DNA from: Nostoc favosum CHAB5714
GTDB lineage: Bacteria; Cyanobacteriota; Cyanobacteriia; Cyanobacteriales; Nostocaceae
Reading direction: 5' to 3'
DNA length: 64,000 nt
Assembly (NCBI RefSeq): GCF_020829495.1
Contig: NZ_JAIVFQ010000032.1
Coordinates: 1 to 64,000, forward strand
How positions within the stretch are numbered: position 1 is the stretch's first letter; each line of letters begins with the position of its first letter. The translations under genes were made by a program, and so were the position numbers. The notes below the pieces were generated by a model. That model did not search any database. It was given only the letters and a program-made list of their open reading frames with translations, and was not told the DNA's origin. Of the stretch, positions 1-64,000 are shown piece after piece.

Positions 1-90
1 ATACACCAAACGCACACATCCCAAAGTTCTCCTCAACAGGGATTCCTGTTCGGGTGTCGGATAAAAACGGTAGCGGAAAGCTTGTTCCAT
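1..90 (-). CDS. tnpB: TnpB-like (IS200/IS605 OrfB) N-terminus, cut by window edge
   Basis: Reading the minus strand from the ATG at 88-90 gives 30 codons that run off the window edge. They begin MEQAFRYRFYPTPEQ and continue with LLRRTLGCVRLVY. This is the typical start of OrfB/TnpB proteins of IS200/IS605-type elements (basic FRxYPTxEQ segment, then a CVRxVYN helix). In that family TnpB is an RNA-guided nuclease of the RuvC type; its catalytic part lies outside this window, so activity cannot be judged. A hairpin with CCGTGC/GCACGG arms lies just upstream of the start (about 114-150) and may belong to the left end of the element. No TnpA is visible. Confidence 0.75.
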   Translation of the reverse strand, partial: MEQAFRYRFYPTPEQESLLRRTLGCVRLVY

Positions 91-113
91 ATTTCACATT
101 TTACCACAAATTT

Positions 114-150
114 TGTAAAGCCGTGCTGGAAGCACGGGGTTTCCACCCAC
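114..150. repeat. Hairpin upstream of tnpB start, possible element end
   Basis: The arms CCGTGC and GCACGG are separated by five bases, immediately 5' of the TnpB start on the minus strand. Subterminal hairpins of this kind mark the ends of IS200/IS605 elements. That this one is the left end is an inference from position only. Confidence 0.35.
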
Positions 151-472
151 ATTTTCTGATGAGAAAGCAAAGTGCCGTTTGCTTGCCCAAAACACTAAAA
201 TTAGTGCGTGATCTACCGAAATGAGAAAGAGCAAACTGGGGTTTGAGAAAGCAATATGCCTTTTTGCTTGCTGAATCTACTGAAATGAGAAAGCAAACTG
301 GGGTTTGAGAAAGCAATATGCCTTTTTGCTTGCTGAATCTACTGAAATGAGAAAGCAAACTGGGGTTTGAGAAAGCAATATGCCTTTTTGCTTGCTGAAT
401 CTACTGAAATGAGAAAGCAATATGCCTTTTTACTTGCTCAAATATCACAATGAGAAAGCAAAAAGCTAGGAC
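150..472. repeat. 62-bp hairpin repeat array, locus 1
   Basis: A tandem array with an exact 62-bp period: the motif CAAACTGGGGTTTG recurs at steps of 62 near 232, 294 and 356. Each unit holds two small inverted repeats, CAAAC-TGGG-GTTTG and AAGCAA...TTGCTT, and the word TGAGAAAGCAA appears twice per unit. Degenerate units flank the perfect ones on both sides. The period is not a multiple of three, so this is not a coding repeat. The same unit forms arrays near 49.65-49.95 kb and 54.13-54.44 kb. Confidence 0.85.
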
Positions 473-504
473 TTATACCAATTCACGAAAACCTTGATAC
501 GTAT

Positions 505-681
505 AGATTTATTGTTCTGACTTTTCACGGTATGTGGAAAAGGTCATTTTGATGGTTTCCCAAGCCCTTATTTCTCTGTTGTCTATTCTCATTAAATCAG
601 AGTTATTGAGAATTAGCCTGTGGAAAAAACTACGCTTTTTATGGGCTTGAGGACTTCCCGTGAAAAGTCAGATTTATTGTT
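505..681. mobile_element. MITE-like element with 12-bp flanking direct repeats
   Basis: The inverted repeat CTGACTTTTCACGG (517-530) / CCGTGAAAAGTCAG (658-671) bounds about 153 bp with no gene. The direct repeat AGATTTATTGTT is present at 505-516 and again at 670-681, as expected for a target-site duplication. The ends are offset by two bases, so the exact boundary is uncertain. No transposase is encoded, so any movement would depend on an enzyme supplied in trans. Confidence 0.6.
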
Positions 682-796
682 GGGGCATGGCAAAGACAAG
701 CCCTTAATAACGTATTTGTATCATTATTAAAGTGAAATGGTATTACGCATTGACAAGAAATGCCAAATATGGATAAGGTTAAAAACCATATCTTTC

Positions 797-825
797 GTAA
801 GGGCACAGCATTGCTGTGCCCCTAC
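797..825. repeat. Palindromic repeat GGGCACAGCA/TGCTGTGCCC
   Basis: A near-perfect palindrome (801-821: ten-base arms, one-base loop) between the MITE-like element and the methyltransferase gene. The same GGGGCACAGCATTGCT word forms the left side of the inverted-repeat element near 51.78 kb, so it is a dispersed family in this genome. It could fold in RNA as a terminator-like stem for the convergent methyltransferase transcript, but it lacks a clear T-run. Confidence 0.5.
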
Positions 826-893
826 AGCATGGCTCAAACCCTTTTTCCCCCAGCATGAACTGCCTTATCCCAACAATAATTATTTACGCCCAC

Positions 894-1736
894 CTACTTA
901 TTGCCGCACAATAAGCCAAACCGAATTAACCCACGCTGATAACCGCGACGCATTAATCCCAGTGATAATGCCCCTTGGATAGTAGTCCAACCAGCATTTA
1001 GTAAGCCCCAAAACGCTTGGGGAGTGAATGCCGAATCAATCACCACGTTCCAAAAGGGGGCAACAGCAGTTGACCAATCGGCGGTGCGGATATTATGTAA
1101 TGGTAGTTGATGTGCGATCGCTTCGTACTCTGGCAAAGAAATCACATAAGGCAAACAATACACCCGATAAATATCTTGTAAATGCTTTTCCTCATCCGCC
1201 GTTAGTGGAGACTCATCAGTTGGTCGATGACACCAAGTCACCATAATTAACTTGCCACCAGGCTTCAATACTCGATAGCACTCCTGGAGAAACTTGGTTT
1301 TATCTGGCATGTGTTCACCGCTTTCTAGCGACCAAACCAAGTCAAAAGAATCGTCAGCAAAGGGCATTGCTTGAGCATTTGCGACTTGGAACTGTGTTCT
1401 TAGGCTCAAATTAGCTTCCATTGCGCGTTCCGTTGCTCTGGCGGCTTGTACAGGACTCAGTGTAATCCCTGTAGCCTTAGCATTAAACTTTTGTGCGAGG
1501 TATAAAGAACTGCCGCCGATGCCACAACCCACATCTAGAATATTGTCAGCTGCTTGTACCCCTGCCCAATTCAGCAGTTCTTCGATTAAATCAATTTGAG
1601 CCTGACGGCGGTCTTTTTTCTGGGTACCATCAGCACCGTAATAGCCGTGGTGCATGTGTTCGCCCCAAATCTGTTCCCACAGACCAGAGGAAGCATCGTA
1701 AAATTGCTGAATTTGCTGGTAAAGTGTTGCGCTCAT
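894..1736 (-). CDS. SAM-dependent methyltransferase, gamma-tocopherol methyltransferase-like
   Basis: A 280-residue class I methyltransferase with the SAM-binding glycine motif ILDVGCGIGG at about residues 66-75. The N-terminus contains GLWEQIWGEHMHHGYY, typical of the tocopherol/sarcosine-glycine methyltransferase group, and a VLKPGGKL motif follows near residue 160. In cyanobacteria the closest known family is gamma-tocopherol C-methyltransferase, which makes alpha-tocopherol from gamma-tocopherol at membranes. The plant enzymes and some cyanobacterial homologues carry an N-terminal extension that is absent here. The gene is divergent from ktrB across a 276-bp gap. The family is secure; the exact substrate is inferred, and a related quinone or small-molecule methyltransferase is possible. 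Confidence 0.8.
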   Translation of the reverse strand: MSATLYQQIQQFYDASSGLWEQIWGEHMHHGYYGADGTQKKDRRQAQIDLIEELLNWAGVQAADNILDVGCGIGGSSLYLAQKFNAKATGITLSPVQAARATERAMEANLSLRTQFQVANAQAMPFADDSFDLVWSLESGEHMPDKTKFLQECYRVLKPGGKLIMVTWCHRPTDESPLTADEEKHLQDIYRVYCLPYVISLPEYEAIAHQLPLHNIRTADWSTAVAPFWNVVIDSAFTPQAFWGLLNAGWTTIQGALSLGLMRRGYQRGLIRFGLLCGNK

Positions 1737-1763
1737 GAAAAAAGCTGTGTTAAGACAAAGCCG

Positions 1764-1809
1764 AATTAAAAAAAAACATACACATAGGCTACCATGTGTG
1801 TTTTTAATT
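1764..1809. promoter_or_regulatory. AT-rich hairpin in the divergent methyltransferase/ktrB region
   Basis: An A-rich arm ending in ACACAT and a T-rich arm starting ATGTGTG face each other around a short loop. The hairpin lies about 30 bp upstream of the methyltransferase start and 200 bp upstream of ktrB, so it sits in 5' leaders rather than at a gene end. It could act as an attenuator or simply be a palindrome of a repeat family. No function can be read from the sequence. Confidence 0.3.
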
Positions 1810-1974
1810 AAATAAGGGTATTTTTGTTTCTAGAGAAGATCAACCGTAATGTATCCTTTTGGTAAAAATTTATCAGTTTTACCTTAATCAACTGTTCTTA
1901 CTCCAATTTATACCAATCCTCGAAAAAAAGCGTACATATACAAAAGATATAAACCTAGATTAAATCTAACTTTC

Positions 1975-2010
1975 TGAATTACGAATTACGAATTACGAAT
2001 TACGAATTAA
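1975..2010. repeat. GAATTAC heptamer short tandem repeat abutting the ktrB start
   Basis: Four to five copies of the heptamer GAATTAC run to within two bases of the ktrB ATG. This is a short tandemly repeated repetitive sequence of the type known from heterocystous cyanobacteria. The reverse-complement version (GTAATTC) occurs at about 41.91-41.95 kb. Because it occupies the usual ribosome-binding region, ktrB has no recognisable Shine-Dalgarno motif. Confidence 0.8.
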
Positions 2011-2012
2011 TT

Positions 2013-3350
2013 ATGACTGTTGCTCGCACAATTTGTTTGGGTTTTCTAGCTGTCATCGCTGTAGGTACTATTCTGTTGATGATGCCTTTCTCGACTAGCA
2101 ATGGTACTTGGAATGACCTGATTGTGGCGCTATTCACATCCACATCCGCAGTTTGTGTCACAGGTTTATCAGTAGTTGATCCTGGTACTTATTTTTCCTT
2201 TTGGGGTCAGTTGTTTATTGCGCTATTAGCTCAGATTGGCGGTTTGGGCTACATGACAACTACCACATTTCTGATTTTGCTCATTGGTCGTAGGTTTGAT
2301 ATGCGGCAAAAAATAGCCATTCAACAAGCTTTAGACCGACCGGGGATGAGTGGTAGCGCCCAAGTAATCCGTTCAATTATTGCCACCACTTTAATTTTTG
2401 AAATTACAGGTGTATTTTTACTTCTACCAGCTTTCGTTCCTGAATATGGATGGAGTAAGGGACTTTGGTTAGCAATTTTTCATAGTATCAATGCTTGGAA
2501 TAATGCTGGTTTTAGTTTATTTAAAGATAACTTAATTGGGTATCAGTCATCCTTCTTAGTAGTCTTCACCATTACAATACTAATTATCTTTGGGGGAATT
2601 GGCTATCAAGTAATTTTGGAAATGTACCTTTGGTTCCGCGATCATATTTTCAAACAATCTATTAAAAACCAAATATTTTCTCTAGACTTTAAAGTTGCAA
2701 CCAGCACAACTGTTATATTATTACTAATAGGATTCGTTGCTTTATTCTGTATAGAAATCAGAAATCCGGAAACATTTGGTTCTCTAAATTTACGCGACCA
2801 GATATTAGTAGCTTGGTTTCAATCAGTTACTCCTAGAACTGCTGGTTTTAACACCATCGATATTGGCAAAATGACCACTGCTGGCCTATTTATTACGATT
2901 GCACTAATGTTTCTTGGTGCAAGTCCAGGTGGTACGGGAGGAGGCATGAAAACAACTACTTTGAGAGTCTTGACCAGTTGTACCAAAGCTATCCTCCAGG
3001 GGAAAGAAGAAGTTTTATTATATGATCGCAAAATAGCAATATCTTTAATTTTAAAAGCTGTGGGTGTGTTGGTGGGTTCAGTAGCGACCGTGATTTTAGC
3101 TACGATTTTAATAAGCCTCACAGATCCAACATTAGATTTTATTAAAATTTTGTTTGAAGTGGTATCAGCCTTCGCTACTGTAGGGCTTTCTACAGGGATT
3201 ACAGGAACTATCTCTACAACAGCAAAGCTCATCTTAATTGTCACTATGTACGTTGGAAGAGTAGGTGTTTTACTACTGATGTCCGCTATACTAGGAGACC
3301 CCCGCCCCACCAGAATTCACTATCCTGAAGAAAATTTACTCGTGGGATAG
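2013..3350 (+). CDS. ktrB: KtrB, K+ (Na+-coupled) uptake channel subunit
   Basis: A 445-residue TrkH/KtrB-family membrane protein. It is built of repeated membrane-pore-membrane segments, each with a conserved selectivity-loop glycine: SAVCVTGLS near residue 45-53, NAWNNAGFS near 165, TPRTAGFNT near 272 and FATVGLSTG near 390. In cyanobacteria KtrB forms the ion pore that works with the nucleotide-binding subunit KtrA, which follows 224 bp downstream on the same strand. Together they import K+ for osmotic adjustment. The ATG at 2013 gives the family's usual short N-terminus (MTVARTICLGFL). The leader is a heptamer repeat instead of a normal ribosome-binding site. The C-terminus ends shortly after the last membrane helix, as in other KtrB proteins. 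Confidence 0.93.
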   Translation: MTVARTICLGFLAVIAVGTILLMMPFSTSNGTWNDLIVALFTSTSAVCVTGLSVVDPGTYFSFWGQLFIALLAQIGGLGYMTTTTFLILLIGRRFDMRQKIAIQQALDRPGMSGSAQVIRSIIATTLIFEITGVFLLLPAFVPEYGWSKGLWLAIFHSINAWNNAGFSLFKDNLIGYQSSFLVVFTITILIIFGGIGYQVILEMYLWFRDHIFKQSIKNQIFSLDFKVATSTTVILLLIGFVALFCIEIRNPETFGSLNLRDQILVAWFQSVTPRTAGFNTIDIGKMTTAGLFITIALMFLGASPGGTGGGMKTTTLRVLTSCTKAILQGKEEVLLYDRKIAISLILKAVGVLVGSVATVILATILISLTDPTLDFIKILFEVVSAFATVGLSTGITGTISTTAKLILIVTMYVGRVGVLLLMSAILGDPRPTRIHYPEENLLVG

Positions 3351-3470
3351 TTAGGGATAGGGAGTAGGGAGTAGGGAGTAGGGAGTAGGGGATGAGGGAG
3401 CAGGGGAGGCAGGGGAGGCAGGGGGAGAATAACTAATGACCAATGACCAATGACTAATGACTAACAACTA
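3351..3470. repeat. Heptamer short tandem repeats between ktrB and ktrA
   Basis: Successive GGGAGTA copies, then GGGGAGGCA-type repeats and a run of TAATGAC/CAATGAC words. These low-complexity families recur in other gaps of the window. They separate ktrB from ktrA and show no coding potential. Confidence 0.75.
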
Positions 3471-3574
3471 AACTGATAAAATATACATTTGAAGGCAAAA
3501 AATAAAATTTTTAATTCAAGCGGTATGAGCGTTTTTTGCCCTAAATACAGGGAGTCATAATAAGGATAACAACG

Positions 3575-4270
3575 GTGAATTTGTCATCATTAAGTTTTTT
3601 TCGCAGTTTACGTAAAGATAACCAGCAATTTGCTGTAATTGGGTTAGGTCGCTTTGGTAGGTCTGTCTGTTCCACACTGCACAATTTTGGCTATCAAGTG
3701 CTAGCAACAGATATTGATGAAAAACGAGTTTCAGAAGCATTAACTGAGGGAATAGTTGGTCATGCTTTGCAACTAGACTCTACAGAACCAGCCGCACTCA
3801 AAGAAGCTGGAATTTTTGAATTTGATACTGTAATTGTAGCGATTGGCAACTACGTTCAAGAAAGCATCATAACTACCCTAAATGTGAAAGAGGCTGGTGT
3901 ACCCCACGTCGTTGCCAAAGCTTCTAGTGAAGTTCACCGTAAACTGTTGCAGCGAGTAGGAGCAGATCATGTTGTTTTTCCTGAGTATGAAGCGGGTTGT
4001 GCCTTAGCGCGTACCCTTACTAAACCAGCAATCTTAGATCGGTTTGACCTAGACCCAGATAACAGTATTGTAGAGTTGATTGTGCCTGATGAATTTCACG
4101 ACAAAACAATCACTGAGCTTCAACTTCGTAACCGCTACGGTTTAAATTTGCTAGCAGTGAGCCAGGATGGTAAATTTATAATTAATCCTGACCCCACCAA
4201 GCGTTTAGAGCGTGGTTCAGCAATGGTAGTTATTGGCTGCAACAAAGATATCAATCGTTTGCCGATTTAA
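3575..4270 (+). CDS. ktrA: KtrA, RCK-domain regulatory subunit of K+ uptake
   Basis: A 231-residue cytosolic TrkA/KtrA protein. The RCK_N Rossmann domain (about 18-135) opens with VIGLGRFGRSV, the dinucleotide-binding glycine motif, and has the acidic residue D46 at the end of beta-2. The RCK_C domain (about 148-228) follows. It binds nucleotides (ATP/ADP or NAD(H) in the family) and gates KtrB, encoded just upstream. The start is a GTG at 3575 with an AAGGA motif about 9 bp before it. No in-frame ATG is better placed. The pairing of ktrB and ktrA on one strand supports a two-subunit transporter; the repeat-filled gap leaves open whether they are co-transcribed. Confidence 0.93.
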   Translation: MNLSSLSFFRSLRKDNQQFAVIGLGRFGRSVCSTLHNFGYQVLATDIDEKRVSEALTEGIVGHALQLDSTEPAALKEAGIFEFDTVIVAIGNYVQESIITTLNVKEAGVPHVVAKASSEVHRKLLQRVGADHVVFPEYEAGCALARTLTKPAILDRFDLDPDNSIVELIVPDEFHDKTITELQLRNRYGLNLLAVSQDGKFIINPDPTKRLERGSAMVVIGCNKDINRLPI

Positions 4271-4271
4271 A

Positions 4272-4318
4272 AAAGTTAGGAGTTGAGAGTTAGGAGTTAG
4301 GAGTTAGGAGTTAGAGTT
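4272..4318. repeat. TTAGGAG heptamer repeats
   Basis: Five or so imperfect copies of TTAGGAG lie between the convergent ktrA and TPR genes. They are another short tandem repeat of the cyanobacterial heptamer class. Confidence 0.75.
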
Positions 4319-4319
4319 A

Positions 4320-4841
4320 TTAACTATCAAAGAAAATAAAAGCGCCAGTCGCCAGAATTGATTCTGAATTCTGACGACTGGCGGATCCCTGATTATATAA
4401 ACTGACTCCCAAGTTATAGTAAGCTGAGGCATTTTTAGGATTTAGGCGAATAGCTTGCCGATAAACAGAAATAGCCTCAGAAGGTTGACCATGAATTGCT
4501 AGCAAATTTGCCATATTGTTGTAGGCTGTGGCATTTTTAGGATCTAGCAGCAAGGCTTGGCGATAAGTGCCGATCGCAGGCTCTATTTGACCTTGTTGTT
4601 GCAAGGCGATCGCTAAGTTAAAATAAGCGTTGGCATTGCTGCTATCTAAATTAATTGCTTTTTGGTATGTTGCGATCGCATCCTCAAGCTGTCCTTGTTC
4701 ATACAGCGCCAAACCCAGATTATACAGTGCTGCTACCCTTGTGGAATCTATCACAAGACTCTGGCGATAAGCTATAATAGCTGCCTCTTTTTCTCCTTGT
4801 TGGTGCAACACTAACCCCAGGAACATTTCTAGAAAAGCCAC
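4320..4841 (-). pseudogene. TPR-repeat protein, probably truncated at both ends
   Basis: The frame encodes at least four tetratricopeptide repeats of 34 residues (AAYYNLGLALYEQGQ-like units, each ending in a LDPKNA or LDSSNA turn), so it is a protein-interaction scaffold. Both ends look damaged. The only start is a GTG at 4841 (or the ATG at 4826) with no ribosome-binding site and a TAA nine codons upstream, and the first repeat begins immediately. At the 3' end a repeat stops at LGVSLYNQG and the last 22 codons come from a hairpin (4341-4383) with CGCCAGTCG/CGACTGGCG arms. It lies 51 bp downstream of queA on the same strand. It may still be translated as a small TPR protein. Confidence 0.6.
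4341..4383. repeat. Hairpin repeat forming the 3' end of the TPR gene
   Basis: The arms CGCCAGTCG and CGACTGGCG enclose a second pair CAGAATT/AATTCTG. Related CAGAATTC..GAATTCTG words occur near 25.47, 40.51 and 58.0 kb. Its insertion replaces the expected TPR sequence and supplies the last codons of the gene. Confidence 0.6.
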
Positions 4842-4892
4842 AAATAATGCCAGTGGACGGATGGATTAAAACTTCAGCGAACCTTATTGCCC

Positions 4893-6143
4893 TCACGCCT
4901 GACTTAGAACTCCCACAGCTGACGGCAAAATTAGCATTGCATCGCCGAATGAATAAAAGCGATATCCAAAAGCGATCGCTTCGTTGTATATATTCAATAA
5001 CCGTTGTCTGCCAATTAGCGCACTTACCAACATCAGCAAACTAGAACGCGGCAGGTGAAAATTAGTAATTAAACCATCCACCACCCGCCATTGGTAGCCG
5101 GGATAAATAAACAGGTCTGTTTTCTGGCAAAATGGTTGTAAATTCCCAGATTGAGCCGCCCCTTCTAAAGCCCGTACTGCCGTTGTTCCCACAGCGATAA
5201 TTCGACCGCCAGCTGCTTTAGTGGCGCGGATTTGCTCTACTGTAGCGGCGGGGACTTCAATCCATTCTTCGTGCATCTGGTGGGTAGTTACATCCTCCAC
5301 TTCCACAGGGCGAAATGTACCTACACCAACGTGCAGCGTTATAAAAGCTTGATTTATATTGCGATCGCGCAACTTTTGTAATAATTCTGGGGTAAAGTGT
5401 AATCCTGCCGTAGGAGCTGCGATCGCTCCTGGTTGTTTGGCATAAACTGTCTGATACTGATCATCAGCAGCTGACGAGGTAGTGATGTACGGTGGTAGCG
5501 GGATTTCACCAAATACCTCTAACAGTTGCACCAAAGATTTTCCCTCTGGCACATCAAATTGTAACAAACGCCCCCCCGTTGCTGCGTCTGTTTCTAGAAC
5601 CGTAGCCATAAGGAGGTGAGGGGATGAGGGGGATGAGGGGGATGAGGAGGATGAGGAGGATGAGGAGGATGAGGGGGATGAGGAGGAGTTTACTTCCCCT
5701 GCTCCCTCATCTCCCCCTGCTCCCTCATCTCCCCCTGCTCCCTCATCTCCCATTGCATCAAAAATAATCTTCGTTCCCTGTTTGAAGCTTTTTCCTGGCT
5801 TAACTAAAGCTAACCAACAGTTGTACTGCCGTTCTTCTAAGAGCAACACCTGGATTTTACCACCAGTGGATTTATGGCCATAAAGTCGCGCTGGAATGAC
5901 TCTTGTATTGTTCATAACCAACAAATCACCAGAGCGCAGCAGTGCAGGCAAATCATGGAAAATGTGGTGCAAGGGTGCTGTTTCGATGCCTGTAGTTGGA
6001 GAATCAACCACGAGTAACCGTGAGCTATCTCTAGGAACTGCTGGGTTTTGGGCAATGAATTCTGGAGGTAGTTCGTAGTCATAGCCAGCTACCGAGCAAT
6101 CTAATTCAAAATCTTTTTCTTGTGGGCGAGAGGTATCTTTCAA
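4893..6143 (-). CDS. queA: QueA, tRNA queuosine ribosyltransferase-isomerase, with in-frame repeat insertion
   Basis: A 416-residue S-adenosylmethionine:tRNA ribosyltransferase-isomerase, which transfers and rearranges the ribosyl part of SAM onto preQ1 in tRNA to give epoxyqueuosine. Family signatures are present: [21 protein letters not shown] near the N-terminus, [22 protein letters not shown] and [11 protein letters not shown]. The start is a TTG at 6143; no upstream ATG is available. QueA is usually about 340-370 residues. The excess is one block at residues about 130-175, rich in Gly/Asp/Glu and then nearly pure Ser/Pro, encoded by GGATGAGG and CTCCCTCATCTC repeats at 5610-5755. The frame stays open and all motifs are intact on both sides, so the protein is probably made. 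Confidence 0.93.
5610..5755. repeat. Low-complexity repeat inserted inside queA
   Basis: About 145 bp of GGATGAGG/GATGAGGA units followed by three CTCCCTCATCTCCCC units. The same words fill gaps at 42.93-43.0 kb and another coding region at about 39.0-39.1 kb. Within queA it keeps the frame and adds roughly 45 codons. Confidence 0.85.
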
Positions 6144-6299
6144 ATTGGCTTCTACCAGTTTTTAGTTTATTTAGTATTTATACTCTCTTAAAAAAGCTTG
6201 TTTGAGTTTTCCCTTCTAAAGGAACTTTAAGGGATTTTCGTTCAGTTTCATCACTTGACTATAAGATGGGTACTATTAGGTAACACGGAAAAATTAACA

Positions 6300-6350
6300 T
6301 AAAAATTGGGTAAACCTCCCCATCTAAAAAGGGGGGCTTTTACCCTACCG
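6300..6350. repeat. Stem-loop GGGTAAA...TTTACCC upstream of the 129-residue gene
   Basis: The arms GGGTAAA..CCTCCCC and GGGGGGC..TTTTACCC surround a short A-rich loop. It lies between the divergent queA and the next gene. It resembles the dispersed cyanobacterial repeat that also appears around 17.7 kb (CCCCCTTAAAAAGGGGG) and is not an obvious terminator for either neighbour. Confidence 0.4.
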
Positions 6351-6415
6351 GGAACAGGCAATGATTGACGAATATATATATGTAGGATTGGCTTTGATCC
6401 CAAGCACCAACAAAC

Positions 6416-6805
6416 ATGGAATACTTGTACTATCTGGCAAATGCCAGTCTAACCCTGAGGGTCGTTCAACATCTGCACGCTAGACCCCAGACACCAGTTT
6501 CTTTCGTCACCGTAATTCATCAAATTGATGGCTGGGTGGTTAGGATCAAACTCAAAGGTCAAGTCTCGCCCCAAGAAGATGGCGACTTTCGCGCTTTTCT
6601 AAATGAATTAGGAATTAGCTACGAACCGCCAATGAGGGTGCAAATGGCACTTTGGAGTTTGGAAGCCGGACAATGCCCTGTGGACGTGATGCGTCGGTAT
6701 CAGGTTGCGATCGTTTCTCATGGTAGCCCAGAGAGAGACGAAATCGAGGCGTTCCGGCAACAATTTGTCCGGGGCTTAGGCTATTGTCCAGAAACTTTGG
6801 CGTAA
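6416..6805 (+). CDS. Conserved-looking hypothetical protein, 129 residues
   Basis: I do not recognise a named family. The protein is soluble, has no signal peptide or membrane segment, and starts MEYLYYLANASLTLR. A mixed alpha/beta pattern and a basic stretch near the middle (DGWVVRIKLKGQVSPQED) can be seen. The C-terminal half is acidic and helical (SPERDEIEAFRQQF). Codon use and HIP1-like words match neighbouring genes, and the start ATG follows a 270-bp gap from divergent queA, so it probably has its own promoter. Reading-frame quality supports a real gene; the function is unknown. Confidence 0.7.
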   Translation: MEYLYYLANASLTLRVVQHLHARPQTPVSFVTVIHQIDGWVVRIKLKGQVSPQEDGDFRAFLNELGISYEPPMRVQMALWSLEAGQCPVDVMRRYQVAIVSHGSPERDEIEAFRQQFVRGLGYCPETLA

Positions 6806-6875
6806 TCCTATTTGGTTTTAACGCCACCACAAAATTATTGGTCATTGGTAATCAAAATATTTTATCGATTACCGA

Positions 6876-7418
6876 TTAACCATTATCAATTGAAGAGTCG
6901 AAAGCTGCCAGAATGTATTCTTGCAGCTTAAACTTGTATCCGGCAGCTGATGAAGTAGCTAGAGCTTCCTGGGTTGCTGTAACCACAGTCAGATTTTTTG
7001 ATATCCTTTGACAGTAGACAATAGCAACATCAAATCGACAAGAATAATCTGCCTTCTCAGGGTACTGGGCTAAAAACATTCCAGCTGTGCGCGAGATTTT
7101 TGCTTGCTTTTGTGGGGTGATTGCGCTTCTTCCCCCTGCATCCCAACTACCTGAACTGCGGGTTTTGACTTCCACAAATGCCAATAATGAGTGGAGAGTG
7201 CTGATTCCTGTTAGCGGATAGCTATGGTTTAGTCCGTGCTGAGTAAGGAGTTTTTCCCCAGTTCGTCCATCATGTTGGGCGATTATATCGATTTCTCCCC
7301 AGCGACTGGAAAAGCGACGATGGAGAATAATCCAACCTGTAGATTGCAACCATTGGGCTACTAGGTCTTCTCCTAATTGACCAATATCTGGATAATGAGA
7401 TGGAGGAAGGTTAGCCAT
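6876..7418 (-). CDS. YraN/UPF0102-family putative endonuclease
   Basis: A 180-residue protein with the UPF0102 core: [13 protein letters not shown] near residue 13-25, GEIDIIA at 41-47 and [10 protein letters not shown] at 81-90. D44, E83 and K85 match the D...ExK metal-binding set of the PD-(D/E)xK nuclease fold. Family members are usually about 120 residues. Here there is an insertion of roughly 25 residues between the Asp and the ExK motif, and a C-terminal extension of about 40 residues. The biological role of YraN proteins is poorly known; a Holliday-junction-resolvase-like fold is predicted. Its start almost touches the divergent pentapeptide-repeat gene. Confidence 0.85.
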
Positions 7419-8038
7419 TGACTAAAAATATCATGAATTCTATGAATTCTAGGTTAAGCGATGCCTGCGGCGGGCTACGCCTACGCATAACAGGTTCTAA
7501 GCGAAACTCATCCCGTACTGAGTTGGGGCGCAAGTGTAAAACAGACCATAAGATTTGGGCAAGTATACTCAGCTTATTCCTTTGGGGAATAGTTGGCATC
7601 ACGGCAACCGTCGGTTTTGCTCCCACAGCTTTAGCACTTGAATATAATAAAGAAATTTTGGTTGACGCTGATTTCTCAGGACGTGATTTAACAGATTCCA
7701 GCTTTACCAAAGCTAATCTTCGCCAGAGCAACTTCAGCCACGCTAATTTGAACGGTGTGAGTTTCTTTGCAGCAAATTTGGAGTCTGTGAATTTGGAGGG
7801 AGCTGACTTGAGAAATTCCACTTTAGACTCGGCTCGTTTAGTTAGAGCAAATTTGACAAATGCACTGTTGGAGGGTGCTTTTGCTGCTAACGCCAGATTT
7901 GATGGCGCAATCATTGACGGGGCAGATTTTACCGATACGCTGCTGCGTTCCGATGAGCAAAAAAAATTGTGCAAACTTGCCAAGGGAACTAATCCCATTA
8001 CAGGACGAGATACGCGTGACACGTTATTTTGTCCTTAG
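7418..8038 (+). CDS. Secreted or membrane-anchored pentapeptide-repeat protein
   Basis: A pentapeptide-repeat domain at about residues 78-180 shows A(D/N)LxX units ([21 protein letters not shown]...). It should fold as a right-handed beta-helix and end in a short tail with two Cys ([13 protein letters not shown]). Before it lies a hydrophobic segment (about 47-72) ending in ALALE, which looks like a signal peptide or anchor for thylakoid-lumen or periplasmic export. The TTG at 7418 is the furthest upstream start, with ATG codons at 7433 and 7442. All of them include a 29-nt palindromic repeat (7458-7486) read as [10 protein letters not shown], so the natural N-terminus may have been extended by that repeat. 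The function of such domains varies. Confidence 0.8.
7458..7486. repeat. HIP1-split 29-nt repeat, copy C (inside a coding region)
   Basis: It begins GCGATG and ends TACGC, with a GCGGCGGGC centre. Removing 21 nt leaves GCGATCGC. It lies in frame within the N-terminal codons of the pentapeptide-repeat gene. Confidence 0.75.
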
Positions 8039-8044
8039 TATTTT

Positions 8045-8165
8045 CTAGCTGGGAATTGGGAATTGGGAATTGGGCATTGGGCATTGGTTATTCCACTCTT
8101 GCTTCCCCTGCTCCCCCTGCTCCTCTTCCCCCCATTCCCCATTCCCTACTCCCCATTCCCTACTC
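8045..8165. repeat. Heptamer and CCCCTGCTC-type tandem repeats
   Basis: GGGAATT and GGGCATT heptamers, then CCCCTGCTCC and CCCCATTCCCTA words, fill the gap between convergent genes. This is the same low-complexity class as in the gaps at 3.36 and 37.1 kb. Confidence 0.7.
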
Positions 8166-8181
8166 ATAAAATATTGAGCAA

Positions 8182-8559
8182 CTACCAACCACTAACACCA
8201 ATCTTTTGACAAACAATTTTCATTCCTTTGCCTGGTGAAGAACTTGCTACAAAAGGGATTTCTCCTTTTTCCTTATCCTCTTCAAGTAGCTGTCCTTCTG
8301 GCCCGTAAATCGCAATGCGATTGCGAAAAAGCCGCGATTCTGTGCAAGATGCATCGAAGGTAGTCTCGAAGACGCCATCTCCGTAGATCCCGTAAAGCTT
8401 GTATGTCGTGCCCTTAATAGTTTCCGTGTCCAGAGCTACGCTGTTTCCCAATTTATCATGCCCTACAGTAATATATCTTTCTACATCTTGAGCGAATACA
8501 CTGCCACTGCTCAATAAAATAGCGATCGCTCCCACCATGCCGCTTATCTTAAAATACAT
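8182..8559 (-). CDS. Small secreted protein of unknown function
   Basis: From the ATG at 8559 the protein is 125 residues and starts with a clear signal peptide (MYFKISGMVGAIAILLSSGSVFAQ, cleavage expected after the AQ). An upstream in-frame ATG at 8601 would add 14 residues that spoil the signal peptide, so the later start is preferred. The mature part is a small beta-rich domain with two Cys (near DASCTESRL and KIVCQK) that could form a disulfide in the periplasm. It resembles cyanobacterial surface or adhesin-like small domains only loosely. The function is not known. Confidence 0.75.
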   Translation of the reverse strand: MYFKISGMVGAIAILLSSGSVFAQDVERYITVGHDKLGNSVALDTETIKGTTYKLYGIYGDGVFETTFDASCTESRLFRNRIAIYGPEGQLLEEDKEKGEIPFVASSSPGKGMKIVCQKIGVSGW

Positions 8560-8723
8560 ACGCTTTAAAAATATCAAGATTTCATATATTTCTACCCGCA
8601 ATCAAAGCGGTTCTGGCACTGTAAAAGCACTGAAATCAAGACGGAGCAAGGTGTTATACTAGTTAGTAATACCTTATGGGAAGCGTAAAGCACTAAATAA
8701 ATAGCTGCAATACTTGTCAAAGT

Positions 8724-9503
8724 ATGAGTGAAACACTTGCTGATATTGCCATACCGCCTCAGTTTCCCGATCACACTCAACTACCAGAGTCTGATGGTAC
8801 GTTTGTGAAAAATTTTCAAGAGCATCCCCAAACGATCATTCTCACAGATTCAATTGCTCAAGTTTTGCAAAGCCTACATCCAGATGGACAGTATTGCATT
8901 GGTCAAGATTGTGGTATTTACTGGCGAGAGACTGAACCACCAGAAAAAGGAGCAGCAGCACCGGATTGGTTTTATGTCCCTGGCGTACCACCAAGGCTAG
9001 ACGGCAAAAACCGTCGCTCCTATGTTTTGTGGCGGGAATACATACCGCCATTGATTGCCATAGAACTAGCTAGTGGTAATGGCGATGAAGAACGAGATGT
9101 CACTCCTTTACCTCTAACTGGTAGTCGGGAAGGCGCAAAACCAGGTAAATTCTGGGTATATGAGCGAATAATCCGAATTCCCTACTATGCCATTTATGAA
9201 AGTAGTAATGACAAACTAGAAGTTTATCACCTGGTAGATTTTTCTTACCACAAGATGCAGTCTAATGAGCGAGGCCACTACCCAATTCCTCCTTTAGGAG
9301 TAGAATTAGGGTTATGGAAGGGAAACTACTTGAATAATCCTGAGCAATTTTGGTTGCGCTGGTGGGATTTACAGGGAAATCTGTTACTGATTGGTAAAGA
9401 AGAAGCCGAGTTGCAAAGGCAAAGAGCCGAGCAAGCAGAACGAAAAGCTGCACAATTAGCAGAACGGCTCAGGGCAATGGGTATCGATCCAGATGTAGAG
9501 TAA
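8724..9503 (+). CDS. Uma2-family (DUF820) putative nuclease with C-terminal coiled coil
   Basis: A 259-residue protein with the Uma2 PD-(D/E)xK fold: GIYWRETEPPEKGAAAPDW supplies the acidic residue (APDWFYVPG near 77) and IAIELASGNGDEERD the later acidic/core motif near 112-125. A heptad-like helix rich in Glu, Arg and Ala (EEAELQRQRAEQAERKAAQ) covers about 222-255 and should form a coiled coil. Uma2 proteins are greatly expanded in cyanobacteria and their role is uncertain. The gene stands alone between a divergent secreted-protein gene and a repeat-bearing gap. Confidence 0.85.
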   Translation: MSETLADIAIPPQFPDHTQLPESDGTFVKNFQEHPQTIILTDSIAQVLQSLHPDGQYCIGQDCGIYWRETEPPEKGAAAPDWFYVPGVPPRLDGKNRRSYVLWREYIPPLIAIELASGNGDEERDVTPLPLTGSREGAKPGKFWVYERIIRIPYYAIYESSNDKLEVYHLVDFSYHKMQSNERGHYPIPPLGVELGLWKGNYLNNPEQFWLRWWDLQGNLLLIGKEEAELQRQRAEQAERKAAQLAERLRAMGIDPDVE

Positions 9504-9799
9504 TATTTACTAAGTTATGGCAAGCCGAAAAACTTAGTAATCATAGGCAAAAGCTTACCACATACTTCAACCAGCTTTTCAGTAGTAGATAAATCAGCGA
9601 TGTCTACGACGGGCTACGCCAACGCACCTTTCAAGAACTTGAGGGCTGTTTTTGCTATCTTCTGCATGGCTCCATTTTATGGGTTTGGCAGTGGGGCGAT
9701 CGCATCTGTGTTCAAATGGGAACCATAAGAAAATAAGCTAATACCATACTTTGGTATGAAGCAAAGAAAGGTAATACATCACACTAAATTGGTTTACCC
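9504..9799. other. Gap with HIP1-split repeat copy D
   Basis: A 296-bp gap. It holds the 29-nt HIP1-split repeat at 9597-9625 and a HIP1-like word near 9695. TTGGTATGAAG near 9753-9763 may be part of a promoter for the following gene. No coding frame is convincing. Confidence 0.6.
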
Positions 9800-10705
9800 A
9801 TGTCTGACGAACAAGAGCGTAATTCCGCTTTTAACGCTGCTGCCAAGATTAATGTTCAACATGCCCAATTACAGGATTTATCCTTAAGTGCAGCCCGTAG
9901 ATTATATAAAGGTGAGATTCGACCTGGTGATCCGATAAGAACTAGAGTGCAAGCCCAAGAAATGTTAGATAAAATCCCTCCATCTTAAAGAGCAGGGATT
10001 GATGGCAAATCTACTGATGTTAATACCCAAAAAGACCTATCAGATAAGCACGCTAGTCACATCAAACCGCATAGCAAAGGCGGCTCAAATGATCCGAAAA
10101 ATATCAAGTGGGAAAACGCCAAAGATAATTTAGCCCGTGGCGATAAACCCATGACTTCGCAGGAGCAAATAAGACTAGATGCTAAATGGCATTTTGACAA
10201 CCTAACAGGTGCAGTTAAGGCAGGTGTTAAAGCCGCGCCTCTGGGAGCAGCCATTGGTGTAGCGACGACAGCACCATTTTCGTTACTAACCAACGCGCTG
10301 CGCGTAGTTCGGGGTGAAATTTCTGCACAAGAAGCCGCTATAAAAACATTGAAAGATACCGTAAAAGGCGGCACAGTTGGGGGTGTGACAGCGTTTGTAA
10401 CCACAACAGTAGCAGCAGCTTGTCCACCAATTGCGATCGCTTTAACCGCAGCAGCACCAGTTTTAGCTATCGTTGGAACTGCGGGGATGGTTTACGAGTT
10501 TTTTAAAATCCTCGATGACCATAAACAGGCCGTGAAAATCTATTATGAATCTTTAACTCAACAAGAATTAGAAAGATTACAAGCAATTGAAAATGAACTG
10601 ATTTATGAACATCAGAAAAATCTAGAGTTTTTGACCAAAGCAGAAGCAATTAATGTTTCAAAACTAGACTTTCTATGGCTTCAAGCTGCCGTTGATACAA
10701 TCTGA
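9800..10705 (+). pseudogene. HNH-type domain plus glycine-rich hydrophobic protein, interrupted by one in-frame TAA
   Basis: One continuous frame from the ATG at 9800 to 10705 (302 codons) is broken only by a TAA at 9986-9988. Before the stop: 62 residues, soluble. After it: HASHIKPHSKGGSNDPKN (conceptual residues 84-101), which matches the HNH nuclease pattern His-x3-Pro-x-Ser-x-Gly-Gly...Asn. Next come a Lys/Arg-rich stretch and a long Gly/Ala/Val-rich hydrophobic region (about 130-235) that could insert in a membrane, then a charged helical tail. Sequence character is unchanged across the stop, so this is a recent nonsense mutation or a readthrough site. A later ATG at 10151 could yield the C-terminal part alone, without the HNH motif. 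Toxin-like effector is only a guess. Confidence 0.65.
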
Positions 10706-10911
10706 AATGGGATATTCTCTAAAACAACTTGTGGCAACTGACCCGATCCAATAACCTCTTTTGCATCAAGAATTTCTACACCAACTAAAACTTCACCCGC
10801 ACCAATATTTAGTGCTATTTCATCGTTTAAGCGTAAAGTACGACATTCATGATGTCCATCGACTAGGCGAATATAAAGTGAGTCAGTTTCTTGGTCATAA
10901 CTAATTTTCAT
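10681..10911 (-). CDS. DUF2283-family small protein
   Basis: A 76-residue protein with the DUF2283 pattern: MKISYDQETDSLYIRL at the start, then a beta-strand-rich core ending in GVEILDAKEVI. It is encoded 13 bp after the DUF4258 gene on the same strand, a frequent pairing in cyanobacteria and thought to be a toxin-antitoxin-like module, with DUF2283 as the presumed partner or antitoxin. Its last 25 bases overlap the convergent HNH-like gene. Role inferred from pairing only. Confidence 0.8.
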   Translation of the reverse strand: MKISYDQETDSLYIRLVDGHHECRTLRLNDEIALNIGAGEVLVGVEILDAKEVIGSGQLPQVVLENIPFQIVSTAA

Positions 10912-10924
10912 AGCGTCGCTTTCC

Positions 10925-11179
10925 TCAAAAATAAAATGTATACACAGTAATCACTACAATCTCTGTTTCGCTTTCGGCAATGATTGGCGAAACTCGTTTA
11001 ATAGCATAGGAGCGCCCTTGCCATTCTCTATTGAACTGAAAGTCGTAACGATATTCAAGTCTGCCTTGCAAGGCTTGCTTTTGATTGCCATTAAGAATTG
11101 CTTCAGTTACTTCTAGCTCATTTGTACCACGCTCTATGCATTGCAATAAAGCGTGTTTCGTAAACCGAATTGGCTTCAT
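10925..11179 (-). CDS. DUF4258-family small protein
   Basis: An 84-residue protein, MKPIRFTKHALLQCIERG at the start, with the conserved basic H-x6-R segment, the central RLEYRYDF strand and IVVITVYTFYF at the C-terminus. DUF4258 proteins share features with RelE/BrnT-like small toxins and are commonly encoded just before a DUF2283 gene, as here. The start ATG lies in a region free of other genes, so the pair probably forms a two-gene operon read leftward. No activity has been demonstrated that I can cite. Confidence 0.8.
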   Translation of the reverse strand: MKPIRFTKHALLQCIERGTNELEVTEAILNGNQKQALQGRLEYRYDFQFNREWQGRSYAIKRVSPIIAESETEIVVITVYTFYF

Positions 11180-11312
11180 AGAGTTTACTTGAACTTGCTC
11201 CTGTCAACACTGTAACAAGACATAAGCTAAGAAATGGTCGTAGACTATAAAAGTCAAAAAGCTTGAACAAAGACTGATCACAACATTGAGCAGGAACTAG
11301 CTAAAAAACAGC

Positions 11313-11345
11313 GATGGGCTACGCCCTACCGGAGGCGATCGCACT
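11313..11345. repeat. Palindromic GC-rich repeat containing HIP1
   Basis: GCGATGGGCTACGCCCTACC followed by GGAGGCGATCGC. It shares the GGGCTACGCC core of the HIP1-split repeat family but has a different arrangement, so it is a related variant. Confidence 0.45.
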
Positions 11346-11385
11346 CCACCAAATACAATTAGGAACTAGTGTTGTACCTCAAAAT

Positions 11386-13152
11386 TTATCTCACACTCCT
11401 AAACCACTCAGTAATTCCCTGAGCGATCGCATTTGCCGTTTTCTTCTGTTCCTTTGGGTTCACTATCTGCTCAAATTCATCGGGATTGCTCATAAAACCC
11501 AATTCCAGCAACACTGATGGCGCAGCCGCCGGACGTGTCAGCGCTAGGTTGTTCCAAAACACGCCATAATAAGGTCTGCTGAGTTTTTTGACTACATAGT
11601 TCTGTAAAAATATTGCGAGGTTATGGGCTTGGGGTTGATACCAAAAAGTGCCGAATCCCTTAGTCTTTTCGGCATCGCCATCATCGGGTAGGGAGTTGTG
11701 GTGTATCGAAATAGCGATCGCAGGTTCTTCTTGACTGATAATTGCCTGACGTTCTGCTAATGAAACCTCCTTATCATCCTCCCGCGTCATCACCACTGTT
11801 GCTCCTCGCTTCACCAACTCATCCCGCAGCAACTTCGACACCACCAAATTCACATCTTTTTCTAAATATCCAGTTGGCCCACTGGCACCAGATTCTTTAC
11901 CGCCATGCCCAGGATCTAGTACAATCTTGAGATTAGCTAAAGGCTTGCGTCTTGAGTTCCCAATTTTCGGCGGATGACGCAAAGCCAAAACCAGGGTTGT
12001 ACCGTCATATCTCAGCTTATATCCCCACTGTTGAGCTTTTTTGAGGTTAAAGGTGTATTTTACTTGTTCTGGAGCCTCCTGTTGCCAATCTAGGCGAGAA
12101 ATTAGGGGGTCATCATCCAGTCGAATAATGTCCGTTTGGGCAGTGGTATTGTAGAGAGTGAGAGCGAAAGCACCCTCACTTTGTTGCACGCTCACAGGTA
12201 CGGGAACTTGTAAGGGGAAAACTATCTCTGTCGCACCAGGGAGTTGACGGTATCCGACACTGCGAATTATTGTCTGTGGCGGAACTGCACCAGGTAAAAT
12301 GCGCGTTTCTTTACTATTAATCCAAGCGCCATAGTCTAGGCGCAACCATTCACCTTCCCTACCTGTTACTGTTGCGCGTGTGCCTTTGGGCAGTGGTGTA
12401 AGTCGAGAATAATCGGTGCTTGGGCCAGTGCGAGCAGCACCTGACTCTACTGTAACCTCAGAAACTGGCAACTCTGCTCTTGAGAGGATTTGAATTTTAC
12501 CAGCCCCTGGTTGAGTTATCTTCTTGCCATTGAGCGTCAGGTGAAACTGAGGTTGTCCCAGATCGGCGGCTGTTGCTACTGTGGTGCAACCTTTATAATT
12601 GCCTACGCTAGACTGGGCATAAGGCTGATTTTGCCCTGTCAGAGCTGCCAAATTACTTGGTAGTTGTGCCTGTTGAGGTTGGGGTGGAAGGGCAATAATT
12701 TGATTAGCCAACTTGACAGATACGCTAGCGTTAGGGGGTGCGATCGCACTAAAACAAATTAGCTCTCCCGGTAGTCTGGCAATGTCAACTGCGGGAGTCA
12801 GGGAATCTTTAGCAAAGGCTAACCCCTGTGGTAGCTCAGGATCAGTGGTAAGCCTTGTCACTTTAATCTGGAGTTCTTGATTTTGGTGACGCACAGTAAA
12901 AAGATTCTCCCCCAACTGCAAGGGGAAACTAGGGGAAAAATGACCAGCTTTGCTGCGGGTAATTGGCTTACTATTGATCAAAACCTGACCATCTGGTGGT
13001 GCAGTCCCCAGAAAGAAGATTTTTTGGGCACTCGTCTGGTAGCTTGTTTGGGGAAAAACGACTATAAGAGATGGCTCTGCCAATGCTACGGAGGAGGTGA
13101 CAATACAGCCTAATATTACTAATCCTAAAAGGTTTTTCACAAGCTCAATCAC
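11386..13152 (-). CDS. N-acetylmuramoyl-L-alanine amidase (Amidase_3) with SH3b domain
   Basis: A 588-residue periplasmic cell-wall hydrolase that cuts the amide bond between muramic acid and the stem peptide. It has a signal peptide (1-25), beta-rich domains, a bacterial SH3-like domain at about 232-285 (GPSTDYSRLTPLPKGTRATV), an AMIN-like strand-rich region (about 295-400) and the catalytic domain from about 408 to 585. Zinc ligands and catalytic residues are visible: H416 in DPGHGG, E431 in YLEKD, H484/H485 in SIHHNS and E550 in LLELGF. In filamentous cyanobacteria such amidases drill septal channels or split cells. Which role this one has is not shown. It is divergent from pyrG across about 75 bp. 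Confidence 0.92.
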   Translation of the reverse strand: MIELVKNLLGLVILGCIVTSSVALAEPSLIVVFPQTSYQTSAQKIFFLGTAPPDGQVLINSKPITRSKAGHFSPSFPLQLGENLFTVRHQNQELQIKVTRLTTDPELPQGLAFAKDSLTPAVDIARLPGELICFSAIAPPNASVSVKLANQIIALPPQPQQAQLPSNLAALTGQNQPYAQSSVGNYKGCTTVATAADLGQPQFHLTLNGKKITQPGAGKIQILSRAELPVSEVTVESGAARTGPSTDYSRLTPLPKGTRATVTGREGEWLRLDYGAWINSKETRILPGAVPPQTIIRSVGYRQLPGATEIVFPLQVPVPVSVQQSEGAFALTLYNTTAQTDIIRLDDDPLISRLDWQQEAPEQVKYTFNLKKAQQWGYKLRYDGTTLVLALRHPPKIGNSRRKPLANLKIVLDPGHGGKESGASGPTGYLEKDVNLVVSKLLRDELVKRGATVVMTREDDKEVSLAERQAIISQEEPAIAISIHHNSLPDDGDAEKTKGFGTFWYQPQAHNLAIFLQNYVVKKLSRPYYGVFWNNLALTRPAAAPSVLLELGFMSNPDEFEQIVNPKEQKKTANAIAQGITEWFRSVR

Positions 13153-13202
13153 ACAAGATTACACCACAACAACTGTGGCACAATGACGGGATGTATTTTT
13201 AG

Positions 13203-14864
<1,662 letters not shown>

Positions 14865-14965
14865 TAATTCAAAATTCAAAATTAATTGCAACATTAACTT
14901 AGGGCTTCAGTAGATTTGGACATACAGGGTGCATCATTCGTAAATTTCGGACTTGGGGAGATGTT

Positions 14966-15388
14966 GTGGCGTACTGGGTGAAAATCCTTTACGAAAGGAG
15001 AGAATATGTAGTGAATTTTGAACGTGTCCATGCTTTTTGTTATGAACTAAATGGCAGGGTTACTTTTTGGTTACCCGATAGTGCCATTCCGATAGTGATT
15101 AACCCGCAAAATAGCTTGGAAGATTATCAAAAGATCCTCGATTATTTAGAATGTGTGACTGGATTAGAATTAGATCATGCCCACTGGGTAAAAATCTATT
15201 ACGATAAAAACGAATATGTAATTAATCTCAACTGCATCAGTTCTTTTTGTCATGAACCGAATGGCAGGATAACTTTTTGGTTGCCAGATGGCACTATTCC
15301 CATCATCATCAACCCTGTAAGTAATCCTGAATCTTATGAAAAAGTCGTGAAATACGTTAAGAAAGCAACAGGATATTCTTTGTCTTAG
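14966..15388 (+). CDS. Hypothetical protein made of two duplicated 70-residue halves
   Basis: A GTG start at 14966 follows GGGGAG by 5 bp. The 140 residues are an internal duplication: YWVKILYERREYVVN... (about 3-70) and HWVKIYYDKNEYVIN... (about 73-138) align along their whole length. Each half carries FC(Y/H)E.NGR(V/I)TFWLPD.(A/T)IP and ends in a YxK(I/V)..Y helix. There are no membrane segments or recognised catalytic residues. Each half is probably one small alpha/beta domain, giving an intramolecular dimer. I do not recognise the family. It lies 100 bp after pyrG on the same strand but has its own ribosome-binding site. Confidence 0.8.
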   Translation: MAYWVKILYERREYVVNFERVHAFCYELNGRVTFWLPDSAIPIVINPQNSLEDYQKILDYLECVTGLELDHAHWVKIYYDKNEYVINLNCISSFCHEPNGRITFWLPDGTIPIIINPVSNPESYEKVVKYVKKATGYSLS

Positions 15389-15424
15389 TATTAATTAGTA
15401 ATATAGCGTTTCGTAATAAGCGTG

Positions 15425-15505
15425 ATGTATAGCTTAACCTCACCCCGATAAAGCTGTGCTTCATCTCCCCTCTCCTTAGTAAGGAGAGGGGTTGGGGGTG
15501 AGGTT
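15425..15505. repeat. Inverted repeat CCCCTCTCC...GGAGAGGGG
   Basis: The arms CTCCCCTCTCCTTA and TAAGGAGAGGGG pair, flanked by CCTCACCCC and GGGGTGAGG. It lies between convergent genes and could fold as a strong hairpin. A similar GGGGAGGGGTTGGGGGTG word ends the window near 63.97 kb, so it is a dispersed repeat. Confidence 0.6.
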
Positions 15506-16129
15506 TTAATCCCCGATTAATTCTCCAAGGCGCTTCAATACACTGAGTACTTGCTGTAGTTCTGAATCGCGTTCAATTGATAGCGCATAAGATCGTGCAT
15601 ACCAAGGATGTTCTTGTTGAATCAATTTGATAAAAACAAATTCTCTACCGTTGATTAGTAAACCAAAAGTCGGTTGTGCAGGATTTGGACAATCAAGCAT
15701 ATAAGTGAGTGCTTGAGGTAAGGCTGCCATCACATCAAATTTACTGCTTTTAGATTCGATGACAAGTACCCAAAAACGTTTTTGGATGACAAGAACATCA
15801 ATGTTTCCTTTAACGATAAAGCTTTCGTCTTCAGCAGAAATCTCAACAGAAGTCTCGGTTTCAATCTCAAAAGGAGGTTGATAAAATCCAGCTAAATCGA
15901 GTAAAGGAGACAGCACTACCATCTTTACCGCCTCTTCTGACATCAGACGGTGCTTACTCAAGTTTAAATAGTTGCTTTTTACTCGTGCGATCGCTTGCTT
16001 TTCACCATCAGTCAGAGTTGGTATTTCTGTCCACTCTGCAAAGAAGTTGGTGTCTGTGGCAAGTTGTAAACCAAATTTTTCTTCTAATTCGTAAAGACTG
16101 ATATCTCTAGCTGAAATTGTTTGAACCAT
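15506..16129 (-). CDS. HSDR_N-like restriction-endonuclease-fold protein
   Basis: A 207-residue protein resembling the N-terminal nuclease domain of type I restriction R subunits, a common stand-alone gene in cyanobacteria. The PD-(D/E)xK core is visible: D111 in GNIDVLVIQ, then E125 and K127 in VIESKSS, preceded by the helical SEEAVKMVVLSPLLDLAGF. No helicase domain or hsdM/hsdS partner is nearby, so it is not a complete restriction system. The C-terminal helix (SELQQVLSVLKRLGEL) may mediate dimerisation. Function unknown. Confidence 0.82.
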   Translation of the reverse strand: MVQTISARDISLYELEEKFGLQLATDTNFFAEWTEIPTLTDGEKQAIARVKSNYLNLSKHRLMSEEAVKMVVLSPLLDLAGFYQPPFEIETETSVEISAEDESFIVKGNIDVLVIQKRFWVLVIESKSSKFDVMAALPQALTYMLDCPNPAQPTFGLLINGREFVFIKLIQQEHPWYARSYALSIERDSELQQVLSVLKRLGELIGD

Positions 16130-16506
16130 AATTTAAAATCCTGAATGTTGTTTAATCGCAAAAATCAAAGAATATATCTTTAAAAAGGAGCGATCGCTTT
16201 TAAACGAATGCTGTTTACCTCCTGACTCGCGATCGGACAAACCCTATTTCCTCGTCAGTTTCCGAAAGTTTGTGATCTACTGAATGTAAAAGTTTGTAAC
16301 CGATTGCATAATTCCTAAAACTCAGCCGTAATTTTACATATAGGACTCCTATTTGATTTTTGAAATAGACGTAGGGTGTATTAGGAAAACGTAATGCACC
16401 CTAAGTATACTTAGACTGTTTGAAAAATCAAATCGGATTGCTATAGCTTTATCTTGCAATATTACTATGTGCAACTTTGGTAGTGTGTTAATCAAGAAAA
16501 ACAGCT
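16130..16506. other. 377-bp gap upstream of the FG-GAP-like gene
   Basis: AT-rich and non-coding. It holds one GCGATCGC at about 16.19 kb and the partially self-complementary stretch GTAGGGTGTATTAGG...TAATGCACCCTAAG (about 16.37-16.41 kb), which may be a small hairpin repeat. No convincing promoter or ribosome-binding site precedes the following ATG. Confidence 0.5.
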
Positions 16507-17562
16507 ATGCAACATAAAACTGACTTTAATGGCGACGGCTTAAGCGACTTCATCCGCCAAGAAAAAGGCACATGGGTCGATGGTGTTCGTGATGCTGAAG
16601 TATATCTGTCCAGAGGAAACGGTACCTTTAATGCGGGACTAGCGTTGACGGATGCCTCAGCAGTGAACGGGAACTTTGTGAATCTGATTGCAGGAGACTA
16701 CAATGGCGACGGCTTAAGCGACTTCATCCGCCAAGAAAAAGGTGCATGGGTCGATGGTGTTCGTGATGCTGAAGTATATCTGTCCAGAGGAAACGGCACC
16801 TTTAATGCGGGACTAGCGTTGACGGATGCCTCAGCAGTGAACGGGAACTTTGTGAATCTGATTGCAGGAGACTACAATGGCGACGGCTTCAGCGACTTCA
16901 TCCGCCAAGAAAAAGGTGCATGGGTCGATGGTGTTCGTGATGCTGAAGTATATCTGTCCAGAGGAAACGGCATCTTTAATTCAGGCATAGCGTTGACGGA
17001 TGCCTCAGCAGTGAACGGGGACTTTGTGAATCTGATTGCAGGAGACTACAATGGCGACGGCTTAAGCGACTTCATCCGCCAAGAAAAAGGTGCATGGGTC
17101 GATGGTGTTCGTGATGCTGAAGTATATCTGTCCAAAGGAAACGGCACCTTTAATGCGGGACTAGCGTTGACGGATGCCTCAGCAGTGAACGGGAACTTTG
17201 TGAATCTGATTGCAGGAGACTACAATGGCGACGGCTTCAGCGACTTCATCCGCCAAGAAAAAGGTGCATGGGTCGATGGTGTTCGTGATGCTGAAGTATA
17301 TCTGTCCAGAGGAAACGGCATCTTTAATTCAGGCATAGCGTTGACGGATGCCTCAGCAGTGAACGGGGACTTTGTGAATCTGATTGCAGGAGACTACAAT
17401 GGCGACGGCTTAAGCGACTTCATCCGCCAAGAAAAAGGTGCATGGGTCGATGGTGTTCGTGATGCTGAAGTATATCTGTCCAAAGGAAACGGCATCTTTA
17501 ATTCAGGCATAGCGTTGACGGATGCCTCAGCGGTGAACGGGAACTTTGTGAATCTCGTATAG
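16507..17562 (+). CDS. Protein of six near-identical 58-residue FG-GAP/VCBS-like repeats
   Basis: A 351-residue protein consisting almost only of tandem repeats with an exact 174-bp period (GGCGACGGCT at 16531, 16705, 16879, 17053, 17227 and 17401). Each contains DYNGDGLSDFIRQ, a DxNxDGxxD calcium-binding loop typical of FG-GAP/VCBS beta-propeller blades, then a DAEVYLSRGNG strand region. Six or seven such blades would form a propeller like those in integrin alpha chains and adhesins. No signal peptide is visible and the start follows no clear ribosome-binding site, so this may be a fragment of a larger surface protein. Repeats 3 and 5 are the same variant (NSGIAL, NGDF). Confidence 0.8.
   Translation: MQHKTDFNGDGLSDFIRQEKGTWVDGVRDAEVYLSRGNGTFNAGLALTDASAVNGNFVNLIAGDYNGDGLSDFIRQEKGAWVDGVRDAEVYLSRGNGTFNAGLALTDASAVNGNFVNLIAGDYNGDGFSDFIRQEKGAWVDGVRDAEVYLSRGNGIFNSGIALTDASAVNGDFVNLIAGDYNGDGLSDFIRQEKGAWVDGVRDAEVYLSKGNGTFNAGLALTDASAVNGNFVNLIAGDYNGDGFSDFIRQEKGAWVDGVRDAEVYLSRGNGIFNSGIALTDASAVNGDFVNLIAGDYNGDGLSDFIRQEKGAWVDGVRDAEVYLSKGNGIFNSGIALTDASAVNGNFVNLV
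16525..17556. repeat. 174-bp coding tandem repeat, six units
   Basis: Units differ at only a few sites: GTW/GAW, GLSD/GFSD, SRGN/SKGN, GTFNAGLAL/GIFNSGIAL and NGNF/NGDF. The order of variants suggests duplication of a two-unit (348-bp) block for units 3-4 and 5-6, followed by conversion. The near-identity at DNA level points to recent expansion. Confidence 0.9.
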
Positions 17563-17670
17563 GGGCTAAACCTAGAGAAACTGTCATCTAGTGCCAAGTA
17601 GCCTAAAAGTATTGCTCTGAATGGCTTTCAGTAGTATACACTACACAAGTTGAGAACTTTTTCACAAGTT

Positions 17671-17982
17671 CGGGCTGGGGCAATACGGTTCGGTTAAGAT
17701 CCCCCCGCCTACGGCGACCCCCTTAAAAAGGGGGTAAAAGAGGGTTAGGAGCAAGCCTTTTTCAGGGGAGCCAGCGCGGTCTTCTCCCTTGGCGCTAGCC
17801 TCTCCCAATGTGAGAAGGGGAGACGCTAAAAGCGATAGCGCAGCGTTAGCGAGTCAGACGCTCCTACGTCGCTACCGCTTCGCTATCGAGCGTCTGAGGT
17901 CTCCCCAAGTGGAGCGACTGGCGTGGGTTGGGGGGATCTTCAAAATATGAAAACGTTAACCGAAGCGTATTGCGGGCTGGGG
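17671..17982. mobile_element. MITE with TIR CAATACGGTTCGGTTAAG and 10-bp target duplication
   Basis: The element spans 17681-17972 (292 bp). Its left end CAATACGGTTCGGTTAAG matches the right end, read in reverse as CAATACGCTTCGGTTAAC, at 16 of 18 bases. The 10-mer CGGGCTGGGG is present exactly on both sides (17671-17680 and 17973-17982). The interior carries nested GC-rich palindromes (CCCCTTAAAAAGGGGG, GCGATAGCG...CGCTATCG, CAGACGCTC...GAGCGTCTG) but no transposase gene. A second member of this family lies at 55023-55138. A 10-bp duplication fits IS4-type or similar transposases, but the source enzyme is not in the window. Confidence 0.85.
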
Positions 17983-18004
17983 GAGCGTAGCTGAAAGCCA
18001 CATT

Positions 18005-18066
18005 CAACACAATAAAGTTGCCTCACACTCCCCTGACGGATGAGACGTGGGGCAACTTTATTGTTT
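18005..18066. terminator. Possible intrinsic terminator of the ROK kinase gene
   Basis: ATAAAGTTGCC(TCA)...GGCAACTTTAT gives arms AATAAAGTTGCC and GGCAACTTTATT of about 12 bp around a GC-rich loop, just beyond the stop codon of the leftward ROK gene. The A/T-rich ends fit an intrinsic terminator for either direction. Confidence 0.55.
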
Positions 18067-18069
18067 AAG

Positions 18070-18966
18070 CTAAAATTCCGAATAGTGTTGCCATGCCAAC
18101 TTTGCTGCACCTACTATCCCAGCAAAATTGCCTAACTCCGCTGGCAATATTTGTAAACCCACCCGTGATAAAGGCTGCACTCGCTTCTCAATTTCTGCCT
18201 TCACTGCTGGTAAGAAAAACTCAAAGCTGCCACTTATACCACCACCAATGACGATCGCTTGCGGTGTGAGTACATAAATCAAACTCGTCAAACCAATTCC
18301 CAAATATTTACCATATTCTTGCCAAAAAGTCAATGCTGCGGTATCTCCTTGTTGGGCAAGAAAACCCAATTCGACAGGTTCCTTGAGAGTGCGACGGCGA
18401 ATTGCAGTAGCACAAGCATATTGTTCCAAAGAGCCTTGATTGCCACTATTACAAATTGGGCCATCAGGATTTAATGAAATTAAACCTAATTCCCCAGCTG
18501 CTCCTTGATGTCCAACAAACAGTTTGCCATCCAGGATAATCGCGCCACCAACCCCAGTCCCCAAAGTTAGCAGAATCAGATTTTGAAAGTGACGACCGGC
18601 TCCCAACCAAGCTTCTCCCAAAAGAGCGCAATTAGCATCATTAGCGATCGCAGTAGGTTTGCCAGTTTTAGCTTCTAACCAGCCTGCTAAAGGCACATCG
18701 ACCCATCCAGGTAAGTTAATGGCGATTTTGGCAATGCGTCCTGCTGCATCAGATGGGCCAGGAGTCCCAACACCAATAGCAACAGCTTGATTATCTGGAT
18801 CAATTTGAGCGATCGCATCTACGATCACCGCCAGCACCGCCTCCGGTGTCGTCGGCTGGGGAGCCGCCACAGTCAAAGATTGCAGACAAGTACCATCGGG
18901 TGTAAAACGCCCCAGCTTAATTGCCGTTCCCCCCACATCAATGCCAATTACTTGAGAACTCACCAC
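18070..18966 (-). CDS. ROK-family sugar kinase (glucokinase-like) with degenerate zinc motif
   Basis: A 298-residue ROK protein. The phosphate-binding loop is GIDVGGTAIKLGRF (8-21), the catalytic Asp lies in IAND (D110), and GTGVGGAIILDGKL (136-149) is the second phosphate motif. ROK kinases normally have CxCGxxGCxE for zinc. Here it reads C172-N-S-G-N-Q-G-S-L-E181, so two of the three cysteines are serine while the nearby H153 and E181 remain. It probably phosphorylates glucose or another hexose with ATP in the cytosol. No DNA-binding domain is present, so it is a kinase rather than a ROK repressor. Zinc-independent folding is inferred. Confidence 0.88.
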   Translation of the reverse strand: MVSSQVIGIDVGGTAIKLGRFTPDGTCLQSLTVAAPQPTTPEAVLAVIVDAIAQIDPDNQAVAIGVGTPGPSDAAGRIAKIAINLPGWVDVPLAGWLEAKTGKPTAIANDANCALLGEAWLGAGRHFQNLILLTLGTGVGGAIILDGKLFVGHQGAAGELGLISLNPDGPICNSGNQGSLEQYACATAIRRRTLKEPVELGFLAQQGDTAALTFWQEYGKYLGIGLTSLIYVLTPQAIVIGGGISGSFEFFLPAVKAEIEKRVQPLSRVGLQILPAELGNFAGIVGAAKLAWQHYSEF

Positions 18967-19009
18967 TTTAAAATCCTCACACCAAACCTTTGCGTAGCCT
19001 CTGCGCTTA

Positions 19010-19110
19010 CCTCTGCGCGACGGCAGTCGCTACAACGGGGAGGCAGCGCGGTCTTGGGGGTTTCCCCCATGAGCGACTGCCGTGGGAACCCCGCAACGCG
19101 CTGCCTCCCC
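19010..19110. repeat. GC-rich nested inverted repeats upstream of the ROK gene
   Basis: GGGGAGGCAGCGCG (about 19038) pairs with CGCGCTGCCTCCCC (about 19097), and CGGCAGTCGC pairs with GCGACTGCCG inside. The whole block could fold into a cruciform of nearly 100 bp. It resembles the GC-rich interior of the 17.7-kb MITE and is probably a dispersed repeat. Confidence 0.6.
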
Positions 19111-19205
19111 TCTGCGTTTAAATTTCACCCCTAAATTCGCCATTATTTTCCGCAAATCTGTACTTAGCCTCTTAGCGCGAAAAAATTCTAATCTAAATTT
19201 TCTAT

Positions 19206-19415
19206 CTATTCTATTGAGTGCGAGTCGTTTTCATTACCGATCTTAAGACGCGGGGCTTTCAACTCCGCTCTCTGTAAATTAGCAACAGTTGTAGTACGAA
19301 CACTCGATTGCTCTTGCCAAGCTGTAATTGGCGCACCTCTTAAGATACCAGCAAGAGCAACGGAAAGGATAAACCCGCCAGTAGCAGCAGCAATTAACGT
19401 TAGATTATCTTTCAT
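19206..19415 (-). CDS. Small single-membrane-span protein, 69 residues
   Basis: MKDNLTLIAAATGGFILSV...GILRGAP gives one hydrophobic segment (about 7-26), followed by a polar, basic tail with TTVANLQRAELKAPRLK. It lies 60 bp after the ABC permease gene on the same strand and could be cotranscribed. I do not recognise a family. The short length makes it uncertain, but the frame is clean and hydrophobicity is organised as in a real small membrane protein. Confidence 0.5.
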   Translation of the reverse strand: MKDNLTLIAAATGGFILSVALAGILRGAPITAWQEQSSVRTTTVANLQRAELKAPRLKIGNENDSHSIE

Positions 19416-19474
19416 ACAAATCTCTCTATTGTTTATTTGTCATTTGTCCTTTGTCTAAAACTAATGACCAATGA

Positions 19475-20371
19475 CTACTTTCGGATTCTATTTTCTCTTC
19501 GTAACCGGGGATTGACAAATTCATTTAACCCTTCACCAAGTAGTGATAACCCTACCACCATGAATGTCATGGTTAAACCAGGGAAAAGTGTAGTCCACCA
19601 AATTCCAGTAGGTAGAGCTTCTAAGGCTTGCTTTAAATCATGTCCCCATTCTGGCACTTCTTCGGGAAGTCCTAGCCCCAAAAAACCCAAACCGCCCAAC
19701 ACCAAAATCGCATCAGCAGCGTTGAGTGTGAATAGGACGGGTACGCTTTGAATGACGTTGAAAAACAGATAACGAGAAAGCACAACCCAAGTAGAAGCGC
19801 CCATTGCTTGAGCAGCTTCGATGAATACTTCAGTTTTCACACTCACAGTGTGGTTGCGAACAACGCGGTAATATTGGGGGATGTAGGCAATGCTAATAGC
19901 GATCGCAGCATTTAATATCCCACGCCCCACCACAAACGCCAGTGTCACAGACAGCAGTAGTCCCGGTAGAGTATAGATGCTATCCATAATAAACAGCAAC
20001 ACTTTATCCAATTTACCGCCGAGATAACCACTCAACATCCCCAAAGGCACACCAATAATCATACTCAGCGCTGTTGCTAAAATCACCACCTGCAAAGCAG
20101 CTTGAGCGCCGAACAGTGTGCGGGAGAACACATCATAGCCCAAACGACTAGTACCAAACCAATGTTTAGCTGAGGGTGGCTCGTGAATTGGATTAGAAAG
20201 AAAATCTTTAGGGTTTTGCAGCCATCCCCAAGCCTGGAATACGGGAGCGAAAAATGCCAGGAAGACGAAAAAGAGGGTAATAGCTAACCCGATGAGCATG
20301 AGTTTTTGCGAAAGATTGAGACTGTTGCCAAACTGTAAAAATGTTGGTAGTCGCCGTTTTGTAATGGACAT
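19475..20371 (-). CDS. ABC transporter permease, DppC/OppC type
   Basis: 298 residues from the ATG at 20371. A TTG eight codons upstream is also in frame, but MSITKRRLP gives a normal N-terminus. Six membrane helices are predictable: one N-terminal, then the BPD_transp_1 domain (about 90-290) with the EAA loop EAAQAMGASTWVVLSRYLFFNV and the FGTSRLGYDVFSR region typical of DppC/OppC peptide- or nickel-type permeases. Such permeases pair with a DppB-like subunit, two ATPases and a binding protein, none of which is here. Cyanobacteria often scatter these genes. The substrate is unknown. Confidence 0.88.
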   Translation of the reverse strand: MSITKRRLPTFLQFGNSLNLSQKLMLIGLAITLFFVFLAFFAPVFQAWGWLQNPKDFLSNPIHEPPSAKHWFGTSRLGYDVFSRTLFGAQAALQVVILATALSMIIGVPLGMLSGYLGGKLDKVLLFIMDSIYTLPGLLLSVTLAFVVGRGILNAAIAISIAYIPQYYRVVRNHTVSVKTEVFIEAAQAMGASTWVVLSRYLFFNVIQSVPVLFTLNAADAILVLGGLGFLGLGLPEEVPEWGHDLKQALEALPTGIWWTTLFPGLTMTFMVVGLSLLGEGLNEFVNPRLRRENRIRK

Positions 20372-20595
20372 AAAGCGATCGCCTGGAGCAAGCAAGATAC
20401 GCTGACTATTTTACATATCAGATAGGGGATTGCGTAAACATCGTGAATAAAAGTCCGGCTGCTTCACGGTAGATATAGAGCTAGACTGAGGTAGAGGTGA
20501 GATTATGCCCTCTTTTGCTAGAGATAAATTACTAGCCAAGTGTTACCACAAAGGTAAATGATTTTAAGTAAAGAAAGATTTTAATATACTTTGAG

Positions 20596-21012
20596 ATGCC
20601 TGCAAGAGATATTTATCATAACGCTGTTAAGAATGCCTTAATTAAAGAAGGCTGGATAATTACAGACGACCCCTTACATTTAAAGTGGGGTCAAAAAGAT
20701 ATGTATGTAGATTTAGGAGCTAAACAACTCTTAGCCGCAGAACAAGGAAGTAAAAAAATAGCTGTAGAAATTAAAAGTTTTGTTAGTCCCTCTGAAATGG
20801 CAGACCTCAAAGATGCTATTGGGGGATTTATCATGTATCGTGCTGTTATCGATCGCCTGGAACCAAAAAGAATATTATATTTGGCAGTACGCGACAGTGT
20901 ATTTACAGCTTTGTTTGAGGAACCAATTGGTACACTTTTAATAGAAACTGAGAATCTCAAGTTACTCGTTTTTAATCCAGAAACGGAGAAGATTATTCAA
21001 TGGATACCTTAG
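20596..21012 (+). CDS. xisH: XisH-family protein
   Basis: A 138-residue XisH homologue, a PD-(D/E)xK-like fold protein first found as a factor controlling excision of the fdxN element in heterocysts. D39 (YVDLGA), E49 and E58/K60 (VEIKSF) fit the nuclease-type metal-binding set. It overlaps xisI by 13 bp, so the two are translated together. No xisF recombinase or fdxN element boundary is visible, so this is an orphan XisH-XisI pair of the type that is multicopy in cyanobacteria. A toxin-antitoxin-like or defence role has been suggested for such pairs and remains inference. Confidence 0.9.
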   Translation: MPARDIYHNAVKNALIKEGWIITDDPLHLKWGQKDMYVDLGAKQLLAAEQGSKKIAVEIKSFVSPSEMADLKDAIGGFIMYRAVIDRLEPKRILYLAVRDSVFTALFEEPIGTLLIETENLKLLVFNPETEKIIQWIP

Positions 21013-21335
21013 ATAATTATCAACATATCATCAAAGAGGTATTAGTTCCTTACACACAAATTCCTTATTCGCACGCAGCTATTGAATGTAAAGCAGTGTT
21101 TGATAGCGAAAACGACAGCTATTTGCTGATAACTTTAGGCTGGGATGGTATTAAACGAATTCACGGTTGCTTAGTTCATATTGATATTATTGATGGCAAA
21201 ATTTGGGTGCAACGGGATGATACAGAAGATGGTGTTACCTACGAATTAGTAGCAGCAGGAATTCCTAAAGAGAAAATTGTCTTGGGATTTCACCCGCCAA
21301 ATGTTAGGCAACACACAGGATATGCTATTGCCTAA
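21000..21335 (+). CDS. xisI: XisI-family protein
   Basis: A 111-residue XisI homologue with the family features YxxIIKEVLVPY near the start, the central ITLGWDGIKRIHGCLVHIDI segment, KIWVQRDDTEDGV, and the C-terminal IVLGFHPPNVRQHTGYA. It starts within xisH (ATG at 21000), a coupling seen in most XisH-XisI pairs. It presumably binds XisH and controls it. No third gene follows on this strand; the next gene is convergent. Confidence 0.9.
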   Translation: MDTLDNYQHIIKEVLVPYTQIPYSHAAIECKAVFDSENDSYLLITLGWDGIKRIHGCLVHIDIIDGKIWVQRDDTEDGVTYELVAAGIPKEKIVLGFHPPNVRQHTGYAIA

Positions 21336-21418
21336 CTTATTAAGGCTACCACTTAAGCGAATTGTAGCGGGTATTAGATATTAGGCAGAGTTTTCTCCAG
21401 TCCCCAATACCCACTTTT

Positions 21419-22807
21419 TCAAAGATTGCTTTCAATCAACTGGCGGTACTCGCTCTTTTGCTTCACACCTTTGACTTCCTTCACCAGTTCCTTATTTTTG
21501 AACAATTGAACCGTTGGCGTTCCTGTCACACCAGCATTTTCAGCAATATCTCGGTCTTTGTCGATGTCAATTTCCACAAAGTGAATTTTGCTATCAAATT
21601 CATCCACCACTTTATTTAAAATCGGCTTCAGGGTATGACAAGGGCCACAACCAGGAGAGACGTATTTAACAAGGAGTAAGCGATCGCTTTCATGGAACAA
21701 TTTCCGTAAAGCATAACCTCCCTGATGGCGCGTCGCATCCAAGTTAAATCCAGCTTCTTCCTCGGCTTCAGTCTTTTTGGCTGGCTGATGTTCTAATTCA
21801 TTAACGGCTGTTTCTGGCTGTTGATGGAATTCTTGAATCAAGCCACTGGATGACAACCAACGTTCTGCCAACATCGCCGCCATACAGCCAGTACCCGCAG
21901 CCGTAATTGCTTGCCGAAACTCATGATCTTGCACGTCGCCAGCAGCAAAAACGCCTTCTACACTGGTTTCTACAGAACCCGGCTTAGTGACAACGTAACC
22001 TATTTCATCCAGTTCTAACTGACCTTTAAATAGAGAGGTATTGGGACTGTGACCAACGGCGTAGAATAAACCCTTAGCGTGCAGTTTGCTCTCTTCACCA
22101 GTTTTGGTATTGCGGACTTTCACCCCTTCCATGTGACCATTACCGAAGATATCCACGGCTTCTGTGTTCCAATGCACCTGGATTTTTGGGTTGCTCAAAA
22201 CGCGGTCTTGCATGGCTTTAGAAGCCCGCATTTTATCGGTGCGTACCAACATATTTACCTTGGAACCATACTTGGTGAGGTAAATTGACTCTTCCGCCGC
22301 CGAGTCGCCAGCACCAATTACAGCCAATTCTGCACCGTGGAAAATCGGTGTCGCACCATCGCAAATTGCACAAGCGGAAATACCACGACTCCAAAATTCA
22401 TGTTCGTTGGGTAAACCCAAACGCTTTGCAGTTGCACCCGTAGCAATGACGATGCTGTTGGTTTTTATTTCCCTCTCTTGCGATCGCACTGTAAATGGAC
22501 GCTGACTCAAGTCAACTGATATAACATCTTCAGTATATAGTTCAGCCCCCCAGCGCTCCGCCTGAGCCTTCATCTGATCCATCAGTTCCGGCCCGGTAAT
22601 CCCTTGGGGAAACCCTGGAAAGTTCTCAACTTCCGTCGTTGTCATTAATTGCCCACCAGGTAATCCCCCGGCTTGGAAGCCTTCAAATACAACGGGTTTC
22701 AGGTTAGCGCGTCCGGCATAAATAGCAGATGTGTAGCCTGCTGGGCCAGAACCGATAATTACCAAGTTTTCTACAGTTGGGTTAGTCATGAAAATATACG
22801 AACTCAT
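21419..22807 (-). CDS. trxB: NTRC: NADPH thioredoxin reductase fused to thioredoxin
   Basis: A 462-residue fusion. The thioredoxin reductase part (about 12-320) has the FAD motif [12 protein letters not shown] (17-28), the redox site C146-A-I-C149 and the NADPH motif [13 protein letters not shown] Glu-rich linker (about 325-355) leads to a thioredoxin domain (about 365-462) with the active site C387-G-P-C390. This architecture is NTRC, known from chloroplasts and filamentous cyanobacteria, where it keeps 2-Cys peroxiredoxin and other targets reduced, including in the dark. Two ATGs (22807 and 22789) are possible starts. All active cysteines are intact. Confidence 0.96.
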
Positions 22808-22922
22808 AACGACTACGCTTAATATAGCATAACAAATTATGATTGGCTACCTCAGATAGAGAGCGATGGGAAAACGCCTACAGTACTACGGGTTCAATAC
22901 TTGCCAAAGATGCTCTTAACCG

Positions 22923-23157
22923 CTAAAAGTTTTCTCGCAGATATTTCCTGATAACTTCAACATCTATTTCTAGCAATTCTGCGATTTCTTGAATACTCAT
23001 ACCTTTATCACTAAGTTTTGGGGCTAATTTCAATCTACTCTTTTCCCAGATGTTATTGTACAATCGAGTAATTGTAAATTCATCTAAATCAAACATGGTT
23101 TCAATTGCTCCTAATATATGTATGTAGCAGTTGCGTAAGTCCCGATATTCTGAACCA
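22923..23157 (-). pseudogene. Remnant duplicate of an Rpn/PD-(D/E)xK-type gene 3' end
   Basis: The frame encodes IETMFDLDEFTITRLYNNIWEKS and then LSDKGMSIQEIAELLEIDVEVIRKYLREN. This closely parallels the end of the neighbouring gene (IEAMLDLDAFKNTRLYESIV..., DKGMSIQEIAEFLELDVETIKKYL). Only the C-terminal 60-70 codons are present, so this is a partial tandem duplication that lost its 5' part. The DKGMSIQEIAxxLxxxxxxIxKYL tail is a small helical module common at the end of cyanobacterial Rpn-type proteins. Confidence 0.7.
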
Positions 23158-23955
23158 CTAAGACTGTTCTTGCAGATATTTCTTGATAGTTTCGACATCT
23201 AGTTCTAAAAATTCTGCTATTTCTTGAATACTCATACCTTTATCAACACATTTTGGGACTAATTTCAATTTTGTTTCTAGTTCTGTTTTCGGCTTTGTCT
23301 TTGCCACGATACTCTCGTACAATCGAGTATTTTTGAATGCATCTAAATCCAGCATGGCTTCAATTTCCTCTAAGGTAAGATTGGGAAACTTATAAAATAC
23401 AATGGCTTGGATAAATGCTAGCACTTTCTTTTGAATGTTTTCATCCGTTAATTTTTCTCTAGCTTGATTGATTAGCTCTTGAGCTAAGGAAGTAGCTTTA
23501 GTAGGTGGTTCTATAAATAGTTTGGCAATGCCTATCGCCAATGAATCTTCAGTACTAGTCGAAAGTTCATTCAGATAAATGCAGCGTAGATGTTGTTCTA
23601 CTAAAGCCTGATAGCGCGGGTGAGGTGGGGTTTCATGAATGCGGCGATCGTAGATAACAATTGCGTACCAGTCTGAGTTTGCGGGTTTATATTGACGAAA
23701 GTAAACAAAAATTTCCCCAAAAAGTCGTTCGTAAAATTCTTCATCTTTGTAGGTTTGTAATTCTACAAAGTATAAAGGTTCATTTTCAAATCCCTTGACA
23801 GTAGCAAATAACCCGTCTAGACGAAATGATTGTTGTTTGATTTCAGGTGCAATAAATGTTTAGATATTGGGATTAGTATCAGGTTTATCAATAAGTTCAA
23901 AAAATATCTGTGGTAGTTCCTTGATAAGTTCATAAAAAATTACATCTGTTTTCAT
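23158..23955 (-). pseudogene. Rpn-family (DUF2887-like) nuclease gene with one premature TAA
   Basis: From the ATG at 23955 the frame reads MKTDVIFYELIKELPQIFFELI..., stops at TAA 23860-23862 (codon 32), then continues open for 234 codons: SFRLDGLF, PLYFVELQTYKDEEFYERLF, a central domain and the DKGMSIQEIAEFLELDV tail. D (RLDGLF) and ExQ (VELQ) match the variant PD-(D/E)xQ nuclease core of this family, recombination-promoting nucleases or former transposases. The single stop is the only visible damage, so inactivation is recent, or an internal TTG at 23541 yields only the C-terminal 127 residues. Confidence 0.75.
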
Positions 23956-24064
23956 TGATGCTACTAATGGCAAACTATGCAGGCGTTTTTTTTGAATACA
24001 ATACATTGTAGCTTTCTTAGAGTGCGGTACTTATGATATATATAAGAGTATTTTCTGTAATATT

Positions 24065-24631
24065 ATGTCTTTCACCATTACAGACTTAGAGGAGCTACAA
24101 ACCGAGCATCCAGAATGGCAGATGGAGCTGGTAGAGGGGAAAATCATAGTTATGGGGCCATCAGATTACGAGTCAGAGGAAATTGGCACTCGGTTGAGTA
24201 CCTTCTTGAATATTTGGGTAATGTCGCGCAAGCTAGGGCGAGTGACTGGCTCTAGCGCAGGCTTCATATTACCTAGAATAGAAGAGGACGACTCGGAAAA
24301 AAGAAACCTGCGTGCCCCTGACGTGTCTTTTGTTTGGGCTGACCGACTCAAGAAGACTAAGCGCGACTTTGTAGAGTTAGTTCCAGACTTGATGGTTGAG
24401 ATTAAATCTAAAAACGACAGAATCAAACCGCTCGAAGAGAAGATTCAGCTATTTTTGCAACTTGGGTCTACAGTCGGCATATTGATTGACCCTGATAAAT
24501 TGACAGTAACGGTTTATCGATTAAACCAAGCTTCAGTGGTATTGCAGAATGGCGACATGCTCACACTACCAGACTTGCTACCAGGTTGGGATCTGGCAAT
24601 ATCAGAGTTGTGGCCACCTGAGTTTGAATAA
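24065..24631 (+). CDS. Uma2-family putative nuclease
   Basis: A 188-residue Uma2/DUF820 protein. MSFTITDLEELQTEHPEWQ at the start, WQMELVEGKIIVMGPS, LRAPDVSFVW (core Asp) and DLMVEIKSKNDRIKP (core E-x-K) are in the family order, followed by GILIDPDKLTVTVY and DLLPGWDLAISELW at the end. The fold is PD-(D/E)xK. The biological role is unknown despite huge copy numbers in cyanobacteria. It is monocistronic and has no partner gene. Confidence 0.9.
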   Translation: MSFTITDLEELQTEHPEWQMELVEGKIIVMGPSDYESEEIGTRLSTFLNIWVMSRKLGRVTGSSAGFILPRIEEDDSEKRNLRAPDVSFVWADRLKKTKRDFVELVPDLMVEIKSKNDRIKPLEEKIQLFLQLGSTVGILIDPDKLTVTVYRLNQASVVLQNGDMLTLPDLLPGWDLAISELWPPEFE

Positions 24632-24836
24632 GGCACTTCCACAATCGAAGTTGAGAATCTAGCCCTTGGTCAACACCAGGGGCTTAGTAATGTTTGTGTA
24701 ATTTAGAATGCAAGGATTCTGGATTCTGTAACTGTATCTCTCCAAATTTTTTTTCTGAAGGTGATAGGAAAGCGATCGCAGTTGGGTAAGTTATATCTAG
24801 AACACACAACCACATCCTACACCCGGGAAAACACTT

Positions 24837-25388
24837 ATGAAAACCGAATTGAAAGCAAAGTTTCTCCAACACATCCTCAACAAAAAGAAGGAAAACGAAG
24901 GTTTCACACTTATTGAATTATTAGTAGTAATTATTATTATCGGGATTTTGTCGGCTATTGCTCTACCTTCTTTCTTGAACCAAGCTAACAAAGGTAAGCA
25001 GTCAGAAGCTAAACAGTACTCTGGTTCTATGAACCGCGCTCAACAAGCATATTTCCTAGAAAATGGTACATTCACTACCGGGCTGAATTCATTAGGGATG
25101 GGTATTAAAAGCCAAACTGAGAACTACGTATACGAAATTGCTGGAAATGCAACGACCACCGGTACTAACATTGGCGTTGCTAATAATGGTAGGTCTTTGA
25201 AAGCACCACTTAAATCCTATGTAGGTGTTGTGAGTTTGTCTATACAATCAGGTACTAGTGAAGCAACGACTTTGGCAGTTTTGTGTGAGGCTGAGGAAGT
25301 TGGTGTTGGTTCAACCGCAAACCCTAATTATGATAGCAATGGAGAAGCATCTTGTCCAACAAGCTTCGTACCACTGAAATCTAAGTAG
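24837..25388 (+). CDS. pilA: Type IV pilin (PilA-like)
   Basis: A 183-residue major-pilin-like protein. The prepilin leader is 22 residues and basic, ending NEG|FTLIELLVVIIIIG; cleavage and N-methylation by PilD would occur before F23, with mature Glu5 = E27. The long hydrophobic N-terminal helix is followed by a Gly/Thr/Ser-rich globular head and two Cys (VLCEAEE and ASCPTSF) likely to form the C-terminal disulfide loop. It is secreted through the type IV pilus machine and serves motility or attachment in hormogonia. A strong terminator follows at 25428. The flanking glycosyltransferase genes suggest that the pilin or other surface proteins are glycosylated. Confidence 0.94.
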   Translation: MKTELKAKFLQHILNKKKENEGFTLIELLVVIIIIGILSAIALPSFLNQANKGKQSEAKQYSGSMNRAQQAYFLENGTFTTGLNSLGMGIKSQTENYVYEIAGNATTTGTNIGVANNGRSLKAPLKSYVGVVSLSIQSGTSEATTLAVLCEAEEVGVGSTANPNYDSNGEASCPTSFVPLKSK

Positions 25389-25427
25389 AATCCTTAGTTG
25401 TATCAAATTGATTGAAACATTCATGGA

Positions 25428-25465
25428 GTGGGTAGTATGTACTACCCACTTTAATTTTGTTTTAA
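25428..25465 (+). terminator. Intrinsic terminator after pilA
   Basis: GTGGGTAGT-ATGT-ACTACCCAC forms a perfect nine-base stem with a four-base loop, followed by TTTAATTTTGTTTT. It lies 40 bp after the pilA stop and separates pilA from the downstream glycosyltransferase gene. Confidence 0.85.
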
Positions 25466-25547
25466 CAAAACAGAATTCAGCAGTCAGAATAAATTCTGAA
25501 TTGTTGTTTAAATCCCTGCAATAGTACTCTCCTAAAAATTCTTAGTT

Positions 25548-27758
25548 ATGACTTCTGTACAACTTCATACTGATATCACCTCCTTAGAGCAGCAAGCGCA
25601 ACAATATTTCATTAAAGGCAACTACAGTCAAGCTGCTAACTATTATGAGCAAGCTATTGAAACAGAACCAGAAGTGAAATCTCACTACTGGAACTTAGGA
25701 TTAATATTGCTATTGCAGGGACAAGAGACAGAAGCACAGATGACTTGGCTGGTGGGTATGGGTGAAGGAGAAGTTCAAGAAGTTGATCAGTGGACGATTG
25801 AATTGATACAGGTTCTGCAAACCGAAGCTGAACGCAGAAAGACGCTAGCAGACTATAAAATTGCTTGGGCAATTCGCCAGCATATCCGGGAAATAAATCC
25901 CACGGATGTTAACAATCTGTTGTATTTGATTGAGCTAGCTATCAAACAGGAAACGCTTATTGATGATGAATTAACTTCTCTAGGAGTGATTGACTTAATT
26001 CAGTCAGAACCAATTGTAGATATTCAGCTATTGTTGCAGGTGTTGGAAAGTATTTTCAATTACGATCCTTTACATCCCGCAGTTCCAGCATTTGCAGAAG
26101 CTTGTCTAGCTCATGTTCACGAGCCTCAATCTTTCATTAATATTTTGCTTCCAGCTACAGTTAAAATTGCCCATTCAATGCGGCAACCGAAACTTGCGGC
26201 GTTACTCCTAGAGCTATTTTTACGTCTCGAACCTGAAAACCTAGCAATCTTACGCCATCTGGGTGCTTTTTATCTCAAAGCCAATAATTATTCTAAAGGG
26301 ATAGAAGTAGCAAAATTATGCTACTCACTATCAAATACATTAATTGATAAAATTTTTGCAATACATCTACTACATCGAGGATTAATGGATTGTCCTGCTT
26401 TTTGGGAAGAAGCCTGTGAAGTTTTCCAACAGCAGCAAAATATGATGATGTTACTGTTAGAAGAAAAATTTCTAAATTTGAGTTCAGAACAGGTTCTACA
26501 TCTATTTAATTCCAACTATTTCGCCCCATATTTGCAAGATAATATTCAAAAAAATAGATATATTCAAAATCAAATTGCTAGTCTTTGTCAGATGAATGTA
26601 GAAAACTATGCTAGCGAAGAAGTACAACGATATCAACAGCGAACTTCTAAAGGGCGAAATAGCAAGCTAAAAATTGGATATTTGTCGCATTGTTTATCTA
26701 GGCATTCAGTCGGCTGGTTGGCGCGGTGGTTGATTCAACATCATAACCGCGAAGAATTTGATATGTACGGATATTTTATAAATTATAAACAGATAAACGA
26801 TCCGCTACAAGAATGGTATGTTCAGCAATTCACTCAAGCTTATAAAGGTGGAATTTATAGTGAAGATATTGCTGAAAAAATTTACCAAGATGAAATTGAT
26901 ATTTTAATAGATTTGGATAGCATCACTCTAGATGTAACTTGTGAAATCATGGCGCTAAAACCCGCACCTGTGCAAGTAACATGGTTGGGTTGGGATGCTT
27001 CGGGAATACCAGCAGTCGATTACTTTATTGCTGATCCTTATGTTTTGCCAGAATCTGCTCAGGAGTACTATACAGAAAAAATCTGGAGATTGCCCCAAAC
27101 CTACATAGCAGTAGATGGTTTTGAGGTGGGTATACCAACTCTACGGCGGGATTCTTTAGATATTTCTAATGATGCTGTCATTTACCTCAGCGCTCAGAGA
27201 GGATTTAAGCGTCACCCTGATACAGCAAGACTGCAAATGAAAATTATCAAAGAAGTTCCTAATAGCTATTTCTTGATTAAAGGGTTAGCGGATTCTGAAG
27301 CTGTGCAGAAATTTTTTATGCAGATCGCAGAAGAAGAGGGTGTAGGATGCGATCGCTTACGGTTTTTGCCTCAAGATTCCTCTGAAGCTGTCCATCGAGC
27401 AAATTTAACTATTGCTGATGTTGTATTAGATACTTTTCCCTACAACGGAGCTACAACAACCCTAGAAACACTCTGGATGGGTATCCCCTTAGTAACCAGA
27501 GTTGGACAGCAATTTGCCGCTCGTAATAGCTACACCATGATGATGAATGTAGGTGTGACAGAAGGTATTGCTTGGACAGATGAAGAATATATAGAGTGGG
27601 GTGTGCGCTTGGGGAAAGATGAAGCTTTACGCCAGCAGGTGGTTTTGAAACTGAAAGCATCTCGGCAAACAGCACCCCTCTGGAATGGTAAGCAGTTTAC
27701 CCGTGAGATGGAGAAGGCTTACAAGGAAATGTGGCAAAGATATATTGAGGTAAAATAA
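25548..27758 (+). CDS. SPINDLY/OGT-like TPR glycosyltransferase (GT41)
   Basis: A 736-residue protein. The N-terminus has TPR-like helices (YFIKGNYSQAANYYEQAIE near 20-40), a helical middle follows, and the GT41 catalytic region runs from about residue 374 to 725: LKIGYLSHCLSRHSVGW, PAPVQVTWLGWDASGIPAVDYF, the nucleotide-site segment YLSAQRGFKRHPDT, and DVVLDTFPYNGATTTLETL near 626. This family transfers GlcNAc, fucose or related sugars from nucleotide sugars to Ser/Thr of proteins. It follows pilA on the same strand beyond a terminator, so it has its own start of transcription. The acceptor is unknown; the adjacent pilin is a reasonable candidate. Confidence 0.88.
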   Translation: MTSVQLHTDITSLEQQAQQYFIKGNYSQAANYYEQAIETEPEVKSHYWNLGLILLLQGQETEAQMTWLVGMGEGEVQEVDQWTIELIQVLQTEAERRKTLADYKIAWAIRQHIREINPTDVNNLLYLIELAIKQETLIDDELTSLGVIDLIQSEPIVDIQLLLQVLESIFNYDPLHPAVPAFAEACLAHVHEPQSFINILLPATVKIAHSMRQPKLAALLLELFLRLEPENLAILRHLGAFYLKANNYSKGIEVAKLCYSLSNTLIDKIFAIHLLHRGLMDCPAFWEEACEVFQQQQNMMMLLLEEKFLNLSSEQVLHLFNSNYFAPYLQDNIQKNRYIQNQIASLCQMNVENYASEEVQRYQQRTSKGRNSKLKIGYLSHCLSRHSVGWLARWLIQHHNREEFDMYGYFINYKQINDPLQEWYVQQFTQAYKGGIYSEDIAEKIYQDEIDILIDLDSITLDVTCEIMALKPAPVQVTWLGWDASGIPAVDYFIADPYVLPESAQEYYTEKIWRLPQTYIAVDGFEVGIPTLRRDSLDISNDAVIYLSAQRGFKRHPDTARLQMKIIKEVPNSYFLIKGLADSEAVQKFFMQIAEEEGVGCDRLRFLPQDSSEAVHRANLTIADVVLDTFPYNGATTTLETLWMGIPLVTRVGQQFAARNSYTMMMNVGVTEGIAWTDEEYIEWGVRLGKDEALRQQVVLKLKASRQTAPLWNGKQFTREMEKAYKEMWQRYIEVK

Positions 27759-27763
27759 GCTCG

Positions 27764-28716
27764 TAGTGAGCGCTTGAGCGCTCAAAATAACCTCTAAGAC
27801 CATGTTTTAAAAGTTGTTGGTGATGTATCAAAGACTAGGCGTGAATAATTAAAGGTTTGTAGTAAGGGCTTCAGCCCTGAAAATAGGGCTAAAGCCCTTA
27901 CTACAAGCCAATTAAATTAATTTTACATTGCATAACATAGTTTGATTTATTCTTGCCCACTTACTTATTAAAGTTAAAAGTTATCCCAATCACTACCATA
28001 ATCCCGCACTGGATACTGAGTCCAACAATCACGCAGCCATTGCCGTCCACAAGCTTGTAAATACCAGTGAACACTACTTTCAACCCAGTCGTAAGGAGAT
28101 TTCACTAAACCATGTTTAACTGGGTTGTAATGAATATAGTTAACAGTTGTATGGTAATGTCTTTCCGAGCGAATAGCGCGATCGCTCCAACGATACCAAA
28201 TTTTTCTCTTAGTAATATTGTCCTCTATATTCCACTGGCGAGAAAGCGCACCATGTATTCTGCGAAATAAGTCACTCAATACATCAAAATTTTCAACCTG
28301 AACTAGTAGATGATAGTGATTAGGCAAAACAACCCAAGCACAAATTCTTAAGTTCGTAGTGAGCGCTGAAGCGCTCATCTCTTCATTTCCACTCCCACCA
28401 AACTTATCAAAAATCATATCTAGCAATTGCTGACGACGAAATTCAGTGTGTATATGACACTGATGCTCATAACAAGCTGCCGTTAATAAATAAAATTGCT
28501 TATCTTGTACAGGATGTGGTGGAGAGTGGGGTGGATAACCCTGGCTTAAGCGATATTTAACTAGTTCAGCTTTTTGCTCTGCTGTAAGCTTATGATATTC
28601 ATACATAGATTTTTTTAGCACTAAAGTGCTTACTACAAACAATTCAAAAGTTCGTAGTGAGGACTTTAGTCCTCCTCCTTTGTAATTACAAATTTAAGCA
28701 CTGAAATGCTTACTAC
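27764..28716. repeat. Cluster of seven REP palindromes around and inside the transposase gene
   Basis: Each copy has a GTAGTAAG or GTAGTGAG head followed by a short palindrome: 27764-27785 (GAGCGCTTGAGCGCTC), 27859-27878 and 27885-27904 (an inverted pair with AGGGCT arms), 28355-28376 (inside the transposase frame), 28617-28636, 28653-28674 and 28697-28716. Palindrome arms differ between copies but remain self-complementary, which indicates selection for the hairpin. The last copy supplies the final codons and stop of the downstream GT41 gene. These are the expected substrates of the encoded REP-associated transposase. Confidence 0.85.
27974..28606 (-). CDS. REP-associated tyrosine transposase (RAYT, Y1 HUH family)
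   Basis: 210 residues from the ATG at 28606. An upstream TTG at 28642 would add 12 codons that come from a REP palindrome, so it is not preferred. The HUH metal motif is NHYHLLVQ near the middle and the catalytic Tyr lies in YIHYNPVKHGLV, followed by the DWxxSSVHWY segment typical of RAYT proteins. The enzyme nicks and joins single-stranded DNA at REP hairpins. A REP palindrome (28355-28376) sits in frame in its own coding region, read as EEMSASALTTN, between two conserved blocks. The gene separates two converging glycosyltransferase genes. Confidence 0.9.
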   Translation of the reverse strand: MYEYHKLTAEQKAELVKYRLSQGYPPHSPPHPVQDKQFYLLTAACYEHQCHIHTEFRRQQLLDMIFDKFGGSGNEEMSASALTTNLRICAWVVLPNHYHLLVQVENFDVLSDLFRRIHGALSRQWNIEDNITKRKIWYRWSDRAIRSERHYHTTVNYIHYNPVKHGLVKSPYDWVESSVHWYLQACGRQWLRDCWTQYPVRDYGSDWDNF

Positions 28717-30367
28717 AAACTTCTTTATAAAAGGCTTCTAAACCTGCGACACAAGCTTTATCATCAAAGAGACGATCATGATTTTGGCTCATTTTTTCTG
28801 CAATAGTACCTCGCCAAGCCTGATCTAGTCCTAATTTGACAGCAATTTCGATATATTCTGCTTCGTTTTCAGCTATAGTATCTGTTACCCCTAGCATTTT
28901 CAGGAAACTGTCAGAGTGACGACCCCGCATAAATTCTCCTGGACAGGTAACAATAGGGAGATTACAAGCGATCGCTTCTAAGGTAGTATTACCACCAGAC
29001 CATGTAAATGTATCTAGATAAACGTCTGAAAGTAAGTTAATCATTAGATAGTCTAGTCGCTCTGGAATACCGAGAAATACACAGTAATCCTCGCTGTTCA
29101 AACCGATCGCAGCAAAAGCACGCTTTAGCCGTGGCTGAAGTAAAGTACCACGCAAAAACACAAATTTAGCCAGTGGAACACGTCGAGCTATTTCTGCAAA
29201 AATAAAATCATATTGCGGTAGATACTTGAAAGGAGCTTGGCAACATAAATAGATGACTACATCATTTGGTAGCTGAAAATCTGAGCGAGTTTTGATAACT
29301 GGTGGAATATATGGTTTAGGATAAGAAACGCCAATATTAGGCAAGCGAATTAATTTCTCTGAATAATGCTCTTGAGCATTTTCAGATTCCATTAACTCGC
29401 TGGATAAAAAGTAATCAATTGTGGGTAAGCCAGTTGTTACCGGATGTCCCCAAGCCGTACATTGCACAGGCGCAAGCCGCAGACCTGCCATTTGCATAGT
29501 TTGCGGATTCATTCCAATTTCAGGAAAAACTAAAATGTGCAGCTTATCAGCAATTATTTGTTCACAGACTGCTGATAAATTATGAGGAATATGGTGGAAA
29601 ACATCACTATATTCTTGAAATTGTTTGGTAACTTTATCTGGTTCATTTCCTGTGTAATAACAGTAGATTTCAAAGCTTTCATGATTGCTCTGACGCAACC
29701 AACCTGTTAACCAAAGTGTTCCACTATAAGAATGCAGGTAATGCGAAACGTAACCAATGCGAATTTTTTCTTGATGCTGAAGTTTAGGCATCGATAGAGG
29801 TACACACCATTGAGGAAAGTTAGCAGCCATAATTTCATGTACTAACTTGCCATATTGACGTTGTAACTCTATATCATTTTGTGCTTGATATGATAGGTAA
29901 AAGTTAGTGAGGCGACCTATACCTGCTAAAGCACTATGTTGATATTCTATAGTTTTAAGAGACGTATGCTGAATTAAATATTGCAGTCCTTGAGTAAAGC
30001 GCTGGCGATAAAAGTTAATTTCCTCTTGATTTTCGTATATTGATGGAACTGTTAAATATTTGAGGATTTGAAAAGTATAATCATCAGGTAAGTAGTTAGC
30101 AGCATTCTCTGCACTTAATATTGCTTCTTGAATACGTCCATTCCTCCGTAAATCAATGATTAATGAAAAATGTAGCCTTCCATCTGTAGGGTAAAGCTTA
30201 ATTCCTTGCTGGAGAGTATTAAAATATTCATATAGCAGGTTTAATTGTCTATAGCAATGGCTTAAATTCCAATAAATATCTACATTCCTTGATTCGATTT
30301 CTATGAGTTTTTGATATTGTGCGATCGCTTCTTGCCATTTTCCCTCACAGAATAATTTATTGCTCAA
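28694..30367 (-). CDS. SPINDLY/OGT-like glycosyltransferase (GT41), second copy
   Basis: 557 residues. Short TPR helices at the N-terminus (WQEAIAQYQKLIEIESRNVDIYWNLSH) are followed from about residue 200 by the GT41 region: IRIGYVSHYLHSYSG, PVQCTAWGHPVTTGLPTIDYF, YLCCQAPFKYLP and DVYLDTFTWSGGNTTLEAI near 445. It is a divergent paralogue of the transferase beyond the transposase gene. Translation starts at a TTG (30367) that overlaps the TGA of the preceding 1275-residue gene, so the two are coupled. The last residues (CSKHFSA) and stop come from a REP palindrome, which shows that REP insertion has changed the C-terminus. Confidence 0.87.
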   Translation of the reverse strand: MSNKLFCEGKWQEAIAQYQKLIEIESRNVDIYWNLSHCYRQLNLLYEYFNTLQQGIKLYPTDGRLHFSLIIDLRRNGRIQEAILSAENAANYLPDDYTFQILKYLTVPSIYENQEEINFYRQRFTQGLQYLIQHTSLKTIEYQHSALAGIGRLTNFYLSYQAQNDIELQRQYGKLVHEIMAANFPQWCVPLSMPKLQHQEKIRIGYVSHYLHSYSGTLWLTGWLRQSNHESFEIYCYYTGNEPDKVTKQFQEYSDVFHHIPHNLSAVCEQIIADKLHILVFPEIGMNPQTMQMAGLRLAPVQCTAWGHPVTTGLPTIDYFLSSELMESENAQEHYSEKLIRLPNIGVSYPKPYIPPVIKTRSDFQLPNDVVIYLCCQAPFKYLPQYDFIFAEIARRVPLAKFVFLRGTLLQPRLKRAFAAIGLNSEDYCVFLGIPERLDYLMINLLSDVYLDTFTWSGGNTTLEAIACNLPIVTCPGEFMRGRHSDSFLKMLGVTDTIAENEAEYIEIAVKLGLDQAWRGTIAEKMSQNHDRLFDDKACVAGLEAFYKEVCSKHFSA

Positions 30368-33300
30368 ACAAAAAAAAACTGTTCAGCTTGTACTTCGCTA
30401 AAGTCTTCTATTTCATAAGATGTCAAAGTTTCTGCTTTTACTTGGTTCAGCGCGTTTATATCTTCATATTCCAAAATAATTCTTGCCTGGATGCGAGATA
30501 GTAAAGCTTTCCATTGAATATCAGCCAAGTTTGCGACTAGAGAAATTTCTAACCCTTCAGTAATATCTAAATCTTCTTCCACCAAAAGATTCATAACCAC
30601 ACTAGATAAAAACAGTTCAGCATCCTCAACAGCAATATTAGCAGTATTAATAAGTAGGGTAGTTTTTTTACTATCGATATGAGTTGCTACCGCCTTCATC
30701 ACTCGTTGTAATTCTAAACCAATTAACTCTTCTGGTTGCGACCAATCTGGGAAAATAATGAAATTGACCTCCTTGAGGTTTAAAGACAGGAGGGTAGCAT
30801 CAATCAAGGCAGAACTTACCGTTTGCGCCATTTTTGACCATAAGAATTTTTTAGTCTGTCCCAAACCCGCAGTAATTAATGAGTTGCGAATACTAGGCTT
30901 TTGCACCTCACAGAGCGCATTTGCCAGTTCATCCACATCATCATCATTTATATATATTGCTGCGTCTCCTGCTACTTCTGGAATGGAGGCATTAGGACAG
31001 GTGATAACTGGACAACCACAAGCCATTGCTTCAATCACAGGCATTCCAAAACCTTCATATTTAGAAGGATAGATTAGTGCTACAGCACCAGAGTAAGCTG
31101 TTGCTAACTCTTCATCACTGAGTTGCAGCATGTGAACAATACTACCGGATGTGTTGGCTCTAAACTCAGGTGCTAATAAACCGCCGCTTCCTGTACAGAT
31201 AATATCAAATCCATAGCTATTGACAAGTTTTGAAAAACCTTGGAAGAACAAAATACTATTTTTATAACCACTTCCACCACCAACTAAAATAAAGTATGGC
31301 TTTGTAATCCCGTATTTTGATTTAAAAGCATTAACCTCTTCAGATGTTCCTGGTGAAAAAGTACTGCTAACTCCGCAATGAGCAACAGTAATAGACTCTA
31401 TAGGTATGTCAGTAAAACAGCGTGCCAAGTCATGTGCTGTATGTTCTGAAATTGCTATATAACCAGATGCATATTGAATACCCTGATGCTTCTCTCGCCA
31501 CATGGGATTATCCATATCCCATCCCATAACTTCTGGAATCATGTCGTATGCCATGAACACAGAAGGCGTTGTAATCGGCGTTGTATAGTAAGAAGAGATA
31601 AATAAATCTGTGCTTTCTTCATCGCAAACTTGCTGTAGCATTTCCCGGTCAGCATTAGTATTGTTATAGTCATAACGTGTAATACTGCGATATCTAATAC
31701 CGGAAATTTTGGGAGCAGTTCCAGCGCGATCAAGTACAACGAGATGCTTGGCAAACCCACTGTTTACCCATTCTTCTAACAATGATTTCCAGACACGCGC
31801 AATACCAGTTTGGTAAAGTTGGAAAAATACACCGTCAACCAGAATTATTGGTGTTGGTTTCTTAATCTGTACAACTTGTTGCTGCACTTCATCTGGTTGC
31901 AAGAATCGCCAACCATTGTTGCTAAGTTCTCTCTGTGCAATTGGTACTATACCGCATGATTCAACGGTATCAACCATTGTTTCATCTCTTACCCACGAAA
32001 AATATTCGCGTAACAGAACTGGAAATTTAGTTGTTTCCTGCAAAGCTTTCCACTGTGAAACAGCATTGCTATAACCGTAGTATTGCTCTTTAAAGCGTAA
32101 TTGTTCTGGTGTTACGTAAGCAAAATGTTGGAAAACTAAACCATGCTTTTCAGTCTCTTGATGCAGAAAAGGATTTACTGCTGCAACATCCCGCCATTGG
32201 CCATTTGGCAAAGGTTCTTCTAGCCTTGGTGGTTCATGTGCTATCCACATTAATCCTGGTTTATATCTCCAGGTTCGCAACCACTCTTGTCTGGGATTTT
32301 GGGCGTAACAATTACGAGTACTGATAATTATTTTTTCTCCTACAAAATACCAGCACCAATAGAAAGCAGCAGTTTTCTCCGGATTATCAATAAACATCTG
32401 TCGTGCAGTAGAAATATGCTCGACTGTCCATAACTCATCTGCATCTATTTGCCATAGTAAACATTCTTCATTTATATTCAACAATGGCTCATTAACCATT
32501 TCCCGTTTGCCATCCCAAAACACACCATCTGGCTTATGATAAACTGTAATATTGTCGGGATATTGCTGCGTTAATTCATCTAAGTATTCTGTTGTACTGT
32601 CATTGCTATGACCATTATGATGGATTTCATCGTTTATATATCCACCCAGCTTCAGACTCCATCCAGTATCGTGCTTTAATTCAGCTACACCTTCGACAAT
32701 GTGCCAATGCCATTTAAAAGGAAGTTGTTTAAATATCTCAATGTGGTAACGGATAAATGGTTGACCATTGAGGACTATGGTAAAAAAGTGAATTGGTAAA
32801 GAGGGAAAAGCAATATAATTTTCATAAAAAGAATCAGAATTTGTTACTTTTTCTCCAACATCTCCATTTCTGTTTATACGATGGCACTCATAACCATGTT
32901 TAATCAGAATATCAAAACTAGATTGAGCATTGCGGTTTAATCCCTCCAACATTTTTTGCGATATCTCAAATTGTATAAAATAAATATCTTTTTTTATTAA
33001 TAGTTCAGTCGCTCCCTGTAGCACATCAATTTCTGCTCCTTCAACATCAATTTTTAAATAATCAATTTTTTTAATACCGTTGTTTTTACAAAAAGAATCG
33101 AGCGTAATTGTTTCGACAATTTCAGTATTGACAATAGGGACATATTGACCAGAGCCTTGGGGGTCTAACATTTGCGGTCTGCCAATACTATTCCATGCTG
33201 AAAAATCCTCTGAAAATTCGTTAAATGCGATTTGGGTATTATCAGAATAAACTGCTTTTTGAAATGGAAGAACGTTATAGCATTTTGAGTTAGTTAATCG

Positions 33301-34191
33301 TTCTTTTAATTTATTAAAAGTACTCAATGTTGGCTCAAAAGAATAAACTTTACCATGACATCCTACTAATTTACTTAACAAAATTGAATAGTCACCAACA
33401 TTTGCCCCAACATCAAAAACCATCATTTCCGCACGCACAATTTTGCTAACTAGCAGTTGTTCAGATATTTCATGCGGAGAAAAATAGTTATCGATTTGCT
33501 CAATTTTCTTAAATATAGAGTAACCATTACGAACATCAGCACTTTGAGCAAGTAGTACATAGTTTTTATCTGCAAGCAACTTTTGATGATTTGTATAGTT
33601 TTTAAATGTTGTAATATCATCTAGACAAATAAAAGTGGCTCCATATACTTCATCTAATTCAGCTTGACCAGTAAATTCTGAACCGTCAATTAAAACTAAA
33701 TCAAAACAATCAATGTTGTTTTCATGTTTAATTGTTTGAATTCCGTTATCAGATACTCCAGAATTATTTACATACTCAATATCTTGTTGCAGCCAACCAA
33801 GCACACGCTCCAGAGGATAAAGATTTAGATTAGTATGATGGCTATTATAAAAATCAATAATTTCCTTTTCATCAGGAAATCTTTTTACAGAAATAGAAGA
33901 CATATTATAACATTTTACAAAACATTCATTTTTATAACTGTTTTGTAATTCAGCAAATCTATTTTTTGAAACTTCCATGCAAAACAATATTGGCTTGTTA
34001 GGGTTTTCACGAAGCCCTGTTACAAATGCTTCGGTACTTCCTTCTCCTGAAGATGAACCAATTTCTAGAACTGTTTTAATATCTTCTTCTTTAGCAATCC
34101 TTTGAATAGCTGCATAAAATTCATCGTTTTTAATTTCCGCAGGAATCAAACGGTTAAGTTCAGAATCGGCAATTTTGTTATTCATATCCAT
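30364..34191 (-). CDS. Giant multidomain protein: SAM-binding domain, FkbM methyltransferase, GT2-like and GT4 domains
   Basis: 1275 residues in at least five segments. (1) About 1-240: a Rossmann-like SAM-binding domain (VLEIGSSSGEGSTEAF). (2) About 250-465: FkbM methyltransferase (VFDVGANVGDYS, YLKIDVEGAEIDVL). (3) About 475-770: GT-A-like domain with the metal motif QIDADELW near 580. (4) About 790-1130: GT4 glycosyltransferase with the IAISEHTAHD and EGFGMPVIEAMACG nucleotide-sugar motifs near 1043. (5) About 1140-1275: an unassigned alpha/beta tail. This is a modular enzyme for making and methylating a surface glycan. Its stop overlaps the start of the GT41 gene, so the two form an operon. 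Chemistry and substrates are not determinable here. Confidence 0.85.
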   Translation of the reverse strand: MDMNNKIADSELNRLIPAEIKNDEFYAAIQRIAKEEDIKTVLEIGSSSGEGSTEAFVTGLRENPNKPILFCMEVSKNRFAELQNSYKNECFVKCYNMSSISVKRFPDEKEIIDFYNSHHTNLNLYPLERVLGWLQQDIEYVNNSGVSDNGIQTIKHENNIDCFDLVLIDGSEFTGQAELDEVYGATFICLDDITTFKNYTNHQKLLADKNYVLLAQSADVRNGYSIFKKIEQIDNYFSPHEISEQLLVSKIVRAEMMVFDVGANVGDYSILLSKLVGCHGKVYSFEPTLSTFNKLKERLTNSKCYNVLPFQKAVYSDNTQIAFNEFSEDFSAWNSIGRPQMLDPQGSGQYVPIVNTEIVETITLDSFCKNNGIKKIDYLKIDVEGAEIDVLQGATELLIKKDIYFIQFEISQKMLEGLNRNAQSSFDILIKHGYECHRINRNGDVGEKVTNSDSFYENYIAFPSLPIHFFTIVLNGQPFIRYHIEIFKQLPFKWHWHIVEGVAELKHDTGWSLKLGGYINDEIHHNGHSNDSTTEYLDELTQQYPDNITVYHKPDGVFWDGKREMVNEPLLNINEECLLWQIDADELWTVEHISTARQMFIDNPEKTAAFYWCWYFVGEKIIISTRNCYAQNPRQEWLRTWRYKPGLMWIAHEPPRLEEPLPNGQWRDVAAVNPFLHQETEKHGLVFQHFAYVTPEQLRFKEQYYGYSNAVSQWKALQETTKFPVLLREYFSWVRDETMVDTVESCGIVPIAQRELSNNGWRFLQPDEVQQQVVQIKKPTPIILVDGVFFQLYQTGIARVWKSLLEEWVNSGFAKHLVVLDRAGTAPKISGIRYRSITRYDYNNTNADREMLQQVCDEESTDLFISSYYTTPITTPSVFMAYDMIPEVMGWDMDNPMWREKHQGIQYASGYIAISEHTAHDLARCFTDIPIESITVAHCGVSSTFSPGTSEEVNAFKSKYGITKPYFILVGGGSGYKNSILFFQGFSKLVNSYGFDIICTGSGGLLAPEFRANTSGSIVHMLQLSDEELATAYSGAVALIYPSKYEGFGMPVIEAMACGCPVITCPNASIPEVAGDAAIYINDDDVDELANALCEVQKPSIRNSLITAGLGQTKKFLWSKMAQTVSSALIDATLLSLNLKEVNFIIFPDWSQPEELIGLELQRVMKAVATHIDSKKTTLLINTANIAVEDAELFLSSVVMNLLVEEDLDITEGLEISLVANLADIQWKALLSRIQARIILEYEDINALNQVKAETLTSYEIEDFSEVQAEQFFFV

Positions 34192-34214
34192 ATTATTATT
34201 TTTGGCTGTCTACT

Positions 34215-34613
34215 CTATTGTTCGCCCTTTCCCTCTTCTTTCTTAATCTGCTCTAAAAGAACTTTGTAATTTGGTCTGTCAGGGCGTAACTTCACCAATT
34301 TTTCCAGAGGTTGAATAGCACCCTGAGTATCTTTCAACTTTAGCCGCACATTTACCAATCCCTCCAACGCTGTTGGGTTTTCTGGTTCCCGTTGTAAAAC
34401 CAGCTCGTAGCCCCGTGCTTGTTGCTGTAATACTGACTCAGCAGAAGGAGACGCAATTGCTGACTTAGGTTGGCTAGCCTGTTGGATTGCTGGGATTACT
34501 GCAAACACCGTGGAACCAATAAACGACACTAACGACACTATCGTGACAATCTTTTGTCGCCGCTCAATCTGCTTTTTACGGGTAATTACGTATTCTTCCC
34601 CCGAACCAGCCAT
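34215..34613 (-). CDS. Small TPR protein with one membrane anchor
   Basis: 132 residues. A basic cytosolic N-terminus ([10 protein letters not shown]) precedes one membrane segment (about 24-47). A linker follows, then two TPR-like helical hairpins ([51 protein letters not shown]). It lies 23 bp upstream of the 1275-residue gene on the same strand, so it is probably the first gene of that operon and may act as a scaffold for the glycosylation proteins. Similar small TPR anchors are widespread in cyanobacteria, so a specific role is not certain. Confidence 0.8.
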
Positions 34614-35497
34614 GCCTCACATACTTGCTGTGGTAAATACTTAGGTATCAGCAAGCCTCCTGTTATGAGGTTACCCATCTGCTCAACAGAAACTAACATC
34701 TTGGCTATAAATTTTTTACACAAACTTCAAATGCTGACTCTCAAGACAAGGAAACTTTATGGTGAGCTTATGCTGTACCGACAATTTTGCCATGCGATCG
34801 CTCCTATCCTTCAAAGCAAAACCCTCCAAGTCTTATTCTCTGGGCGAAAAATTAAGATTATATAAAGATTTGCGATTATTCAGCCTAAAGTCAGATGTTT
34901 GCGATATTGTAAATAACGTTTAAATAAACAGAATCAGTAGATATTTCTACTTAATTGCAAATTTACCTGTCAGTCAAAAACTTTCAAACTAGCCCGTGTC
35001 CTATAGTTCTTCAACAAGCACACATATTTTTCGTGATTAAAACAAATAAAATTTTGCCAGTCGTGCTCAGTCACACTACATAGTGCAACCTCCCAGACGA
35101 CTAATTATTTTGCTCACTGTCCACAATAGATATCTTACAAAAGGTACTGTTGCACTCTAGTGGTTAAAGGTTACAAGCAAGAAGACGGCGAAAGGTTAAA
35201 GGGAAAAGGGGAAACAGAAGCATCTTTTACCCCTTCATCCCTTAACCCTTCCCTCTGCACCTTTGCCCAGGTTCTGCAAAAAGTTTAAGGACTGCTTGGT
35301 GAATTTAGAGTTTTGTGGTGGTAATTACCGTACAAAAGCGAATTTACCAGTAATTTAGTAGAGTTTGTTATGGTATAGTTAAAAAGTTAAGACTAGCTTT
35401 ACCAAAATTACACCACTCTACGATCCGGCAACAATTGCAGAATGGGAAGCAGTTTTAATTAAGTATTTACCAACAAAATCTGAATTCAATCGAGGTT
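34614..35497. other. 884-bp gap without a convincing gene
   Basis: AT-rich DNA between the divergent TPR gene and the DUF4327 gene. A CCCTTCATCCCTTAACCC-type low-complexity patch lies near 35.23 kb, and a possible -10 (TATGGTATAGTT) near 35.37 kb would suit the DUF4327 gene. I see no RNA gene or clear repeat element in the rest. Confidence 0.5.
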
Positions 35498-35716
35498 ATG
35501 ACTCAGCAAGTGATTCACCCAATGGTGAAATTGCAGCGCAACGTGCAATCACTCATAGAATCGAACATTATCAAGCCAAGCGATAGCATCTGGAAAATCG
35601 CCTTGCTCTACGGTAATGAATGGCAGCACTGGAAACAGGAACTGCTTGACTTTGGCTTTAGTATGCAAGACCCAGTTAGTGAATTGCTAGCTGTAGAAAC
35701 TTGGGATGAGGAATAG
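35498..35716 (+). CDS. DUF4327-family protein
   Basis: A 72-residue protein starting MTQQVIHPMVKLQRNVQSL and continuing with ESNIIKPSDSIWKIALLYGNEW, the highly conserved core of the cyanobacterial DUF4327 family. It is helical and soluble, with a Trp-rich middle and an acidic C-terminus (ETWDEE). The function of DUF4327 is unknown. It stands alone with its own presumed promoter and is convergent with the kinase gene. Confidence 0.88.
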   Translation: MTQQVIHPMVKLQRNVQSLIESNIIKPSDSIWKIALLYGNEWQHWKQELLDFGFSMQDPVSELLAVETWDEE

Positions 35717-35781
35717 GAAATAGGGGATAGGAATTTTTAATATTCACTACTCCCCACTCGCTACTCCCCACTCCCCACTCT

Positions 35782-37053
35782 CTAAACTTGGCAAGCAGCT
35801 AAGGCCGCAGCTAATTCCTTGGCAGTCTGGTGGCGATCGCGTGGCAATGGTTCTGTAACGCGATCAATCACATCTCTTAATTGGGAACTAATAGTGGGAA
35901 CTTTTGCCACATCAAACCTGAAGTTTCGCCCTCGTTGGCGGTAATACTTGAAAGGGTTTTCCCCTGTGAGCAGAAAAATCAGCGTTGGCCCAATTGCATA
36001 CAAATCTGATTGAGTTAAAGGTTGTCCTCGTTCTTGTTCAGGAGCGCAGTAACCTTCTGCACCAATACGAGTACCGGGGGCTGTGCCAATTTCCTTAACA
36101 GCGCCAAAATCTAGCACCACTATGCGATTTAGTGAACTTCGCACCATCAGGTTAGCGGGTTTTATATCGCGGTGAATCAGTGGAGGCTCTTGGCTATGAA
36201 GATATTCTAAAATATCGCAGGTTTGGATCATCCAAGCGATCGCTTGGCTTGGCGTAACTGGCCCAGTAGTATAAACACATCTCTCTAAATCTTGTCCGTG
36301 GATTAGTTCCATTGCCAAGTATTTTTTTCCGCCTTCTACAAAGAAGTCGTAATACTTGGGAATTCCCGGATGGTTAAGGGATTTGAGAGTATACGCCTCT
36401 CGCTCAAATAATTCTTGAGCTTTGGCAATTTTTACCATATCAGCATTCATTTGCTTCAACACCAGCAATTGTGGCATACCCGCAACTTGACCAGCCGCAT
36501 CCCAAGCGAGATAAGTAGTACCCATACCTCCTTGTCCGAGAGTTCGTAACACCTGATAATGGCGAATTTTCTGTTGTACTGAGAGAGGTTGGCCGCAGTG
36601 GATACAAAACAGATTATTTGGGGAGTTGCCTTCATGCGTGCAAGTGTATCTACCTTGGGCTGAGTAGAGTGTTGCAACGGCGTTTTCTTCTGTTTCTTGC
36701 ATTTGTTGCGATCGCACACCAGTTTCTAGTACTGTTACATCCTGAATTTGGAATTGCAGTATTGGGCCTCCCTGTGCCAGTTGCAACAAGGAATTATCTG
36801 GTAACGGACTCTGAATTACAAGGACACCGTTGAGAAAAGTCCCATTAGTACCTTGACTAATCAGCCGCCAACCACCGCCATTGTCAGCAGAATCTACTTG
36901 TCTCAGTTCTAGATGATGCCGCGAAACTAAACTATCAGTTAAAACAACATGATTATCTGCCGCTCGACCAATCCGAATTATGGAAGAGTTCTCAAAGCAC
37001 CACTGCTGGAGGGGCGTTTTCTGTTGCGGTTCTAACAGAGTCAGACTAACCAC
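35782..37053 (-). CDS. FHA-zinc-ribbon-Ser/Thr protein kinase
   Basis: 423 residues. An FHA phosphothreonine-binding domain (about 20-105) has R30 in IRIGR, S44-R-H-H47 and GTNGTFLNG. A short Cys motif (CTH...CIHCG, about 138-153) may bind zinc. The Hanks-type kinase (about 165-420) is complete: G173-Q-G-G-M-G178 loop, K200 (VLKQM), H294-R-D296, N301, D315-F-G317 and APE at 337-339. It phosphorylates Ser/Thr in the cytosol. The preceding gene on the same strand encodes a PP2C phosphatase, so a kinase-phosphatase pair is likely. A stretch of GGGCATT repeats lies between them, so cotranscription is uncertain. Confidence 0.92.
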   Translation of the reverse strand: MVSLTLLEPQQKTPLQQWCFENSSIIRIGRAADNHVVLTDSLVSRHHLELRQVDSADNGGGWRLISQGTNGTFLNGVLVIQSPLPDNSLLQLAQGGPILQFQIQDVTVLETGVRSQQMQETEENAVATLYSAQGRYTCTHEGNSPNNLFCIHCGQPLSVQQKIRHYQVLRTLGQGGMGTTYLAWDAAGQVAGMPQLLVLKQMNADMVKIAKAQELFEREAYTLKSLNHPGIPKYYDFFVEGGKKYLAMELIHGQDLERCVYTTGPVTPSQAIAWMIQTCDILEYLHSQEPPLIHRDIKPANLMVRSSLNRIVVLDFGAVKEIGTAPGTRIGAEGYCAPEQERGQPLTQSDLYAIGPTLIFLLTGENPFKYYRQRGRNFRFDVAKVPTISSQLRDVIDRVTEPLPRDRHQTAKELAAALAACQV

Positions 37054-37078
37054 AATACAACCTACAAGTTAAGAGGAT

Positions 37079-37130
37079 TAGGCATTGGGCATTGGGCATT
37101 GGGCATTGGGCATTGGGCATTGGGCATTAA
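37079..37130. repeat. GGGCATT heptamer repeat, seven tandem copies
   Basis: Seven near-perfect copies of GGGCATT between the kinase and phosphatase genes, with further CCCATGCC-type words up to 37.28 kb. Short tandemly repeated sequences of this type are characteristic of heterocystous cyanobacteria. Confidence 0.85.
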
Positions 37131-37282
37131 ACTTATCCGTAAATTAGCTTTTAACCCTTGACTTTTAACCCTTGATTTATAAGGTTTTGAGGTTAATTCG
37201 CTGACATGTCTATTGGGAATTGGTGATTGTTGTTTCTTCTTATTACCCATGCCCCATGCCCTATGCCCCACTCCCCATTTTT

Positions 37283-39304
37283 TTAACTTTCCAGATTTGG
37301 GCGTACTTTTGCCCGAACAAGTATACCAGTAATATTGTCGTGACCATTGTGTTGGTTCGCCAAATCAATTAAGTCTGTAACGCCCCGTTCTAAGTTAGCG
37401 CCAGAACTAAGTAAGGGTTCTAAGTGAGTCTGCCAATGGGTTTCTATTAAATCATTATCTGATAGACCGTCCGATACCAACAGCAGAAGAGTATCTTCAT
37501 TGATCTCAAAAAAACCCACATCGGGATTAATCGAGTTTTCGTCACGAGGCCCCAAAGCTTGCGTGAGTTGGTAGGCATCCGGGCGGGCGTAAGCTATGCT
37601 TGTTTCCACTCCGCGCGTAATTTCCCGTTGCCCAACTTCGTGATCTACTGTGACTTGTTCTAGTCCCCGTTTACGCGTCAAGCGATAGAGACGGCTATCT
37701 CCCACATGAGCAACTGCTGCTTGAGTGTCTTGAATTAACAGCATTACCAGAGTTGTACCCATGCGCCCAACTCCAGAACGGGCATCTTGTTGATTGAGCT
37801 TGTAAATCGCCTCATTCGCTAAAAACACTGCCTCACGAATGCTATCTTCTGTTGGCAGTTGGTTGGTAATCCAGTGTTCTTGAAAATATTGCCGTAGGGT
37901 GTTGACTCCTAACTCACTGGCTATTTCGCCGCCAGCGTGTCCACCCATCCCATCACAGAGAATATACAAACCATGCCCTTGCAGAACTCGACTTTTGGGC
38001 AACTCCAGCTTTTGAATTTTGGTTTCAATGCCAAAGTAGTCTTCGTTATGATGACGTTGACGCCCCACATCTGTGCGTCCTGCATCTTCTAAGCTACTTA
38101 ACTGCATCGCCAGCACAACAGTTGGCATATCATCAATTTTGTTAATGATATCTTCCGGCTCATCTGATTGCGGGATAATGGGCACAGCAGTATTTTTCTC
38201 CTTTATTGGGGGTAAAGTTGCGGTTCCTAGTGCTTCCAGTTCAAGAGAGATTTCCTCCAAACGCGATCGCAATTGTGCGATCGTCTGAATCTTACCTAGC
38301 TCTAAATCCCCCAACATCTGGACTACAGAGCCAAATTGAGTGCGTTGAGACTGCCTAAATAGCGCTTGCCAAACTCGGCCCAAAGCTTGAATGGTTAACG
38401 GTTGTTCTGGAATAGCAGATGTTTCGGCTTCGGCATCTTCTGGCGACTCGGTGACAGGCAAAGAATTGGATGATTCCACATACAACCTTTGTAGCGCCAG
38501 CGTTTGGTCTTCATCCAATCGCAAATTCGACAAATCTAAAAGGCTTTGACGACAACCTACTGGTTCCAATAATGCCCAAAGTTGGGTCATTTCATAACAC
38601 CAGTGTAAAATTTTTAACGAACTCGTCGTTTCTTCTTGCCATAAATCGAGTAAAAGCTGCCAATGTGAGCGGTCTTCGATTATGACTACCTGCATATTTT
38701 CCTGCTGCCATGCATCGTGAATCGGCGGTATCCCCGGCTGACCTTGGCATTGTAAGGCAATATAAAGTTTAGCAAGGTGAGGAATTCCACTTGCTTCCAC
38801 TGATGGCGTTAGCAAATCTGATTGCTGACTTGCTAGTATTGCCTCAATGGGTGATATTTGATACGGCTGGCAGTCTAGAACTCTCACACCCACATCAGTA
38901 ATGATGGCAGTTTCCGTTTGGGCAGGTAGCGGATCTAACAATTGATAGCGCTCTTGAGAGTCTAAATACGAGCCTAATGCAATTTGAGAACTAGCGGATA
39001 GAGGAGATGATGAAGATATTGCTCCCTCATCTCCCTCATCTCCCTCATCTCCCTCATCTCCCTCTACTCCCCTATCTCCTTCATCTTTCTCTACTCCCAA
39101 AGCTTTCCCAGTCGTTTCCTTAGCAATAATTGCCCAAAACACTGTTCCACATTCCGTGCCACAGTTATGACAACGTAGTGCATTCACAGGTACATCTTCG
39201 GTACTGCATTCAGGACAAACCTTGTGAGTCAGGGATGTGCCACAGCTTTGGCAGAATTTGTTGCTATTGGGGTTTTCAAATTTACACTGAGGGCAAATCA
39301 GCAT
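37283..39304 (-). CDS. Zinc-ribbon PP2C-family protein phosphatase
   Basis: 673 residues. Two zinc ribbons open the protein (CPQC...CQSC and CPECS...CHNC within residues 4-50). A low-complexity Gly/Asp/Glu-then-Ser segment (about 73-105) is encoded by CTCCCTCATCTC-type repeats. A long middle domain follows, then the PP2C domain (about 408-670) with the metal-site motifs VGRQRHHNEDYFG, LCDGMGGHAGG, MGTTLVML, HVGDSRLYR, LLVSDGLSD and GHDNITGILV. It removes phosphate from Ser/Thr of proteins and is probably the antagonist of the FHA-kinase encoded next. All metal-binding aspartates are present. Confidence 0.92.
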   Translation of the reverse strand: MLICPQCKFENPNSNKFCQSCGTSLTHKVCPECSTEDVPVNALRCHNCGTECGTVFWAIIAKETTGKALGVEKDEGDRGVEGDEGDEGDEGDEGAISSSSPLSASSQIALGSYLDSQERYQLLDPLPAQTETAIITDVGVRVLDCQPYQISPIEAILASQQSDLLTPSVEASGIPHLAKLYIALQCQGQPGIPPIHDAWQQENMQVVIIEDRSHWQLLLDLWQEETTSSLKILHWCYEMTQLWALLEPVGCRQSLLDLSNLRLDEDQTLALQRLYVESSNSLPVTESPEDAEAETSAIPEQPLTIQALGRVWQALFRQSQRTQFGSVVQMLGDLELGKIQTIAQLRSRLEEISLELEALGTATLPPIKEKNTAVPIIPQSDEPEDIINKIDDMPTVVLAMQLSSLEDAGRTDVGRQRHHNEDYFGIETKIQKLELPKSRVLQGHGLYILCDGMGGHAGGEIASELGVNTLRQYFQEHWITNQLPTEDSIREAVFLANEAIYKLNQQDARSGVGRMGTTLVMLLIQDTQAAVAHVGDSRLYRLTRKRGLEQVTVDHEVGQREITRGVETSIAYARPDAYQLTQALGPRDENSINPDVGFFEINEDTLLLLVSDGLSDNDLIETHWQTHLEPLLSSGANLERGVTDLIDLANQHNGHDNITGILVRAKVRPNLES
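39005..39085. repeat. In-frame CTCCCTCATC repeat inside the PP2C gene
   Basis: Four to six units of CTCCCTCATCTC in the coding strand's complement add an acidic Gly-rich stretch ([10 protein letters not shown]...) between the zinc ribbons and the rest of the protein. The same repeat interrupts queA and fills the gap upstream of clpP3. Confidence 0.8.
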
Positions 39305-40012
39305 AGTGGAAGTTCCTTTATTCCCGTTCCAAGGTGCTTCTAGCCACTAAGATCCAAGGTGCCACAATTGGCTGTCCCTGACTACAGTAGACCTATAAGA
39401 GATTGTAGTTTATCAATGAATTTTGGTGGCAGTATTAATTGTGACGCATATTAGATGAATATTTAATATATTGGCAGGTAATTGCTTATAAATGGGGAGT
39501 GGGGAGTGGGGGAAGCAGGGGAAGATGAGGGAGAAATCAATTCAAAATTTAAAATTAAAGAACTTCTGCCTTCTGCCTCCTTTTTCCCAATGCCCTATTG
39601 TCAAGAACCTGGCAATTGCGGAGGGTCAACGTTAAACCATTTTTGATAAATTTGCTTGTAAGTGCCATTGGATAACAAAGTCGCTATACCTTCGTTAATT
39701 GCATCCAGATGGGGGGAGTCTTTAGGTGTAGCAATCCCGTAGTATTCTTCAGTAAGCAGATCGGCAACAACTCTGATGCCTTGGAGTTTGCCATTTTTAA
39801 TCGCATACAAAGTTGCGAAAGCATCGCTAACGACAGCATCAACATTGCCATTGAGCAAGTCTTGGAAAAATTCTGGCCCAGAATTAAAAGTACTAATTTT
39901 GGCGGTGGGGATGGTTTTGGCAAAATCTGCCCCAGTGGAACCAATTTGTACAGCAATTTTTTTACCTTTGAGACTATTGAAGTCTTTAATATTTTGATTG
40001 TCTTCGCGGACA

Positions 40013-40041
40013 GCGTAGGCGTAGCCCGTCGTAGACATCGC
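40013..40041. repeat. HIP1-split 29-nt repeat, copy A
   Basis: On the coding strand it begins GCGATG and ends TACGC. Deleting 21 nt restores GCGATCGC and the expected GLAIAVRED protein sequence. The copy is in frame and tolerated. Confidence 0.85.
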
Positions 40042-40204
40042 TAGTCCGGCTTTAAAATAAGGTCGTGAAAAAGCAATTGTTTTCAGGCGTTCGGCGGTAA
40101 TCGTGATTCCGCTAATTGCTGCATCGACTCTTTTAGCTTGCAAAGTCGAGATCATGCCATCAAAGGGCAGACTTTCAAACTGGACTGCAAAACCTGCTAC
40201 CTTA

Positions 40205-40233
40205 GCGATGCCTGCGGCGGGCTACGCCAACGC
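40205..40233. repeat. HIP1-split 29-nt repeat, copy B (adds a stop codon)
   Basis: It begins GCGATG and ends AACGC on the plus strand. Deleting 21 nt restores GCGATCGC and the expected LMNAIAKVAG protein sequence. In the gene's orientation the inserted codons contain TAG at 40222-40224. Confidence 0.88.
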
Positions 40234-40434
40234 ATTCATCAAATCAATATCAAAACCTTCCAAGTTCCCGCTAGCCCTTTGGATTTCAAAAGGGATAAAC
40301 GTAGGGTCTGTGGCAACCTTGAGAAGTTTAGCATCTGGGTTAGTAGTGGGATAGAAATTTTTACAGGCAATAATCAGTAGCAGACAGCCTAAGCTTAGAA
40401 TTAGCTGGTGCCACTTGAGGTTAATTAATTTCAC

Positions 40435-40661
40435 TGTAGTAATTCCATTCTATCAGTCAATATTCACGATACTTGTCATCATGTTATAAGGAAGAATACA
40501 TCCGTCAGCAGCCAGAATCCACCATGAATTCTGGGCGACTAATGAAAGTTTAAGACCCCTACTTTCTTGAAAAGTGATGCTTATGCGGATGCTCGTTCTG
40601 ACGCTCGTTCTTCACTATCGCTAACAGATCAAAGGCTTCCTGCGATCTGACTTTTCGCTAA
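40435..40661. other. Gap with CAGAATTC hairpin upstream of the aminotransferase
   Basis: It contains a CCAGAATC...GAATTCTGG stem near 40.51 kb related to the hairpin at 4.35 kb, and direct GATGCTCGTTCTGACGCTCG words. It is the divergent promoter region of the binding-protein gene and the aminotransferase. Confidence 0.45.
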
Positions 40662-40709
40662 TTGCCTTCTTGTGTGTTCTCTATTCTGACTTCCAATTTT
40701 GAACTTCTT

Positions 40710-41909
40710 ATGGCTGCCACTACCCCTGCTTACCGAATTGCTGATTTGTTCGCCGAACGAGCTAGAAACATCGCACCACCAACCTATAGTACAGAGTTAA
40801 CCAAAATCGCCACTGTCAGCTTTACCTACGGTCTAGCTGACCCAATTCTCTTTCCTCACGCTCACTTGGCTGCTGCAAGTGCTGCTGTGCTGGCAGAAGA
40901 GGCTCCGATCGCTCTCAATTACGGCCCACCTTCAGCTCAACTATACGAGCAAATTATCCTCCGCTTGCAGGCTAAAGGAATCACTACCGATCGCGATCGC
41001 CTAATCATTGGCTATGGTTCTGGTCAGATTCTGGGCTTGCTACCAGATGTGTTTGTCGAACCTGGTGATGTGGTAATTGTGGAAGGGCCAACCTTCCTGG
41101 GAGTAGTTGTTAGATTTGTCCAAGCTGGCGCACGCATAATTAGTATTCCTGTGGATGAGTTGGGCATGGATGTAGATGCCCTAGAAGTAACATTGAGCGA
41201 CTTGAAGAAGCAGGGCATCCGGCCCCGGTTTATTTACACCATCCCCACCTTTCACAATCCCACTGGCACTACTATGCCGTTATTTCGCCGCCAAAAACTG
41301 GTAGCATTAGCGGCTGAATATGGCGTGCTGGTGGTGGAAGACGATGCTTATAGCGATTTGCGCTTCCAAGGAGAAACTGTGCCCCCCCTGGCAACCCTCG
41401 ACAAGGAGGGGTGGGTATTATATGTAAGTACCTTCTCGAAAATTATTGCGCCTGGTATCCGCCTGGGATGGGCTTGTGGCGATCCAGCGATTATTGAGCG
41501 GCTAGCAATGTTCAAAAGTGAGGGGCCTGTGGGGCCGTTTGTCAGTCATGTGGTCGCCCGCTATTGTGCCACAGGCAAACTAGATAATCACATTCAGGAG
41601 TTAATTGCCTGCTACAAGCATAAGTGCAATTTGTTGTTAGAAGCGATCGCTCACGAGTTTCCCAGTGATATAGTTGCAAAGCGTCCCGATGGCGGCTTCT
41701 TCGTTTGGTGTAAATTGCCCTCAGACATTAGCGCCAAAGCACTCCTAATGGCTGCCAGTGAACACGGTGTCAGTTTTCTGCCAGGGACTCGCTGCTACAC
41801 CAATGGACAGGGGGATGATGCTATCAGGTTAGCTTTTAGCTTTCAGCCAACTCAGAAGATTGTTGAGGGAATCGCTAAATTAGGAGCAGTGTTGCGCGAA
41901 TGGCGGTGA
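40710..41909 (+). CDS. PLP-dependent class I/II aminotransferase
   Basis: 399 residues from the ATG at 40710; further upstream in-frame starts add a non-conserved Ser/Leu stretch. Fold type I signatures: TYGLADPILFPH, NYGPPSAQLYEQI, IGYGSGQILGLLPDVF, PTFHNPTGTTMP (pyridine-ring contact Asn), VVEDDAYSDLRF (catalytic Asp) and YVSTFSKIIAPGIRLGW, with the PLP lysine in FSK. It belongs to the MocR/2-aminoadipate-aminotransferase-like group but has no GntR DNA-binding domain, so it is an enzyme. The amino acid substrate is not clear. It is monocistronic. Confidence 0.9.
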   Translation: MAATTPAYRIADLFAERARNIAPPTYSTELTKIATVSFTYGLADPILFPHAHLAAASAAVLAEEAPIALNYGPPSAQLYEQIILRLQAKGITTDRDRLIIGYGSGQILGLLPDVFVEPGDVVIVEGPTFLGVVVRFVQAGARIISIPVDELGMDVDALEVTLSDLKKQGIRPRFIYTIPTFHNPTGTTMPLFRRQKLVALAAEYGVLVVEDDAYSDLRFQGETVPPLATLDKEGWVLYVSTFSKIIAPGIRLGWACGDPAIIERLAMFKSEGPVGPFVSHVVARYCATGKLDNHIQELIACYKHKCNLLLEAIAHEFPSDIVAKRPDGGFFVWCKLPSDISAKALLMAASEHGVSFLPGTRCYTNGQGDDAIRLAFSFQPTQKIVEGIAKLGAVLREWR

Positions 41910-42062
41910 TTCGTAATTCGTAATTCGTAATTCGTAATTCGTAATTAATTACCTCGTTCCCAGTCTGAGACTGGGAATGCTCTTTGGGAGGCTCCCGGCT
42001 CCCGTCTTAGTGGCAGCAGGCCAATGAAGACCATTTTCTTTTTAGAACCGGGAAACGAGATT
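41908..42062. repeat. GTAATTC heptamers and a CTCGTTCCC inverted-repeat element
   Basis: Five GTAATTC heptamers are followed by CTCGTTCCCAGTCTGAGACTGGGAA, which contains the palindrome TTCCCAGTCTGAGACTGGGAA. GGGAAACGAG near 42.05 kb closes an approximately 105-bp block, so this may be a small non-coding mobile element. No target duplication is evident. Confidence 0.5.
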
Positions 42063-42089
42063 TTGATTTTCAAGAAATTTTGTAAATCT

Positions 42090-42716
42090 TTAAAAAATTT
42101 GTTCTAAGCGCTGAAAATCGCGCTGCACTTCATACCAGAGACTTTTATTATGGGGGTCTGTCTTCAGAGCTTTTTTGAGATAAATTCTGGCTTTGAGTAG
42201 CTGGTTTTGGGAAATTAGCGCCCGTCCCCAAATTTGATAGGCGATCGCTAGCCATTGACGGACTTCTGCATCTGTTGACAAACGATCTGCTAAAGCTTCC
42301 GCCAGTGCGATCGCTTGCGGAAATCGTCTTTCTTGCAAAAATCGCTGCAATTGCTCATAAGTCTTCCACTTCAGCCGTTCTTCTATCTCCAATAGATTAG
42401 GCGGCCTTGGTTTCCCTGTTTCTTGGCTTGTCACCGTTGTTACTGGTGTTTTTTGCCTATGCGTTGCCTTAGCGTCATCACGCCCACCATATGTTGACAC
42501 CTGAGTTGAATGTGCCACAGCCTCCTCTGGCAGTACCACCGTCAGCAGGAGTTTGTACGCCTCTGTCAACGCAATAAACTTATCTTTGGCTTTGTTGTCA
42601 TCTGGGTTGATATCGGGATGATATTGCTGCGCCAATCGTCGGTAAGACGCTTTGATGTCAGCAAAAGAAGCTCCCGATCTTAAACCTAGTAAACGGTAGC
42701 AATCTCCAAGATCCAT
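42090..42716 (-). CDS. J-domain (DnaJ-type) protein with C-terminal helical repeats
   Basis: 208 residues. The N-terminal J-domain (about 3-65) has the YRLLGL start, basic helix II and the H33-P-D35 motif needed to stimulate DnaK ATPase. The central region is polar and disordered. The C-terminal 90 residues contain TPR-like helices (RRFPQAIALAEALADRL, QLLKARIYLKKALKTDPHN). It lacks the zinc and substrate-binding domains of DnaJ, so it is a class III co-chaperone that may bring DnaK to specific clients. It precedes no obvious partner, and clpP3 lies upstream on the same strand. Confidence 0.9.
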   Translation of the reverse strand: MDLGDCYRLLGLRSGASFADIKASYRRLAQQYHPDINPDDNKAKDKFIALTEAYKLLLTVVLPEEAVAHSTQVSTYGGRDDAKATHRQKTPVTTVTSQETGKPRPPNLLEIEERLKWKTYEQLQRFLQERRFPQAIALAEALADRLSTDAEVRQWLAIAYQIWGRALISQNQLLKARIYLKKALKTDPHNKSLWYEVQRDFQRLEQIF

Positions 42717-42840
42717 CTTGAGCTATGAGCTATCGAATATCCAGCAACAGGCTATCAGCTATCTGCTTTACGCCTAAACTATTAATAATAAGGGCTAATT
42801 TGCTATTTTTAAGTTCAATGTTGACAGTTTGTTTGGGGAG

Positions 42841-42910
42841 TAGAGACGCGATTAATCGCGTCTGTACAGGAGTATTGAGTACAGACGCGATTAATCGCGT
42901 CTGTACAGGA
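42841..42910. repeat. Two copies of palindrome GACGCGATTAATCGCGTC
   Basis: The perfect 18-bp palindrome occurs at 42845-42862 and 42884-42901, each followed by TGTACAGGAGT. A third copy with one change (GACGCGATTAATGGCGTC) is at 43661-43678 between clpP3 and clpR. CTCCCTCATC repeats follow up to 42.99 kb. Confidence 0.85.
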
Positions 42911-42997
42911 GTTAGGAGTTAGAATTCTTCCCCTGCTCCCCCTGCTTCCTCATCCCCCTCATCTCCCTCATCCCCCCTACTCCCTATTCCCTATTCC

Positions 42998-43609
42998 CTA
43001 CTCCCCTGTTACTATCGAGGTTCGGTCTTCAATCACACGGTCAATTAAACCGTATTGTTTTGCTTCTTCGGCAGACATGAAAAAGTCGCGATCCATATCT
43101 TTTTCAATCTTTTCTATAGTCTGACCGGTTTTATCGGCATAAATGCCATTGAGCTGGTGACGAATCCGCAGAATCTCTTTAGCTTCAATTTCGATATCGG
43201 TTGCTTGTCCACGGGTGCCACCTGAAGGTTGGTGAATCATAATCCGTGAGTGAGGCAATGCTAGCCGTTTGCCTTTCGTGCCAGCCGCTAGCAAGAAAGA
43301 CCCCATTGAGGCAGCTAAACCTACGCAAATAGTCACTACATCTGATTTGATATGTTGCATGGTGTCAAAAATAGCCATGCCAGATGTAACCATCCCACCT
43401 GGAGAATTGATGTATAAATAAATATCTTTACCTGGATCATCTGAGTCCAGATACAGCATTACAGCGATAATTTGATTGGCGATTTCATCATCAATATCTC
43501 GCCCCAAGAAAATAATCCGTTCCCGGTAAAGGCGATCGTAGATGCTAATCCAATCTGTATATTGTCCTCCGGGCATCCGGTAAGGAACTTTAGGAACGCC
43601 TATAGGCAT
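42998..43609 (-). CDS. clpP: ClpP proteolytic subunit (ClpP3-type)
   Basis: 203 residues, an active ClpP: catalytic S101 in LAASMGS, H126 in MIHQPSGG and D175 in MDRDFF, with the INSPGG loop near 68-72. Paired with clpR immediately upstream, it corresponds to the cyanobacterial ClpP3, which forms mixed ClpP3/ClpR rings that work with ClpC for regulated proteolysis. The N-terminus ([20 protein letters not shown]) is normal. A 130-bp gap carrying the GACGCGATTAAT palindrome separates it from clpR. Confidence 0.95.
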
Positions 43610-43738
43610 AATTTACTCCGTTTTTAATAATTTGGGGGCGGTGGGAGAGTTAGGAGTAGAGACGCGATTAATGGCGTCTGTGCAGGAGTGAGGAGTTATC
43701 AAAAACTCATAACTCATAACTCATAACTCCTAACTAAA

Positions 43739-44401
43739 TTAAAGGACACTGGCAGGGAGTGGGGGATTGGCGAGTTCTTCTTTCTCAAAAACTCTGTCAA
43801 TAAGTCCGTATTCCTTCGCTTCATAGGGTGTTAAATATAACAGCCTATCCATATCTTTAGTAATTTTTTCTGGAGGCTGTCCGGTGGTGCGATGTAAGAT
43901 ATCAACTAACGCCCCTTTATTTACCAAAACTTCCCTGGCGCGAATTTGAATATCCGTTGCTTGACCTTGGGCGTAGCTCTTGGGCTGATGCAGGATAATC
44001 GAGGAGTGAGGCAAACTAGCGCGGCAACCTTTTGTACCAGCACTGAGTAGCATCGCTGCCATACCCATCGCGGAACCGACGCAGATGGTGTGGATAGGAG
44101 GTTTGATATATTTCATGGTGTCATAAATGGCGAAGGCTTCGGTTTCAAAGCCAATGGGTTCGCCACTGTAACCGGAAGTGCCGGTGGAATTGATATAGAT
44201 TTTAATCGGTTTATCGGGGTCGTCGGATTGCAAAAACAGCAATTCGGCCACGATTAATTCTGTGACAGCAGGCACCAGAGGCATCCCAATATAGACAATT
44301 CGCTCCTTCAATAAGAGGGAAGGTAAATCTGGCGGTGGTGTCCGGTAGAAGTTATCGCCGTAATATGGGGCTTGAACAGCCTTAATTGGGGAAATGTCCA
44401 T
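43739..44401 (-). CDS. clpR: ClpR, inactive ClpP paralogue
   Basis: 220 residues with the ClpP fold but without the active site. Where ClpP has the nucleophile Ser in the ASMG motif, this protein has G113 (CVGSAMGMAAM); the His (ILHQP, H138) remains, and the catalytic Asp is Leu (MDRLLYL). The extra NSTGTSGYSGEP loop near 71-82 is typical of cyanobacterial ClpR. It is structural, forming rings with ClpP3 (next gene) that interact with ClpC. The ATG at 44401 and conserved MDISPIKAVQAPYYGD N-terminus give a full-length protein. Confidence 0.95.
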   Translation of the reverse strand: MDISPIKAVQAPYYGDNFYRTPPPDLPSLLLKERIVYIGMPLVPAVTELIVAELLFLQSDDPDKPIKIYINSTGTSGYSGEPIGFETEAFAIYDTMKYIKPPIHTICVGSAMGMAAMLLSAGTKGCRASLPHSSIILHQPKSYAQGQATDIQIRAREVLVNKGALVDILHRTTGQPPEKITKDMDRLLYLTPYEAKEYGLIDRVFEKEELANPPLPASVL

Positions 44402-44639
44402 AGCAACTGATCGCCTGAAACTATGCCGTTAACTGTAATACATCCTAGCGCGATGCCAGCCTGACTCAAGGTGCGGATTTCTCCCTAATGCTGAAGGTGG
44501 CTTCGCATCTGCCAATGCTTGGCTTCTAAGATATTCTGATTATATTAGTGTATTTGTGCTGGATAGGTTTTCCGTAGAGTTAAAGTGTTGCTTTGAAGTT
44601 ATTTTTTAATATGTATATCCTGAATAGGGACTTTGAGTT

Positions 44640-45896
44640 ATGAAGGTTAATTTGCAGCCTGCCTTGAATGATGGTAATTTGGACGCAAATCAACTGAACA
44701 GTCAACGTCAGTTGGGAATTTCGATTTCAGCGATCGCAGAAAATCAAGACCGCAATGTGCCCCTGAATTTATGCTTAATTCTCGATCATAGTGGTTCTAT
44801 GAACGGGCGATCGCTAGAAACGGTCAAAAAAGCTGCGAATCGTTTGGTAGATAGACTTAACCCTGGCGATCGCCTCAGTGTTGTAGTTTTTGATCACCGT
44901 GCCAAAGTCTTAGTACCCAATCAAAGTGTCGAAGATCCAGAAAAAATCAAACAGCAAATTAATCGCCTAGCCGCCGATGGTGGAACTGCGATTGACGAAG
45001 GACTGCGCTTAGGCATTGAGGAGTTGGCAAAGGGCAAAAAAGATACTGTTTCCCAAGCTTTTTTATTAACCGACGGTGAAAATGAACACGGTGATAATAA
45101 TCGCTGTTTAAAATTCGCTCAATTGGCTGCTAGCTATAATTTGACTTTAAACACTTTGGGTTTTGGTGACAATTGGAACCAAGATGTTTTAGAAAAAATT
45201 GCTGATGCTGGCTTAGGTACTTTATCTTATATTCAAAAACCCGAACAGGCAGTGGAAGAGTTTAATCGCCTGTTTAGCCGTATTCAAACCGTGGGATTGA
45301 CTAATGCTTATCTGTTATTCTCGCTGATGCCCAATGTCCGGCTAGCAGAACTTAAACCTGTGGCCCAAGTTTCCCCAGACACAATTGAGTTACCACTGCA
45401 AAAAGAAGCTGATGGACGTTTTGCTGTGCGGTTGGGAGATTTAATGAAAGATGCGGAACGGGTAATCTTAGCTAATATTTATTTGGGACAATTGCCAACA
45501 GGTGAACAAGCGATCGCTAATGTGCAAGTCCGCTACGATGATCCAGCCGCCAATAAGGTAGGTTTAGTTACACCAAAGATCCCAGTTTACGCCCATGTAG
45601 TGAAAAATTATCAAGCAGACCCGAATCCCCAGGTGCAACGCTCTATTTTAGCATTAGCTAAGTATCGCCAAACCCAGCTAGCCGAAACGAAGTTGCAACA
45701 AGGCGATCGCTCTGGTGCGGCGACAATGTTACAAACGGCTGCTAAAACTGCACTGCAAATGGGAGATACTGGGGCGGCGACGGTGTTGCAAACTTCTGCC
45801 ACCCAGCTACAATCTGGTGGAGATTTATCCGAAAGTGATCGCAAGAAAACCAGGATTGTCTCCAAAACAGTTTTGCAAGATACCCCTCCTCAATGA
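44640..45896 (+). CDS. VWA-domain protein, first of a tandem pair
   Basis: 418 residues. The VWA domain (about 40-225) has an intact MIDAS: D49-H-S-G-S53 (LILDHSGSM), a Thr in GGTAIDEG and Asp in LLTDGENEHG. A beta-rich domain follows (about 240-335), then an Ala/Gln/Thr-rich helical tail (KYRQTQLAETKLQQGDRS...) with two similar helices. No signal or membrane segment, so it is cytosolic. Its stop overlaps the start of the next gene by 4 bp (ATGA), so the two are coupled. It may be a metal-dependent protein-binding platform. DNA copies of its tail are scattered further downstream. Confidence 0.88.
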   Translation: MKVNLQPALNDGNLDANQLNSQRQLGISISAIAENQDRNVPLNLCLILDHSGSMNGRSLETVKKAANRLVDRLNPGDRLSVVVFDHRAKVLVPNQSVEDPEKIKQQINRLAADGGTAIDEGLRLGIEELAKGKKDTVSQAFLLTDGENEHGDNNRCLKFAQLAASYNLTLNTLGFGDNWNQDVLEKIADAGLGTLSYIQKPEQAVEEFNRLFSRIQTVGLTNAYLLFSLMPNVRLAELKPVAQVSPDTIELPLQKEADGRFAVRLGDLMKDAERVILANIYLGQLPTGEQAIANVQVRYDDPAANKVGLVTPKIPVYAHVVKNYQADPNPQVQRSILALAKYRQTQLAETKLQQGDRSGAATMLQTAAKTALQMGDTGAATVLQTSATQLQSGGDLSESDRKKTRIVSKTVLQDTPPQ

Positions 45897-47173
45897 AAGT
45901 TAAATTGCTCTCGGCGTTAAATGACAATAATGTTGATGTGGCTAAAACTTGTAGCCAACGTCAATTAGCAATAAGAATTTTTGCAATCGCTGATGAGTTT
46001 GACCAAAATCTCCCCCTTAATCTCTGCTTGATTTTGGATAGAAGTGGTTCCATGCATGGACAACCAATTAAAACGGTGATCCAGGCAGTGGAAGGATTAA
46101 TCGATCGGTTAAAAGTAGGCGATCGCATCTCAGTTGTGGCTTTTTCCGGTTCTGCGTCAGTCATTATCCCTAACCAAGCGATCCAAGACCCCGAAAGCAT
46201 CAAATCTCAAATAAAAAGCAAACTGACTGCTAGCGGCGGTACTGCGATCGCTGAGGGTTTGGAACTGGGAATTACAGAACTGATGAAGGGTACAAGAGGC
46301 GCTGTTTCCCAGGCGTTTCTGCTGACGGATGGGCATGGTGAAAGCGGTTTGCGGATTTGGAAGTGGGATATTGGGCGAGATGACAACAAACGGTGTGTTC
46401 AACTTGCACAAAAGGCTGCCAAGCTGAACCTAACTATCAACACTTTCGGATTTGGCAATAGCTGGAATCAGGATTTGCTAGAAAAAATTGCTGATGTCGG
46501 TGGTGGGACTTTAGCGCATATTGAACGCCCTGAACAAGCTGTGGAGCAATTTAGCCGACTGTTTGGACGGATTCAGTCTATTGGGTTAACTAATGCCTAC
46601 TTGCTGTTATCTCTAGTGCCTAATGTCCGATTAGCAGAATTGAAACCCATTGCCCAAGTTGCCCCAGACACAATCGAGTTACCAGTGGAACCCGAAGCTG
46701 ATGGTAGCTTTGCTGTGCGTTTGGGAGATTTGATGCAAGATGTAGAACGGGTAGTTTTGGCGAACATTTATCTGGGACAATTGCCAGAAGGGAAACAAGC
46801 GATCGCTCATCTGCAAATCCGTTATGATGACCCGTTGGTTAACGAACAAGGTTTACTTTCGCCCCTCGTGCCAGTGTATGCAGATGTAGTGCGGGCATAT
46901 CAACCGACATCTAATCCCCAGGTACAACAGTCTATTTTAGCATTAGCGAAGTATCGCCAAACCCAGTTAGCCGAGGCGAAATTGCAACAAGGCGATCGCA
47001 CTGGTGCAGCTACTATGCTACAAACGGCTGCTAAAACCGCTTTACAAATAGGAGATAAAGGTGCAGCGACAGTGTTGCAAACTTCTGCCACTCGCTTGCA
47101 AGCTGGAGAAGAACTTTCCGAAGCTGACTTGAAGAAGACTAGAATTGCATCAAAAACCGTTTTACAGGAATAG
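45893..47173 (+). CDS. VWA-domain protein, second of the tandem pair
   Basis: 426 residues, a paralogue of the preceding gene along its whole length (MKVKLLSALNDNNVDV versus MKVNLQPALNDGNLDA). The MIDAS is intact: D49-R-S-G-S53, a Thr in GGTAIAEG, Asp in LLTDGHGESG. An insertion of about 10 residues (GLRIWKWDIGRD) follows the last MIDAS motif. The C-terminal Ala/Gln helical tail resembles that of gene 1, and near-identical DNA copies of it are found at about 48.07-48.30 and 51.64-51.74 kb. It starts at an ATG inside the stop of its neighbour. Heteromeric action of the pair is plausible but unproven. Confidence 0.88.
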   Translation: MKVKLLSALNDNNVDVAKTCSQRQLAIRIFAIADEFDQNLPLNLCLILDRSGSMHGQPIKTVIQAVEGLIDRLKVGDRISVVAFSGSASVIIPNQAIQDPESIKSQIKSKLTASGGTAIAEGLELGITELMKGTRGAVSQAFLLTDGHGESGLRIWKWDIGRDDNKRCVQLAQKAAKLNLTINTFGFGNSWNQDLLEKIADVGGGTLAHIERPEQAVEQFSRLFGRIQSIGLTNAYLLLSLVPNVRLAELKPIAQVAPDTIELPVEPEADGSFAVRLGDLMQDVERVVLANIYLGQLPEGKQAIAHLQIRYDDPLVNEQGLLSPLVPVYADVVRAYQPTSNPQVQQSILALAKYRQTQLAEAKLQQGDRTGAATMLQTAAKTALQIGDKGAATVLQTSATRLQAGEELSEADLKKTRIASKTVLQE

Positions 47174-47284
47174 TAAAAATTCCGCGTTGCTGATTAACTG
47201 TATGAAAGTTTCGCGCCTTGGCGCAAAGCGAGAAAAAATATTTTATTCCTCAATTGAGCAACAAAGTAATAGTATATTCCTAAT

Positions 47285-47445
47285 TTAACGTGAGTTCGAC
47301 AAACCTCTCCCTGCCTTGAACTAAAGTTCAAGGCTGTCCCTCTCGCCCGTCGGAGAGGGACGATTTTGCGTAGTAAAATCTCTTAGTGGTCTTTTTGATT
47401 GAGCTAATTAAGCGGACACTATATAAGCCGTCGAATTCACGTTAA
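47285..47445. mobile_element. MITE-like element with TIR TTAACGTGARTTCGAC
   Basis: The left end TTAACGTGAGTTCGAC (47285-47300) and the right end GTCGAATTCACGTTAA (47430-47445) are inverted repeats with one mismatch. The inside contains a CTTGAACT/AGTTCAAG palindrome and GGAGAGGGAC words but no gene. The outermost TTAA on both sides could be either part of the TIR or a four-base target duplication. Confidence 0.6.
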
Positions 47446-47476
47446 CTTATTGATTAACAACCACCGAAGAGTTTGA

Positions 47477-48072
<596 letters not shown>

Positions 48073-48301
48073 AGCAAAGTATCGCCAAACCCAGTTAGCT
48101 GAGGCGAAATTGCAACAAGGCGATCGCACTGGTGCAGCGACGATGCTGCAAACGGCTGCTAAAACCGCCCTCCAAATAGGAGATAAAGGTGCGGCGACAG
48201 TGTTGCAAACCTCAGCCACTCGCCTGCAAGCTGGCGAAGAACTGTCGGATGCAGACCTCAAGAAAACTAGGATTGTATCAAAGACCGTTTTACAGGAATA
48301 G
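48073..48301 (+). pseudogene. Orphan copy of the VWA gene tail
   Basis: About 229 bp nearly identical to the last 76 codons of the second VWA gene, still in an open frame and ending in the same SKTVLQE stop. Nothing upstream encodes the VWA domain; the VapC stop comes directly before it. It is a duplication remnant and unlikely to be expressed, although an internal ATG-less frame is intact. Confidence 0.85.
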
Positions 48302-48326
48302 ATAATTTATAATTCATAATATTTTT

Positions 48327-48443
48327 ATGAAAACTACTGGACTTCATGATGTAGCTATTATTTGTTCTGACTATGATCGCTCAAAAAAAATTTATGTAGA
48401 AGTTTTAGGTTTTTCGATTATCCAAGAGACTTTTCTGTACTGA
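48327..48443 (+). pseudogene. 5' fragment of a VOC-family gene
   Basis: The start of a glyoxalase-like (VOC) gene: MKTTGLHDVAIICSDYDRSK followed by YVEVLGF and IIQETF, then a stop. It is very similar to the first 40 codons of the interrupted VOC gene at 54890. Similarity ends at about 48.45 kb, at the point that corresponds to the MITE insertion site in that gene. Confidence 0.8.
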
Positions 48444-48462
48444 GAGAAATCCACCGACTGTC

Positions 48463-49449
48463 TTAGTATTTAGTAAACAAAAATGACTCGCCCTCAAGAT
48501 ACGGATGAACGTGTTCTTTAATGATATACGGCACGGTTTCCGAAATCCACTTATGCTCTTGCGGATTATTTACATGAAAAGAAAGTACTTCAATCAGCGC
48601 CATGATAAAGAAACCTTCTGTAATCTGTAAGTAATGTTCAGGTAGCTTACGGATAGCTTGATAGCCTTCAAAAAAGGAAGGTCTGACAGTGGAAAGTAAA
48701 TATTGAAGCGAACTTGCAATATCGTAAAGATAGTATCCAAAGCCACAGCGAGCGAAATCGATTGGACGGAATTCCTCGTTGTGCAATAGATAGTTGCCCT
48801 CATGAAGGTCAGCGTGAATCAGTCCCCAGACATTTTGTTTCTGAGGCAGTGTTTCTATCATCTCTTGAACTTGGCAAGCCGCTACTTCGAGGGTCTTATA
48901 ATCTTCTGCTGAAATCAATTCTTGTAATACTGCTGGATAAAGTGCCAAGAGTGCTGCTTGCAGCCGATTCTTATCATAGGCTGGGCGAACAAAGTTTTCT
49001 GGCAGTTGCCACTGACTACTATGCTGGTGCAATCGAGCTAGCAACAAACCGAGCTGGTAAGCCTGTTCTGGAGTTCGTTGTCCGTTGAGGTTGTTGCCAT
49101 CAATCCAATGCAGCAGTGAGCAATAAAACACTTCTCCAGTCTCATCTACCAAAACTTGAGTGAGCCATCTATCTTGTAGATTTTTTACTGGCTCCTGCAC
49201 AACAACCTCTGTGTCATGACGCAAGGCAGTAAGCCACAGAAGTTCTGACTCAATCACCTGTGGTCTTTGCCATACATCGCCTTGGAGCCTAGATATTGGT
49301 CGATGAATACGGAGAAGAAATTTTTCTGCTTGTGTTTTTATACAGAAGGTTACGCTTCCACTGTGACCTAAAAAATAATGCTCTCCCTGAGCCATAGCAT
49401 ATTGTGCAAGGGCAGCTTTCGCTATGTAGTCATAGATGTTATCCTGCAT
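48463..49449 (-). CDS. Aminoglycoside-phosphotransferase-like kinase
   Basis: 328 residues from the ATG at 49449; an in-frame ATG at 49542 would add 31 poorly conserved basic residues. The APH/choline-kinase fold is shown by the Brenner motif HADLHEGNYLL (catalytic Asp and Asn) and the metal-binding IDFARCGFG, preceded by KFLLRIHRP (ATP-binding region) and LLARLHQHSSQW. The substrate may be a small hydroxyl compound (homoserine, choline, sugar). Resistance cannot be inferred from the fold alone. The gene is isolated in the rearranged zone. Confidence 0.85.
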   Translation of the reverse strand: MQDNIYDYIAKAALAQYAMAQGEHYFLGHSGSVTFCIKTQAEKFLLRIHRPISRLQGDVWQRPQVIESELLWLTALRHDTEVVVQEPVKNLQDRWLTQVLVDETGEVFYCSLLHWIDGNNLNGQRTPEQAYQLGLLLARLHQHSSQWQLPENFVRPAYDKNRLQAALLALYPAVLQELISAEDYKTLEVAACQVQEMIETLPQKQNVWGLIHADLHEGNYLLHNEEFRPIDFARCGFGYYLYDIASSLQYLLSTVRPSFFEGYQAIRKLPEHYLQITEGFFIMALIEVLSFHVNNPQEHKWISETVPYIIKEHVHPYLEGESFLFTKY

Positions 49450-49559
49450 TTTTCCATAACGTCTTGGTTGGTATACATACTCTAATCTTAAGTCCCACCG
49501 ATCAGCTTGCGATTGCGCCCTCACTGATAACCTAAGCGGCACAACTAGTTATTAGACGG

Positions 49560-49970
49560 AATTGTTCTGGATATCCACCTTATTAACCGATCGCAAGCTT
49601 TCGACTCAACGATACACCAAAATCAATGCGGAAATTACTTAAATAAACAAGCAAACTGGGATTTGAGAAAGTAAAAGCTTCTTTTACTTGCGGAAAACAC
49701 CAAAATGAGAAAGCAAACTGGGGTTTGAGAAAGTAAAAGCTTCTTTTACTTGCGGAAAACACCAAAATGAGAAAGCAAACTGGGGTTTGAGAAAGTAAAA
49801 GCTGCTTTTGCTTGCGGAAAACACTGAAATGAGAAAGCAAACTGGGGTTTGAGAAAGTAAAATGTCATTTTGAGAAAGCAATATGCCTTTTTGCTTATTG
49901 AATATGAAGTTTTGAGAAAGCAATAAGCCTTTTTGCTGATTAAATATGAATTTTAGTTAAATATGCGATC
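49560..49970. repeat. 62-bp hairpin repeat array, locus 2, with leader and trailer
   Basis: CAAACTGGG(A/G)TTTG occurs near 49652, 49714, 49776 and 49838, an exact 62-bp period. In this locus the variable hairpin is AAGTAAAAG-CTT-CTTTTACTT, a longer stem than at locus 1. About 85 bp upstream (ATCGCAAGCTTTCG...ACCAAAAT...ATTACTTAAATAAACAAG) and the trailer (TTGAATATGAA...TTAAATAT) match the flanks of locus 3. The trailer overlaps the end of the degenerate DUF5615 gene. Confidence 0.88.
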
Positions 49971-49972
49971 GC

Positions 49973-50348
49973 TTAGACATCAGGCAACAACGGTAAACGA
50001 CGGATACGAATACGGCTTGGCTCAACTGTAACGGCTGCTCCTTGTTCCAAATCCTCTTCACACTCAGCGATTACCGTCAGCAACAAATTCGCTAATGCTT
50101 GAGCACGTAACCTTTCAATCCGAATACGAATGACTCAAGGAGTAGTTGCTCACATCAAGCGCTAGCAATGTATGAAAATCTGCATCGAGTGTAGCAACAA
50201 CACATCTCTCTTCTCTAGCTTTCTGGATGATTTCTGTATCTTCAGCTTCAGACATCCCAATTTCACCCAGATGGATAGTGTCGATACCTGCATCACGTAG
50301 TAATGCTGCCGCAGAGAGTGGTAATCCCTGACGGGGCAACAGTTTCAT
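49973..50348 (-). pseudogene. Degenerate DUF5615 (PIN-like toxin) gene
   Basis: The frame starts MKLLPRQGLPLSAAALLRDAG, continues with HLGEIGMSEAEDTEIIQKAREERCVVATLDADFHTLLALD and then shifts. The remaining sequence (VIRIRIERLRAQALANLLLTVIAECEEDLE..., ending PLLPDV) is in another frame and has one further stop (TGA). A one-base insertion plus a nonsense change explain this. The usual N-terminal Asp (LLLDQNLP in relatives) is also lost. The gene follows the DUF433 gene, as in functional DUF433-DUF5615 pairs. Confidence 0.78.
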
Positions 50349-50574
50349 AGCGGTTAGGTAGTTCAATGATGCGATCGCTCAAGTAGGACGATGCAAAAAT
50401 TAAGGCTTGTTGAATATCTTCATCTTCTAATTCGGGAAACTCCTGACGCAGTTCTTCACGATTAGGGTAGGTAGCTAATAACTCAATCACCCGACGAACG
50501 GTAAGGCGAAGATTACGAATAGAAGGCTGTCCATTCATACGATTGGGATTGCTGGTGATGCGATCTAATTTCAT
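50293..50574 (-). CDS. DUF433 antitoxin, stop codon probably displaced
   Basis: A 93-residue protein with the DUF433 winged-helix-like core: ITSNPNRMNGQPSIRNLRLTV, ELLATYPNREELRQEFPELEDEDIQQALIFASSYLSD. Homologues normally stop around the LPNR position. Here reading continues 19 codons into the toxin gene in another frame (YETVAPSGITTLCGS), suggesting a lost stop. It would repress the pair and bind the partner toxin, but the partner is degenerate, so this may be a solitary leftover. Confidence 0.65.
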   Translation of the reverse strand: MKLDRITSNPNRMNGQPSIRNLRLTVRRVIELLATYPNREELRQEFPELEDEDIQQALIFASSYLSDRIIELPNRYETVAPSGITTLCGSITT

Positions 50575-50887
50575 AGCAGTAACCCTAGCTCCTTACAAAA
50601 ATTATTGTCCTTCTCACACCCACCAACAAGGAAACTTAGCAAAATAATGCTAAAAATTAAAAGTTTTAGAGAAAGGTAAATAAATTTCTGCCTATAATTA
50701 CGAATTGGTTTTAACTTTCCCAAATGTAGGATGTGTTTCAAGTCTTCCAATAAAACATCCTTTTAATAAAATTGGACAGCTTATGTTGATGATAGACGAT
50801 TATACTCCAGGCAAAATTTTCTAGCAGGGAACAGGAAACAAGGCTTCTGCTACTAAAATAGAAAAATCATTCACGAGCGTTGTACTT
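50575..50887. other. 313-bp gap
   Basis: AT-rich DNA between the DUF433 gene and the next toxin-antitoxin module. It contains an imperfect AGGATGT...ACATCCT stem near 50.73-50.76 kb and no convincing gene. Confidence 0.45.
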
Positions 50888-51148
50888 ATGGGTAATGAAG
50901 TTGAACTACTTGAACACTGGCGAGAACTCACACCTCAAAAGCAACAAAAAGTTTTGGAGTTTGTTGAACTACTTAAATCTGAGTCAGAAACAACACCCCC
51001 CGAATCTGATTTTGTGCCACAAACACCCTTAGCCAAAAAATTATGGTCGATCCGACAACGAGCGATCGCCTCTGGATTGCAACTTCTCAACGAAGACGAA
51101 ATTGAACTTGAACTTGCTGCACGTCGCGGTGGATTCCGTGAGTCGTAA
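50888..51148 (+). CDS. Antitoxin-like protein, partner of a PIN protein
   Basis: An 86-residue protein: an N-terminal helix (ELLEHWRELTPQKQQKVLEFVELLKSE) as in DUF2281-type antitoxins, a linker rich in Pro/Ser, and a charged C-terminus (EDEIELELAARRGGFRES). It overlaps the following PIN gene by about 11 bp. Probably a type II antitoxin that binds the PIN toxin and the operon promoter. Confidence 0.75.
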   Translation: MGNEVELLEHWRELTPQKQQKVLEFVELLKSESETTPPESDFVPQTPLAKKLWSIRQRAIASGLQLLNEDEIELELAARRGGFRES

Positions 51149-51542
51149 AAAGACGTACATAGACTCTGGTGTACTGATCACCGCTTTCTGTGGCATTCAG
51201 TCAGTCAGCATCAGAGCGAATCAAATTCTTAACGATGAAAATCTGGAGTTTGCTTCAAGTCGCTTCGTTCAATTAGAAGTCTTGCCTAAAGCAACTTTTA
51301 ACAAGCAACAAGATGAAGCAGAATTTTACGAAACATTTTTTAGTGCTGTCATGCACTGGGCAACTGACTTAGAGCAAATTATACAGGATGCTTCTCAAAT
51401 TGCCTGTACTTACGGTTTAGCTGCGATGGATGCACTTCATGTGGCGGCTGCTCTGCAAATTAAAGCTGATCAACTGATCACCACTGAAAAGCCAACTAAA
51501 CCAATGCACCGAGTAACGGAAATCCAGATTATTTCAATATAA
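51138..51542 (+). CDS. PIN-domain protein (probable toxin)
   Basis: A GTG at 51138 that overlaps the antitoxin stop gives VSRKKTYIDSGVLITAF as N-terminus, with the first PIN Asp. An ATG at 51102 would add 12 residues read out of the antitoxin frame and is less likely. Further acidic positions: E in FVQLEVLPK, D in GLAAMDALHVAAAL and D in KADQLITTEKP. The 134-residue protein fits VapC-type RNases. It is coupled to its antitoxin. Confidence 0.82.
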   Translation: MSRKKTYIDSGVLITAFCGIQSVSIRANQILNDENLEFASSRFVQLEVLPKATFNKQQDEAEFYETFFSAVMHWATDLEQIIQDASQIACTYGLAAMDALHVAAALQIKADQLITTEKPTKPMHRVTEIQIISI

Positions 51543-51598
51543 AGCGATCGCTCACAACTAAAAGCTCCGCAGCAAACAAGGCAATTTAGTAAGTCGAA

Positions 51599-51628
51599 TG
51601 CCATTTTGCTTGCGGAAAACACTAAAAC
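51599..51628. repeat. Stray piece of the 62-bp repeat
   Basis: CATTTTGCTTGCGGAAAACAC followed by TAAAACTTGA matches the variable half of the 62-bp unit at locus 2. It is directly followed by a copy of the VWA gene tail. Confidence 0.65.
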
Positions 51629-51640
51629 TTGATGAACTCA

Positions 51641-51737
51641 GCGAAGTATCGGCAAACCCAGTTAGCCGAGGCGAAATTGCAACAAGGCGATCGCACTGGT
51701 GCAGCCACAATGCTGCAAACAGCAGCCAAAACTGCCT
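51641..51737 (+). pseudogene. Third copy of the VWA gene tail (short)
   Basis: About 96 bp matching codons around AKYRQTQLAEAKLQQGD and TMLQTAAKTA of the VWA genes, cut on both sides. It borders a stray 62-bp repeat piece on the left and an inverted-repeat element on the right. Confidence 0.8.
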
Positions 51738-51775
51738 ATTTACAGCAGAAATCATGTATTTGAACCACATCTGTC

Positions 51776-52020
51776 GTAGGGGCACAGCATTGCTCATTGG
51801 TGTCAACTTAAGCTATAAATCGCTTATCTGTTGGCTTCCACGCTCGCCCAGAAATGAATTTCAGCGGCTCATAGCTAAAGTCTACTCAAGTAGACTAAAG
51901 ATTTTTCAGATTTATTTAGTCATCTTTAGATGACTTGAGCTATTAGCAAGGAACTTCAGTTCCTTGTGGGACATGAGTTTTACGTTAAGTTGACACCAAT
52001 GAGCTGGCTCGTGCCCCTAC
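51776..52020. mobile_element. Inverted-repeat element with nested REP-like palindromes
   Basis: GCTCATTGGTGTCAACTTAA (near 51793) and its exact reverse complement (near 51985) bound about 200 bp. Outside them GTAGGGGCAC and GTGCCCCTAC extend the inverted repeat to 51776 and 52020. Inside are three tail-to-tail palindromes of REP style (AGTCTACTCAAGTAGACT, AGTCATCTTTAGATGACT, AAGGAACTTCAGTTCCTT). No gene and no clear target duplication. Confidence 0.6.
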
Positions 52021-52067
52021 CGCCTGGTCTATTTACCTGAAAACTACTGTAATTAATAAATTACCCT

Positions 52068-52691
52068 TTATGCTACTAATTCCATCATTACCAAGCTACT
52101 CAAGCTCTTGGCAATCGCCTCTGGAGTCAGAACGAAATCTACTTTTCCGGTGTCAATAGCAGCTGAAGGCATATCGAAGTACTCCGAAGTAGTTTCATCT
52201 TGAGCAATCGTTGTACCACCATACTTTTTGATTGCCATCACTCCTAAAGCACCATCTCTGCCAAACCCACTTAGGACAACAGCAATTGCTCGCATTCCGT
52301 AATTAAGTCCTACTGACATGAATAGTTTATCCACTGAGGGGCGAACAAAGTTCATCTTTGGCGACTCTAATAGAGACAGCTTACCGTTAGCACCGACTAC
52401 TAAGTGCCGATCTGGAACATAAGTGTAAACTGTCCCTGGACGTATTATCTCCCCTAATTTTGCCTGCTCTACTCGCAACGCTGTATGGCGGCTGAGGATA
52501 TTTGCCAGACGACTAGAATAGACAGGATTCATGTGCTGAACTACAATAATCGCCGCCGGGAAATCTGCTGGTAAAGCCGACAAAATTTGGATGATTGGCT
52601 TTTGCCCGCCCGCAGAAGCTCCGATCGCTACTACGTTATAGGCAATATTGGGGAAGTGTGACAGAATTCGGTGTCGTTGTTGTAACGCCAT
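52068..52691 (-). CDS. Stand-alone CheB methylesterase domain
   Basis: A 207-residue protein that is only the catalytic domain of chemotaxis methylesterase/glutamine deamidase CheB. Active-site residues are present: S26 (IGASAGG), H53 (VVQHMNP) and D146 (GFGRDGALG). The response-regulator domain that normally inhibits CheB is missing, so it would not be switched by CheA in the usual way. No cheR, cheA or receptor gene is nearby. In cyanobacteria such proteins are often linked to orphan CheR or sensor kinases. A role outside chemotaxis is possible. Confidence 0.88.
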   Translation of the reverse strand: MALQQRHRILSHFPNIAYNVVAIGASAGGQKPIIQILSALPADFPAAIIVVQHMNPVYSSRLANILSRHTALRVEQAKLGEIIRPGTVYTYVPDRHLVVGANGKLSLLESPKMNFVRPSVDKLFMSVGLNYGMRAIAVVLSGFGRDGALGVMAIKKYGGTTIAQDETTSEYFDMPSAAIDTGKVDFVLTPEAIAKSLSSLVMMELVA

Positions 52692-52937
52692 TTTTTCTTT
52701 GCGAATGTTTAGCGCTCAGTAGCGATCGTCTAATTAGTGCTATAGCAGTCTGACAAGTTACTCTGCTATGTTAGCTAACTAACATATAATTATTCTATGT
52801 TATTTCGACAACAAATATAAACTGTTGACAATAGATAAACCTTTTGCTAGAGGTTCTTGATTGCTGCCGGTTATTTAATAGAGATAAGACTGGCTTAAAC
52901 AGCTTCGTGCTATCTCTGTTTCAAAAATCCTGCACTT

Positions 52938-53627
52938 GTGAAAAACCAACTTCTAGCTGCTCTACCTTCTAAGGAATACTCTCGTCTTGTTGCTTATATG
53001 GAGGTTGTGCCGCTAGAGTTAAAGCAAAACCTTTACCTACGTAACCAACCAATTGAATACGTCTATTTCCTCAACTATGGCGTAGCCTCTATGCTCACCG
53101 TTCTGACGGACGGTTCGGCAATCGAAGTCGCTACGGTGGGCAATGAAGGAATGGTGGGTCTTCCAGTATTCCTGGGAGCCGATAGGATTCCGGGCGAGTG
53201 TTTTATACAAGTCCCTGGTTATGGATTGAGGATGAGAGTAGATACATTTAAAACTCATGTAACCGCAAGTAGTCCGTTGCACGATCTGCTCCAACGATAC
53301 ACGCAAGCGCTGTTTAATCAAATCGCCCAATCAGCTGCGTGTAACCGCCTGCACTCAATAGAAGAGCGATTGTGCCGTTGGCTGCTGATGACTGCCGATC
53401 GAGTAGAGACAGGCACTTTTCCACTCACTCAAGAATTTCTCAGCAAAATGCTAGGTGTGAATCGCTCTAGTGTTAGCCTTAGTGCCTCTATTCTTCAGAA
53501 GGCGGGGCTAATCGAGTATATTCGTGGGCAAATGACTATCCTTGACCGTTCAGGTTTAGAAGCTACCACCTGCGAGTGTTACCAAGTTGTCAAAGCAGAG
53601 TTTGAGCGTTTGCTTAACGGCAAATAA
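52938..53627 (+). CDS. Crp/Fnr-family transcription regulator
   Basis: 229 residues starting at a GTG. The N-terminal cyclic-nucleotide-binding-like domain (about 20-130) has IEYVYFLNYGVASMLTVLTDG and TVGNEGMVGLPVFLG. It lacks the RxS phosphate cassette of true cAMP receptors. The C-terminal HTH_Crp domain (about 150-215) includes LTQEFLSKMLGVNRSSVSLSASILQKAGLIEY. Family members of this type in cyanobacteria are often light- or redox-related, but no ligand can be named. It faces away from the CheB gene across a 246-bp divergent region, so joint control is possible. Confidence 0.88.
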   Translation: MKNQLLAALPSKEYSRLVAYMEVVPLELKQNLYLRNQPIEYVYFLNYGVASMLTVLTDGSAIEVATVGNEGMVGLPVFLGADRIPGECFIQVPGYGLRMRVDTFKTHVTASSPLHDLLQRYTQALFNQIAQSAACNRLHSIEERLCRWLLMTADRVETGTFPLTQEFLSKMLGVNRSSVSLSASILQKAGLIEYIRGQMTILDRSGLEATTCECYQVVKAEFERLLNGK

Positions 53628-54120
53628 GGTTATTGGCTTCATCTTTGGATCTGCACACGAAGCCCCAAAAGCCAAAACTACGTGCGCGTAAATGCTCCCA
53701 TCGCACTCTCCTTTCCAAGGCTTGCTCTAGTTCCCTCCTTTTTAAGGAGGGTTAGGGAGGATCAAGCCTTAACTGTGAACTGTATTGTTTTATAAACAAA
53801 TCCCTGATTAACACTATTTAGGCATTAATTCTCATTTATGCCTCGTCAAATTCTTCATCATTCATATCTGAGGATTCAGACTAAACTTGTGCATTCAATT
53901 GAGTAGTCGTGGTTCGATCAATGTGTTTAGCCTTAGTTTTCAATGACTGGTTCACCGCTTCCAACCCTTGTCAATCGCTTATATTTAACCAATAAGCCAG
54001 CAGAGTCAGCAGTAAGCTGTTAAAACATTCTTGCTGAGTGAACCGATCGCTACGCCGAATAGCCCGTCGTAGACATCGCAAGCTTTCGGCTCAAGCATAT
54101 ACCAAAATGAATGCGTGAAT
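53628..54120. other. Non-coding stretch with gene and element remnants
   Basis: It contains a CCCTCCTTTTTAAGGAGGG hairpin near 53.74 kb and CTTAACTGTGAACTGTATTG at about 53.77 kb, which resembles the right end of the 10-bp-TSD MITE family but has no left end. On the minus strand (53836 to about 53975) an open stretch with two stops reads like a decayed protein end (VNQSLKTKAKHIDRTT..., ending NDEEFDEA). A 31-nt variant of the HIP1-split repeat is at 54049-54079. I cannot name the decayed gene. Confidence 0.45.
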
Positions 54121-54445
54121 TACTTAAATAAACAAGCAAACTGGGGTTTGAGAAAGCAATATCTCTTTTTGCTTGCTAAATCTACCGAAATGAGAAAGCA
54201 AACTGGGGTTTGAGAAAGCAATATCTCTTTTTGCTTGCTAAATCTACTGAAATGAGAAAGCAAACTGGGGTTTGAGAAAGTAATATGTCTTTTTGCTTGC
54301 TGAATCTACTGAAATGAGAAAGCAAACTGGGGTTTGAGAAAGCAATCAAGCATTTTGAGAAAGCAATATGCCTTTTTGCTGATTGAATATGAAGTTTTGA
54401 GAAAGCAATATGCCTTTTTGCTGATTGAATATGAATTTAAGTTAA
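54058..54445. repeat. 62-bp hairpin repeat array, locus 3, with leader and trailer
   Basis: CAAACTGGGGTTTG recurs near 54137, 54199, 54261 and 54323, an exact 62-bp period. The variable hairpin is AAGCAA...TTGCTT. The leader (ATCGCAAGCTTTCGGCTCAA...ATTACTTAAATAAACAAG) and trailer (GCTGATTGAATATGAA..., TTAAATAT) match locus 2, while the individual hairpins differ. Confidence 0.88.
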
Positions 54446-54589
54446 ATATTACGATGCCTGCGGTGGTCACTGAGCGCAGCCGAAGTGCGGGCGTAGCGAT
54501 CGCAATTAGGGAAAATTAAGCCACGGCTTTGTAACACTTTTACTCAGTTTCGATACTGTGATGCAAGATGTATAACGGGTAAACTGATT

Positions 54590-54848
54590 GAGCTACGATT
54601 GAGAATGTTTTAGTGAGCGATATTGGGATGCCGAATGAGGATGGCTACTCCCTAATTCGGAAACTGCGGCAACTTGAAGCCCAGCGTGGCGGTCGGATGC
54701 CAGCCGTTGCACTAAGGGACTTGCAAGAAGCGACGATCGCAAACAGGCTTTGTTAGCAGGCTTTCAGATGCATCTTCCGAAACCCGTAGAAGCAGCCGAG
54801 TTAGCGACGGTGATTGCCAGTCTGACAGGACGAACGGGAAGGTTTTAA
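54590..54848 (+). pseudogene. Response-regulator receiver domain remnant, frameshifted
   Basis: The DNA encodes [27 protein letters not shown]...MPAVAL, with the phospho-acceptor Asp of a receiver domain (SDIGMP). After a frame change it continues [31 protein letters not shown] and a stop. The Lys of the KP motif is present. It is the C-terminal part of what was probably a hybrid histidine kinase. Just upstream (about 54.56 kb) GATGCAAGATGTATAACGGGT resembles a VWA-gene segment. Confidence 0.75.
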
Positions 54849-54889
54849 TTTGTTCTAGGGATAATACCTTTTTAGCTTGAGAAATTCAA

Positions 54890-55402
54890 ATGAAAACCAC
54901 TGGTATTCATCATGTAGCTATTATTTGTTCTGACTACGATCGCTCCAAAAAATTTTATGTAGAAGTTTTAGGCTTTCCGATTATTCAAGAGACTTTTCGC
55001 ACCCAGAGAAATTCTTATAAATCAATACGGTTCAGTTAAGGCTTAAATATTAGTCAAAGTCAATTTTTTTAACGAACCGCAAAGGACGCAAAGAACGCAA
55101 AGGAAGAAAAGAAAGAAATGCTTAACTGAACTGTATTGTCTTATAAATTAGATTTAAAAGTTGGAGAAAATGCTCAAATAGAGCTATTTTCTTTCCCAAA
55201 TCCTCCAGAACGACCTAGTAAACCGGAGGCTTGTGGTTTAAGACATCTTGCTTTTCAAGTTGATGATGTTGAGGAAACTGTTTTTTATTTAAAATCAAAA
55301 GGGTTAGAGGTAGAAAATATCAGAGTTGATGAGATTACAGGTAATAAATTTACTTTCTTTAAAGACCCAGATAATTTACCATTAGAAATTTATGAGCGTT
55401 AA
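54890..55402 (+). pseudogene. VOC-family (glyoxalase-like) gene interrupted by a MITE
   Basis: The first part reads MKTTGIHHVAIICSDYDRSKKF..., with the metal His in IHHVAI. The second part (55139-55402) reads SYKLDLKVGENAQIELF..., GLRHLAFQVDDVEETV and FFKDPDNLPLEIYE, with metal-site His and Glu. Removing the 116-bp element and one copy of its 10-bp target duplication restores a single open frame of about 129 codons, the usual size of small VOC proteins of the GloA2/YaeR kind. Disrupted, only about 47 residues are made. Confidence 0.88.
55013..55148. mobile_element. MITE with TIR CAATACGGTTCAGTTAAG and 10-bp target duplication, inside the VOC gene
   Basis: The element spans 55023-55138 (116 bp). 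The left end CAATACGGTTCAGTTAAG and the right end, read in reverse as CAATACAGTTCAGTTAAG, match at 17 of 18 bases. TCTTATAAAT occurs exactly on both sides (55013-55022 and 55139-55148). The interior has AACGAACCGCAAAGGACGCA-type repeat words and no gene. It belongs to the same family as the element at 17681-17972. Confidence 0.92.
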
Positions 55403-55849
55403 AATTAGTGCTGACGGGCGAACTTGTCATCACTATAGATAGTGAAGCGATCGCCAAGCGCGTAATTACGGCTGATTGCTGCCCAAATTGGTATATTCGT
55501 ACTCTTGAGTTAAATGGTATTGGTTGATTGACTTGCTTTTTTGTCTGTACTGGTTTAGCTGTGACTGTCTGCACGAGCAATAAAATAGTGGTGCTAGCAA
55601 ATACAAAAGCAGATAATGAAGTTATTGTAAAAATATTAACCATAGTGCAAATGCGCTTCATAATACTCAGAATGCTAACAACTCATAACACCAGTTTAAT
55701 TAATTCGTAATTACGCTTTCTATGAAACGCTGCACGAACACTATCGAGTATAATTATAAATTATTCTTTTAAGCGATCGCCTCCGGTGAGTGTTTGCATC
55801 ATATTTCACATAAATAGCAAATGAGTGAGCTATTTGGTAAAATTCTCAA
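55403..55849. other. Gap with a possible decayed small secreted protein gene (minus strand)
   Basis: On the minus strand an ATG at about 55643 opens MVNIFTITSLSAFVFASTTILLLVQTVTAKP, a signal-peptide-like segment. A later stretch in another frame reads NIPIWAAISRNYALGDRFTIYSDD and stops at about 55.41 kb, which suggests a frameshift in a small exported protein gene. No homologue is recognised and both readings are uncertain. A GCGATCGC lies near 55.77 kb. Confidence 0.35.
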
Positions 55850-56644
55850 ATGTTTGACAATATCTGCAAATTTTTAGCTGAAAATTTCTCCAGCGACTTC
55901 GCCAGTTGGTTATTAGGCGAACCTATTACTTTAACCGAACTCAGTCCAAAAGAATTATCTCTCGAACCCATTCGGGCTGATGCCCTAATTCTGCTACAGT
56001 CGGAGCAAAACATCTTACATTTGGAATTTCAAACCCAAGCTGATGCGGAAATTCCTTTTCGGATGATTGACTATCGGTTGCGAGTGTATCGCCGCTTTCC
56101 ACACAAAGCAATGCATCAAGTTGTAATTTATCTAAAGCAGACAAATTCAGAGTTGGTGCAACAAAATACATTTACAATTGCTGGGACACGCCATGAATTT
56201 TCAGTTATCAGACTTTGGGAACAACCAACCGAAGTATTTCTGAGAACGTCTGGACTGTTACCCTTTGCGGTTTTGAGTAGTACAATTGATCCAGAATCCG
56301 TGCTTAACCAAGTTGCACGGGAAATTAATAGTATGACAAAATCAAGAAATCAAAGTAATATTGCTGCTTCCACGGCGATTTTAGCTGGTTTAGTATTAGA
56401 CAAAGAGGTTATCAGACGAGTTTTGAGGTCAGATATTATGCGCGAGTCAGTGATTTATCAAGATATTTTAGAAGAAGGCAAAGCTGAAGGCAAAGCTGAA
56501 GGCAAAGCTGAAGCTTTACTTGAAGTGGCAAGCAATCTTTTTAATACTGGTATGCCATTAGAACAAATAGCAAGATTGACAGGGTTATCAATTGAGCAGT
56601 TACAGTATTTACAGGCAAGTGAGTCTGGTGAGTCCAATCAATAA
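55850..56644 (+). CDS. Rpn-family recombination-promoting nuclease/putative transposase
   Basis: 264 residues. MFDNICKFLAENFSSDFASWLLG at the start, RADALILLQ (core Asp), ILHLEFQTQAD (E-x-Q) and RMIDYRLRVYRRFP match the cyanobacterial Rpn/DUF4351-type PD-(D/E)xQ nucleases. A GKAEGKAEGKAE tandem repeat near residue 212-224 precedes a C-terminal helical module (TGMPLEQIARLTGLSIEQLQYL), comparable to the DKGMSIQEIA tail in the 23-kb gene. Role unknown; these proteins promote recombination in E. coli. Confidence 0.85.
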   Translation: MFDNICKFLAENFSSDFASWLLGEPITLTELSPKELSLEPIRADALILLQSEQNILHLEFQTQADAEIPFRMIDYRLRVYRRFPHKAMHQVVIYLKQTNSELVQQNTFTIAGTRHEFSVIRLWEQPTEVFLRTSGLLPFAVLSSTIDPESVLNQVAREINSMTKSRNQSNIAASTAILAGLVLDKEVIRRVLRSDIMRESVIYQDILEEGKAEGKAEGKAEALLEVASNLFNTGMPLEQIARLTGLSIEQLQYLQASESGESNQ

Positions 56645-56707
56645 ATAATCGGTGCAGGTTGACTGCACCGATTACTAAGTGTGACTCGAATTAAACATCC
56701 CATTGGT

Positions 56708-57805
56708 TCACGCCAATGCTGAAGCTTGGGGTTTGGCAAAAATCATTCTTCCTGCTGTAGTTTGCAAAGCACTGGTGACTACTACTCGCAGTTCACCACC
56801 CACATAACTGCTACCTTCCTCAACAACAACCATTGTGCCGTCATCTAGGTAGCCAATACCTTGACTGGGTTCTTTGCCTTCCTTGAGAATTTTCAAATCA
56901 AGGTTGTCGCCTGGTAAATAACTGGGACGGACGGCGTTCACTAAATCATTTACATTTAAAACAGGTACTTTCTGGACGCTAGCGACTTTAGACAAGTTGT
57001 AGTCGTTGGTTAGCAATGTACCGCTAATTTCTTGGGCAAAGCGCACCAACTTGGCATCGACTGTGGGAATATCTTCGTAGTCAATTGTATTAATCACGAT
57101 GCGATCGGGATATTCTTCTTTAATGCGGTTGAGAATTTCTAGTCCTCGTCTTCCCCGCACCCGCTTTTGGTCTTTACTAGCATCGGCTACTTGTTGGAGT
57201 TCTTGCAAGACAAACTGCGGTACGAGAATTTGCCCTTCCAAAAACCCTGTTTCTAGTAATGCTTCAATGCGACCATCAATAATGCAACTGGTATCTAAAA
57301 CTTTGGTATTGGCGGGTTTTAGCGTTCCTTCCACAACCATCGATTCGACGGTGTTGGGATTAATAAACCGCAATAAGCCTCGCCCGTGGGTGTCTGCCAA
57401 ATTCATGCCAGTGACGGAGAGGATAATACTACCGACAACTGCCACCAGTGGCTTAATAAATCCAAAATCTGCCGGGATGGGTAACAAAAATAGTGGGGCT
57501 AGCATCAGGTTAGCTAGCAATAGCCCAATCACTAAGCCGATCGCACGAGTTAAAATCACTTCCAGAGGCATTTCTTTGATTTGTGATTCTAGGCGACGAT
57601 ATGTCGTCTGGAAACTCAGCCCGATCGCACCACCAATAATAGCGGCAAAGACGGCAACAACTAAGCGTAATGCTTCAAGATTTGTTACCTGATCTAGTGT
57701 GCCATTGGGCAGTAGTTCAATGCTGTAGAACCCTATTCCCGACGCTGCCAGGATGAATGAAAAAATAATAATGGCGTCAAGCATGGTTGTCTTGTTTTCC
57801 TGCAA
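56708..57805 (-). CDS. Membrane-anchored PIN-TRAM domain protein (YacL-like)
   Basis: 365 residues. Four membrane segments at about 8-30, 45-65, 85-110 and 118-140, then a PIN RNase-fold domain (about 165-285; KVLDTSCIIDGRIEALLETGF with the first Asp, TIDYEDIPTVDAKLVRFAQE, GTLLTNDYNLSKVA) and a C-terminal TRAM domain (about 295-355; LDDGTMVVVEEGSSYVGGEL). Such proteins are conserved in cyanobacteria, Firmicutes and Thermotoga. They are thought to act in RNA handling at the membrane; substrates are not known. Not a toxin: there is no antitoxin neighbour. Confidence 0.9.
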   Translation of the reverse strand: MQENKTTMLDAIIIFSFILAASGIGFYSIELLPNGTLDQVTNLEALRLVVAVFAAIIGGAIGLSFQTTYRRLESQIKEMPLEVILTRAIGLVIGLLLANLMLAPLFLLPIPADFGFIKPLVAVVGSIILSVTGMNLADTHGRGLLRFINPNTVESMVVEGTLKPANTKVLDTSCIIDGRIEALLETGFLEGQILVPQFVLQELQQVADASKDQKRVRGRRGLEILNRIKEEYPDRIVINTIDYEDIPTVDAKLVRFAQEISGTLLTNDYNLSKVASVQKVPVLNVNDLVNAVRPSYLPGDNLDLKILKEGKEPSQGIGYLDDGTMVVVEEGSSYVGGELRVVVTSALQTTAGRMIFAKPQASALA

Positions 57806-57981
57806 CTGTGGTAACCGATAAAGTTAAGTATTTTTTATTTCATCGGTAAGATAAACTCATCAATATTGACTTACACTAAGGGTTTAGTAGGGCAATATCT
57901 GCAATTATTATAACCAAAGGCTTTTATCTTCATATTTTTCATTGTTTCGTTGTAATACGACAAAAACTTGTAAAAAAACTA

Positions 57982-58144
57982 CTCATTTTGTAAGAATTCA
58001 GAATCCAGAATCCAGAAGTCAGAATTAAGAAGACTTTGATACCCAAACTTAATAATTTTAATAAAATCAAGAAGTTATTGCACGCTTGATTTTACAAATA
58101 TTCTGGTTCCTGACTCCAGAAGGACTGAATTCTTACCTCATTTT
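57982..58144. mobile_element. MITE-like element with TIR GTAAGAATTCAG and 8-bp target duplication
   Basis: The element spans 57990-58136 (147 bp), with perfect 12-bp inverted ends GTAAGAATTCAG / CTGAATTCTTAC and partial similarity further in (CCAGAAGTCAGAA versus CTGGAGTCAGGAA). CTCATTTT is present exactly at 57982-57989 and 58137-58144. No gene inside. Related CAGAATTCAG words occur near 25.47 kb. Confidence 0.8.
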
Positions 58145-58189
58145 CATTGTCTCTAATTCGCAGTTGGCTTAACTTAATCTTTTCGCAAA

Positions 58190-59371
58190 ATGAGTCAAAA
58201 ATTTAGTATTTCTGAAATTGCGAGTTCTGCCTATGTGCATATTCCCTTTTGCAGACGGCGGTGTTTTTATTGTGATTTCCCGGTGTCTGTTGTGGGCGAT
58301 CGCTTGCGGGGCGAAACATCTGGTACTATCTCCCAATATGTTGAGGTGCTATGTCAAGAAATTGCCATTACACCAGCATTAGGTCAACCCTTGAAGACAA
58401 TTTTCTTTGGTGGTGGTACTCCTTCACTGCTATCAATAGAGCAGTTACAACGGATAGTAACAGAACTAGAGAAGCATTTTGGTATTGCGTCTGGGGCAGA
58501 AATTTCTATGGAAATTGACCCAGCCACCTTTGATTTAGCCCATATAGCAGGCTATCGCAATGTCGGCGTGAACCGGGTAAGTTTGGGTGTACAAGCCTTT
58601 CAATCAGAATTATTGCAAAGGGCGGGGCGATCGCACTCAGTTGAAGATATTTTCGCAGCTGTGGAACTAATCCACCAAGTCGAGATTCCCGAATTTAGCT
58701 TAGACTTAATTTCTGGGTTGCCGCATCAGTCTTTGGATCAATGGCAGGATTCCCTAGAAAAAGCGGTAGCGCTTGTACCCACTCACATTTCCATCTACGA
58801 TCTTACCATCGAACCAGGTACAGCCTTTGGTCGTTACTACAAACCTGGCGATACTCCAATGCCCACGGATGAAGCCACAGTCAAAATGTACCAGATGGGG
58901 CAGCAGGTTTTGACTAGTGCAGGTTATGAGCATTATGAAATTTCTAATTATGCTCAACCTGGTCATCAGTGTCGGCATAATCGAGTCTATTGGGAAAACC
59001 GCCCTTACTATGGCTTTGGTATGGGTGCGGCGAGTTATGTTGACGGGAAACGCTTCACTCGTCCCCGTAAAACTAGGGAGTATTACCAGTGGGTACAAGC
59101 TGGCGGTGTGATTGATTGTGATGTGACTCCCCCAAAGGAAGTATTGTTAGAAACGTTAATGTTGGGGTTGCGTTTGGCGGAGGGTTTGAGTTTAGCGGCG
59201 TTGGCGGAGGCGTTTGGGGAAGAGAAGGTGGAGGAGATTTGCTGGTGTTTACAAGAGTATTTTGATAAAGGTTGGGTGGAAGTTGCAGGGGGAAGGTTGC
59301 GTTTGATTGATCCCCAAGGTTTTTTGTTTTCTAATGTGGTGTTAGCGGAGTTGTTTGAGAAGTTGGAATGA
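58190..59371 (+). CDS. hemW: HemW, radical SAM haem chaperone
   Basis: 393 residues. The [4Fe-4S] radical-SAM motif is C21-R-R-R-C25-F-Y-C28 in AYVHIPFCRRRCFYCDFPV. It lacks the fourth cysteine of the CxxxCxxCxC pattern of true HemN, so HemW (haem-binding chaperone) is preferred over coproporphyrinogen dehydrogenase. GGGTPSLL, EIDPATFD, GVNRVSLGVQAFQ and LDLISGLPHQ are in order, and YEISNYAQPGHQCRHN follows. The HemN_C-like C-terminal domain is present to residue 390. Located on its own behind a MITE-like element. Confidence 0.92.
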   Translation: MSQKFSISEIASSAYVHIPFCRRRCFYCDFPVSVVGDRLRGETSGTISQYVEVLCQEIAITPALGQPLKTIFFGGGTPSLLSIEQLQRIVTELEKHFGIASGAEISMEIDPATFDLAHIAGYRNVGVNRVSLGVQAFQSELLQRAGRSHSVEDIFAAVELIHQVEIPEFSLDLISGLPHQSLDQWQDSLEKAVALVPTHISIYDLTIEPGTAFGRYYKPGDTPMPTDEATVKMYQMGQQVLTSAGYEHYEISNYAQPGHQCRHNRVYWENRPYYGFGMGAASYVDGKRFTRPRKTREYYQWVQAGGVIDCDVTPPKEVLLETLMLGLRLAEGLSLAALAEAFGEEKVEEICWCLQEYFDKGWVEVAGGRLRLIDPQGFLFSNVVLAELFEKLE

Positions 59372-59528
59372 CGAACCGCAGAGGCAATAGAGTTGCCAGT
59401 GCGCCCTTGCGGTTAAGAGACTTGTACCCCTACGGGGAAGCAAGCTACGCTCTTAGCGTTCCCGCTCTTTAGCAACTGGCGCGGCACAGAGAGAGGAGGG
59501 GAGATTTTAAGCTGATGAGGATTGAGGA
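59372..59528. repeat. Inverted-repeat gap sequence before galU
   Basis: GTTGCCAGTGCGCC pairs imperfectly with the GCAACTGGCGCGGC found about 80 bp later, around a CCTACGGGGAAGC core. This is a GC-rich hairpin repeat of the type found near 17.8 kb, lying between hemW and galU. Confidence 0.45.
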
Positions 59529-59531
59529 TTG

Positions 59532-60419
59532 ATGCAGAAAAATAAAGTTAGAAAAGCTGTGATTCCGGTAGCTGGTTTTGGGACTCGGTTGTTTCCAGCT
59601 ACTAAAGTTGTAAAAAAAGAACTTTTTCCGATTATTGATCGAGATGGTAGGGCAAAACCTGTGATTTTAGCAATTATTGAAGAGGCAATTAGTGCTGGAA
59701 TTACAGAAGTGGGGATTGTGGTACAGCCGGATGACAAAGAAATATTTGAGGATTTTTTGAAAAAACCACCGAAAAAAGAACTTTTAGATAAACTTTCACC
59801 GCAAAATCAAGAATATAGCCAATATCTCGAAGATTTAGGTAGCAAAATTACAATTTTATTGCAAGAGGAGCAATTAGGTTATGGTCATGCGGTATTTTGT
59901 GCCCAAGATTGGGTACAAGATGAACCGTTTTTGCTAATGTTGGGCGACCACATTTATGCATCTGATATTGACAAATCTTGTGCTAGTCAACTTTTAGATG
60001 TTTATGAACAAGTTAATCAAAGCGTTGTTAGCTTAACTACAACGCCAGCAGAAATTCTTCATACATCTGGGTGTGTAACAGGAGTTTGGCAAGAGTTAAA
60101 CTCGATTCTGAAAGTTACACAACTCTATGAAAAACCTACCATTGAGTATGCACAACAACATTTGCGTGTACAGGGAATGGCAGAAAATGAGTTTTTATGT
60201 ATATTTGGTTTGTATTTACTAACGCCAAAAATTTTTGACTTTTTAACAGAACACATCAACCAAAATTTCCGAGAACGAGGCGAATTTCAGTTAACATCTT
60301 GTCTTGATAGATTGTGTCAGGAAGAGGGAATGACAGGATATGTTGTTAAAGGCAAGTGTTTTGATACAGGTTTGCCAGATGCTTATCGTCAGACAATGAT
60401 TGATTTTAGGAAATTATAA
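59532..60419 (+). CDS. galU: UTP-glucose-1-phosphate uridylyltransferase
   Basis: 295 residues from the ATG at 59532 (a TTG sits directly before it). The nucleotidyltransferase signature KAVIPVAGFGTRLFPATKVVKKELFPI opens the protein. GYGHAVFCAQDWV, LLMLGDHIYASD (metal-binding DxD-like) and the lysine-containing KGKCFDTGLPDAYRQT C-terminal motif follow. It makes UDP-glucose for glycans, glycolipids and sugar-nucleotide donors, and could feed the glycosyltransferases elsewhere in the window. Two-to-three-residue deviations from bacterial GalU are ordinary in cyanobacteria. Confidence 0.9.
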   Translation: MQKNKVRKAVIPVAGFGTRLFPATKVVKKELFPIIDRDGRAKPVILAIIEEAISAGITEVGIVVQPDDKEIFEDFLKKPPKKELLDKLSPQNQEYSQYLEDLGSKITILLQEEQLGYGHAVFCAQDWVQDEPFLLMLGDHIYASDIDKSCASQLLDVYEQVNQSVVSLTTTPAEILHTSGCVTGVWQELNSILKVTQLYEKPTIEYAQQHLRVQGMAENEFLCIFGLYLLTPKIFDFLTEHINQNFRERGEFQLTSCLDRLCQEEGMTGYVVKGKCFDTGLPDAYRQTMIDFRKL

Positions 60420-60608
60420 ATTAATTTCAGTTCAATTCGTTTCTCTGGGAGCATCTCACTTTTTGAGATGGCTCAAACACACAGTATTAGTTTGCCCCTG
60501 ATGACAGCCTCCTGTTTTTTTGTTAAAGCAGTTTTCAAGTAGATGAGGTACAAAATGCAGGACTCAAAATCAGACACAAAGAGTTTCTACTTCCTTCCTA
60601 CTGCCTCC

Positions 60609-62006
60609 TTAAAAAACTACCTCAAAACTAGCGCTAGTTAGAGCAGGAAAGGAGGTAGCACCCAATTGTGCAAATTTACCGCCGGAATTAATCTCAGCAA
60701 AATTATCCGCCGAACCATTGGGGTTATAAAAGAGACTACCATTTGCGCTATTATAAACAATCAACGCACTACTAATTGCTGCTAAAGTATCGTTTGTTAC
60801 TGTGGCAAAGTCTGCGGAATTTAATTCAGTTGGGAAGAATGAGTTACTTAGAGCGGTAAAGGTATATTTAGATAGTTGGATCTTGTCTTGCTTAGGATTG
60901 AAGTCACCAATAATATCAACTCCGAGTTCCTTAATATCAAACTTTGATCCTGTTGCAAATGCAAACTTATCTGAACCAGCGCCTCCTTTTAAGAAGTCGT
61001 CCCCACTATCTCCCTGTAGGTAATCGTTGCCTTTATTCCCGATCAGAATATCTTTTCCACTACTGCCAAAAAGAATATCATCACCGTTGCCGCCCAGAAG
61101 GTTGTCGTCATCACTACCCCCATCTATTCTGTCTGCACCATCTCCACCAATAAGGATGTCAGAACCTGCTCCCCCATCAATGTAATGGTTGCCAATAACA
61201 CCAGAAAGCGAAATATTGTCATCACCGTCCCCAGCAAAAATAACCTGATTGCCAGCCGGAAAATTCCCCCAATTAAAGGTATCATCTCCATTTGTCGTAA
61301 CAATATCAGTACTTATCACATTTTTGGCTCGAGCAACTGCCTCTTTTATCGCATCAGCAAAATTCTCACTTTTAGAACCAAGAGTCACTACACCACCTCG
61401 ACCAAGCTGGGTAATTAGTATCTCGTAATCGAGTGCAACATCACTCGTAGTTAGAAAAATTGGAATAATGTTATTTGCTTCTAGCGCAGTTTTTACTTGT
61501 CCAATCTCTGGATAATCTTCATTAGGATCAATTACACCATCTCCATTATTGGCAATAGTATCACTTGGACTAACTGCTGCCCGATCGCCGGCAACGTGAT
61601 AAACAGCATCGGTGGCTATTATGACAACACGAAATGAACCTACTCTGTAGCCGAGACTGCCACCGCTATCTAAAGCTGCGTACAAAAGTGCGTCTAATTG
61701 TGATTCGGGCCCATCATTGCCACCAAAAGCTGCAAAGTCAAAGATTTTGTCTTTGACTGTTGTTACATTATTTGTCAAAGCGACTTCTGCTTGATATACA
61801 TAGTCAGCGTAACCCCCAAAAGGCGGAATTGGCTTATCCTTGAAAGAAGCAATACCAAATTTCAGGTCATTACCAAAGATCCTTGCTAACATCGGGTTGG
61901 TTAACCGATTTACCGTCCCAGGAAGTACGGCTTTTAGCTTGCCCAAATCGTCATCTGATGACGATGTTAAGTCTTTGAGCAGAACAATATCAGATACTAA
62001 AGTCAT
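60609..62006 (-). CDS. Integrin-beta-like VWA domain plus RTX calcium repeats
   Basis: 465 residues. The N-terminal domain (about 1-230) resembles the VWA-type I-like domain of integrin beta chains: VLLKDLTSSSDDDLGKLK (MIDAS-like D12-x-T14-x-S16), FGIASFKDKPIPPFGG, and a later VVIIATDAVYHVAGD. From about 255 to 355 there are RTX nonapeptides (GGAGSDILIGGDGADRIDGG, GNGDDILFG) for calcium. The C-terminal region (about 360-465) ends with KFAQLGATSF and resembles RTX secretion tails. It is probably exported by a type I system and binds calcium and a partner at the cell surface. No T1SS gene is nearby. Confidence 0.85.
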   Translation of the reverse strand: MTLVSDIVLLKDLTSSSDDDLGKLKAVLPGTVNRLTNPMLARIFGNDLKFGIASFKDKPIPPFGGYADYVYQAEVALTNNVTTVKDKIFDFAAFGGNDGPESQLDALLYAALDSGGSLGYRVGSFRVVIIATDAVYHVAGDRAAVSPSDTIANNGDGVIDPNEDYPEIGQVKTALEANNIIPIFLTTSDVALDYEILITQLGRGGVVTLGSKSENFADAIKEAVARAKNVISTDIVTTNGDDTFNWGNFPAGNQVIFAGDGDDNISLSGVIGNHYIDGGAGSDILIGGDGADRIDGGSDDDNLLGGNGDDILFGSSGKDILIGNKGNDYLQGDSGDDFLKGGAGSDKFAFATGSKFDIKELGVDIIGDFNPKQDKIQLSKYTFTALSNSFFPTELNSADFATVTNDTLAAISSALIVYNSANGSLFYNPNGSADNFAEINSGGKFAQLGATSFPALTSASFEVVF

Positions 62007-62316
62007 AGTTTTTCCCTGTGGCTATTTTTATTAATCGGTTGTATTGCAAAATGCCTGAACACTATTTCAGCTTGATATTAGCAAGGTTAATTGATTTAAG
62101 ATAGTACTTAAACTGAAGAAAATATAATCTCTTTCAACAAATATTTGCTTTGTCCTTACTCAGGCTTGATTTCGTTTGTCTGGGGCTTGTTATTTAATTG
62201 GTTGTACCCTACTAACGTTATAATCGCAGACTTAACGAGAGAGAATGTCACAATATATGAGTTAAGCTAAAGTGCGTCAATGGGCCAGCAGTGAAGACAA
62301 TGCTTTGGATTAGAGG
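62007..62316. other. 310-bp divergent gap
   Basis: Between the RTX protein gene and the methyltransferase gene. AT-rich with possible -10 boxes, no repeats of the families seen elsewhere and no coding frame. Confidence 0.5.
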
Positions 62317-63441
62317 ATGAATCAGTATTTTGCAACGGTTGCTCGTGGATTAGAAACCCTCGCGGCTCAGGAGTTAGAGCAACTGGGTGCTCATTCAGTG
62401 GAGCCTGGGTTTTGCGGTGTAGCCTTTGAGGGCGATCGCACTCTGCTTTATCGCGTCAACATCTGGGCTAGGCTGCCGTTCCGAATCTTGGTGAATATCT
62501 ATGAGTTTACATGCCTTGATGCCAAGGATCTCTATCGCGGCATCCAGAGTATCGATTGGCAAAAGTATCTCACGCCAGACATGACGCTGGCAGTGAATAC
62601 TACGGGCAAAAACGATCGCCTCAATCACACCCACTTCACATCTCTCCAGATCAAAAATGCGATCGTTGACCAGCAGAAAGAAAATCTGGGTGAGCGTTCA
62701 AATGTAGAGCTTCATGATCCAGATGTGCGGATCAATGTTCATATTGAACGTGACTTTTGTACCGTTAAACTCGACAGTTCTGGAAATAGTCTGCATCGCC
62801 GAGGCTACCGTCCTGCGGTTGGAGCAGCCCCTCTAAAGGAATCTCTGGCTGCTGCCCTGATTCAGCTTTCGGGCTGGGAGCCAAACCAGATGTTCTATGA
62901 CCCTCTCTGTGGATCTGGCACTTTACCCTTGGAAGCTAGCTTAAAGGCACTGAACATAGCACCAGGACTGTTTCGGGATTCCTTTGGATTTGAAAATTGG
63001 CTCGATTTTGATTTATCCCTTTTAGAAAAGCTGCTCCAAGAAGCTAAGGATAGCCAACTGGATACCCTGACCGCGCCTATTTGGGGAAGCGATCGCGATG
63101 AAAATATAATCGAGCAAGCGATTCACAATGCTCAAAACTGCGGCGTTGATAACCATGTATGGTTTTCTCAAATGGAGCTTGCTGATGTTGTTGCCCCCGC
63201 AGACAGTGGGGTTTTATTCTGCAATCCACCTTATGGCGAACGCCTGGGGCGAGATAGTGATTTAGGGGCGTTCTATAAACTTTTGGGCGATGTGCTGAAA
63301 CAACGCTTCAAAGGCTGGACTGCGTTTGTGTTGAGTGGCAACAAGGAACTGTCTCAATCGATTGGACTAAAATCATCCCAGCGAATTGCGGTGTACAACG
63401 GAACGTTGCCCTGTCAGTTAATGAAATATGAGTTGTATTAA
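62317..63441 (+). CDS. THUMP-domain class I RNA methyltransferase (RlmL-N/YcbY-like)
   Basis: 374 residues. The N-terminus MNQYFATVARGLETLAAQEL and a THUMP RNA-binding domain (about 45-160, VRINVHIERDFCTVKLDSSGNSLHRRGYR) precede a Rossmann methyltransferase domain with the SAM motif FYDPLCGSGTLPLEA, GSDRDENII and the catalytic CNPPYGERLG (NPPY) motif for N-methylation of a base. It matches the N-terminal half of RlmL/YcbY, which makes m2G in 23S rRNA. A tRNA target cannot be excluded. Monocistronic. Confidence 0.92.
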   Translation: MNQYFATVARGLETLAAQELEQLGAHSVEPGFCGVAFEGDRTLLYRVNIWARLPFRILVNIYEFTCLDAKDLYRGIQSIDWQKYLTPDMTLAVNTTGKNDRLNHTHFTSLQIKNAIVDQQKENLGERSNVELHDPDVRINVHIERDFCTVKLDSSGNSLHRRGYRPAVGAAPLKESLAAALIQLSGWEPNQMFYDPLCGSGTLPLEASLKALNIAPGLFRDSFGFENWLDFDLSLLEKLLQEAKDSQLDTLTAPIWGSDRDENIIEQAIHNAQNCGVDNHVWFSQMELADVVAPADSGVLFCNPPYGERLGRDSDLGAFYKLLGDVLKQRFKGWTAFVLSGNKELSQSIGLKSSQRIAVYNGTLPCQLMKYELY

Positions 63442-63466
63442 GACAGAATCGAGCAGATTTTGCGAT

Positions 63467-63740
63467 TTATGCTTTCGCAGGATATTTAAGGCGATCGTTG
63501 TTAACTAATGTTGCCTTAACTATTTCCGAAATGACCCATAGTTCCCGAGCCAGCCCTTGCAGAGCAGATTTGCTCATGGCATAAACGCCGCCAATAAATG
63601 GCATACGTTCGGCGTTGGTGCTGCCTATGTTGATGATGCGTTCGCCCTCTTTCATGTGCTTGACTGCGGCCTGCATCGCAACAAACACGGCACGCACGTT
63701 AATAGCGAAGGTTCGATCAAAGTCCGCGAGGGTGAAATTA
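63467..63740 (-). pseudogene. Internal fragment of a short-chain dehydrogenase/reductase gene
   Basis: DNA encodes DNFTLADFDRTFAINVRAVFVAMQAAVKHM, then GGRIINIGS-like RIINIGSTNAER and the active-site YAMSK (Tyr and Lys) of SDR enzymes, ending at ALQGLAREL. The N-terminal Rossmann half (TGxxxGxG) and the C-terminal third are missing. CGTCAAC heptamers lie immediately upstream. The frame can be opened from an upstream ATG at 63826, but this would add heptamer-encoded residues and no NAD(P) site, so it is non-functional. Confidence 0.8.
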
Positions 63741-63779
63741 TCTGATCTGTAATAAGCTGTTACGCATAAAACTAGTACA

Positions 63780-63850
63780 TTTACCTGATGACTGTTGACC
63801 GTTGACTGATGACCGATAACCGTCAACCGTCAACCGTCAACCGTCAACGA
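63780..63850. repeat. CGTCAAC heptamer tandem repeat
   Basis: Imperfect GTTGACC/TGATGACC words pass into five CGTCAAC copies (to about 63848). It is another short tandem repeat of the heptamer class and lies where the SDR gene lost its 5' end. Confidence 0.8.
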
Positions 63851-63944
63851 TTATAAAGAATGTTTATATAATTTAGACGCATATCAGCTTATCATGTCCG
63901 CTTGATTGCTTATTAAACCCGAAGAACCCCAAAGAGTCAAAGCT

Positions 63945-64000
63945 ATGCTTTGTCTCCCCTCCTGCTTGCGGGGAGGGGTTGGGGGTGGGGTGTAATGACT
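63945..64000. repeat. GC-rich dispersed repeat at right edge
   Basis: CTCCCCTCCTGCTTGCGGGGAGGGG forms a hairpin followed by TTGGGGGTGGGGTG, related to the one near 15.46 kb. It is cut by the window edge. Confidence 0.55.

Follow-up and report, generated by a model that had tools for sequence, protein, structure and literature searches.

The window, by which we mean the whole 64,000-nt stretch of DNA analysed here, carries on its minus strand a gene for an extracellular solute-binding protein, and this gene contains two of four 29-nt repeats, each consisting of a HIP1 octamer (GCGATCGC) split by 21 nt (GCGAT + 21 nt + CGC). An earlier note on this DNA had reported the four copies and the opened octamer, and both were confirmed by pattern scanning. 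With an IUPAC pattern at up to 3 mismatches, the four copies were the sole matches in the window, which holds 60 HIP1 sites, and no match at up to 3 mismatches was obtained in 100 dinucleotide shuffles of the window. The 5 + 21 + 3 division is unambiguous in all four copies, because GCGAT is followed by G and not C, and CGC is preceded by A and not T. The 21-nt repeat is SDR5, a mobile repeat of Nostoc cyanobacteria whose insertion point lies inside HIP1. The features are as follows:

7458..7486, plus strand: SDR5 copy, in sense with the open frame 7418-8038 (+), lying at the 5′ margin of that frame or a short way ahead of its true start
9597..9625, plus strand: SDR5 copy, with no ORF of at least 60 aa across it
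39601..40434, minus strand: gene for the extracellular solute-binding protein (PF00497, SBP_bac_3), whose frame is broken by a single TAG that the 40205 copy carries
40013..40041, minus strand: SDR5 copy, gene-sense, GTC..GAC stem, frame open (AMSTTGYAY)
40205..40233, plus strand: SDR5 copy, antisense to the SBP_bac_3 gene, GCC..GGC stem, TAC loop, CCAACGC end, in-frame TAG; the site is empty (GCGATCGC) in the sister genome L007
54043..54079, minus strand: decayed SDR5-like copy, second hairpin with 8 extra nt

The earlier note knew of no described link between such a repeat and HIP1, but this link is already published: a passage of PMC4390886 (Elhai 2015), citing Elhai et al. 2008, places SDR5 between nucleotides 3 and 4 of HIP1. 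All four window copies show this arrangement on the complementary strand (GCG^ATCGC), and because GCGAT^CGC read on the opposite strand is GCG^ATCGC, the junction is the same point as that of published SDR5. The 2008 abstract of Elhai and colleagues, reportedly in Genome Res 18:1484, is said to describe eight SDR families of 21–27 nt, a range that includes the 21-nt element of the window. It is also said to place SDR5 exclusively within HIP1 and to regard RNA intermediates as probable, and the secondary structure of SDR5 was reportedly backed by compensatory change. Passages of the literature citing the 2008 title yielded no SDR5 detail beyond that in PMC4390886.

Canonical copies have the layout GCGAT-[GYC TNC GRC G GGC TAC GCC WA]-CGC. 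The repeat was initially described as palindromic. SDR5 is not, however, a single long palindrome; the most suitable reading is a pair of 3-bp hairpins, GYC-TNC-GRC and GGC-TAC-GCC, flanked by the HIP1 halves. Among 85 TAC-loop copies in the source genome of the window, the first stem is paired in 82 and takes two forms (48 GTC..GAC and 34 GCC..GGC; 2 mixed and 1 other), which is the compensatory change attributed to SDR5. The predicted folding energy showed no improvement over shuffles, and the structural reading therefore rests on covariation. TGC, TTC and AAA are recurrent second-loop variants in many genomes, among the loops listed, and the common AAA second loops ruled out a GNA-triloop reading.

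The source genome (8.50 Mb, 241 contigs) contains 107 copies by a loose pattern, 100 by a stricter one and 119 when cores are counted irrespective of flanks; the reversed pattern had no match in this whole genome. In a search of 59 genomes, SDR5 was present in all 34 other genomes of the same genus (median 48 copies, source genome included) and in only 3 of 24 genomes outside it, while SDR5 variants occurred in 53 of 53 genus genomes searched, the source genome included. Exact cores numbered 2326 in the 38 of 59 genomes (source genome included) that had any core; 1827 were flanked by exact HIP1 halves, and 499 lacked exact HIP1 halves by the patterns used. A viral search gave an exact SDR5 match on one contig, IMGVR_UViG_2845860650_000005 (IMG/VR, 119 kb; L250:3014-3042).

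It had been proposed that the element inserts into HIP1 sites or arises at them, and that orthologous empty sites would mostly be HIP1. The comparison loci were the surroundings of the aminotransferase gene adjoining the finding (55 loci, 44 of which, from Nostoc and near kin, were used in the converse test described below), and empty-site flanks were mapped in 62 sequences. Of 348 sites mapped in other loci, 269 were 8 nt and 57 were 29 nt long, with 22 of other lengths (0, 6, 7, 9, 21, 30 and 37 nt), the pairs not being independent. With the same dependence among pairs, 194 of the 269 8-nt sites were exactly GCGATCGC and the remainder were 1–3 mismatches off; flank and per-site mapping taken together, mapped empty alleles were HIP1 or 1–4 mismatches from it. 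At least one exact GCGATCGC allele was found at 11 of the 13 distinct sites having any empty allele, the two exceptions being a site represented by a single allele in L013 (GCGATTGC) and a decayed site in L224. None of 24,181 control sites 47–55 nt away was HIP1. In the converse test, which started from 863 usable HIP1 sites, gaps of 28–30 nt were observed in 152 of 12,772 ortholog pairs, compared with 1 of 24,707 control pairs. Distinct filled positions (sites of at least 12 nt) numbered 21, with 15 of 29 nt, four of 26 nt, one of 30 nt and one, unrelated, of 12 nt, so that the expected insert of 21 nt is the usual one and length variants are few. These data uphold both the prediction for empty sites and the insertion half of the proposal.

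Canonical copies have a constant length and no target duplication, and old copies carry point mutations. In per-site mapping, from which sites with fewer than four mapped loci were left out, the copies at 7458..7486 and 9597..9625 proved to be old and stable: with the window's own counted, 23 of 24 mapped loci had the first site filled and 19 of 19 the second. Among looser copies in the flank mapping, 14 of 36 lacked one or both HIP1 halves; one of these, in L026, has incomplete halves and maps to a 6-nt non-HIP1 site, and we take it not to be SDR5. The 26-nt sites represent a single 18-nt shortened element, in which the first hairpin is kept and the second replaced (L009, L011, L017 and L019, positions 4221-4869), and which is scattered on the tree. 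Variants ending in ATCGC, with an inverted second hairpin, occur in L027 (2093), L050 (3842; reverse-strand coordinates) and L191, and could equally be a 19-nt insert plus a 2-nt AT duplication. At 11311..11342 (+) in the window, the unit GCGAT+GGGCTACGCCC...+GCGATCGC has a HIP1 site preceded by 24 additional nt; L192 is without them, and L191 has an SDR5 variant in that HIP1. This unit is readable as a 24-nt insert at the GCGAT^CGC point. In L208 and L233, a second insert of 24–25 nt (TCACTGA...) lies within SDR5 at GACGG^GCTACGCC, and is apparently another short repeat nested in SDR5.

Within the solute-binding protein gene, deletion of 21 nt had been said to restore the family sequence, and LMNAIAKVAG and GLAIAVRED do occur in relatives without the inserts. 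The suggestion that 21 nt preserves the frame is correct for length, and for the 40013 copy, across which the frame is open, but the 40205 copy splits the gene: it is antisense, the translation reads ..ALA*PAAGI.., and its TAG lies in the gene frame, so that the ORF ends there. The gene alignment comprised 36 regions, several of them partial or rearranged, in which the 40013 site was filled in 5 and the 40205 site in 9, counting a remnant in L009 and a 22-nt form in L019. The 22-nt form causes a frameshift, and the remnant has GAG where the window reads TAG. Six relatives carry a full 21-nt insert at the 40205 site, and none of them has the stop: the codon is CAG in L014, L017, L024 and L039 and TCG in L025 and L033; five of the six have an ORF of 270–271 aa, and in L025 the frame is open across the insert and encodes 231 aa from a later start. 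Through the gene, the window and L007 are 99% identical, and L007 lacks both of the inserts that the window carries.

Filling of the two in-gene sites is patchy across the tree. When rows with readable sites were placed on a tree of the neighbouring gene, the 40013 site, filled in 5 genomes and empty in 24, required 5 changes; the 40205 site, with 7 full inserts and 22 empty genomes, required 6, or 8 for 9 if the remnant and the 22-nt form were included. On the gene's own tree, built from 28 rows without the insert columns, the corresponding values were 4 changes for 4 filled rows and 6 changes for 7, and a single clade of the seven filled 40205-site rows was rejected (p-AU 1e-11). We considered whether all the patchy fills were independent gains and dropped this for the 40205 site, where the copies share a TGC first loop (changed in one) and all end in CCAACGC. 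Whereas CCAACGC and a loop other than TAC would be favoured by selection against stops, the TGC first loop would not. Moreover, L025 and L033 share a GAC loop, with the empty L029 between them, and no GAC was present among the loops listed. Because these minority features are shared, we favour common descent at the 40205 site, with later absence by recombination or loss. At the 40013 site the copies are nearly identical and of consensus type, which fits repeated gain as well.

Compared with HIP1, SDR5 is underrepresented in genes: 18 of 84 copies of the source genome lay in frames open over 120 codons (copy masked), compared with 32 of 60 and 87 of 150 HIP1 sites. Those in genes were 16 sense and 2 antisense (p=0.001), and other window sizes gave 21 vs 3 and 11 vs 0. 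Divided by frame (source genome, 240-nt setting), the counts were 9 vs 0, 10 vs 1 and 2 vs 2, the third frame being unbiased; the frame that is stop-free both ways was the one with 10 sense and 1 antisense. All 137 copies, a set containing orthologous copies of the same sites, gave 23 sense and 4 antisense in genes. A hexamer-based gene call on the 137 copies (copy unmasked, 48 unplaced) gave 45 vs 4 in genes, with no bias in tandem intergenic (14 vs 9), upstream (20 vs 16) or downstream positions (12 vs 19); the contrast of in-gene copies with tandem-intergenic ones was weak (p=0.075), and that with all intergenic copies gave p=0.0025. Since there is no orientation bias outside genes, transcription-coupled insertion was rejected as the main cause of the bias within them. 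On one contig of 7.1 Mb, the 67 copies listed showed no replication-strand bias (p=0.34). The insert has no stop in any of its three sense frames; in antisense, stops fall in one frame, or in two for copies with a GTC..GAC stem. The simplest cause of the sense bias in genes is selection on the reading frame, and this bias suggests that the orientation pattern can serve as a readout of selection on the encoded peptide. The orientation bias in genes, the stop-codon differences and the patchy filling, as measured here, are possibly new.

As a whole, this information makes it very probable that SDR5 is a non-autonomous 21-nt mobile element of Nostoc, targeted to HIP1 at GCGAT^CGC through a putative trans-acting cutter and a putative hairpin intermediate. 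A trans-acting factor would cut or nick HIP1 at GCGAT^CGC, and a single-stranded intermediate able to form hairpins, either RNA or ssDNA, would be copied or joined at the cut; pairing would involve the 5-nt half, GCGAT, at one end and the 3-nt half, CGC, at the opposite end. Pairing by both HIP1 halves would explain the need for both of them and the exact insert. The insertion point also coincides with the cut position of PvuI- and AsiSI-type enzymes. Such a position fits the remark on directed cutting at HIP1 in a passage of PMC4390886, which describes the role of HIP1 as debated.

Alternatively, there may be no dedicated mobiliser, and repair of breaks or stalled forks at HIP1 might proceed by a switch of template to an SDR5 copy already present, guided by the 5- and 3-nt HIP1 halves that flank the copies. 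This is possible, though on balance rather unlikely. It agrees with the HIP1 target, with the exact insert and lack of duplication in canonical copies, and with the age and stability of two copies (23/24 and 19/19 filled), but 8 nt of homology is short. Moreover, HIP1 is common in other cyanobacterial families and yet only 3 of the 24 genomes from other genera had SDR5, and this points to a specific factor.

Mobility specifically through an RNA intermediate, reportedly the proposal of the 2008 abstract, draws support from the covarying first stem; taking both sides of the evidence, we consider it unlikely. A lean of the mixed first-stem pairs in TAC-loop copies also speaks for it. Over all loops in the 53 genus genomes there were 39 C..A and 21 T..G pairs (p=0.027), and in TAC-loop copies 32 and 11; flank clustering of 48 mixed-stem TAC-loop places gave 44 clusters, 33 with C..A only, 10 with T..G only and 1 with both. 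C..A is a wobble pair only on the strand that reads GCGTAGGC. The lean in TAC-loop copies is only a hint about the folded strand of an intermediate, and we do not rely on it, because it is confined to those copies: those with other second loops had 7 C..A and 10 T..G pairs. C would likewise be favoured at that position by an alternative long hairpin formed on the opposite strand, and the unbiased orientation outside genes also speaks against RNA.

It is very unlikely, in our estimate, that a Y1/RAYT-type transposase mobilises SDR5 as ssDNA in the manner of REP and IS200/IS605 elements, with hairpin recognition, a short 5′ target, no duplication and precise excision. The hairpin pair, the fixed 5-nt left flank, the lack of duplication and the patchy, exact absence at two in-gene sites would agree with such an enzyme. 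Y1 matches were found in 13 of 15 genomes searched (2 in G014, which is low in SDR5 with 11 copies, and 21 each in G000 and G025), and, by coordinates alone, two copies of the source genome lie near Y1 matches other than those fetched (C21, ~0.3 kb; C77, ~1.6 kb). However, Y1 matches were also present in 6 of 8 SDR5-free genomes tested, and the association had no support in the 30 Y1 loci fetched (of 112 matches; 96 kb; 17 of the 30 from SDR5-bearing genomes), which contained 0 SDR5-like copies. The SDR5 target takes in the right half too, unlike that of IS200/IS605. A passage of PMC3733652, citing Elhai 2008, describes cyanobacterial REP-like families without terminal tags, and we count this against Y1/RAYT as well.

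Considering the patchy fill at the two in-gene sites, the GAC loop of L025 and L033, and the CAG or TCG codons that all six full-insert relatives show at the position of TAG, one could also read SDR5 as reversible, with precise excision and insertion switching HIP1 between empty and filled, and with a 7-residue cassette kept in genes in sense, or in antisense only without a loop stop codon. We regard this as distinctly improbable; the observations are also explained by short-tract recombination of filled with empty alleles. Finally, the repeat does lie at HIP1, but its origin there by mutation, without movement, can practically be dismissed in view of 107 closely similar copies in the genome and of 8-nt empty alleles in close relatives.

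Across the genus, the data confirm HIP1 as the target of precise insertion. One of the smallest proposed mobile elements becomes testable, since SDR5 variants occur in 53 of 53 genus genomes and single HIP1 sites differ between close relatives.

Among known systems, Rickettsia palindromic elements (RPE) are likewise palindromic repeats lying in frame within protein genes, as described in a portion of PMC10969869. According to the same portion, RPE are ~150 bp long and encode a conserved peptide; SDR5, at 21 nt, falls outside that description. It also differs from RPE in having a fixed octamer target and in that 18 of 84 copies of the source genome lie in open frames. REP and REPIN sequences with their RAYT are likewise short, high-copy hairpin repeats, and N. 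punctiforme carries a RAYT, according to passages of PMC3116915 and PMC3733652; SDR5 differs from them in a target that includes both HIP1 halves and in the 30 Y1 loci without an SDR5-like copy. With regard to the GTAG-type tag next to REP hairpins, the complement strand of SDR5 shows GCGTAGGC in CTA-ended copies (78 of 85 TAC-loop copies of the source genome) and GCGTTGGC in CAA-ended ones (5 of 85). With SDR5 as described by Elhai et al. 2008, in the passage cited in PMC4390886, no difference was seen: the window element is like it in its insertion point within HIP1, its exactness and its Nostoc host.
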